Assembly (NCBI GenBank): GCA_012512505.1
Contig: JAAZEB010000150.1
Coordinates: 1-39,859 of the forward strand
Source: Armatimonadota bacterium
GTDB lineage: Bacteria > Armatimonadota > JAAZEB01
Reading direction: 5' to 3'
DNA: 39,859 nt
A program made the position numbers and the translations under genes. Of the stretch, positions 1 through 39,859 are shown in pieces; positions within the stretch are counted from its first letter, which is position 1; every line of letters begins with the position of its first letter. Below the pieces are notes generated by a model. It had not been told where the DNA came from, ran no database searches, and saw only the letters and a program-made list of their open reading frames with translations.

Positions 1-1260
1 CATGTCACGCACGCGGTAGAGCTGCCCGGCGCACCACTCCTCGGCCAGACGTCTGACGTATTCTTCCCGTTTGACCGGGCTCCTAATCCCGGCCAAGACC
101 GGGGCAACGGCCTGCGCCAGCGCCGCCCGTCCCTCGGGCGTGGCGTGCTCTGCCCGTTCGGTGAGGCGGCGAAGCTGGAACTCCACCAGCGGCAGCGCCT
201 GGCGGGCGGCATCCCGGAACGCCTCGGCGCCCTGCTCGCGGATGAATTCATCCGGGTCGCGCCCAGCCGGCAGCACCAGGATGCGCCCCTCCATCTCGGC
301 GTCCTCGAAGAGGGCCAGGCTGCGCTCGGCGGCGGCGGCCCCGGCGGCGTCGCCATCGTAGGCCAGTACCACCCGCGGCGCGTACCGCCGCAGCAGTTGC
401 AGGTGGTTGGGGCCCAGCGCCGTTCCCAGGGTGGCGACCACGTTCTCCACCCCCGCCTGCTGGGCTATCGCCGCATCCATATAACCCTCAACGACGATCG
501 CCTCCCCGGCGGCAGCGATGGCGCGGCGGGCCTGGTCGAGGCCGTAGAGGGTCCTTCCCTTGTCGAAGACGGGGGTCTCGGCAGAGTTGAGGTACTTCGG
601 CTGCACATCGCCCAAGGCGCGGCCGCCGAAGGCAACCACTCGCCCTTCCACGTCACGAATCGGGAAGATGAGGCGGTGGCGAAAGAGGTCGTAGTAACTT
701 CCGCTTTCCCGGGGGCGGGCGAGACCCGCTTGCTCCAGGAGCGGCCCGGGGAAGCCCCGCCGCAGCAGCGTGCTGGCCAGCGCGTCCCAGGCCTCCGGGG
801 CATAGCCCAGGCCCAACGCCTGCACCGTCTCCGGAGTAAGGCCGCGGCGACGCACGAACGCCTGCGCCACGGCGTTGCTCTGGAGCTGCGCGCTGAAGAA
901 CTCCGCCGCCGCTTTGTTGACGTCGAACACCTGCTGACGCAGGCCGCGGCGGGCCTGGCTCTCCGGGTCGCGCTGCACCTCGATGCCGGTCTCGCGGCCC
1001 AGGCGCTCCACCGCTTCCGGGAAGGTGAGGCCGTCGATGCGCATCAAGAAGGTGAAGACGTTGCCGCCGGCGCCGCACCCGAAGCAGTGCCAGGAGTTGC
1101 GCTCCGGGAACACGCTGAAGGAGGGCGTCTTCTCCGCGTGGAACGGGCACAGCCCCACAAAGCTGCGGCCGCGCTTTTTCAAGGTCACATAGCGAGACAC
1201 AACCGCCGCGATGTCGGCTCGCGCGCGGATCGCCTCGATCACCTCGTCCGGGATGGACAC
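1..1260 (-). CDS. dnaG: DNA primase DnaG, N-terminal part (3' end of gene lies outside the window)
   Basis: Minus-strand reading from a GTG at 1260: MSIPDEVIEAIRARADIAAVVSRYVTLKKRGRSFVGLCPFHAEKTPSFSVFPERNSWHCFGCGAGGNVFTFLM, the CHC2 zinc finger of DnaG, followed by a TOPRIM-like region (VVEGYMDAAIAQQAGVENVVATLGTAL). Confidence 0.95.
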   Translation of the reverse strand, partial: MSIPDEVIEAIRARADIAAVVSRYVTLKKRGRSFVGLCPFHAEKTPSFSVFPERNSWHCFGCGAGGNVFTFLMRIDGLTFPEAVERLGRETGIEVQRDPESQARRGLRQQVFDVNKAAAEFFSAQLQSNAVAQAFVRRRGLTPETVQALGLGYAPEAWDALASTLLRRGFPGPLLEQAGLARPRESGSYYDLFRHRLIFPIRDVEGRVVAFGGRALGDVQPKYLNSAETPVFDKGRTLYGLDQARRAIAAAGEAIVVEGYMDAAIAQQAGVENVVATLGTALGPNHLQLLRRYAPRVVLAYDGDAAGAAAAERSLALFEDAEMEGRILVLPAGRDPDEFIREQGAEAFRDAARQALPLVEFQLRRLTERAEHATPEGRAALAQAVAPVLAGIRSPVKREEYVRRLAEEWCAGQLYRVRDM

Positions 1261-1303
1261 GGACTACTCCCTGCCTACCACTACTGCTGATCCGTGCCGC
1301 CGG

Positions 1304-2137
1304 CTATGGGGTGCCAGGCACCTCGCGAATCGTGATCGAGGTCACGCGCATGACGCCCTGCTTCATCGAAAACGCCACCCCAGCCTTGTCGTAGTAGGTG
1401 AGGACCACCTCGTCGCCCGAGTTCTGCTGGGTCTCGGGATAGCCATAGGCTTTGATGACCGCACGGAACGGATCGCCAAGGCGGATCCCCCGCGCCGTGC
1501 GCGCGTTGCTGGAGACGTGGCGGCTGCCCCCGCGGTTGACGGAATCTTCGTAGCCATCCCCGACGGAGATTGCCACCACCTGGCCATCCTCATCGAGACC
1601 GAAGATGAGGACGACCCCCTCCTTCTGCTGCTCGTAGACCCAGTAGATCATCTGCGGCACCGCCGGCTGGGCCTGCCCTGCCCCCGGCCCACCGGCCATC
1701 CCGGGGCCGCCCATGCCGGGGCCCATCCCAGGACCACCCATGCCCGGGCCCATGCCGGGGCCGCCCATACCAGGGCCCATGCCGGGGCCACCCATGGCGC
1801 CGCCCGGGCGCATCCCGGGGCCCATCATCCCAGGACCGCCACCCATCATGCCGGGGCCCATGCCAGGGCCCCCCATGCCCGGGCCCATGCCAGGGCCACC
1901 CATGCCGGGGCCACCCATGGCGCCGCCGCCCTGGGCCGACTGGCCCGGCGCGGAGACTGCTCCCACCTGCACCCGGCGCGGGCTGCCATAGGCCCGGACC
2001 ACCGCCACCGCCCGGCTACCCAGGCGAATGCCGGCGAGCTGGCTTTCCATCGCCGCCGACGGGCCGGAACCAGCGCCGGCCAAGGCCACCGTGGCCACGC
2101 TCGCACACGCTACCAACGCGTAGATTAGAGGTCTCAT
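1304..2137 (-). CDS. Secreted protein with duplicated GIRLG...AYG domain split by a Gly/Met/Pro-rich low-complexity insert (paralog A)
   Basis: 277-aa ORF; signal-like N-terminus MRPLIYALVACASVATVALAGA; LAGIRLGSRAVAVVRAYGSP, then (GGPGMGPGM)n, then RGIRLGDPFRAVIKAYGYPETQQNSGDEVVLTYYDKAGVAFSMKQGVMRVTSITI. Confidence 0.8.
   Translation of the reverse strand: MRPLIYALVACASVATVALAGAGSGPSAAMESQLAGIRLGSRAVAVVRAYGSPRRVQVGAVSAPGQSAQGGGAMGGPGMGGPGMGPGMGGPGMGPGMMGGGPGMMGPGMRPGGAMGGPGMGPGMGGPGMGPGMGGPGMGPGMGGPGMAGGPGAGQAQPAVPQMIYWVYEQQKEGVVLIFGLDEDGQVVAISVGDGYEDSVNRGGSRHVSSNARTARGIRLGDPFRAVIKAYGYPETQQNSGDEVVLTYYDKAGVAFSMKQGVMRVTSITIREVPGTP
1698..1930. repeat. Low-complexity tandem repeat (unit about 27 nt) encoding GGPGMGPGM in paralog A
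   Basis: Recurrent cccatgcc(g/c)gggcccatgccggggcc(a/g) units. Confidence 0.8.
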
Positions 2138-2225
2138 CGCATGCCCCAGTCCCCAATGCCTGTCTGGCTCATCCGCCGCAGCGCCGGGCCGAGCCCACTA
2201 GCTCGTGCCCCTGGCCGCGGGCTGA

Positions 2226-3224
2226 TCACTCCTCGGGGGACCTGATCGTGATGGAGCTCACGCGCATGAACTCCTGGCGGAACGTAAATGCCACGCCATG
2301 TCGGTCGAAATACTTGCACAACACCTCGTCGCCGAGGATCTCGGTCTGTTCCGGGAAACCGTAGGCCAGGATCACGCTCTTGAAGGTGCTGCCGAGGCGG
2401 ATCCCTTTGGACGTCTTGGCGCCGGCGAACGGCGGCTGCTTCCCGCCCTTGCAGGTGGAGTACGGCTTGTCGTCGCCAATGGAGACGAGGGTGATGCGCC
2501 CATCCTCGCTGAAGCCGAAGGCGTAGGTCACGCCCTGGCTCGCGCGCTCGTAGACCCAGGTGATCGCCGGCACCGCCGCCTGCGCCTGGGGGCCCGCGCC
2601 ACCCATCATGCCGCCGCCCGGGCGCATCCCGGGGCCCATCATCCCAGGACCGCCCCCCATCATGCCAGGGCCCATCATCCCGGGGCCACCACCGGCGCCC
2701 GGCCCGAGCGCGGCGGCCGCCTCACCACTCAGCACCGGCCCGGTCGCTTCGGGGGTAGTCACCCGGGCGACAAACGCTTCCGGCTGCATCCCGGCGATCT
2801 TGCCCTCGTACTTCTGGGTGAGCGCTGGCGCCGCGCCGCCACCCATCATGCCGCCGCCCATCATTCCGGGGCCACCACCCATCATGCCGGGGCCGGCACC
2901 CGGACCCATCGCGCCACCCATCATGCCAGGGCCGGCACCCGGACCCATCGCGCCGCCCATCATTCCGGGGCCACCCGCCGCGGCGGCGCCACCGCCACCG
3001 CCGGTGATGGTGCGTGTGGGGTTTCCGAACAGGTCGGTGATCGTGTCGGCCGGACGGCCCAGGCGGATCCCCGCCAACTGGTTCTCACGGGCCTCCGCCC
3101 GCAGGCCAACCGACAGGAGCAGCCCCGCCGCCAATGCCACTGTCAGAAGTGGCTGCCGGCGGCCGGCCGCGGCTTCCGCCGGGCAGCGCAAGCACTGCCG
3201 CGTATCGAGAGATTGCTCTAGCAT
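2226..3224 (-). CDS. Secreted paralog B of the preceding protein with Met/Gly/Pro-rich insert
   Basis: MLEQSLDTRQCLRCPAEAAAGRRQPLLTVALAAGLLLSVGLRAEARENQLAGIRLGRPADTITDLFGNPTRT...GPGMMGGAMGPGAGPGMMGG...KGIRLGSTFKSVILAYGFPEQTEILGDEVLCKYFDRHGVAFTFRQEFMRVSSITI; start placed at the ATG at 3224 just before the signal-like segment rather than the 570-aa ORF start. Confidence 0.75.
   Translation of the reverse strand: MLEQSLDTRQCLRCPAEAAAGRRQPLLTVALAAGLLLSVGLRAEARENQLAGIRLGRPADTITDLFGNPTRTITGGGGGAAAAGGPGMMGGAMGPGAGPGMMGGAMGPGAGPGMMGGGPGMMGGGMMGGGAAPALTQKYEGKIAGMQPEAFVARVTTPEATGPVLSGEAAAALGPGAGGGPGMMGPGMMGGGPGMMGPGMRPGGGMMGGAGPQAQAAVPAITWVYERASQGVTYAFGFSEDGRITLVSIGDDKPYSTCKGGKQPPFAGAKTSKGIRLGSTFKSVILAYGFPEQTEILGDEVLCKYFDRHGVAFTFRQEFMRVSSITIRSPEE
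2596..2985. repeat. Low-complexity repeats encoding GPGMMGG/GAMGPGA in paralog B
   Basis: Includes a 39-nt unit repeated at about 2881-2959 (catcatgccggggccggcacccggacccatcgcgcc). Confidence 0.75.
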
Positions 3225-3468
3225 GGCGATGATCCCTGCCTCCGGGCATAGGGCCCCGTTCCGCAACGAGGGAACGCTTCCGCAACGTGAGACGTGTGGT
3301 CGGGTGAGTTCCGGTGCTTCTTCCCCGTTATTCGGCCCCGAGCGAGCGCCTCCTTCTCCGATTCTTCGGCACCATTGCGCGCGCTGCCCCACTCGCTTCG
3401 ACGCGTCCCAACGCCCGGAGCTTTCTCCCAGCGCCCGCGATCTCCTCCTGCCTGGGCCACCCCGGCGC

Positions 3469-5046
3469 TCAGCGAACCACCACCCGCAGGCCCGGCTTGC
3501 CATCAGGCCGGCGCCGGAAAGAGAGCGCCCCGAACGCCGACGGGTCCAGGTAGTTATCCACCGTGCCCGACCACACCATCTGCGACTGCCGGCCCCAAGG
3601 GTCATCGGCATCGTTGAGGGCCAGGTCAAAGCCGATCGTCTGCTGGCCGGGCGCCAGGTAGCGGCGGAGAAGCGCCAGGGGCAGCCGCACCCGGATCTCG
3701 TAGCCGTCGGCGCGGCGCGTGCTTTCCAGGCCGATGGGCGGCAGGCTCGGGGGCAGCGGCTCCAGCGAGCTCCAGGCCGGCTCTTCCCTGGCGGTGGTAG
3801 CCGGCCGGAAGCAGAGGCCCAGCACCCCCTCGTCCCAGTACGGCCGTCCCTGCGCTCCGGGGGGCCGCAGGTCGAGGTAGAGTTCCACGCCGTCCGACTG
3901 GTGGGGCTCGCGCTGGTAGCTGCGCTGGAGGCGGTCATCCCGCACGGTCACGGTCAGCAGCAGGGCATCCTTCGCGTACTCCACCTGGAAGCGGCCGGAG
4001 AGGTCGGCCAGGCTGCGCCACTGGCGGGCGCCGAGCAGCACGCGCTCGCTGCCGAGGCTGCCCTGGGCGTAGCCGGGCTGCAGCACGGGCGCGATGTTCA
4101 GCCAGCGCAGGTCGCAGGCGAAGTCATCGCCCTGGCGCGCCCAGGCAAGGAGGCGCTGCTGCCGGGTGTGCGGCGGCAGGGTGGTCGTGGGCAACGTGAA
4201 GCGGGCGGTGGCGCGCCCCTCGGCGTCGGCGGTAACGCGCCGCTCCGCGTAGAGGTCATCGCGCTCCAGCGCGACCAGCACCGGCCCCGGCCCGGCCGCC
4301 TTGACGTAGACCGGGATCTCCAAGGGAGCGCCCCGCGCCACCTCGCGCACGCCACCGTGGATGCTCACGCGCAGGCGCTCTCCCTCATCGGCCAGGAGGG
4401 TGAACGCCCGGTACAACTCGCGGCCCATGACGGCGTGCATCCAGGCGGTTGGGTGGCGGCCCATCGGGAAGGAGCCGCGGGGGCCGGTGCCGGCCTGGCG
4501 GAGGGCGCCGTCGAAATCGGCCACCGGAACCGCGTGGGCCTGCCCCACCTCCTTCACCACCCTCACCATCGGCGTATCGGTCTCTGGCTCGGCAATCGGC
4601 GGGGTAGCAAGGAGGACGGCGGCAGGGCCGGCCTCGCGGATGCGGCGGATGGTCTGCTCTAGGTCGCGGCGAAACGCCTCGGGGGAGCGCTTCCCGCCAT
4701 GGTCGTTGCCGCCAAACTGGACGATGACCAGGTCTGGGTTCTGCCGCAGCACGTCGCGCGCCAGGCGGCTGCGGCCGGCCGCGGCGGTGTTGCCGGGAAC
4801 GCCAGCGTCCACGAGGCGGATGTGGGCCTCGCGGTAGCGGCGCTGCAGCAGCGAGCGGAAGACGCGGGGATAGGCGTCGCGCGCGGCGTTCGGCAGTTCC
4901 CAGCCCACCACCAGCGAATCGCCGAGGGCAACAATGGTCACGGTCTCGCCGCGCGCCAACTGCTCGGCCAGCCCGGCCGCGGCCGGCCCACCGCCGACCG
5001 CCAGCAAGCAGAGGCCACAGCCGAGCGCCCGGATCCACGCCGCCAT
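3469..5046 (-). CDS. SGNH/GDSL-type hydrolase with C-terminal CBM9/DOMON-like region, secreted
   Basis: VALGDSLVVGWELPN (GDS block), VIVQFGGNDHGGK (GGND block), MGRHPTAWMHAVMG; C-term FQVEYAKDALLLTVTVRDDRLQ...SDGVELYLDLRPPG. ATG at 5046 is preceded by GGGAGGGGG. Confidence 0.8.
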   Translation of the reverse strand: MAAWIRALGCGLCLLAVGGGPAAAGLAEQLARGETVTIVALGDSLVVGWELPNAARDAYPRVFRSLLQRRYREAHIRLVDAGVPGNTAAAGRSRLARDVLRQNPDLVIVQFGGNDHGGKRSPEAFRRDLEQTIRRIREAGPAAVLLATPPIAEPETDTPMVRVVKEVGQAHAVPVADFDGALRQAGTGPRGSFPMGRHPTAWMHAVMGRELYRAFTLLADEGERLRVSIHGGVREVARGAPLEIPVYVKAAGPGPVLVALERDDLYAERRVTADAEGRATARFTLPTTTLPPHTRQQRLLAWARQGDDFACDLRWLNIAPVLQPGYAQGSLGSERVLLGARQWRSLADLSGRFQVEYAKDALLLTVTVRDDRLQRSYQREPHQSDGVELYLDLRPPGAQGRPYWDEGVLGLCFRPATTAREEPAWSSLEPLPPSLPPIGLESTRRADGYEIRVRLPLALLRRYLAPGQQTIGFDLALNDADDPWGRQSQMVWSGTVDNYLDPSAFGALSFRRRPDGKPGLRVVVR

Positions 5047-5184
5047 GCTGGCCCACCCCCTCCCGGGCAGAATCGTTCCCATCGCGCCTGACCACCCTCC
5101 GTTCCGCGGGCTGCCGCCCGGGTGCAGAACCGATTCGCGCTACCTTGGCCGATCTCCTATCTTTATGACGGTCTCACCCCGCCG

Positions 5185-5258
5185 TAGGAGGCGCCACCGA
5201 CGCCGAAGGGTCGGATCGCCGGCGTCCTGCCGGCCGCCGTAGGAGGCGCGTGGCCGAG
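5185..5258. repeat. Dispersed intergenic hairpin repeat (copy 1, compound)
   Basis: TAGGAGGCGCCACCGACGCCGAAG (5185-5208); 29-nt core GGTCGGATCGCCGGCGTCCTGCCGGCCGC (5209-5237) that recurs inverted at 38569-38597 with 2 mismatches; a further TAGGAGGCGCGTGGCCGA from 5240. Confidence 0.7.
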
Positions 5259-5362
5259 CCCTGGCCCATCAGGAAGGCAAACCGCTGCCGGGCGCGTAAC
5301 TTCGGAGCGTGGGTCTGGCTGCCTGCCGAGGGATGGCCGGACGCTAGGAGGAGAACCGTGCC

Positions 5363-8263
5363 ATGATCGCGCTTGTCGCCCAGTACTTCCTGAACCACCG
5401 CCTCGATCCGGCGGAGATCGAGTGGCAGATGGAGGAGTTCGCCCGCGCCGGCTACCAGGGCGTCTACGCCCACGCCCGCCAGGGTCTGCTCACGCCCTAT
5501 ATGTCGGAGGAGTGGTGGCGCGCCCTCGACACGATGATCGCGGCCTGCCGCCGCACTGGCCTGCAGTTCTGGATCTGGGATGAGGACTACTTCCCCAGCG
5601 GCACGGCCGGCGGGCGCATCGTCTGGGAAAACCCGGGCCTCGTCGCCCGCGGCCTGGAGCTGAGCGTGACGCGCCTCTCCGGCCCGGGCCCGTTCACCGT
5701 CGACTTCCCGCCGGGGATGCTGCTGCGGGCGTTCGCCCTGGAGGTTCTCCCCGATGGCCGCTACGGCCCGCCGCTCGATGTCACCCCGTACTGCGGCACC
5801 CGCCGCCAGCAGTGGACCGAGCGCCGCATCCTCCACCACGCCTACTCTCCCTTGATCCACCCGGTGGCCCATCCTCATTGGCGCGACAGCATGGAGCAGA
5901 ACCGCTTCGCCTTGAGCTGGCAGCCCCCGCACACCGGCGACACTGTGGTGGTCGCCGCCCTGGTGCAGTCGGTGCCGGGCGTGCACATCGATATCCTCCG
6001 CCCGGAGGGGATCCGCCGCTTCCTGGAGTTGAGCCACGAGCAGTACTTCGCGCGCTACGGCGCCGAGTTCGGCCAGACGATTGGCGCGGCGTTCACCGAT
6101 GAGCCAAGCCCCGGCGGCCCCCTCTACCCCTGGACGCCCCGCTTCCCGGAGGAGTTCCGCGCCGACCACGGTTACGACCTGTTGGAGCACCTGCCGCACC
6201 TGGCGCTGGACCTGGATGAGCGCAGCTTCGCCGTGCGCCATCATTACCGCCTCACCCAGCACCGCCTGCAGCGCGAGCATTACGTCGCCCAGATCGCCCG
6301 CTGGTGCGAGGAACACGGCATCCTGATGACCGGGCACCTGACGCGCACCGAGTGGCTCTCCCTCGTTGCCACCTGGTGGCCCAACGAACTGCGCTGCTAC
6401 CAGCCGATGCACATCCCTACTTGCGATCCCCTCGGGGCAAGCTGGGGCTGGACGGCCCAGGCTGCCTACCACTCCGGGCTGAAGGTAGCCTCGTCGGCGG
6501 CGCACCTTTTCGGGCGTGCCCAGGCCTCCAGCGATGCCCTGGCGGTGGTGGGCGACGAGGTGTCGCTGCGCGACCTGAAGGCGATGCTGGATTACCAGAT
6601 GGTCCTCGGGATCAACCACTTCAGCGTCCACGGCCTCAGCTACTCCCTCGATGGCCCGCGCAAGGATGAGGTGCCCCCCTCCCTCTTCTACCAGCACACC
6701 GAGTGGAAGCACATGCGCACGCTGCTCGACTACGTGCGCCAGACGTGCGAGGCGCTCACCGGCGGCGACCACTACTGCGAGATTGCCGTTCTCTACCCTT
6801 CCACCAGCCTGGCCTGCCAGGCACGGCCCGGCATCAACTACTACAACCTGCCGGACGAGGCGCAGATCCACGCCCTGGTGGAGCAGCTCCTCAGCCACCA
6901 GCGCGACTTCGATTTCATCGATGAGACCACGCTGCAGGAGAGCGTGGACGACCACGGGGCGCTGAACACGGCCGAAACCTACCGCACGATCCTGCTTCCC
7001 TACCTGCGTGCCATCGATGCCCGCACGGCATCCGCGCTGCTGCGTTTCGCGCGCGCTGGCGGCCGGGTGATCGCCGTGGGACAGATGCCGCTCGCCATCG
7101 GCGCGCACCTCGACCACGCCCTCCACGAATGGGCCGGCCCCTCGATCGAGTTCCTGCCGGAGCTAGACGCCGCCGCCCTGGGCACCCTCCCCGGGGCCTA
7201 CGTCGAGGGAGAGGGCGCGCGCGACGTGTTTGTCCTGCGCCGCCGCAAGGGGGACGAACTGCTCACCTTCGCCTACAACCGGCGTGAGGTGCCGTTCGAG
7301 GGGCAGGTGGACGACGCGCAGGTGCGGATCCCCGGGCGCGGCAGCATCCTCCATGCCTCGCCGGTTGGCCGCTGCGGCGTCCACACCATCCCGCCGCTCG
7401 GCGAGACGACGGTGGTGGCCGATTGGTCCACCGGCTGGGAGGTGAGCTTCGAGCCAAACCAGCTTCCGCTCAGCTTCTGGCACGTCACGCGAGACCTCCC
7501 CCCGCCGGCCGGCCCGGTTTACGTGGACGCACCGTTCAGCGGCCCGGGGTTCGACCTGATGGCCCGCCAGCCCGATCCGGCCGGCGAGGGGAGCGAGCGG
7601 GTGCGCTACGCCTGCCGCTTCCTGCTGACCGGGGAGATCCCGGACGCGCGCCTGGTGATGGAGGACAGCACCCTCGCCGGCGAGTGGGAGGTGCGGGTAA
7701 ACGGCATCCTGGTGGAGGGATGGCAGCGCGCCGTCGTCTTCGACTGCCGTAACCTGGAAGCCCCGGTGGGCGACCTGCTGCTTGGGGGAACTACGCCGAC
7801 GCTAAACCTGGTAACCATGGACGCCTGGGGACCAGGGCGCGGCCTGCGCGAGGTACCGTACCTCTATGGCGCTTTCGCCTGCGAGTATCGCTACGGGCAC
7901 CTCTCCTTCCCCTTCGTTCAGGGGCCGGAGAGCACCCGGGCGCTGGATGGCTTGCTACCCTGGGATGTGCTCGGGCGCCCCACCTTCTCCGGCTCGGCCA
8001 TCTACCGGCGTACCATCGAAGTGCCCGAGGGGGATGGGTGGATCCTGGACCTGGGCCGAGTGGAGGACGTGGCGGCGGTAAGCCTCGACGGGGAGGCGGT
8101 GGCGGTGCTGGCCTGGCCGCCCTACCAGTGCGCGCTGGACGGCATCCGCCCGGGCCAGCACACGCTGTGCGTGGAGGTGACGAACCCGCCGGCCAACCGC
8201 AACCGCGCGGCAGGGCTCCCCGCCGGCCTGCTCGGCCCGGTGCGTCTCCTGCGGCGCCGCTGA
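5363..8263 (+). CDS. Glycoside hydrolase, probably GH106 (alpha-L-rhamnosidase-like) with C-terminal beta-sandwich
   Basis: 966 aa; GYQGVYAHARQGLLTPYMSEEWWRALD, FWIWDEDYFPSGTAGG, GAAFTDEPSPGG, and a C-terminal jelly-roll-like end; SD aggagg upstream. Confidence 0.65.
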   Translation: MIALVAQYFLNHRLDPAEIEWQMEEFARAGYQGVYAHARQGLLTPYMSEEWWRALDTMIAACRRTGLQFWIWDEDYFPSGTAGGRIVWENPGLVARGLELSVTRLSGPGPFTVDFPPGMLLRAFALEVLPDGRYGPPLDVTPYCGTRRQQWTERRILHHAYSPLIHPVAHPHWRDSMEQNRFALSWQPPHTGDTVVVAALVQSVPGVHIDILRPEGIRRFLELSHEQYFARYGAEFGQTIGAAFTDEPSPGGPLYPWTPRFPEEFRADHGYDLLEHLPHLALDLDERSFAVRHHYRLTQHRLQREHYVAQIARWCEEHGILMTGHLTRTEWLSLVATWWPNELRCYQPMHIPTCDPLGASWGWTAQAAYHSGLKVASSAAHLFGRAQASSDALAVVGDEVSLRDLKAMLDYQMVLGINHFSVHGLSYSLDGPRKDEVPPSLFYQHTEWKHMRTLLDYVRQTCEALTGGDHYCEIAVLYPSTSLACQARPGINYYNLPDEAQIHALVEQLLSHQRDFDFIDETTLQESVDDHGALNTAETYRTILLPYLRAIDARTASALLRFARAGGRVIAVGQMPLAIGAHLDHALHEWAGPSIEFLPELDAAALGTLPGAYVEGEGARDVFVLRRRKGDELLTFAYNRREVPFEGQVDDAQVRIPGRGSILHASPVGRCGVHTIPPLGETTVVADWSTGWEVSFEPNQLPLSFWHVTRDLPPPAGPVYVDAPFSGPGFDLMARQPDPAGEGSERVRYACRFLLTGEIPDARLVMEDSTLAGEWEVRVNGILVEGWQRAVVFDCRNLEAPVGDLLLGGTTPTLNLVTMDAWGPGRGLREVPYLYGAFACEYRYGHLSFPFVQGPESTRALDGLLPWDVLGRPTFSGSAIYRRTIEVPEGDGWILDLGRVEDVAAVSLDGEAVAVLAWPPYQCALDGIRPGQHTLCVEVTNPPANRNRAAGLPAGLLGPVRLLRRR

Positions 8264-8269
8264 GCCGTC

Positions 8270-8298
8270 TTGACTCTGGCCCCCGCAATCACTAGAAT
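8270..8298 (+). promoter_or_regulatory. Sigma70-type promoter TTGACT-N17-TAGAAT
   Basis: TTGACT at 8270-8275, TAGAAT at 8293-8298, 17-bp spacer. Confidence 0.7.
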
Positions 8299-8384
8299 GC
8301 TATCAGCCACAGAAGCGCGGCAAGCGCGCGGCTCCTGCCGCGCCGCGCGCCCCCGCGCTCCCCAGTTGAAGGGAGGTGATGAAG

Positions 8385-8423
8385 ATGTCCGACCGTGAAG
8401 TTCGCGTGTTCCCACCCCGCTGA
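8385..8423 (+). CDS. Putative 12-aa leader peptide MSDREVRVFPPR
   Basis: ATG TCC GAC CGT GAA GTT CGC GTG TTC CCA CCC CGC TGA, preceded by the near-perfect SD gggaggtgatgaag. Confidence 0.45.
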   Translation: MSDREVRVFPPR

Positions 8424-8633
8424 GAGCACGCGAACGGGCGCAGGTCTGCGCCCCTCATTGCCTGCATCCCTGGAAAAGCAGGGCAACCGCCGGTCGGACT
8501 GCTTCATGTCCTCCCGCCGTCGGCCCTCCCAGGGAGCAGATTATCGCCCTCGATCTCCCAACTCTGTTTGGACTGACCGCATTAGGGCGACGCCTTTGCG
8601 TCTCCTCTGCGCCAGGTCCAGACGCAGTTGGGA
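8400..8633 (+). promoter_or_regulatory. Structured mRNA leader of the double-cubane reductase operon (candidate riboswitch or attenuator)
   Basis: GTTCGCGTG(8400-8408)/CACGCGAAC(8427-8435); GGGCGCA(8436-8442)/TGCGCCC(8447-8453); TTGCCTGC(8458-8465)/GCAGGGCAA(8478-8486); TCCCAACT(8556-8563)/AGTTGGGA(8626-8633) enclosing GACGC-CTTT-GCGTC (8589-8602). Confidence 0.55.
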
Positions 8634-8664
8634 TGACCTTCTGAACCCTGAGGAGAGCACCCCG

Positions 8665-9945
8665 ATGAAGCTCGCAGACTACACCGAGCTGTGGCAATCG
8701 CTCGGCCTGGACCTGGAGGCGCACGACGGCCTTCTCCGCACCCTCGGCCAGGCCTACAAAGAGATCTACCTCTCGCAAAAGAACCGGCCGGCGGGCATGG
8801 ATTACTTCGACTTCGTCATCTCGGAGATCCATGGCCTGCGCATCCGGGAGCTGGCCGAGGCCAGGAAGGAAGGCCGCATGGTCGTCGGCACCTTCTGCCT
8901 CTACGTGCCCGAGGAGCTGGTGCTGGCCCTGGATGGCATCGCGGTCGGGCTGTGCGCGGGCGCCGACGTTGGCACCGAGGCTGCCGAGCAGGTCCTGCCC
9001 CGGAACACCTGCGCCCTGATCAAGTCCTTCTTCGGCTTCAAGCTGAGCGGCCTCTGCCCCTACACCGAGGTCTGCAACCTGGTGATCGGCGAGACGACCT
9101 GCGATGGCAAGACGAAGGCCTACGAACTCTTCAACGAGTACAAGCCGACCTTCGTCATCGAGGTGCCCCGCATGAAGTCGCCGGCGGCGCGCGCCCTCTG
9201 GCGAAGCGAGCTGGGCCGGCTGGCAGCGAAACTCGAGGAGCTCTCGGGGCAACCCCTCACCGCGGAGAAGTTGAGCGCCGCCGTGCGCACGGTGAATGCC
9301 AAGCGCGCCGCGCTGCACCGCCTGAACGCCCTGCGGCAGGCCGACCCCGCGCCGATCTCCGGCCGTGACGCGCTCCTGATCAACCAGGTGCAGTTCTACG
9401 ACGACCCCGTTCGGTTCACGGAGAAGGTAAATGCCCTGTGCGACGAACTGGAGGAACGCGTCCGGCAAGGGGTCGGCGTGGCGCCGGCCGGTACGCCGCG
9501 GGTCCTCGTCTCCGGCTGCCCGATGGCCGCGCCCAACTGGAAACTCCCCTTCGTCGTCGAGAGCAGCGGCGCCGTGATCGTCGGTGAAGAGTCGTGCGTG
9601 GGCGAGCGTGGCACGCGCCACCTGGTCTCCGAAGAAGGAAGTACGGTCGACGACATCCTGGATCGCCTCGCGGCGCGTTACCTGGAGATCGACTGTGCCG
9701 TCTTCACCCCCAACACGGAGCGCCTGGACCACATCACCGAGATGGCGAAAACCTACGCCGCGGACGGCGTCATCCACTACGCGCTGCAGTTCTGCGCTCC
9801 CTACACGATTGAAGCGGCCCGGGTGGAACGGGCGCTTGCCGCCCAGGAGGTTCCCCTGCTGCGCATCGAGACGGACTACAGCATGGAGGACATGCCGCAG
9901 CTTCAGACGCGCGTGCAGGCGTTCCTGGAGATGGTGCGGGCGTGA
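8665..9945 (+). CDS. Double-cubane-cluster-containing anaerobic reductase (2-hydroxyacyl-CoA dehydratase superfamily, YjiM-like)
   Basis: VVGTFCLYVPEELVLA, LPRNTCALIKSFFGFKLSGLCPY, LVIGETTCDGKTKAYELFNEYKP, VLVSGCPMAAPNWK, VGEESCVGERG, ALQFCAPYTIEA; Cys positions match my recollection of E. coli YjiM. Confidence 0.88.
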   Translation: MKLADYTELWQSLGLDLEAHDGLLRTLGQAYKEIYLSQKNRPAGMDYFDFVISEIHGLRIRELAEARKEGRMVVGTFCLYVPEELVLALDGIAVGLCAGADVGTEAAEQVLPRNTCALIKSFFGFKLSGLCPYTEVCNLVIGETTCDGKTKAYELFNEYKPTFVIEVPRMKSPAARALWRSELGRLAAKLEELSGQPLTAEKLSAAVRTVNAKRAALHRLNALRQADPAPISGRDALLINQVQFYDDPVRFTEKVNALCDELEERVRQGVGVAPAGTPRVLVSGCPMAAPNWKLPFVVESSGAVIVGEESCVGERGTRHLVSEEGSTVDDILDRLAARYLEIDCAVFTPNTERLDHITEMAKTYAADGVIHYALQFCAPYTIEAARVERALAAQEVPLLRIETDYSMEDMPQLQTRVQAFLEMVRA

Positions 9946-10736
9946 GCGTGCGCGCGGCGGGCCTCGACATCGGATCGCGGTCGGTGGAACTGGTGGTGGT
10001 GGAGGGAAGCGACGTAGTGGCCACGGCGCGGATCGACACCACCCCCTCCCTGGAGGCCGACTGCGAGCGCCTGCTGGCGGCGACCTCGTTCGACCGGCTC
10101 GTCGTGACCGGCTACGGGCGCGCGCTGGCCGAGGTGAAGTTCGCCGCCGACAGCGTGACGGAGATCCGCGCCTATGCCCGCGGCGCCGAGGCGTGCTTTC
10201 CGGGGTGCCGCACGGTGCTCGATATCGGCGGCCAAGACACCAAGGCGATCGCGCTGGACGGGCAGGGCCGGGTGGTGAAGTTCGAGATGAACGACCGCTG
10301 CGCCGCCGGCGCCGGCAAGTTCCTCGAGATCATGGCCCAGGCCCTCGGCTATTCCCTTCCGGAGTTCGGCGCCGCGGCCCTTCGCGGCGCCGACTCCCTC
10401 CGCCTCAGCAGCATGTGCGCCGTCTTCGCCGAATCGGAAGTGGTCGGCCTGGTGACGAAAGGAGAGCGCCGGGAAGACATCGCCCGGGCCGTCCACCGGG
10501 CGATTGCGCGCCGCAGCAGCGCCATGCTGCAGCGCGTCTCCACCCGGCCTCCCGTGGTCTTCGCCGGCGGCGCCGCTTTGAACCCCTGCCTGATTCAGAT
10601 GATTAGCGAAGCCCTGGGGCAGGCGGTTCACGTGCCGGAAGACCCGCCGATGCTTGGGGCCCTCGGCGCCGCCCTCCTCGCCCGCGACCGTGATCGTTCC
10701 GCGCATAGCGGCCAACCGCTGACCCCAGGGGCCTGA
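9942..10736 (+). CDS. ASKHA-type activator ATPase (BcrAD/HgdC/YjiL family)
   Basis: [61 protein letters not shown] start overlaps the upstream stop. Confidence 0.92.
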
Positions 10737-10965
10737 GGACCGAAGGGAGGTCTCCACCGCGCCGCCCTGGCACGCGCCTCCCCGGGAGCACAACAAAATA
10801 TTGGCGGTTTGCCCCCACGGGTGGCGGGGTATACTGGCTTGGACGCATCCGCGGCAAGGACGGGCACGATCCGGCCCCGGCGCGGGAGCGACCAGGGCGC
10901 GCCCCGCCTCGCCCCAGCGGGCGGCGCGGGCTTGCGGCCATCAGGAAGCAGGAGGTTTGCAGCGA

Positions 10966-11172
10966 ATGGCCAGAGGCACGGTCAAGTGGTTCGATGACGC
11001 GAAGGGGTACGGGTTCATCACCCGGCCCGATGGGGAAGACCTCTTCGTCCACTTCTCTTCGATCGAGGGGTCCGGCTACCGTAGCCTGCAGGAGGGCCAG
11101 CCGGTCGAGTTTGACATCGAGCGGGGGGCGAAAGGACTGCAGGCGGTGAACGTGCGCCCGGTGACAGAGTAG
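10966..11172 (+). CDS. Cold-shock domain protein
   Basis: [65 protein letters not shown] ggagg upstream. Confidence 0.95.
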
Positions 11173-11404
11173 CCCCCACGACCAGGTAGCACCGCATGGG
11201 TTGTGTTGACCAAGACGGGCAACCGCACCGCGGCGTTTCCGGCCGCCGACCGCCGCATGGCGGGGTTTAGTCGGCGCAACCCAGCCCACCCATTCGGGTC
11301 CGGAGACGGGGGATGCGGGCGTGAGGAGGCGACCCGTCTGCAAGGCCTGACGGTTCCCGTTTCCCCTTCTCCCGGTTCGGCCACCGGCGGCGGGGCAGGC
11401 CCGC

Positions 11405-12868
11405 CTACCCCGGATCCAGCGGCCACAGCGGCCGCGGCGCGTGGTGATAGTGGTAGCGGCGGATGTCCGGCGCCGTCAGGCCGGGCGTGTCCACCTCAAT
11501 CATGGCCGCCGCAATCGGGCTATAGGCCGCGCGGTGAGCAATCGCCGCCTTCACCACGATCACCCGCTGCCGCGTCGGCTCGATGCCCAGCGCGCGCAAC
11601 TGCTCCAGGTTCCACATCGGCATCTTGCGCTCGGTCAAGATCAGGGTGAGGCCACCGCACTGGAGCACCACCGTGCGCCCCATGTCGTCCACGATGCCGT
11701 CGCGCATCGGTCCGCGGTTCTGGTAGACCCCGTCGGCAATCAACCGGACGCGGCCCCGCACCGTTACCGGCGGCCCGTGGTGCGCGTCCACCTTGCCCCC
11801 CACCGCCAGCGTCACCTCACTCCGGACGCCCGCGGCAATCGCCTGGGCAACGGCCTCCGGGTCGGCGAGCATCACCACCGCCCCCTGGGCTTCGCGCGCC
11901 AGCAGTTCTGCCAGGAGGAAGGTGCCGTCGCCCGGGGTGCCCCCGCCGACGTTGTCACCCACGTCCACCAGCACCACCGGCCCGCGCGGCGAGGCCAGGG
12001 CCTGGGCCACCGCTTCCGTCGGCCCGGGCGCGTCGGCCGCGAAGGCGTGCCGGTTCTCCCAGGCCCACGCCGTGATCCGGTCGGCGACGGCCTGCGCCCG
12101 GGCATGGTCGCCATCGGCCAGGGCCAGGCAGCCCAGCCCAAGGCACTCCACGTCGGCGTAGGGGAAGCCGGCGGTCACCGAGACCGACAGCAGGCCCGGC
12201 TCAGCCTCCGCGGCGTGCGCCAGCGCGATCAGCGTCGCCATCGGCCCGGCCTCCGTCGCCTGGCGCAGGATGTTCGGCACCAGGGGGGCCTTGCTCAACG
12301 CCAGCGCCGGCCGCACCTCGCCGCGCAGCGTGCGCGCCAATAGCGCCGCGCACTCCCGCCCGCGCTCGCGCAGGTCCACGTGCGGATAGGTGTCGTAGCC
12401 CACCAGGATGTCGGCCTGTTCTGCCATCAGGGGAGAGACGTCAGCGTGGAAGTCGAGCGTGGCGGCAATCGGCACGCTTGGGCCGACCAGGGCGCGCACA
12501 CGCCGCAGCACTTCGCCGTCGCCATCCTGATAGCGCTCCGTCGCCAGCGCTCCGTGCAGGCAGAGGAGCACCCCCGCCACCGGCCCGGCGGCGGCAATGC
12601 GTTCCAGCAACTCGCCCACCAGCGCCTCAAAGGCGTCGTCGGCCACCCTGCCGGCGGGCATCGCCCAGGCCAGGAGGGTGGGCACCAGCTCCAGGCCCTG
12701 CACGGCAGCTTCCTCGGCAAAGCCAGCCACCTCGGAGTTGGTGCCTTGCCAGGCCTCGAGCAGCGCCGCGCCCCGGGTGGTGCTGCCCTGCGCGAACGCC
12801 TCCCGGCCGGTGAGCCGCTCCAGGAAGGTGTTCGACTCGTGGGAGATCCCTCCAACGATGACCCGCAT
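11405..12868 (-). CDS. M81 family (MlrC-like) metallopeptidase
   Basis: MRVIVGGISHESNTFLE...LLCLHGALATE...ATLDFHADVSPLM...GYDTYPHVDLRERG...VLVDVGDNVGGGTPGDGTFLL. Start at the ATG at 12868. Confidence 0.9.
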   Translation of the reverse strand: MRVIVGGISHESNTFLERLTGREAFAQGSTTRGAALLEAWQGTNSEVAGFAEEAAVQGLELVPTLLAWAMPAGRVADDAFEALVGELLERIAAAGPVAGVLLCLHGALATERYQDGDGEVLRRVRALVGPSVPIAATLDFHADVSPLMAEQADILVGYDTYPHVDLRERGRECAALLARTLRGEVRPALALSKAPLVPNILRQATEAGPMATLIALAHAAEAEPGLLSVSVTAGFPYADVECLGLGCLALADGDHARAQAVADRITAWAWENRHAFAADAPGPTEAVAQALASPRGPVVLVDVGDNVGGGTPGDGTFLLAELLAREAQGAVVMLADPEAVAQAIAAGVRSEVTLAVGGKVDAHHGPPVTVRGRVRLIADGVYQNRGPMRDGIVDDMGRTVVLQCGGLTLILTERKMPMWNLEQLRALGIEPTRQRVIVVKAAIAHRAAYSPIAAAMIEVDTPGLTAPDIRRYHYHHAPRPLWPLDPG

Positions 12869-12968
12869 CTGCCCCTCCCCGCCCGGGAGCCGCGGCGCTG
12901 GGCTCCACCGGGCCGACCCGCGCCAAACCGGTTCGGCGCCGCTTTGGCCCAAGGTTTCGCGGCCGCTC

Positions 12969-12997
12969 TTGACACTCCTTGCCTACCGGGTTACAAT
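12969..12997 (+). promoter_or_regulatory. Sigma70-type promoter TTGACA-N17-TACAAT
   Basis: TTGACA 12969-12974, TACAAT 12992-12997, 17-bp spacer; about 500 nt upstream of the NYN gene. Confidence 0.75.
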
Positions 12998-13502
12998 GGA
13001 ACCGTTCGGTGATCCACTCACCGCCCACTACCTTCTCGACTCGCTGCCTGTGCCGCCCCGGCACCCTGCCCAGGGGTTCACCGCGCGTCCCCACCGAGCC
13101 GCTCCCTCACCCACCGGTCGGCATCGCGCCGCCGCGCCCCCACGCCGGCACCCTGGGGTTCCGCCAAGTGGCGTGTAGTTTGCGAAAGGGCATTCGGTGG
13201 TCGAGGTCGAACCTAAACATCACCTTGGGGGATCGGAACGAGAGAGGACCCGGTAGCGGTTGGACCGCGGCACCTGGCACCCGCCGGGCGCGGGGGGCAG
13301 CGGGTTCGGCTGAGAGTGGTTCTGGTCCGTATCCGGTGAGCGACGGCATGGTGCGATGCATCGGCGCGGCTCCGGCCCCGTGGTTTGCCGGAAGCCGTGG
13401 TACAGGCTCTTTGTCAACCTGGCATTCTTCCGCGCTGGCGGTCTTGCTGATGGCCGCCGGTGGTCTATTGGCCTGGTTGTTGCGGGGTGGAAAGGGAGGA
13501 GC

Positions 13503-15683
13503 ATGCGCACAACGGCCCTATTCGTTGATTTGACTGGCATTGATGAAGCCCTGCGCATGGCGTGTTTGCCGGTAGCACCGGCGCTGTTGGCCCAGAAACT
13601 ACGGCGGTCGGCGAAGTTGCTGACCGGAGAACTGGTTGCCTTCGCCTGGGGAATCTGGACGGGCGGGGAGCAAAGTGCTGCCGACGCCTTCCGTCAGGAG
13701 GGTTACGCGCTGCTGAGCGCTGAGGGCGGCGAATCTGGACGCTGCCTCAGCTTCCGCCAGCAGATTGAGGCGCTGGAGGCCGGCCCGCGGCCTCCCGAGG
13801 TTTACGTGCTGGTCAGCCAGGACCCGGAGTTGGCGCCCCTGGCGCACTCCCTGGTGGAAGCCGGCCGCGACGTGCGCGTTTGGGGCCTCGCGTGCTCCAC
13901 CCCGGCGGAGCTGCAGCAGGAAGCCCTCCAGTTCTACAGCCTCGAAGAACTACTGGATCTGCGGGTGCGCTCGCGTGCCCTGTTCATCGATTTTGAAAAC
14001 ATCGCCTTCTGCCTGCACGACCTCGGCTACGCGGTAGACCCGGCGCTGCTGGCGCGGCACCTGCGCGAGCGCGCCGCCCACGGCAACAGCCCGGTGCAAG
14101 CCTTCGCCTATGCCGACTGGCACCGCCTGCCGCCGATGCAGGACGCCTCGGGGCGCAGCCTCAGCTCCGAGGCCCAGCGCTTCTTTGAACTCAGCGATAT
14201 CGATACCCGTTACCTGATCTCCCGCGCCGGCAAGAACACGGCAGATATGCGGATCGCCGACGACATCCGCACCGTGCTGCAAGAGCCGAATCCCCCGGAC
14301 GTGTTTATCATCGCCAGTGGCGACCGCGACTTCGCCCCGGTCATCGACACGCTGCTGCGCCAGGGCCGGGAGGTGATCGTTTGGGGGGTGCGGGGCAAAA
14401 CGAGCCGCAACCTGGCCGAGATGGCCCACGTGGAGTACCTCCAGGAGTTCGTGCCGCTGACGCAGCGGGTGGCCCGCCCCACGGAGCCCGGTGCCGCGCC
14501 GGAACCAGGCGCCGTCGTCGCCGCGGAGACGGTACCTTCGATCTGGACGCCGCTGGTCACGCTGCTGGACGACATCATGGGCCGCAACAACTGGAGCTGG
14601 GTCTCCTTCAGCAAGTTGGTGGCGGAGGCGTGCCACAGCGGCAAGTTCGGCGGCACCGAGGAAGAAACGCGCGACCTGATCAACCAGGCGATCGCCCGGG
14701 GCATCATCCTGCGCGAGCGCATCCCCAACCCGAACCCGAATTACCCGGACCAGTTCATCTGGGCCTGCCGCCCCAACGACGAGAGCCGTGCGGTGCAAGC
14801 CGCCCGCCTGGTGCCAGCGCTGGCCATCGAGTTCATGTGGCGCAGCATCGTGGAGCGCGGGTGGGATTACGTGGCGTTCTCCTTCCTGCTGCGGGAGATG
14901 GCCAACTGCCCAGAACTGTCGCTGCCTGGCTTCAACACCGACGACGATTGGCGCGCGGCCTGGATCAACCACCTCGTGGCCGAGGGAAGGCTGCGCCTGG
15001 AGCGCCGCCCCCATCCGAAGAATCGGCGCGACCTGATGAAGGCGCTGACGATGCCGGAGCAGGACATGCTGGTGCGCATCATCGTCAGCGTGGATAACTT
15101 CTGCGCCACCCGCAACACTACCTGGGAGGCGGCCAGCGCCCTGCTGCAGTACCTGGCGTGCTTCGGGGTAGACGCGGTGCGCGCGGCGCTAGCTGTCGGC
15201 GAGCACTTCGGCTCCTTCCGCCTAGCGAAGTACACCCACCCGGCAGACCCCGAGCGGCCGCCTACCACCGGGATCACCCTCAACCCGGAGGTGCCGTTCG
15301 TGGCGCGTGTCCTCGAGCGGCGCAACACACTGCTGCGCGCCCTCTACGCCGCGCAGGAGCGCGGCGGCGCCAGTTGGGAAAGTGACCTGGCGGCCCTGGT
15401 CGGCGATAAGGCCCCTCTGTGGCGCTCCATCCTCAGCCACGAGCGCATGGTGCGCCCGGCTGAGGTCGCCGCGAACAACGGCCACCGCTACGTCCTCTCA
15501 CGCTCCCACGCCGTCGTCCGCCTGGTATGCGGGCTGCCGCCGGAAGAGGAGGAGGACCGGGACTCCCTGCCGGCCGAGGAAGTGGCACCGGCCGCGCCGG
15601 AGCAGGAGGCCCCCGTGTCCGGCGACCTGGAACCCGCCGGCTCTGGCACGTGGCCGCCCGCCGGCCCTGGTGTGCTCGATTGA
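13503..15683 (+). CDS. Tandem NYN-domain (DUF88/LabA-like) protein with C-terminal winged-helix-like regions
   Basis: First NYN-like block ALFVDLTGIDEAL...VYVLVSQDPELAPLAHSLVEAGRDVRVWG; second complete block ALFIDFENIAFCL...NTADMRIADDIRT...VFIIASGDRDFAPVIDTLLRQGREVIVWGVRG. SD gggagga. Confidence 0.8.
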   Translation: MRTTALFVDLTGIDEALRMACLPVAPALLAQKLRRSAKLLTGELVAFAWGIWTGGEQSAADAFRQEGYALLSAEGGESGRCLSFRQQIEALEAGPRPPEVYVLVSQDPELAPLAHSLVEAGRDVRVWGLACSTPAELQQEALQFYSLEELLDLRVRSRALFIDFENIAFCLHDLGYAVDPALLARHLRERAAHGNSPVQAFAYADWHRLPPMQDASGRSLSSEAQRFFELSDIDTRYLISRAGKNTADMRIADDIRTVLQEPNPPDVFIIASGDRDFAPVIDTLLRQGREVIVWGVRGKTSRNLAEMAHVEYLQEFVPLTQRVARPTEPGAAPEPGAVVAAETVPSIWTPLVTLLDDIMGRNNWSWVSFSKLVAEACHSGKFGGTEEETRDLINQAIARGIILRERIPNPNPNYPDQFIWACRPNDESRAVQAARLVPALAIEFMWRSIVERGWDYVAFSFLLREMANCPELSLPGFNTDDDWRAAWINHLVAEGRLRLERRPHPKNRRDLMKALTMPEQDMLVRIIVSVDNFCATRNTTWEAASALLQYLACFGVDAVRAALAVGEHFGSFRLAKYTHPADPERPPTTGITLNPEVPFVARVLERRNTLLRALYAAQERGGASWESDLAALVGDKAPLWRSILSHERMVRPAEVAANNGHRYVLSRSHAVVRLVCGLPPEEEEDRDSLPAEEVAPAAPEQEAPVSGDLEPAGSGTWPPAGPGVLD

Positions 15684-15701
15684 CTACTTGGAGAAACCTG
15701 G

Positions 15702-16679
15702 ATGGATAGACGGGAACGGATAGCGCGGCAGATCCCCTTTGCCCTCGCCCACACCAACTTCAACTGGCTCGGAAGCAAGTACGAAGGGAAGGTCCGCGAC
15801 AACTATAGCGCCGACGGGCGCCGCTTCATCGTGGTGACCGACCGTCTGAGCGCCTTTGACCGCGTCATCGCCCCAATCCCGTTCAAGGGGGAGGTGCTCA
15901 ACCGCCTGGCGCAGTTCTGGTTCGAGCGCACCGGCCACATCGTCGAAAACCACCTGCTGGCCGTGCCCGACCCCAACGTGATGGTGGCCAAGGAGTGCCA
16001 GCCGCTGCCGGTGGAAGTGGTGGTGCGCGCCTACCTGACGGGCGTGACCAGCACCTCCATTTGGACTCAGTACCAGCAAGGCGCGCGCGTCTTCTGCGGG
16101 CACCAGTTGGCCGAGGGGATGGTGAAGAACCAGCCCCTCCCCGAACCGATTGTCACCCCCTCCACCAAGGCAGCGAAGGGCGGGCACGACGAGTCCGTCT
16201 CCGCCGAGGAGATCGTGCGCCGGGGGTTGCTGTCGGCGGAGCTGATGCAGCAGGTCTCCGAGGTAAGCCTGGCGCTGTTCCGCTTCGGCTCGGAACTGCT
16301 GGCGCAGCACGGGCTGATCCTGGTCGACACCAAGTACGAGTTCGGCCTGTATGAGGGCCGCCTCCACTTGATTGACGAGATCCACACGCCAGACTCCTCG
16401 CGCTTCTGGATCCGCGATACCTACGCGGAGCGGTTTGCCCGGGGCGAGGAGCCGGAGAAGATCGACAAGGAGTACCTCCGCGAGTGGCTGGCGCAGCAAG
16501 GCTTCCGCGGTGAGGGAGAGATCCCGACCATTCCAGAGGCGGTGGTTGCGGAGACGGCCTACCGCTACCTGACCGCCGCCGAGCGGATCATGGGCCAATC
16601 GCTGGATCTCACCGTGGGGGAAGTGGCCGGGCGCATCGAGCGCAACCTCCGCCGCTACCTGGCCGAGCAGGCAGGCTAA
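15702..16679 (+). CDS. purC: Phosphoribosylaminoimidazole-succinocarboxamide synthase
   Basis: GSKYEGKVRDNYSADGRRFIVVTDRLSAFDRVI...VEVVVRAYLTGVTSTS...ILVDTKYEFGL...LIDEIHTPDSSRFW. Confidence 0.97.
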   Translation: MDRRERIARQIPFALAHTNFNWLGSKYEGKVRDNYSADGRRFIVVTDRLSAFDRVIAPIPFKGEVLNRLAQFWFERTGHIVENHLLAVPDPNVMVAKECQPLPVEVVVRAYLTGVTSTSIWTQYQQGARVFCGHQLAEGMVKNQPLPEPIVTPSTKAAKGGHDESVSAEEIVRRGLLSAELMQQVSEVSLALFRFGSELLAQHGLILVDTKYEFGLYEGRLHLIDEIHTPDSSRFWIRDTYAERFARGEEPEKIDKEYLREWLAQQGFRGEGEIPTIPEAVVAETAYRYLTAAERIMGQSLDLTVGEVAGRIERNLRRYLAEQAG

Positions 16680-16703
16680 CGGCTCCCTGGTAGCCCCGCC
16701 CCC

Positions 16704-18893
16704 CTACGCGAGCGTGTCGAGGTAAGACAGGAACGCGGTGACGACCACCGGATCGAACTGGGTGCCGGCACCGTTGGCGATGTAAGCGCGGGCCTGGTCG
16801 AAGGAGAGCGCGGGCCGATAAGGGCGGTCGGTGGTGAGGGCGTCCCACACGTCGGCAGCCGCCAGGATTCGGCCGCCCAGGGGGATCTGCTCGCCGGCCA
16901 GCCCGTCTGGGTAGCCGCCGCCGTCCCACCGCTCGTGGTGCGTCCCCACCAGGTCGGCAATCCCCCGCAGGCGGCGGTGCCGCTGCAGCCAGCGCCGTCC
17001 GAGCACCGGGTGTTGGCGTACCTCCGCCTGCTCGGCCTCGGTGAGCGCGGCCGGCTTGTTGAGGATCGTCTTGTCCAGCACCGCCTTGCCGACATCGTGG
17101 AGCAGCGCCGCGTAGCGCAGGTCCTCCAGCTCGTCGCTGGAGAGGGCCAGGCGCGCCCCGATGGCACAGGCGTACTTCATCACCCGCGCGCAGTGCCCGG
17201 CCGTATAGCGGTCGTTCGACTCGATGATGTCGGCCAGCATCATGGTGAGGTTGAAGAAGCGGTCGCGGCTTTCCTCGAAGGTGACCGCGCTCTCCAGGGC
17301 CATCGTGGCGAAGGCGGTAACGGCGGAAACCAGGGCGGGGCTGTTGTCGCGCGGCATCTGGCCCACGGCGACGTAACCCACCTCCTTGCCGTGCAGCAGC
17401 ATCGGCGCGCGCGCCTCCCCGGCCGAAGGGGCGGCGGCGCGGGGGTGGCCTGGCAACCACTCGCCCAGCCACGCATCCTCGATGTGGAGAGTGGCCTGCT
17501 GGGCGCCGAGCACGCGGCGGATCCCGTCCTCACGCCGCGCGCGCAGCTCGGCAGGGCTTTGGGGGTGGGAGACGGCCTGCGTCATCTCCGCCAGGGCATC
17601 GACGGCGCCCTGCACGCGGGCGCGCGCCGCCTGCTCCTCCAGGAAGCTGGAAACGCTGACGGCAAGCCACGCCAGGAAGATCGCCAGCAGCGGCCGCACC
17701 ACCTCCAGCCAGACGAAGTGCGCCGCGATCAGCCAAAAGCCGACCAACCATACCCCAAGCGCCAGCGCCACCGCCACCGCGATCTGGCTCCGCAGCCCGC
17801 GCCGCCGCGTCTGGCCCACCAGCAGCGCCACGGCGAAGGTGACCAGCAGCCCCACCCACTCCGGCAAACGGCGAATCGTCGACTGGTCGAGGATGTTCTG
17901 CAGTGCCGCGGCCTGTACCTCGACGCCTGGATAATCGCCCCCGTAAGGAGTGGTCTTGGTATCGAAGCCGCCGGAGTGGGTGTTCCCAACGAGCACCGCG
18001 CGATCGCGGAAGTAGCGTGGCTCGTAGGCGCCGGCGACGATGTCGGCATAAGAGAGGTGGTGCAGCGAGCGGTAAGGCCCGTAGTAGTTGATCACCATCT
18101 CGCCGTTGTCGTCGATGGGAACGCGCCGGTCGCCAATGATGACCGCCTCGCCGAGGCGGACGCGCACCTTCTCCAGGGGCACGCCCAGCAGATCGGCCGC
18201 CATCAGGAGCGGCAAGCTGGCATAGCAGCGGGCCTGGTCGGGGGGATCGCCAGGGCGGACGTAGACCACCACCAGCGGGAAGCGACGGACCACGCCGTCG
18301 ATCTCCGGGAGCACGGTGACGGAGCCAAGGCCCCGGGCCGCCTCGCGGAGCACCGCGGGGGGCAGCCACGCCCCTTTCATCTGCAGGCGCACCGCGGCGG
18401 CATCGGCGGGGGTGGTCGTTAGCCGGGCGGCATCCAGGGCATCGCCGATCTCTCCCGCCGGGTCGAACGGGTTGGCCGCGCGCTCAAAGGCGACGCCCAG
18501 GTAGGTGTGGCCGGCGGCACGCATCGCGGCGGCGAACTGCCGGTCCTCGGCGCCACGGGGCTCCTCGAAGCGCAGGTCGAACCCCAGGCAGCGCGCGCCG
18601 GCGGCCCGGGTGAAGCGCACCAGTTCGGCGTAGCGGTCGCGCGGCATCGGCCAACGCCGCCCCCCCACCGAGTCGATCGTCTTCCGGTCGATCGCCGCGA
18701 TCAAGACGCGGACATCGGTATCGCGCAGGCGGTTGCCGACCCGCCAGCGCAGGCGCACGTCGAACGACGCCAGCTCCGCCCTCTCCAGGCGCAGCACGGC
18801 GAACAGCCCGAGCGACAGCAGCGTCGCGGCGATCCCCGCCGCGAGGCCCCATCCGCACTTACCCGACGCCCACCCCACCGACAGCGTGCGCAC
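16704..18893 (-). CDS. CHASE2 sensor / HD-GYP domain phosphodiesterase
   Basis: CHASE2-like N-term (ERAELASFDVRLRWR...VLIAAIDRKTIDSVGGRRWPMPRDRYAELVRF...), TM segments, HD-GYP: YTAGHCARVMKYACAI...ALLHDVGKAVLDK...GTHHERWDGGGYPDGLAGEQIPLGGRILAAADVWDALTTDRPYR. Confidence 0.92.
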   Translation of the reverse strand: MRTLSVGWASGKCGWGLAAGIAATLLSLGLFAVLRLERAELASFDVRLRWRVGNRLRDTDVRVLIAAIDRKTIDSVGGRRWPMPRDRYAELVRFTRAAGARCLGFDLRFEEPRGAEDRQFAAAMRAAGHTYLGVAFERAANPFDPAGEIGDALDAARLTTTPADAAAVRLQMKGAWLPPAVLREAARGLGSVTVLPEIDGVVRRFPLVVVYVRPGDPPDQARCYASLPLLMAADLLGVPLEKVRVRLGEAVIIGDRRVPIDDNGEMVINYYGPYRSLHHLSYADIVAGAYEPRYFRDRAVLVGNTHSGGFDTKTTPYGGDYPGVEVQAAALQNILDQSTIRRLPEWVGLLVTFAVALLVGQTRRRGLRSQIAVAVALALGVWLVGFWLIAAHFVWLEVVRPLLAIFLAWLAVSVSSFLEEQAARARVQGAVDALAEMTQAVSHPQSPAELRARREDGIRRVLGAQQATLHIEDAWLGEWLPGHPRAAAPSAGEARAPMLLHGKEVGYVAVGQMPRDNSPALVSAVTAFATMALESAVTFEESRDRFFNLTMMLADIIESNDRYTAGHCARVMKYACAIGARLALSSDELEDLRYAALLHDVGKAVLDKTILNKPAALTEAEQAEVRQHPVLGRRWLQRHRRLRGIADLVGTHHERWDGGGYPDGLAGEQIPLGGRILAAADVWDALTTDRPYRPALSFDQARAYIANGAGTQFDPVVVTAFLSYLDTLA

Positions 18894-18900
18894 TCACCCG

Positions 18901-20025
18901 CTACCCATCCCTCTTCTTCCGCTTCCTCGGGCTGCCATCCTCGGTCACCTCGGCTTCCTCTCCCGCGTACACGTCAATCGTGCCGAAGCGCCCCGTCAGG
19001 TAGATTACCCCCTCTGTGACGCTGGCGGTCGCCGTCCCTTTCGGTTTATTTTTCCACTTGCTTTTCCCCTTGGGGGGCGGCAGCGGCGCCCCATCGGGGC
19101 CCTTAGCGTAGATCGACCAGAAGCGCGTGCCTTTGGCGCCAGCCGTGCCGGTCGGGGTGATCACCTCGTAGCGAGACCCGGGCTGGACGATGTGGTAAGC
19201 GTAGCCGCTGGCCAGCCGCAAGATGGTGAAGAAGGGAGACAACTCGCGCCCGGAAGTGTACTGGAAGGCATCCACCACCATCACCTGGGAAGGGCCGGCG
19301 ATCTCGGCGGACGAGCCATCGTGAAAGCTAAGGGTGGCCACGGTGCCCTGCGTCACCAAGATCCAATCGCCCGGGCAGACTTCCTGGCCGGGCACGGAGG
19401 CCTGGGCATTCTGCCAGAACTGTTCTTCGGTCGGCTCCGCCTCGCCCGGCCGCTCCACGTCGTAAGGCAGCACCAGCACCCCACCGCCGCCGGAGAGGGT
19501 GGCGACGTAGGTGCGGCCGCGCTCGTGATGGCTGGGGTTGTTGAGGAAGACCTGGACGCCCTTGCCCGATTCCTGGTGGAACGGGCAGCAGAGGAGCAGC
19601 CGCTGCTCGTCCTTGTCAGCCTCGCTGCGAACGATGTAAAAGTCGGTGTAGGTGCGCACGCCCGGGCGGGTATCCTCGGGGCAGCGGAAGCCTTCCTCGG
19701 TGGTGACGTACTCCGGGTACAGCTCATCGAGGATATTCGGATAGCAGCGGCGGTCAGCGCGGTAGCGCTCCAGTTCCATCGCCAGCGTCTTCATCCGAGC
19801 CGCGCACAGGCTGGCCATGGCGCCCGAATGAGCAATTGAGTAGGACTTCATCGCCACCGCCATCAACACCGCGATGATCGCGACGGCGGCAACCACCTGC
19901 AACAACGAGTAGCCGCGGCGCGCTGCGGGAGATGGAATCGGAACGCCCGGTAGATGAACCGGCAGCATCGTATCGGCGCGGTGCCTGGAGGTCCCGGCCG
20001 GGTGACGGTCACGTGGGGTGTACAT
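18901..20025 (-). CDS. Prepilin-like N-terminal domain fused to FecR-like domain
   Basis: RRGYSLLQVVAAVAIIAVLMAVAMKSYSIA (type IV pilin-like); C-term VCPGDWILVTQGTVATLSFHDGSSAEIAGPSQVMVVDA...YEVITPTGTAGAKGTRFWSIY (FecR). ATG at 20025 preceded by AGGAGG. Confidence 0.8.
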   Translation of the reverse strand: MYTPRDRHPAGTSRHRADTMLPVHLPGVPIPSPAARRGYSLLQVVAAVAIIAVLMAVAMKSYSIAHSGAMASLCAARMKTLAMELERYRADRRCYPNILDELYPEYVTTEEGFRCPEDTRPGVRTYTDFYIVRSEADKDEQRLLLCCPFHQESGKGVQVFLNNPSHHERGRTYVATLSGGGGVLVLPYDVERPGEAEPTEEQFWQNAQASVPGQEVCPGDWILVTQGTVATLSFHDGSSAEIAGPSQVMVVDAFQYTSGRELSPFFTILRLASGYAYHIVQPGSRYEVITPTGTAGAKGTRFWSIYAKGPDGAPLPPPKGKSKWKNKPKGTATASVTEGVIYLTGRFGTIDVYAGEEAEVTEDGSPRKRKKRDG

Positions 20026-20228
20026 GCGCCCTCCTCTCACGGATCCGGCGACAGCGCAATCCGGTTGCCTGGCCCGTGGCCGCAGCGAGGCGCGTGACAC
20101 TGCGGCAACGTAGAGCGCGGGAGGCCTCCCGCCGCCTACTTCCTCGGCCGAATGGGGAGCAGTATACCCGCTCCCGTTGGGGCAGCGCGAGCCGTTCCGC
20201 CACTCATTATTAAATTATGGCTAATCCT

Positions 20229-21275
20229 TCACACTTCTCCAGGGTTCGCCCCCGTAGGCGTTGGCCGCGAGGAAGAACCGGGAAGCATCGCCCGCGGCGG
20301 CACCGGGTAGGGCCAGGCAAACGCGTGGCGGAAGGCCGCGTCCTGGCAGGCGCGGAGCTGGTCGAAATCGATGATGTCCTGAGTGAGGAGGTTTTCGTAC
20401 TCCCAGGGGAGGCGGACGTTGTGCAGCCCGGCGTTGTCGGTGTTGATGGTGATGTCGACGCCGGCCTCGCGGCAGCGCTCGAACACCAGGCGCAGGTCGG
20501 CCAGGTCGCTCAGGGTGCCGGTCTGCAGGTAGGTGGTGGGGCACACTTCGAGGCACTGGCCGCGGGCGGCCACCTCGGGAAGCAGCTCCGGGTGCCGCAG
20601 CGGGATCTGGATGCCGTGGCCGACGCGGTCCAGCAGGGGGAGGATCTCCGGGTAGCAGCCATCGGCCGTTTCGAACAGGTGGCCGGTGGTGCGGATGCCC
20701 AGGGAGCGGGCATAGCGCAGCAGGTCCAGGAACTCGCCGAGGCGCTCGCGGTAGAGGACATCCGGGCCGGCCAGATCCACGCCGCAGACCCACTCCGGGA
20801 GGGCGGCAGCGAGATCGACCATGGCGCGGTTCACCGCGTAGGGAAGGCGGCTGTGCAGGCAGAGGATCTGGCGCATCAGCAGTGGGTAGTCGGGCACGCG
20901 CCCGGCCCGGCCGATGGTCTCGACCACCTCGCGCATCTGGGCGAGGCGGTCGCGCTCCGGCAGGCGGGCGTCGGTGCGCAGGTAGGGGCTGTGGCGCAGC
21001 TCCAGGTAGCCGACGCTCTCGAAGACGTAGGCGCCGCGCACCAGCTTACTGACGAAGTAAGGCAGCTTCTCCAGCGTCTGCACCTCTTCCACCAGCGAGT
21101 GCAGCTCCAGGTACTCCGTCAGGCTGGACCGCGGGCGGGTGTAGAACGCCTCGAAGCTCTCGTACGTCGGGTAATGCTCCGCCAGCGGGTGGTCGTGCCG
21201 GCGGAGGAAGCGCCAGAAGATCCGCGGCACCACGGATCCCCCCAGGTGGCGATGCAACTCGGCGTAAAGCGCCAT
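20229..21275 (-). CDS. Adenosine deaminase-like metal-dependent hydrolase
   Basis: ELHRHLGGSV, GVDLAGPD, IRTTGHLFE, DRVGHGIQI, CPTTYLQTG, DITINTDNAGLH. Confidence 0.75.
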   Translation of the reverse strand: MALYAELHRHLGGSVVPRIFWRFLRRHDHPLAEHYPTYESFEAFYTRPRSSLTEYLELHSLVEEVQTLEKLPYFVSKLVRGAYVFESVGYLELRHSPYLRTDARLPERDRLAQMREVVETIGRAGRVPDYPLLMRQILCLHSRLPYAVNRAMVDLAAALPEWVCGVDLAGPDVLYRERLGEFLDLLRYARSLGIRTTGHLFETADGCYPEILPLLDRVGHGIQIPLRHPELLPEVAARGQCLEVCPTTYLQTGTLSDLADLRLVFERCREAGVDITINTDNAGLHNVRLPWEYENLLTQDIIDFDQLRACQDAAFRHAFAWPYPVPPRAMLPGSSSRPTPTGANPGEV

Positions 21276-21450
21276 GTTCTCTTGCTCCCAGGTTATTTGG
21301 TAATTCCTATGTTATCACAACGGCCCGGGGGTCGTCATCAGCCAGCCGGACCAGGAGAGGGCCGCGCCGGGCGGGCGCCCGTGCGGCAGGAGGCGGCACC
21401 GGCAACGCGAACCTACGCCCAAGGAAAAACGACCGGTAGGAAGGATCGCG

Positions 21451-22167
21451 ATGAGGGTGTTGGTTACCGGCGCTGCCGGAAGAGTGGGGCGCATGGTCTG
21501 CCCCTACCTGGCGCAGCGACACACGCTGCGCCTGTTTGATCTGGTGCCGGCCGAGGCGCCGGAAGGGGAGATGTGGATCGGCAGCATCCTGGACCGCCCG
21601 GCGCTGGCCGAGGCGATGGCGGGGATGGAGGGTGTGCTCCACCTGGCCTACGGGGCCCGGCGCGGCGCCGACGCCGCCACCTTCGACGAACTCTCGTTCG
21701 ACGTGAACACGAAGGGCACGTTCTTCGTGGCCCAGGCCGCCGCGGCGGCGGGCGTGCGGCGGCTGGTCTACACCAGCAGCCTCAGCCTCTACGAGGGAAA
21801 CATGCCCGCGCCCGGGTGCCAGTTCACCGAGGAGGCCCCGATTGCACCGGTGACCAGCTACGCCCTCACCAAGTATCTCGGCGAGGAGGTGCTGCGGACG
21901 GCCTCGCGCACCAGCGGTCTCGAGGTAGTCTGTCTGCGCCTCACCTACCCAACGTGGCCAGAAGAATGGCCCAAGGCAGCGTCACGGTGGCCCGGCACGA
22001 TCCGCACCGCCGCCGCCGACGTGGCCGCCGCCTGCCACCTCGCCCTAGTGACGCCGGACCTCCGCTTCGAGGTGATCCACATCGCCAGCGACACCCCCGG
22101 CTGCCCCTGGGACATCAGCAAGGCGCGGCGCGTGCTTGGCTACGCGCCCACCTTCCAGTTCACGTAG
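21451..22167 (+). CDS. NAD-dependent epimerase/dehydratase (extended SDR)
   Basis: MRVLVTGAAGRVGRMV, VYTSSLSLY, SYALTKYLGE (YxxxK). Confidence 0.9.
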   Translation: MRVLVTGAAGRVGRMVCPYLAQRHTLRLFDLVPAEAPEGEMWIGSILDRPALAEAMAGMEGVLHLAYGARRGADAATFDELSFDVNTKGTFFVAQAAAAAGVRRLVYTSSLSLYEGNMPAPGCQFTEEAPIAPVTSYALTKYLGEEVLRTASRTSGLEVVCLRLTYPTWPEEWPKAASRWPGTIRTAAADVAAACHLALVTPDLRFEVIHIASDTPGCPWDISKARRVLGYAPTFQFT

Positions 22168-22179
22168 GAGCGCGAGCCG

Positions 22180-23229
22180 ATGACGGCGACGGAGCGCGTG
22201 CTAGCCGCCCTGGCCTACCAGCCGGTAGACCGCATTCCCCTCTTCGACAGCTACTGGGGCGAGTTCGTCGCCGCCTGGCAGCAGCAGAAGCGGCTGGGTC
22301 CAGACGTTGACATCAACGACTATTACGGCATCGACATCGCCATCTGCACGCCGGACGAAACGCCGTGGCCGTCTCAGGCCGCCACACTGGAGCGGACGCC
22401 GGCCGGCGAGGTGGCGCGCGACGGCTGGGGCGCGACGCACCGCACCACGCCCGGCAGTTTCTTCTACGAGGAGGTCGCCGTTGCGCTCCCGGAAAAGGTG
22501 GACCCGGATACCCTCGTTTTTGAATCGCCACACGCCGAGGGCCGCTATGATGGTTACCTGGCCGCCGTGGCGCACGCGCGGGCGAAGGGGCGCTGTGTCT
22601 TCGCCAAGACCGGCGGTCCCTACCTGCGGACGATGAACCTGCGCGGGGTCGAGCAGTGGCTGATCGATCTGGCCGAGGACCCGGGCTGGGCCTACGCCCT
22701 GGCCGAGCGGGTCACCGATCACCTGACCGCCGTTGGGGTGGAGGCGCTGCGGCGGGCGGGGCTGGGGGAAACCGGCATCTGGATCTACGACGACATCGCC
22801 TCCAACCGGGGGCTGATGGTCTCGCCGCGCACCTACGAGCGGATCTTCGCGCCACTGATGGCCCGCATGGTGAGCGCCTACCGGGCGGCCGGCGCCCGCC
22901 ACGTCGCCCTCCACAGCGACGGGAACGTGCTGCCGGTGCTCGATCTGCTCGTTGACCTTGGCATCGACACGCTGAACCCGGTGGAACCGAAAGCCGGCCT
23001 GGACGTGGTGGCCCTGCGCGAGCAGTACGCGGGGCGCCTCGCCTTCGTCGGCGGCCTCGACAACGCCGGCGTGCTGCCCTCGGGAGACCGCGCGCGGATT
23101 CGGGCACACGTGCAACGCTGCGCCGAGGCCGCGCGCCGGGGCGGGATCGTCATTGGCAGCCACTCCATCGGCCCGGACATCGCCGTGGCCGATTACGACT
23201 ACGCCATCGAACTGATTCGCGGCGCGTAA
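22180..23229 (+). CDS. Uroporphyrinogen decarboxylase (UroD/MtaA) family protein
   Basis: MTATERVLAALAYQPVDRIPLFD...WIYDDIASNRGLMVSPRTYERIFAPLMARM...ALHSDGNVLPVLDLLVDLGIDTLNPVEPKAGLDVVALREQYAGRLAFVGGLDN. Confidence 0.85.
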   Translation: MTATERVLAALAYQPVDRIPLFDSYWGEFVAAWQQQKRLGPDVDINDYYGIDIAICTPDETPWPSQAATLERTPAGEVARDGWGATHRTTPGSFFYEEVAVALPEKVDPDTLVFESPHAEGRYDGYLAAVAHARAKGRCVFAKTGGPYLRTMNLRGVEQWLIDLAEDPGWAYALAERVTDHLTAVGVEALRRAGLGETGIWIYDDIASNRGLMVSPRTYERIFAPLMARMVSAYRAAGARHVALHSDGNVLPVLDLLVDLGIDTLNPVEPKAGLDVVALREQYAGRLAFVGGLDNAGVLPSGDRARIRAHVQRCAEAARRGGIVIGSHSIGPDIAVADYDYAIELIRGA

Positions 23230-23246
23230 GCGGCGCTCGTCGGGCC

Positions 23247-24380
23247 TCAGCGCGCGCGCCGGCCGCGGGTGAGGCGGGCGAAGCGTTTCAGGGCGGCCTG
23301 GGCACGCGGCTTGCCGTAGCGCCACACCCAGTAGCCGGCGGACGACAACGGCAGGTCGAACTCGCCGATGTACTCCACAAAGCGCGCGTTGAAGCCGGCC
23401 TTGAAGCGGTTCAGGCCAGAGAGGTGGTCGTTGGCGTCCGGCGCGTTGGACTGGGAGACGCCACGGAAATCATAGAGCGTGCAGCCGCACTCCTTAGCCC
23501 AGCGGATCATCTCCCATTGCATCAGGTAGTTGGGCATCACGTTGCGGTGCTCGTTGCTGGATGCGCCGTAGGTGTACCAGGCCTTGTCGCCAAACAAGTA
23601 GGTGATCGCCCCGGCAAGCGCCTGGCCCTGGTATTCGGCCAGGAAGAGGCGTGCCCGCCCACGACCGACGAGGATCTCCCAGGTGTCGCGGTAGTAGTCG
23701 AAGGCCCGGATGAGGAAGCCGTCACGCTCGGCGGTGATCTGCAGCAGGTCGTAGAAGGTGCGCATGTCCTCCAGCGTCTCGCCCACCCGCACGGTGACGC
23801 CCTTGCGGCCGGCCAGGCGGATGTTGTAGCGCGTCTTCTCTTTGCACTGCTTCAGCAACTCGTCGAGGGAGGGGGCTAGGTCCAGCTTCATCACGCAGCG
23901 CGGCTGCTCGCCGCCAAAGCCCTGCCCCTCGCCGCTCCCCTGCCCCGCGCGAACGAAGCCAGCCGCCAGGAGGCATTCGGCCACCTCCGGCTGCTCCACC
24001 GGCGGGTCAATCTTGACAAGGAGAGCGCCCTCGCGCCGGCCGATCTGACGCAGCGCCAGCGCCAGGTGGTGGATCAGTTCGGGGCGGGAGAAATCGAGCA
24101 CCGGGCCGCGGGGGGCGTAGAGGATGCTGGCGCCGGGCAGGGGCAGGCGCCGCTTCAGGAGGGCGGCAGCGGCCACGATCCGGCCCTCCTCGTGCAGCGC
24201 CAGGCGCAGCGGCTGCCAGGCACCGCGAGCCTTCAGCTCGCCCCACTCCCACGACTGCAGCAAGTCGCCGGTTGGCGCCGCGGCGACGAAGTCGTTCCAT
24301 GCTTCCCGCTGTGCCGCGGTGTACTCTACTGTTACGAACGTGCCCGTGCCATGCTGCCCGTCGGCCACGCAAATGCCCAC
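23247..24380 (-). CDS. FemABX-type (peptidoglycan bridge) aminoacyltransferase-like protein
   Basis: DLLQSWEWGELKARGAWQP, KCKEKTRYNIRLAGRKGV-type motif, YTYGASSNEHRNVMPNYLMQWEMIRWAKECGCTLYDFRGV, GLNRFKAGFNARFVEYIGEFDLPL. Start codon uncertain. Confidence 0.88.
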   Translation of the reverse strand: MGICVADGQHGTGTFVTVEYTAAQREAWNDFVAAAPTGDLLQSWEWGELKARGAWQPLRLALHEEGRIVAAAALLKRRLPLPGASILYAPRGPVLDFSRPELIHHLALALRQIGRREGALLVKIDPPVEQPEVAECLLAAGFVRAGQGSGEGQGFGGEQPRCVMKLDLAPSLDELLKQCKEKTRYNIRLAGRKGVTVRVGETLEDMRTFYDLLQITAERDGFLIRAFDYYRDTWEILVGRGRARLFLAEYQGQALAGAITYLFGDKAWYTYGASSNEHRNVMPNYLMQWEMIRWAKECGCTLYDFRGVSQSNAPDANDHLSGLNRFKAGFNARFVEYIGEFDLPLSSAGYWVWRYGKPRAQAALKRFARLTRGRRAR

Positions 24381-24400
24381 CTCTCCCCGATACTGCCGGT

Positions 24401-24429
24401 ATTCTACCGTAGTGACCCCCGGCTGTCAA
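24401..24429 (-). promoter_or_regulatory. Sigma70-type promoter TTGACA-N17-TAGAAT for the FemABX gene
   Basis: Minus strand TTGACA (24424-24429) and TAGAAT (24401-24406), 17-bp spacer. Confidence 0.75.
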
Positions 24430-24443
24430 ACCTTGCGCCCGTA

Positions 24444-24472
24444 TTGACACTGCCCAGGGTCTCTGTTATACT
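24444..24472 (+). promoter_or_regulatory. Sigma70-type promoter TTGACA-N17-TATACT upstream of mreB
   Basis: TTGACA 24444-24449, TATACT 24467-24472, 17-bp spacer; divergent to the FemABX promoter. Confidence 0.8.
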
Positions 24473-24509
24473 TTCAGCGGAAAGGCCGGTGTTCGGCCGA
24501 TGCTCCAGG

Positions 24510-24552
24510 GCGGAAAGCTCGCGCGATATCGGCGGCACGCTTTCCGCTTTTT
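24510..24552 (+). terminator. Intrinsic terminator-like hairpin inside the mreB 5' leader
   Basis: GCGGAAAGC (24510-24518) / GCTTTCCGC (24539-24547), perfect 9 bp, followed by TTTTT (24548-24552). Confidence 0.65.
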
Positions 24553-24708
24553 CACATTGGGATGCCTCTTGGCCGGCAGCAGGGCGCGCGCCTCGCTTGG
24601 GCGAGGGAAGCAAGAAGGTGCCCGCGCGGGAAGCCCCGCGGGCGGCGGATGCCCCCGGCAAGCGGCCTCGCGGCGTGTACGCCTACACTAGGAGCGATAT
24701 CGAATACT

Positions 24709-25752
24709 ATGTCTGTCTGGGGGGCGATCTATAGCCGTTTCTCCCGTGACATGGGGATAGACCTGGGGACGGCCAACACCCTGGTGCATGTGCGGGGCCG
24801 GGGGATCTTGCTGCGCGAGCCGTCGGTCGTCGCCATTGACAGCGAGGACCTGTCACCCCTGGCGGTGGGCCTGGAGGCCAAGCGGATGCTCGGGCGTACC
24901 CCCGGCACGATCGTGGCCGTGCGCCCGCTGAAGGATGGGGTGATCGCCGATTTTGACCAAACGGAGGCGATGCTCCGCTACTTCATCCACAAGGTGCACC
25001 GCCGCAAGTGGTTCCTGAACCCGCAGATTGTGATCGGGGTGCCCTCCGGGGTAACAGAAGTGGAGCGGCGCGCCGTGCGCTCTGCCGCCCAGCGCGCTGG
25101 CGCCCGTTGGGTGGGTCTGATCGAGGAGCCAATGGCCGCGGCCATTGGCTCCGGCCTCCCCGTGGGTGAGCCAGTCGGCAGCATGGTGGTCGACATCGGC
25201 GGCGGCACCACCGAGGTTGCCGTGATCTCGCTGGGGGGCGTCGTCACCCGCCGCTCGATCCGCATCGCCGGCGACGAGATGGACGAGGCGATCATCTCCT
25301 ACGTGCGGCGCGTGCATAACCTGCTGATCGGCGACCGGACCTCGGAGGAGGTGAAGGTCAGCATCGGCTCGGCCTACCCGATGGAGGAAGAGCGCACCCT
25401 GGAGATTCGCGGGCGCGACCTGGTGAGCGGCCTGCCGCGCAGCGCGGTGCTCACCTCTTCTGAGGTACGCGAGGCGATCGCTGAGCCGGTTTCGCAGGTG
25501 GTGGAGACGGTGAAGGAGACCCTCGAAAGCACGCCCCCCGAGCTGAGCGCCGACATCATGGACCGAGGCATTATCCTCGCCGGCGGCGGCGCCCTGCTGC
25601 GCGGCCTCGACCGCCTGCTGTCGGTGGAAACGGAGATGCCCGTCCACGTCGCGGAGGAACCCCTCAACTGCGTGGTGGTTGGCACCGGGCGCGTGCTGGA
25701 GGAGATGGACCGCAACCCGATTTTGAGGAAAGTGCTGATTAGCAAAGACTAG
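24709..25752 (+). CDS. mreB: Rod shape-determining protein MreB
   Basis: [28 protein letters not shown]...[15 protein letters not shown]...[42 protein letters not shown] at 24709 with aggag upstream. Confidence 0.96.
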
Positions 25753-25755
25753 GCT

Positions 25756-26580
25756 ATGTACCCCCGGGTTGACCGCCAGCTGGTCCTCTTCCTGGCCGCC
25801 CTGCTTGTCGTGGTGTTGGCGGCGGTGGTTCATCGCCGCACGCGCGCGGCAGGGCAAGAGGGCCTGGGCGCTTCCGTCGTCGCGGTGGTTGTCTCTCCGC
25901 TGCAGCAAGGGTTGACCGGAGCCTCCCGCCGCATCGGTGGCGCCTTTGGCATCTTTCGGGAGATCCGCACGCTCTACGCCGAGAACCGCCGGCTACGCGG
26001 CGAGGTGGACCGCCTGCGCCAGCGCGTAAACACCCTGGAAGAACAGGGGCGAGAGAACGTCCGGCTGCGGGAGATGCTCCGCTTCCGGGAGGGGCTTCCC
26101 CGGCACGGCGAGAACGCGCTGGCTGCCACGGTGATCGGCGTCAAGCCCACCAACTGGTACAATGCCGTCACGATTGACCGGGGCACTGCCGACGGCGTCC
26201 GCGAGCGCAACATGGTGCTGACGCCGCGGGGCCTGGTCGGCCAGGTGCGCGTGGCCACGCCGCACACCGCCACCGTGCTGCTGATCACCGACCTGCACAG
26301 CGGCGTGGGCGGCCGCATCCAGCGCACCGGCTGGACCGGCGTCGTCAAAGGGACGGCGAGCGACCGCCTGGAGATGGTGTATCTTCCCGAGGAGGCCGCG
26401 GTGCGCCCGGGAGATCGGGTGGTCACCTCCGGGCAGGGCTCGGTGTTCCAGGTGAAAGGCATCATGATCGGAACCGTGGAGCAGGTGCGCCTCGATAGAA
26501 ACACCTCCACCCGGTCGGCCGTGGTCCGCCCCGCGGTGGACGTGCGTCGCCTGGAGGAGGTGTTCGTGCTGACCGAATGA
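25756..26580 (+). CDS. mreC: Rod shape-determining protein MreC
   Basis: N-terminal TM, coiled coil, VIGVKPTNWYNAVTIDRGTADGVRERNMVLTPRGLVGQV; adjacent to mreB. Confidence 0.93.
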   Translation: MYPRVDRQLVLFLAALLVVVLAAVVHRRTRAAGQEGLGASVVAVVVSPLQQGLTGASRRIGGAFGIFREIRTLYAENRRLRGEVDRLRQRVNTLEEQGRENVRLREMLRFREGLPRHGENALAATVIGVKPTNWYNAVTIDRGTADGVRERNMVLTPRGLVGQVRVATPHTATVLLITDLHSGVGGRIQRTGWTGVVKGTASDRLEMVYLPEEAAVRPGDRVVTSGQGSVFQVKGIMIGTVEQVRLDRNTSTRSAVVRPAVDVRRLEEVFVLTE

Positions 26581-27074
26581 GCTTCCAGCGTCCGACCCTC
26601 CATGCGCGCCTGCCGGTAGTGGGCGCGGCGCTGGTGTTGGCGCTGGCGCTGCAGACCACCGTGCTGAACGCCGTGGCCATCGGCGAGGTGAAGCCGGACC
26701 TGGTGCTGGTAGTGGCGATCTGCGTGGGGCTGCTGGCCGGCCCCGGGGCCGGCGCGGTTTGTGGCGCCGCCGCCGGGTTGCTGGAGGGCTACGCCCAGGG
26801 GCTGCACTTGGGCAGCCTCGGCGTCAGCCGCACCGTGGCCGCGTTCGTGGCTGGCACGGTGGAAACGCACTTGATGCGCGACAAGGTGGTGGTGCCGGCC
26901 GCCACCGTGTTGATGGGCTCGCTGGTAGCGCACGTCGTCTACTTCGTCTTGGCGCCGGAGCTGCCGATTGCCCGGCCGCTGCGGATTGCCGTGGTTGAGT
27001 CGCTTTATAACATGCTGCTCACCCCGCCCGTCTATCTGGCGTTGGCGCGGTGGGGGTTCATCTACCGCCGGTGA
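26577..27074 (+). CDS. mreD: Rod shape-determining protein MreD
   Basis: 165-aa multi-TM protein overlapping the mreC stop ([37 protein letters not shown]). Confidence 0.88.
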
Positions 27075-27106
27075 GCGCCGGCGTGAGCTATTGGGGGAAT
27101 GAACTG

Positions 27107-28780
27107 ATGACCGAACTGACAGGGGCGCAGATCCTGACCGACTGCCTGAGGCGTGAAGGCGTCGAGGTGATCTTCGGGATTCCAGGAGGCGTCCTCCTGC
27201 CAGTCTACGACGCGCTCTACGACGCGCCGCTGAAGAGCATCCTGGTGCGGCACGAGCAGGGCGGCGCCCACATGGCGGACGGCTACGCCCGCGCCACCGG
27301 CCGCGTCGGCGTCTGCCTGGGCACCTCCGGGCCGGGCGCCACCAACCTGGTGACCGGCATCGCCACCGCCAACATGGACTCGATCCCGATCGTCGCCTTC
27401 ACCGGGCAGGTACCCACCTCGAGCATCGGTAAGGACTCTTTCCAGGAGGCAGACATCTTCGGCATCACCCTGCCGATAGTCAAGCACAACTACCTGGTGA
27501 AGGACGTGCGCGAGCTGCCGCGGGTGGTCCACGAGGCGTTCCACATCGCCCGCACCGGCCGGCCCGGCCCGGTGGTGATAGACCTGCCGCGCGACGTGAC
27601 CGGCGTGAGCGCCACCTATCAGCCGGCAGAGGGTCCGGTGGACATCCGCAGCTACCGGCCGACGACGCAGGGGCACGCGCTGCAGGTAGCCCGCGCCGTC
27701 CAGCTCATCCAGGCGGCGACCCGGCCAATCCTCTACGTCGGCGGCGGCGCCATCCACGCCGGCTGCCACGAGGAGGTCCGGCGCCTGGCGGAGCTGCTCG
27801 GCATCCCGGTGACGACCACGATGATGGGCAAGGGCGCCTTCCCAGAAACGCACCCCCTCTCGGTGGGGATGCTGGGGATGCACGGCACCGCCTACGCCAA
27901 CTACGCCGTCCACCACTGCGACCTACTGATCGCCGTAGGTGCCCGCTTCGACGACCGCGTCGCCGGCAAGCTGGAGACGTTTGCCCCAGACGCCAAGGTG
28001 ATCCACATCGACGTGGACCCGGCGGAAATCGGCAAGGCCAAGGCGGCCGACGTGCCGATTGTCGGCGATGCGCGCCAGGTGCTCACGGCCCTCCTCGCCC
28101 GGTTGCAGCCGCAGGAGCACCCCGAGTGGCTCAGCCAGGTGCAGCGCTGGAAAGAGGAGTTCCCCCTCCAGATCCGTGACAACGGCACCCTCAAGCCGCA
28201 GTACGTGATCGAGCAGCTCTACGAAGTCACTGAGGGCAAGGCGGTGGTGGCCACCGACGTGGGGCAGCACCAGATGTGGGCGGCCCAGTTCTATCGCTGC
28301 GATTACCCGCGCCAGTTCCTCTCCTCCGGCGGCCTGGGCACGATGGGCTATGGCCTGCCCGCCGCCATCGGGGCGCAGTTCGGGCGGCCAGGCGAGACGG
28401 TGGTCGCCATCGTCGGCGACGGCGGTTTCCAGATGACGGTGCAGGAGCTGATGGTCGCCGTGGAGCATCGCCTCCCGATCAAGGTGTGCCTGATGAACAA
28501 CGGCTACCTGGGGATGGTGCGTCAGTGGCAGCAGATCTTCTGGCACAACCGCTACTCCGGCGTCGACCTGACGGCGCAGCCCGATTTTGTGAAGCTGGCG
28601 GAAGCCTACGGCGGCGTGGGGCTGGAAGTGGCCGACGCAAAGGAGGTGCGACGGGCGCTGGAGTGGGCGATGGAGATCAACGACCGGCCCTGCCTGCTCA
28701 ACTTCCGTGTCGCCCGCGAAGAGAACGTCTACCCGATGATCCCGGCGATGGGCTCCATCGACCAAATGCTCATTGACTAA
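27107..28780 (+). CDS. ilvB: Acetolactate synthase large subunit
   Basis: [37 protein letters not shown]...[36 protein letters not shown]...[40 protein letters not shown]. Confidence 0.97.
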
Positions 28781-28825
28781 AGTTTGCGGTCTGCGATCAC
28801 TACTCGCGACCGTGGAGAGGTTGCC

Positions 28826-29317
28826 GTGAAACACACGTTGTCGGTCCTGGTGGAGAACCGGTTTGGGGTCCTGGCTCGGGTCGCCGGCCTGTTCGCGCGC
28901 CGGGGTTATAATATCGAGACGCTGGCCGTTGCGCCCACCAATGATGCCTCTGTCTCCCGCATGACGATCGTCGTCGCCGGCGATGATCAAGACCTGGAGC
29001 AGATCACCAAGCAGCTCAACAAGCTGATTGACGTGATCAAGGTGAACGATTACACCGACGTAGCCACCGTCGAGCGGGAGCTGGCGTTGATCAAGGTGGC
29101 CGCGGAGCCGGGCGTGCGCAGCGAGGTGATGCAGATCGCCAGCATCTTCCGCGCCAACGTGGTGGATGTGGGCGAGCACACCTTCTCGCTGGAGGTGACG
29201 GGCAAAGTCGACAAGATCGACGCGCTGATCCGCCTCCTCGAACCGTACGGCATCCGCGAGATCGTGCGCTCCGGTAAAGTGGTGATCCCTCGCGGCATGC
29301 AGCCGGGCGAGGGGTAG
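28826..29317 (+). CDS. ilvN: Acetolactate synthase small subunit
   Basis: (GTG)KHTLSVLVENRFGVLARVAGLFARRGYNIETLAVAPTNDASVSRMTIVV (ACT domain). Confidence 0.96.
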   Translation: MKHTLSVLVENRFGVLARVAGLFARRGYNIETLAVAPTNDASVSRMTIVVAGDDQDLEQITKQLNKLIDVIKVNDYTDVATVERELALIKVAAEPGVRSEVMQIASIFRANVVDVGEHTFSLEVTGKVDKIDALIRLLEPYGIREIVRSGKVVIPRGMQPGEG

Positions 29318-29352
29318 CGGTCCGGTGCCCGGCGATCCCTGAGGGAGGGCGC

Positions 29353-29703
29353 ATGCGCGAGCTGATCGACGAGAGAACCGCCCACCTGCTGATGAACGCG
29401 CTGGCGCTCGGCCTGCCGGTGGCCGGCGGGGTGGTGGGGACCCTCGTTGGCGCTGCGCGCGGCCGGGTCGCCGCTAGCACGCACGCCGGGCTGGGCATCG
29501 GCGCCCTGGGGATCGTCAACTGGCTGCTGTGGCGCCTCTACAACGCCATCACGAACCACTACGGCCTGGACACCGTCAAGAACCTGCTCGTGAACCTGGC
29601 CGTGTTCGTCGGCATCGGCGCCCTGGCAGGCGTCGTGGTCGGGCTGCGCTTGAGAGCGGCCGCCGGCACGCGGGAGCCGGCGGCGGAGACGCGTGAGACG
29701 TGA
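29353..29703 (+). CDS. Small membrane protein of unknown function between ilvN and ilvC
   Basis: 116 aa with about three hydrophobic segments; SD gagggaggg upstream. Confidence 0.65.
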
Positions 29704-29872
29704 CGGCGTAACGCGCGCGGCATCACCCTGGCGCGGCGGAGGGTCCGAATACTCGGGCGCTCCGGCCGCGCCGTCGTGGCACTTTGCCGCTCCTCGGGAT
29801 TGCTCTTCTGCCTCGGGGGGACGCGGCGCGCGCACCACGTTTGGCGCACATCCCGCGGAAGGAGAAAGAACC

Positions 29873-30886
29873 TTGGCCAAAGTCTATTACGACGCGGACG
29901 TCAACCTGGATCTGCTGCAGGGGAAGACGGTCGCCATTATTGGGTTTGGCAGCCAGGGGCACGCGCACGCGCTGAACCTGCGCGACAGCGGCGTGAACGT
30001 GATTGTTGCCGAGGCGCCGGAGGCGCCCGGGTGGGCCGCCGCCGAGAAGGCGGGCCTGAAGGTGATGAACACCGCCGACGCCGCCGAGGCGGGCGACGTG
30101 ATCATGATGCTGGTGCCGGATGAGGCCCAGAAGCGCATCTACGAATCGCAGATTCGCGACCACCTGAAGCCGGGCAACGTGCTTGGCTTCGCCCACGGCT
30201 TCAACATCCACTTTGGCCAGATCGTGCCGCCCAAGGATGTCGACGTGATCATGGTCGCCCCGAAGGGGCCCGGCCACCTGGTGCGCCGCCAGTACCAGGA
30301 GGGCGCGGCGGTGCCGGCGCTGATCGCCGTCCAGCAAGACGCCAGCGGCCGCGCCAAGGAGATCGCCCTCGCCTACGCCAAGGGCCTCGGCGCCACCCGC
30401 GGCGGCGTGCTGGAGACCACCTTCAAGGAAGAGACCGAAACCGACCTGTTCGGCGAGCAGGTGGTCCTCTGCGGCGGCACCACCGCCCTGGTGATGGCCG
30501 GCTGGGAGACGCTTGTTGAGGCCGGCTACCAGCCGGAGATCGCCTACTTCGAGTGTCTGCACGAACTGAAGCTGATCGTGGACCTGATGTACGAGGCCGG
30601 GATCAGCGGCATGCGCTACTCGATCAGCAACACCGCCGAGTATGGCGACGTGACGCGCGGCCCACGCATCATCACCGACGAGACCCGCGCCGAGATGCGG
30701 CGCATCCTGAAGGAGATCCAGAGCGGCGAGTTCGCCCGCGAGTGGATCCTCGAGAACCAGGCCGGCAAGCCGGTCTACAATGCCCTCACCCGCATCGGGG
30801 CCGAGCACCCGATTGAGGAAGTGGGCCGGCGCCTGCGCGAGATGATGCCCTACCTGAAGAAGAAGGACCTGACGGACGTTTCGTAA
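29873..30886 (+). CDS. ilvC: Ketol-acid reductoisomerase
   Basis: [39 protein letters not shown]...[42 protein letters not shown] start at 29873 with SD ggaaggag. Confidence 0.97.
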
Positions 30887-30893
30887 GGTCCGC

Positions 30894-30928
30894 GTGACGG
30901 CGCCGTGCTCCTGGCGCGGCGCCGTCAC
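30894..30928 (+). repeat. Perfect 12-bp inverted repeat (intercistronic hairpin, ilvC-leuA)
   Basis: GTGACGGCGCCG (30894-30905) / CGGCGCCGTCAC (30917-30928). Confidence 0.85.
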
Positions 30929-30949
30929 CTTGCCCGCGGAGGTTCGCCC

Positions 30950-32467
30950 ATGCGCCGCATAGTGATCTTTGATACGACGTTGAGAGACGGGGAGCAGTCG
31001 CCCGGGGCCAGCATGAACTTGGAGGAGAAGCTGGAAGTGGCCCGGCAGTTGGCGCGCCTGGGCGTAGACGTGATCGAAGCCGGTTTCCCCATCACCTCCC
31101 AGGGCGATTTTGACGCCGTACGCCTGATCGCCACGAAAGTGGCCGGTCCGACGATCGCCGGCTTGTGTCGCACCCTGCCCGCCGACATCGACCGCGCCGC
31201 CGAGGCGCTGCGGCCAGCCAAGAAGGCGCGCCTCCACACCTTCATCGCCACCTCCGACATCCACCTGGAGCACAAGCTGCGCAAGAGCCGCGACCAGGTG
31301 CTGGAGATGGCCGTGGCCGGGGTGAAGCGCGCCCGCAACTACACCGACGACGTGGAGTTCTCCGCCGAGGATGCCGGGCGCACCGATCCAGACTACCTCT
31401 GCCAGGTGGTGGAGGCGGTGATCGACGCCGGCGCCACCACGGTGAACATCCCCGACACCGTCGGCTACACCGTGCCGCACGAGTTCGCCAGCCTGATCCG
31501 CACCCTGCGCGAGCGCGTGCCGAACATCAACAAGTGTGTCCTCAGCGTCCACTGCCACAACGACCTCGGCCTGGCAGTGGCCAACTCGCTGGCGGCCGTG
31601 CTGGCCGGCGCCGGGCAGGTGGAATGCACGATCAACGGGATCGGCGAGCGGGCAGGCAACGCCGCGCTGGAGGAAGTGGTGATGGCGCTCAACACCCGCG
31701 CCAGCCTCTTCCAGGCAGAGACCGGCATCAACACCCGCGAGATCTACCGCACCAGCCGGCTGGTGACCGACGTGACCGGCATTCCGGTGCAGCCGAACAA
31801 GGCGGTGGTTGGCTCCAATGCTTTTGCCCACGAAGCGGGAATCCACCAGCACGGGGTGATGCAGGAGCGCGCCACCTACGAGATCATGGCAGCCGAGTCG
31901 GTGGGCGTCGCCGAGAGCCGCCTGGTGTTGGGCAAGCACTCCGGCCGCCATGCGTTCGAGAAGCGCCTCCGCGAGCTGGGCTTTGAGCTGTCCCGCGAGG
32001 ATCTAGACCGCGCCTTCGCCCGCTTCAAAGACCTGGCGGACAAGAAGAAGGAAGTGTTCGACGCCGACCTGGAGTCGATTGTGGCCCACGAGGTCCATGC
32101 CGTGCCGGAGGAGTACTCCCTGGAGTACATGACCGTGGTCGCCGGCCTGGAGGGCTACCCAACGGCGACGATCCGGGTGCGGCGCGGGCAGTCGGAGTTG
32201 GTGGATGCCGGCCTGGGCGTGGGCACCATCGACGCGGTCTACAAGACGATTGACAAGGTGGTGCAGGTGCCGCACGAGCTGGTGGAGTACTCGGTGAAGT
32301 CCGTCACCGGCGGCACCGATGCCCTGGCCGAGGTAACGGTGAAGATCGGCGCCGAGAGCCGAATCTACACCGGGCGCGGCGCCAGCCTCGACGTGGTGGA
32401 AGCGAGCGCCAAAGCCTACCTGCAGGCGATCAACAAGTTGGTCTACTACCAATCGCAAGGGCGGTAG
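30950..32467 (+). CDS. leuA: 2-isopropylmalate synthase
   Basis: [57 protein letters not shown]...[20 protein letters not shown] at 30950 after SD ggagg. Confidence 0.96.
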
Positions 32468-32517
32468 CGCCAGGGATGGGCGCCGGTCGGAGCGCCGGCG
32501 CCCATCCCTGGCGCTAC
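32464..32517 (+). repeat. Perfect 23-bp inverted repeat spanning the leuA stop codon
   Basis: GTAGCGCCAGGGATGGGCGCCGG (32464-32486), loop TCGGAGCG, CCGGCGCCCATCCCTGGCGCTAC (32495-32517). Confidence 0.9.
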
Positions 32518-32591
32518 CTGAGGCGCGAGGACGACCGCCGTGGCCGGAACGCCCTCCTGGCGCTGGAACGTCCACCGCGTTGTGTCTGTTC

Positions 32592-32620
32592 TTGTGTTGC
32601 TGGCAACAGCATGCTATAAT
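32592..32620 (+). promoter_or_regulatory. Extended -10 sigma70-type promoter upstream of cimA
   Basis: TTGTGT (32592-32597)-N17-TATAAT (32615-32620) with TG at the extended -10 position (TGCTATAAT). Confidence 0.7.
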
Positions 32621-32990
32621 GGCGATGATGAACGTTAGTTGCGCAGACGGCCGGCCTCCACGCGCCGGCCTACGGGTGAAGGAGTCCCCCGGCCGGCGGC
32701 CGCTCGCGGCGATCCGTGAGATGTGCTGCCGGCACTCCATTGGCCGCGCCTGCCGGGGATCGCGGTAAGGCCGGCGGCGCGTTCCGTTCCCGTGACTTCT
32801 CCCCGCGGGAGCGTTGCCATCCTTCGGCCATGTTGCCGGGCCACACGCCCGCGGGCGCACCCCTTCGGGCCTTGCCCCCTCCCCATCCATTCCCTGGCTT
32901 CCTGCCGGCAGGCGAGCCGTGGCCGCGTGCCACGCCCGGGCGCTGCGCCTGGCCTGCCGGGTTTCTGTTCGCATGAGTGCAGGTGACAAG

Positions 32991-34574
32991 ATGAGCAGAA
33001 GAGTGCGTGTTTATGATACCACGTTGCGCGATGGCGCCCAGGCGGAGGGGATCAACTTCTCGCTGGAGGACTCGCTCCGGGTGGCGCTGCGCCTAGACGA
33101 GTTCGGTGTGGATTACATCGAGGGGGGATGGCCCGGCTCCAACCCGAAGGCGGTGGCCTTCTTCGAGCGAATCCGCGACGTGCCGCTGAAGCACGCCCGG
33201 GTGGCGGCGTTCGGCAGCACGCGCCGGGCACGCCTGGCCGCCGAGGACGACCCGAACCTGCGCACCCTCCTCGAAAGCGGGGCGCCCGTCCTCACCATCT
33301 TTGGCAAGTCGTGGGATCTCCACGTCACCGAGGCGCTGCGCGTCACCCTCGCGCAGAACCTGGAGATGATCGCCGACTCCATCCGCTTCCTGAAGGCACA
33401 CGTGTCGGAGGTGATTTACGACGCCGAGCACTTCTTCGACGGCTACCGCAGCGACCCCGAGTATGCCCTGGCAACGCTGCAGGCGGCCGAGGAGGCCGGC
33501 GCCGATTGCCTGGTGCTGTGCGACACGAACGGCGGCACCTTGCCGGGTCGGCTGGCAGACGCGATTCACGCCGTGCGGCAGCGCGTACGGGTACCGTTCG
33601 GCATCCACGCCCACAACGACTCCGAGATGGCCGTCGCCAACAGCGTGGTCGCCGTGGAGTTGGGCGCCAGCCACGTCCAGGGCACGATCAACGGCTTCGG
33701 CGAGCGCTGTGGCAACGCCAACCTCTGCTCCGTGCTGCCGATCCTGGAGCTGAAGCTGGGCCTGCAGACGGTGGGCCCCGAGAAGCTGCGCGGCCTCACC
33801 GAACTCTCCAACTTCATCAACGAAGTCGCCAACATGCCGCCCAACGACCGGCAGCCGTTTGTCGGCCGAAGCGCGTTTGCCCACAAAGGCGGGGTGCATG
33901 CCGACGCAATGCTGAAGAACGAAGAGACCTACGAGCACCTCTCTCCCGAGGCGGTGGGCAACACGCGGAAGATCATCGTCTCCGAGCTGGCCGGCGGGAG
34001 CAGCGTGCAGCAAAAGGCCAAAGAGTTCGGCGTGGACCTGACTAAGGACTCGCCGGTGACACGCCAGGTGCTGCAGAGGGTAATGGATCTGGAAAACGAG
34101 GGCTACTCCTTCGAGAGCGCCGAAGGCTCGCTGGAAGTGCTGGTGCGCAAGGCGATGAACCAGTACGAAAAGACGTTCGACCTGATCAGCTTCCGGGTCA
34201 CCGTCGAGAAGCGTGCCGAGGACCCAGAGCCGATCACCGAGGCCACCCTGAAGCTGCGCGTCAACGGCCACATCGCCCACACCGTCGCCGAGGGGGATGG
34301 CCCGGTTCACGCCCTCGACAACGCCATGCGCAAGGCGCTGCAGCAGTTCGTGCCACACCTGGCCGACATCCGCCTCACCGACTTCAAGGTGCGCGTGATC
34401 AACGTGCGCGAAGGCACCGCCGCCAAAGTGCGCGTCCTCGTCGAGTCGGCAGACAGCCGCGAGACGTGGAACACCATCGGCGTTTCTACGAACATCATCG
34501 AGGCCTCCTGGCAGGCGCTGGTGGATGCCGTGGACTACGCGATGATGCGCGAGCGGCGGCAAAACAGCACATAG
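32991..34574 (+). CDS. cimA: Citramalate synthase (CimA-type)
   Basis: MSRRVRVYDTTLRDGAQAEGINFSLEDSLRVALRLDEFGVDYIEGGWPGSNPKAVAFFE...HAHNDSEMAVANSVVAVELGASHVQGTINGFGERCGNANLCSVLP; alternative ATG at 32973. Confidence 0.92.
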   Translation: MSRRVRVYDTTLRDGAQAEGINFSLEDSLRVALRLDEFGVDYIEGGWPGSNPKAVAFFERIRDVPLKHARVAAFGSTRRARLAAEDDPNLRTLLESGAPVLTIFGKSWDLHVTEALRVTLAQNLEMIADSIRFLKAHVSEVIYDAEHFFDGYRSDPEYALATLQAAEEAGADCLVLCDTNGGTLPGRLADAIHAVRQRVRVPFGIHAHNDSEMAVANSVVAVELGASHVQGTINGFGERCGNANLCSVLPILELKLGLQTVGPEKLRGLTELSNFINEVANMPPNDRQPFVGRSAFAHKGGVHADAMLKNEETYEHLSPEAVGNTRKIIVSELAGGSSVQQKAKEFGVDLTKDSPVTRQVLQRVMDLENEGYSFESAEGSLEVLVRKAMNQYEKTFDLISFRVTVEKRAEDPEPITEATLKLRVNGHIAHTVAEGDGPVHALDNAMRKALQQFVPHLADIRLTDFKVRVINVREGTAAKVRVLVESADSRETWNTIGVSTNIIEASWQALVDAVDYAMMRERRQNST

Positions 34575-34579
34575 CACGT

Positions 34580-34627
34580 GTTCGGGCCGTGCGGCGTGAT
34601 TAGTCGGTTGCGCCGCGCGGCCCGAAC
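34580..34627 (+). repeat. 17-bp inverted repeat (intercistronic hairpin, cimA-polyprenyl synthase)
   Basis: GTTCGGGCCGTGCGGCG (34580-34596) / CGCCGCGCGGCCCGAAC (34611-34627); the single non-Watson-Crick pair is a G-U. Confidence 0.85.
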
Positions 34628-34645
34628 CCTGCCCGGAGGTTACCT

Positions 34646-35683
34646 GTGCCCCTTGCCGACCTCGCGAGTGAGTATGTACCGGCGATTGACGCCGAGATGA
34701 GCGCCGTCCTAGACGAGCGCCCCGAACCGCTGGACCTATACGACTACCTGCGCTATCACCTCGGGTGGGTGGACGAAGACTTCCAGCCGCTGGCTCAGCC
34801 CCTGCAGCGCCGCTATGGCGGCAAGCGCCTGCGGCCGATTCTCTGCCTGCTTGCCTACCGCAGCGTCCGGGAGGATTGGCAGCGGGCACTCCCGGCGGCA
34901 GCCGCCGTCGAGTTGATCCAGAACTTCACCTTGATCCACGACGACGTGGAAGACAACGACCCGGAGCGCCGCCACCGGCCCACCCTCTGGAGGCTGTGGG
35001 GCGTGCCCCAGGCGATCAACGCCGGTTCCTGCATGCAGGCGCTGGTGAACCGCGCGGTGTTCCGCCTGGCGGACCAGGGCGTGCCCGAGCGCCACATCCT
35101 TTTGGCAACGCGGATCCTGACCGACTGCATCCTGGAGCTGACCGAAGGCCAGTACCTGGATATCTCCTTTGAGAGCCGCTTCGAGGTGACCCTGGAGCAG
35201 TACTTCTCCATGGCCAACCGCAAGACCGGGGCGCTGATGGAGGCAGCTACCTGGCTCGGCGCCCTCCTGGCAGGCGGCGACGAAGAGACCATCGCTGCCT
35301 GGCGGGCGCTGGGCCGCTCGTTCGGGCTGGCGTTCCAGGCGCGCGATGACCTGCTGGGCATCTGGGAGAAGGCGGAGGCCACCGGAAAAGCCGTGGCCGG
35401 CGACATCCTGAAGCGCAAGATGAGCCTGCCGATTGTCTACGCCCTGACCCACGCCCCAACGTCCGACCGCCAGGCGATCCTCACCGTCTACTCTCAACTG
35501 GAGACCCGCCCGGCCGACGTGAAGCGGGTGGTGCAAGTGCTGGATCGGTGCGATGCGCGCGCCTACTGCGTCAGCGTCGTGCAGCAGCACACGGCGGCGG
35601 CCCAGGCCGCGCTGGACCGGCTGCCGGATTGCCCCAGCGTTGCCAAGGCGCGCGGCCTGGTGCGGCTCGTTGCCGCGGTGTGA
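34646..35683 (+). CDS. Polyprenyl (isoprenyl) diphosphate synthase
   Basis: GGKRLRPILCLLAYRS, LIHDDVEDNDPERRHRPTLW (first Asp-rich motif), FQARDDLLGIWEKAEATGKAVAGDILKRKMSLP (second Asp-rich region); GTG start with SD cggagg. Confidence 0.92.
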   Translation: MPLADLASEYVPAIDAEMSAVLDERPEPLDLYDYLRYHLGWVDEDFQPLAQPLQRRYGGKRLRPILCLLAYRSVREDWQRALPAAAAVELIQNFTLIHDDVEDNDPERRHRPTLWRLWGVPQAINAGSCMQALVNRAVFRLADQGVPERHILLATRILTDCILELTEGQYLDISFESRFEVTLEQYFSMANRKTGALMEAATWLGALLAGGDEETIAAWRALGRSFGLAFQARDDLLGIWEKAEATGKAVAGDILKRKMSLPIVYALTHAPTSDRQAILTVYSQLETRPADVKRVVQVLDRCDARAYCVSVVQQHTAAAQAALDRLPDCPSVAKARGLVRLVAAV

Positions 35684-35729
35684 CGCTGGCCCCGGTGGGT
35701 ATGGTTCGGAGCACCCGGAGGCATCGGTA

Positions 35730-36947
35730 TTGACGAGGCGAGCAGAGAGCGCGGAGCTGGCCCCCCCCATCCCCCCCGAAACCGGGGGGGCTCCGAGCCC
35801 AACTCCCCCCAACATTGGGGGGTCGGGGGGGCAAGAGAGCCCAGCTCCCCCCGATCTCGGGGGGTCAGGGGGGCAAGAGAGCCCAGCTCCCCCCAACATT
35901 GGGGGGCCGGGGGGGCAAGAGAGCCTAGCTCCCCCCAACATTGGGGGGCCGGGGGGACAAGAGAGCCCTGCTCCCCCCAGCATTGGGGGGTCGGGGGGGC
36001 AGTCGCGTGAATCTCAGCCCCCGGTGGCGATCCTGACCGGCCCTACCGGCGTAGGGAAGACGGAGGTGGGCGTCCTGGTCGCGGAGGCCCTGGGCACCGA
36101 GATCATCAACGCCGACTCGATGCAGGTCTACCGGGAGATGCACGCCGGCACGGCGAAGCCCTCCCCCGCGGAGCAGGCGCGGGTGCCGCACCACCTGGTG
36201 GATGTCACCTCCGTGGCCGAGGTGTTCACCGTGGCGGATTTCCGCGCGCTGGCGATTCCCATCCTGGAACAGCTGCTGGCCGAGGGGAAGATCCCGCTGG
36301 TGGTGGGAGGCACGCGCCTCTACATCAAGGCGCTCACCGAGGGCTTCTTTCCCGGGCCGCCGCGCGACCCGGAGTTCCGTGCCCGCATGGAGGCGCTGGC
36401 GCGAGAGCACGGGCGGCCCTATCTGCACGCGTTGCTGGCCGAGGTGGACCCGGCAAAGGCGGCACAACTTTCCCCGCACGACCAAAAGCGGATCATCCGC
36501 GCCCTGGAGGTGCACCACCTCACCGGCCGGCGCATCAGCGAGGTGCAGGCGGAGAGCCGCGCGGCGCCCCATCCCTACCACGTGATCTTGATCGGCCTGG
36601 TGCGCGAGCGCGACGAGCTGTACCGGCGCATCGACGAGCGCGTCGATCGCATGCTGGAGGAGGGCCTAATCGACGAGGTGCGCCGTCTCCACGCCGCCGG
36701 CCTCGACGAGCGGTTGACGGCGATCCAGGCGCACGGCTACAAAGAGGTGATCGGCTACCTGCGGGGGCAGTACGACCTGGAGGAGGCGATCCGCATCACC
36801 AAGCGCAACACACGCCACTACGCCCGCCGCCAGCTCTCGTGGCTGCGGCAGGAGCCGGGCATCCACCTCCTCGATGCCTCTCGCCCGCCCGCCGTCGTCG
36901 CCGACGAGGCCGTGGCGATCATCCGTGCCGAAGCCACGCGCGGTTGA
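35730..36947 (+). CDS. miaA: tRNA dimethylallyltransferase MiaA with repeat-encoded N-terminal extension
   Basis: PPVAILTGPTGVGKTEVGVLVAEALGTEIINADSMQVYREMHAGTAKP...; TTG at 35730 in frame with GGAGG 8 nt upstream is the most plausible start. Confidence 0.85.
   Translation: MTRRAESAELAPPIPPETGGAPSPTPPNIGGSGGQESPAPPDLGGSGGQESPAPPNIGGPGGQESLAPPNIGGPGGQESPAPPSIGGSGGQSRESQPPVAILTGPTGVGKTEVGVLVAEALGTEIINADSMQVYREMHAGTAKPSPAEQARVPHHLVDVTSVAEVFTVADFRALAIPILEQLLAEGKIPLVVGGTRLYIKALTEGFFPGPPRDPEFRARMEALAREHGRPYLHALLAEVDPAKAAQLSPHDQKRIIRALEVHHLTGRRISEVQAESRAAPHPYHVILIGLVRERDELYRRIDERVDRMLEEGLIDEVRRLHAAGLDERLTAIQAHGYKEVIGYLRGQYDLEEAIRITKRNTRHYARRQLSWLRQEPGIHLLDASRPPAVVADEAVAIIRAEATRG
35759..36000. repeat. 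42-bp tandem palindromic repeats (CTCCCCCCAACATTGGGGGGTCGGGGGGGCAAGAGAGCCCAG)
   Basis: Units start at 35803, 35845, 35887, 35929 and 35971, with a degenerate unit from about 35759; each contains CCCCCC-NN..NN-GGGGGG. Confidence 0.92.
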
Positions 36948-37028
36948 GGCTGCACCGACCCACGGTCGGGCGTCGCGTTTACCAGATCGGGCTACCGGGA
37001 AGCCTCCCGGGCGAAGGGAGGTGGGCCG

Positions 37029-38147
37029 ATGAGCTTCCGGCTGGGCAAGATCTGGGGCTTCCCGGTAGAGATCGACATCTCCTGGTTCATCATCTTCGCG
37101 CTGTTCGCGTGGAGTCTATCGACCCGCGTCTTCCCGACGCTGCTGCCCGGCGGCGCGGCCAGCCTCAACTGGACCCTCGGCGTCATCGCTGCCCTGCTCC
37201 TCTTCGCCAGTGTGCTGGTCCACGAGTTGGCCCACTCCTACGTGGCGATCAAGAACGGGCTGCCGATTGGTGGCATCACCCTCTTCCTCTTCGGCGGGGT
37301 GAGCAAGATGATGGAGGAGCCGCGCAGCCCCGGCCTGGAGCTGCGGATGTCCGCGGCGGGTCCGCTCACCAGCCTGGTGCTGGGCGGCCTGTTCTGGGCG
37401 TTCAGCAACGGCGCGCGGGCGGTGGGGCTGCCTGCCCCGGTGATCGCCGTGGCCGGCTACCTGGCGATCATCAACGTGCTGCTCGCCATCTTCAACATGC
37501 TGCCTGGGTTCCCGCTGGACGGCGGCCGGGTGCTGCGCGCCATCCTCTGGCAAAGCACCGGCAGCCTGGATCGCGCCACCCGCTATGCCTCTTACTCGGG
37601 GCAGGCGTTCGGCTACCTGTTCATGCTGATGGGCGTGTTCATCCTCTTCAGCGGCAACTTCCTCGGCGGGATCTGGATCGGGGTGATCGGCTGGTTCCTG
37701 GTGAGCATGGCGCAGACCGCCTACCAGCAGCTCGTGGTGCGCCGCGCCCTCTCCGGGGTGACGGTGGAGCGGATCATGCAGCGCGAGGTGCCCGCGATTG
37801 ACCCGCAACTGACCCTGCGCGACCTGGTGGATCAATACTTCATGCGTCACGACTATGCGGCCTACCCCGTGGTGGAGGGGGAACGCCTGCTCGGGATCGT
37901 GACGGTGGAGGACGTGCGCGACACGCCGCGCGAGGAATGGGATACCACCACGGTGGTCGAGGCGGCACGCCCTGCCGATGCCCATCGCACCATCGACGAG
38001 TCGGAGGATGCCTGGCACGCCCTGAGCCAGATGCTGCAAGAGGATGTTCGCCGCCTCCTGGTGGTGCGCGACGGGCGCCTGGAGGGCGTGGTCTCGCGTG
38101 ACGGCGTTCTGCGCGTGGTGCGGACCAAGCTGCAGCTCGGCACCTGA
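37029..38147 (+). CDS. Site-2 protease family (M50) zinc metalloprotease with C-terminal CBS domains
   Basis: LVHELAHSYVAIKNGLPIGGITLFLFGGVSKM, NMLPGFPLDGGRVLRA; CBS-like VERIMQREVPAIDPQLTLRDLVDQYFMRHDYAAYPVVEGERLLGIVTVEDV. Confidence 0.93.
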   Translation: MSFRLGKIWGFPVEIDISWFIIFALFAWSLSTRVFPTLLPGGAASLNWTLGVIAALLLFASVLVHELAHSYVAIKNGLPIGGITLFLFGGVSKMMEEPRSPGLELRMSAAGPLTSLVLGGLFWAFSNGARAVGLPAPVIAVAGYLAIINVLLAIFNMLPGFPLDGGRVLRAILWQSTGSLDRATRYASYSGQAFGYLFMLMGVFILFSGNFLGGIWIGVIGWFLVSMAQTAYQQLVVRRALSGVTVERIMQREVPAIDPQLTLRDLVDQYFMRHDYAAYPVVEGERLLGIVTVEDVRDTPREEWDTTTVVEAARPADAHRTIDESEDAWHALSQMLQEDVRRLLVVRDGRLEGVVSRDGVLRVVRTKLQLGT

Positions 38148-38172
38148 GCCGCTCAGCATGGGGAGCAGACGG

Positions 38173-38385
38173 ATGAGCGACGAACGAGTGAGCGAGCACC
38201 CGGTCTACGAGCCTCAACCGGAGACGGCCGCCGAGCCACCGCGCGAGCCGCTGCCGCCGGAGCCGCGCGGCAGCGACTGGCCGTTCCCCCGCCTCAGCGG
38301 TGGCGGCCCCAGCCTCACCGAGGAGCCGCCCGACCCGGAGAGCGCCCTCGGCCACGACGAAGTGCGCGACGCGGCGCCGCCCTAA
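38173..38385 (+). CDS. Small acidic Pro/Glu-rich hypothetical protein
   Basis: MSDERVSEHPVYEPQPETAAEPPREPLPPEPRGSDWPFPRLSGGGPSLTEEPPDPESALGHDEVRDAAPP; downstream of the S2P gene. Confidence 0.45.
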   Translation: MSDERVSEHPVYEPQPETAAEPPREPLPPEPRGSDWPFPRLSGGGPSLTEEPPDPESALGHDEVRDAAPP

Positions 38386-38519
38386 AACGCCTCAGCGCGC
38401 AACGAGGGCACCTCGCCGCCCGCCGCGGGGCGCACGGCGAACAGTGTGGCGCCACGGCACGTCGTAGAACTTGTCGGCGCCGGCCGGCCCCACCGGCACG
38501 CCAAGCCCACCTATCGGCA

Positions 38520-38597
38520 TAGGAGGGGTTTCCGACCCCGATGCCTACCCCCATCGGCATCAGGAGACGCAGCCGGCGGGACGCCGGCGATCCGACC
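38520..38597. repeat. Dispersed intergenic hairpin repeat (copy 2)
   Basis: TAGGAGGGGTTTCCGACCCCGATG (38520-38543) and inverted 29-nt core (38569-38597) shared with 5209-5237. Confidence 0.7.
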
Positions 38598-38650
38598 GCG
38601 ATATGATCCCACCGGCAACGGTTTGGGGTGCCGCGAACCGTACGCGAACC

Positions 38651-38723
38651 GTAGGGGCGAAGCAGTGGTGCACTAGACGTACTGCGCCGCAATCTGTCTG
38701 AACCGCCACTGCTTCGCCCCTAC
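38651..38723. repeat. Palindromic MITE/REP-like element, 18-bp perfect terminal inverted repeats
   Basis: GTAGGGGCGAAGCAGTGG (38651-38668) / CCACTGCTTCGCCCCTAC (38706-38723). Confidence 0.75.
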
Positions 38724-39022
38724 CACCGCCCGGAGACCGGCGAACGGCCCGCGGAGGGGCGCTCGTCCGCCAGAACACCCGCGTGGCTCCGGCAATCCGT
38801 TGCGCCGTTGCGCATTCGGGAGGAAACGCCCGGCGCGGCGTCGAAATCAGAACAATCAGCAGGTTTATCCCCGGGTACAGGACCATGGTGCGGGGATCGG
38901 CGTGAGCCGGCACTTTGCTCCTCATCCCCACCCGCGGCACCGGGGCCCTGTGCCATCGGCGGCGCCGGTCGTCTCGGCCGGCATCGCCGCGAGGCGCGTT
39001 TCGCGCGTGGAAGGAGGCGAGG

Positions 39023-39859
39023 TTGTCCGTTCAGGCCGGGATTCGCGTGTTGGTCCCCTGTCTCTGCATTCTTCTCAGCGCCACTCAGGCGCATGCGCTG
39101 TACTCCTATTCCGACGTGGTCGCCAAGCTCCAGGAGTGGTCCGCCCGTCCGTGCGCCGAGGAGAGCGCGCGGCTGCGGGTGGTGCGCCTCGGCACCACCG
39201 TGAAGGGGCGCGCCATCTTGATGGCCGTCCTCGGCGGCGCGGAGACCCCACCGCTGGAGAGCGACGAGACCGCCGCAGAAGACCCCGGCCCCTGGGCGAC
39301 ACCCGCCACCACGACAGACCCGGCCGGCCAGACGGAACCCGCCACCCCGGCGGACGAGGGGGATACTGAAGAGAACCTTCCGCCGGACGGCGAGGCCGCC
39401 GCGGCGGAAGGCGATACCGAGGAGAACGCGTTGGCCGCCGCGGAGGCGACCGATGCCCTGGTGCTGGCCCTGGAGCCGGCCGAGGAGTCGCCGGCGCCCA
39501 CCGAGAGTGCCACGCCCGAGGCGGCCGACGAGGCGCCCCCGGTTCTGCCGTCACTTCCGGACGGCCCCCGGCGCGTCTTTGTCGTCGGCCGGCAGCATGG
39601 CAACGAGCCGGCGCCCACTGAGGCGATCCTGCGCTTCCTGGAGCAGTACGCGGGCACGACCGACCCGGCGAAGCTGGATCTGCTGCGGCGCGTCACCTTC
39701 TACGTGGTGCCGATGCTCAATGCCGACGGGGCCGTGGCTAACCAGCGCCGCAACGCGCGCAACGTGGACCTAAACCGCGATTGGGTGAAGCAGAGCCAGC
39801 CGGAGACACAGACGATCGTGCGCGCCGTGCGCGAGATCCAGCCGCACCTGGTGGTGGAC
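39023..39859 (+). CDS. Secreted M14-family zinc carboxypeptidase with acidic low-complexity insert (3' end outside window)
   Basis: TTG start after aaggaggcgagg; signal-like (L)SVQAGIRVLVPCLCILLSATQAHALYSYSDVVAKLQ; RRVFVVGRQHGNEPAPTEAILRFLEQY, FYVVPMLNADGAVANQRRNARNVDLNRDW. Confidence 0.85.
   Translation, partial: MSVQAGIRVLVPCLCILLSATQAHALYSYSDVVAKLQEWSARPCAEESARLRVVRLGTTVKGRAILMAVLGGAETPPLESDETAAEDPGPWATPATTTDPAGQTEPATPADEGDTEENLPPDGEAAAAEGDTEENALAAAEATDALVLALEPAEESPAPTESATPEAADEAPPVLPSLPDGPRRVFVVGRQHGNEPAPTEAILRFLEQYAGTTDPAKLDLLRRVTFYVVPMLNADGAVANQRRNARNVDLNRDWVKQSQPETQTIVRAVREIQPHLVVD

Follow-up and report, generated by a model that had tools for sequence, protein, structure and literature searches.

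The reductase operon, its leader and the selenocysteine machinery

The window analysed here is a stretch of 39,859 nucleotides from an Armatimonadota bacterium (contig JAAZEB010000150.1 of assembly GCA_012512505.1). It carries a gene encoding a double-cubane-cluster-containing anaerobic reductase, which scores 476.7 bits against NF040772 (equivalog cut-off 350), followed by a gene encoding an activase (Table 1). We know of no physiological substrate for double-cubane reductases. Regarding selenocysteine (Sec) metabolism, the genome encodes SelA (579 bits) and SelB (350 bits, or 383 with neighbours in frame) and has a tRNA-Sec with the anticodon TCA (UCA in RNA). Dicubane proteins have been provisionally tied to selenium metabolism (PMC10418091), and subunits of 2-hydroxyglutaryl-CoA dehydratase are listed together with the genes for SelA, SelB, YedF and DUF3343 (PMC5322559). 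SelB was detected in 14 of 15 Armatimonadota reductase carriers against 126 of 276 other genomes of the phylum (P=2e-4), and at the Armatimonadota loci G118:C176, G134:C66, G082:C58, G097:C185 and G277:C122 genes of the HGD-D/double-cubane family are found about 10 kb or less from selB or tRNA-Sec.

Table 1. Positions of leader and operon features in the window (nt)
Feature	Position	Strand	Remarks
Sigma-70-like promoter TTGACT-N17-TAGAAT	8270..8298	+	0.0 +/- 0.1 expected in shuffles
G+C-rich 5' hairpin of transcript	8314..8359	+	
P1 5' arm (mini-ORF Shine-Dalgarno, start, first codons)	8371..8395	+	inverted repeat, 84% complementary
Mini-ORF Shine-Dalgarno GGGAGGT	8371..8377	+	strong Shine-Dalgarno in 18/18 leaders
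12-codon mini-ORF MSDREVRVFPPR, stop UGA	8385..8423	+	alternative in-frame start ATG 8379
Stem of 9-12 bp spanning UGA	8400..8435	+	predicted in the window leader
UGA, proposed selenocysteine codon	8421..8423	+	UGA in 18/18 leaders; SelA, SelB, tRNA-Sec(TCA) in genome
Read-through extension, 50 open codons past UGA	8424..8576	+	stop UGA 8574-8576
SECIS-like hairpin GGGCGCA-GGUC-UGCGCCC	8436..8453	+	apical loop 18-19 nt past UGA
Third hairpin, within P1	8458..8486	+	predicted fold
P1 3' arm	8491..8515	+	inverted repeat with 8371-8395
Segment predicted to pair with reductase Shine-Dalgarno and start (8640-8667)	8518..8540	+	MFE and ensemble, prediction
Second structured domain, TCCCAACT/AGTTGGGA around GACGC/GCGTC	8556..8633	+	holds read-through stop; predicted in the window leader
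Shine-Dalgarno GAGGAG of reductase gene	8651..8656	+	sequence
Double-cubane-cluster-containing anaerobic reductase (HGD-D family)	8665..9945	+	NF040772, PF06050
ATP-dependent activase (BcrAD_BadFG / CoA_E_activ)	9942..10736	+	PF01869, TIGR00241

The reductase start lies about 360 nt 3' of the promoter. A preliminary description of this region had listed that promoter, a strong Shine-Dalgarno sequence (SD, printed as GGGAGGTG) with a 12-codon ORF, a perfect 9-bp stem with its 5' arm in the ORF and its 3' arm past the stop, an abutting 7-bp hairpin with a GGTC loop, and a third hairpin, all of which are present, the 9-bp stem (8400-8408/8427-8435) lying inside the element that spans the UGA. The closing 8-bp stem of that description also exists (8556-8563/8626-8633), but it ends 17 nt before the GAGGAG of the reductase gene and not about 8 nt. 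Overlooked were the largest element of the leader, a 25-nt inverted repeat (here P1), and the identity of the mini-ORF stop as UGA, followed by a GGTC hairpin shaped and spaced like a bacterial SECIS.

The window leader has a minimum free energy of -190.9 against -144.0 +/- 5.9 in shuffles (z = -8.0), and no intrinsic terminator was found on its + strand. An Rfam search of the window leader, suggested in the preliminary description, returned no family at gathering score, which assigns it to no known riboswitch or leader family. The leader is single-copy in its own genome, which speaks against a mobile repeat. Promoters with the same 17-nt spacing, TTGACT/TTGCAC-N17-(TACAAT/CAAAAT/TATACT), were found by sequence upstream in three other leaders (L008, L009 and L010).

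Several further arrangements around reductase and Sec genes were observed. By eye, the reductase was seen to be closely preceded by the end of a selD-like gene (L100), by DUF3343-like genes (L076, L092, L113) and by a TusA-like gene (L090). In Nitrospirota and Thermodesulfobacteria-type MAGs, tRNA-Sec-like genes with a GCA (Cys) anticodon directly precede double-cubane reductase genes (L063:3855-3946, L093:398-493 and, on the reverse strand, L095:3682-3774 and L068:3530-3626); these tRNA genes resemble the published selC* tRNA-Cys, and a possible functional link between selC* and the reductase is a separate lead. A second selB stands beside a second tRNA-Sec-like gene in G295:C36 (the genome of L044), G304:C32 and G309:C15, the anticodon of the latter gene being GCA in G295 and G309 and TCA in G304.

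Leaders in other genomes and the SECIS-like hairpin

A shared design, consisting of a strong SD, an ORF of 6-14 codons ending in UGA, a SECIS-like hairpin, a closing stem and an open read-through frame, was detected ahead of double-cubane reductase genes in 18 genomes, 12 from Armatimonadota and six others. The leaders were collected via reductase homologues, some being initially recognised by eye, and the first seven were chosen by their SD and not by their stop. A DNA-level search with the window leader in relatives gave short chance matches at most, since it is the architecture of the leader that is conserved rather than its sequence. UGA is the stop of all 18 mini-ORFs, which encode MSDREVRVFPPR in the window (L007) and MPDCDGRAFARG in L008, likewise of 12 codons before UGA, and otherwise MMLTFHRT (L009), MRTSVVY (L010), MVLRKT (L011), MVFTRCKT (L012), MRHIHSGHT (L026), MANKFCTSFVRYRS (L041), MPDARACRLVRT (L042), MRRSRACV (L043), MIVSIYFRP (L044), MNRAWIFQYRA (L052), MARNGKT (L079), MIAQMKT (L105), MKAHAFWKT (L118), MQRPQRGT (L220), MVVKNRKT (L232) and MAYRCKT (L233).

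The model of bacterial SECIS elements (bSECIS) has an apical loop of 3-9 nt with G in the first two positions and then G or U, a stem of 4-16 bp, an energy of at most -7.5 kcal/mol and a distance of 16-37 nt from the Sec-UGA to the apical loop (PMC13188914). The window hairpin begins 12 nt 3' of the UGA and agrees with this model in size and energy (7 bp, loop GGUC, E=-12.8), in the loop rule and in the distance from UGA to loop (19 nt, or 18 with an A-U pair left open), while the Sec machinery that the model requires is encoded in the genome (SelA, SelB and tRNA-Sec); the chance of such agreement at the window locus is 0.05. Of the first 15 leaders, 10 satisfy the full criteria, where dinucleotide shuffles would give 0.9 (P=3.5e-11); the other five fall short on a strict point, in most cases the energy of the hairpin, and the fit is poor for L026 and L044. 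Two leaders from a later reductase search, L232 and L233, again show the SD, the mini-ORF with its UGA and a GG- or GU-loop hairpin, which in both is weaker than the bSECIS energy threshold. G[G/U] occupies the SECIS loop position in 16 of 17 leaders.

A mechanical scan of upstream regions found an SD-led mini-ORF followed by a bSECIS in 11 of 28 cases for TGA and 0 of 13 for TAA/TAG, with 0 of 14 in antisense and 4 of 170 in random windows as controls; one of the 11 TGA matches, in L069, is probably due to chance. The hairpin arms are paired at 97% of positions against 55% with arms swapped among leaders (0/10,000 shuffles), pairs having been counted in register by script; MAFFT alignments of whole leaders and of hairpins misplaced the arms. 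Pairing is accompanied by wide variation in arm sequence (GGGCGC/GCGCCC, GGUACA/UGUACC, AACCCA/UGGGUU), and compensatory changes in the stem can be read from the sequences of sister leaders: U-A to C-G (L043/L220), A-U to G-C (L044/L052) and G-C to A-U (L011/L232). The pattern TGA-N12-GGGCGCAGKTNKGCGCCC has exactly five matches in 291 Armatimonadota genomes, all in reductase leaders, namely the window, L008, the genomes of L042 and L043, and G281. The match in G281 (L220) was a blind one; its leader has an SD and a mini-ORF ending in UGA, 155 nt from a reductase start.

SelB is encoded in 15 of the 18 leader genomes and was not found in those of L079, where SelA was found, L105, where tRNA-Sec was found, and L232 (G258). 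The reductase of L040/L228 (G267) is 77% identical to that of the window and its genome has SelB and tRNA-Sec, but no such leader. These cases count against Sec decoding in the leaders, as do the hairpins that fall short of the bSECIS model and the second UGA of L041. Judged by the bSECIS criteria, the window hairpin is predicted to be a SelB-binding, Sec-inserting element, and the UGA of the mini-ORF is probably a selenocysteine codon at which Sec would be inserted. In the mini-ORF of L041, upstream of 291, the first UGA is followed after four codons (at a spacing of 15 nt) by another in the same frame, which is 20-21 nt before a GGUU loop; this may be read either as two recoded codons or as a degraded leader.

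P1, the read-through frame and the reductase start

P1 buries the mini-ORF's own SD and start. Across the 18 leaders, pairing of the mini-ORF start region with a downstream arm exceeds that in shuffles (combined P=3e-13), and a compensatory change, GGCAGGGC/GCCCTGCC in L012 against GGCAAGGC/GCCTTGCC in L233, can be read from the sequences. Past the UGA, 17 of 18 leaders keep the frame open for 23 codons or more, compared with 18 of 36 other frames (P=9e-4), and the stop of the read-through frame is usually at or past the P1 3' arm; a Sec-inserting ribosome would therefore traverse this arm. The mini-ORF, the universal UGA, the SECIS-like hairpin, P1, the open read-through frame and the Sec machinery emerge from sequence comparison, and the sensing module is well supported on this basis; the leader is probably a conserved cis-regulatory mRNA element. 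The earlier claim of an orphan regulatory leader ahead of the reductase operon is supported by an architecture found in 18 genomes and by the lack of an Rfam match.

Regarding the link to the reductase gene, the predicted pairing partner of the reductase SD and start (8518-8540) falls inside the read-through stretch. Within the P1 3' arm, GCTTCAT (8501-8507) is complementary to ATGAAGC at the reductase start (8665-8671) and also to ATGAAG of the mini-ORF. L011, L012 and L043 each have an anti-SD no more than about 25 nt from the read-through stop, and the pair CCCTCCGG:CCGGAGGG of anti-SD and reductase SD in L043 is replaced by CCCTCCAG:CTGGAGGG in L220, a compensatory change that keeps the helix. 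Taken over all leaders, pairing with the region of the reductase start exceeds chance only weakly (P=0.02), and the accessibility of the reductase start did not differ significantly between modelled folding states of 16 leaders (P=0.2). By these three tests a general anti-SD for the reductase SD is convincing singly in L011, L012 and L043/L220 but not in the whole set. Modelling of the short-gap leaders L009, L011 and L012 gave a more open reductase start with the read-through stretch occupied. The leader may control access to the reductase SD, as the preliminary description had suggested.

Proposed Sec sensing and alternative explanations

It is likely that this is a ribosome-mediated leader in which decoding of the UGA as Sec, as opposed to termination, sets the fold that controls the reductase. 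Ribosomes would initiate on the mini-ORF from its strong SD and arrive at the UGA and the SECIS hairpin. With plentiful Sec-tRNA-Sec:SelB some of them would insert Sec and continue through the P1 3' arm, whereas with scarce Sec-tRNA-Sec:SelB, RF2 would terminate at the UGA, and the two outcomes would leave different RNA folds. In E. coli, recoding at a UGA with a SECIS is 30-40% efficient and selenium-dependent, RF2 terminating on the failing ribosomes (PMC4513850), which makes a sensor based on Sec decoding plausible. The preliminary description, which had proposed ribosome position as an input, was right in kind but had missed the likely signal, a probable Sec codon with its SECIS hairpin.

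Most likely, read-through would remove the anti-start segment, i.e., the P1 3' arm and the following stretch, leaving the reductase start open when Sec is sufficient, while termination at the UGA would free this segment to cover the start. Confidence in this sign is about even; Sec insertion itself, a response of expression and control of translation rather than transcription are likewise inferred. The same Sec sensor may, with clearly lower probability, work with the opposite sign, read-through or SelB binding switching the reductase off and selenium shortage switching it on, as would suit an enzyme that scavenges selenium. While the mini-ORF is idle, the anti-start segment can be held by P1, and the reductase neighbours selenium-supply genes that might be worth inducing in a shortage, but the modelled opening of the start in the three short-gap leaders speaks against this sign.

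An ordinary leader-peptide attenuator, in which the UGA is a plain stop and ribosomes stall on mini-ORF codons or at termination without any role of selenocysteine, is improbable. Such leaders do typically have a strong SD and a short ORF, G+C-rich genomes use UGA more often than any other stop, and Lys/Arg-Thr, a possible stalling motif, precedes the UGA in about half of the leaders found here. Against this, the mini-ORFs have no run of one codon and their peptides are barely conserved. The UGA is retained in leaders of about 44-55% G+C (L012, L044, L052), and a SECIS-type hairpin at a near-fixed distance, the open frame past the UGA and the enrichment of SelB would be left unexplained.

A short functional selenopeptide encoded upstream in the operon, and not a regulator, is very improbable. 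The read-through ORFs are of similar length (23-60 codons), those of L043 and L220 both having 30 codons and the same stop position, but the read-through peptide is not conserved, neither in residues around Sec nor in a common CxxU motif, and L012 and L233 differ in it by a +1 indel, so that a regulatory role is favoured over a functional selenopeptide; furthermore, the ORF start is buried by P1. The least credible alternative is the ligand riboswitch of the preliminary description, for which the high structural stability (z=-8) and the room that the absent Rfam match leaves for an unknown small-molecule aptamer could be adduced, but which is unsupported, no conserved unpaired core being seen among elements that are conserved as SD, UGA, SECIS-type loop and complementary arms.

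The proposed Sec-decoding leader has its closest counterparts in several known systems. The SECIS loop of E. coli fdhF is reportedly AGGUCU, like that of the window hairpin. Bacterial SECIS elements of the fdhF type share with the window leader the UGA, a hairpin 16-37 nt downstream and G[G/U] in a small apical loop (PMC13188914). The element described here differs from these in its location, which is no enzyme gene but the short mini-ORF of a leader (6-14 codons), whose peptide shows little conservation. Thanbichler and Boeck (2002, EMBO J) reportedly described a SECIS-like element 5' of E. coli selAB, through which the SelB-SECIS interaction regulates this selenium-related operon by way of its leader, as is proposed for the reductase operon; that element reportedly has no Sec-UGA leader ORF, whereas the window leader has a translated ORF with a UGA, extended by read-through. 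The sensing of ordinary amino acids by leader ORFs is textbook knowledge, and in such attenuators (trp, his, ilv, actinobacterial Cys) the outcome of leader-ORF decoding selects between RNA folds, as is proposed for the window leader; the latter would have a single recoded UGA in place of a run of sense codons, and no intrinsic + strand terminator was found in it. The RF2 (prfB) frameshift similarly senses a translation factor through termination or an alternative event at a UGA; in the window leader the alternative would be Sec insertion directed by the SECIS, with a separate gene further downstream as its target.

No paper on a leader ORF that senses Sec via recoding was found in the open-access literature. 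The leader probably lets the cell gauge selenocysteine supply and tune an enzyme linked to selenium metabolism, and on balance we lean towards a widespread, unrecognised class of selenium sensors in which read-through of a leader-ORF UGA/SECIS reports Sec-tRNA supply and switches the double-cubane reductase. This would make the reductase a dedicated part of selenium metabolism, give a clue to the function of double-cubane reductases and explain how cells measure selenocysteine supply where it is used. Because such mini-ORFs have no recognisable homologues, selenoprotein finders that rely on homology would be prone to overlook them.

Elsewhere in the window, a perfect 24-bp inverted repeat with an 8-nt loop (32463-32518) lies between two leuA-type genes, directly after the first. 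Positions 35760-36010, between a polyprenyl synthetase gene and a region of miaA homology, hold tandem units that are internally palindromic (CTCCCCCCAACATTGGGGGG...GGGGGGCAAGAGAGCC); on both strands their folds rank among the strongest in the window.
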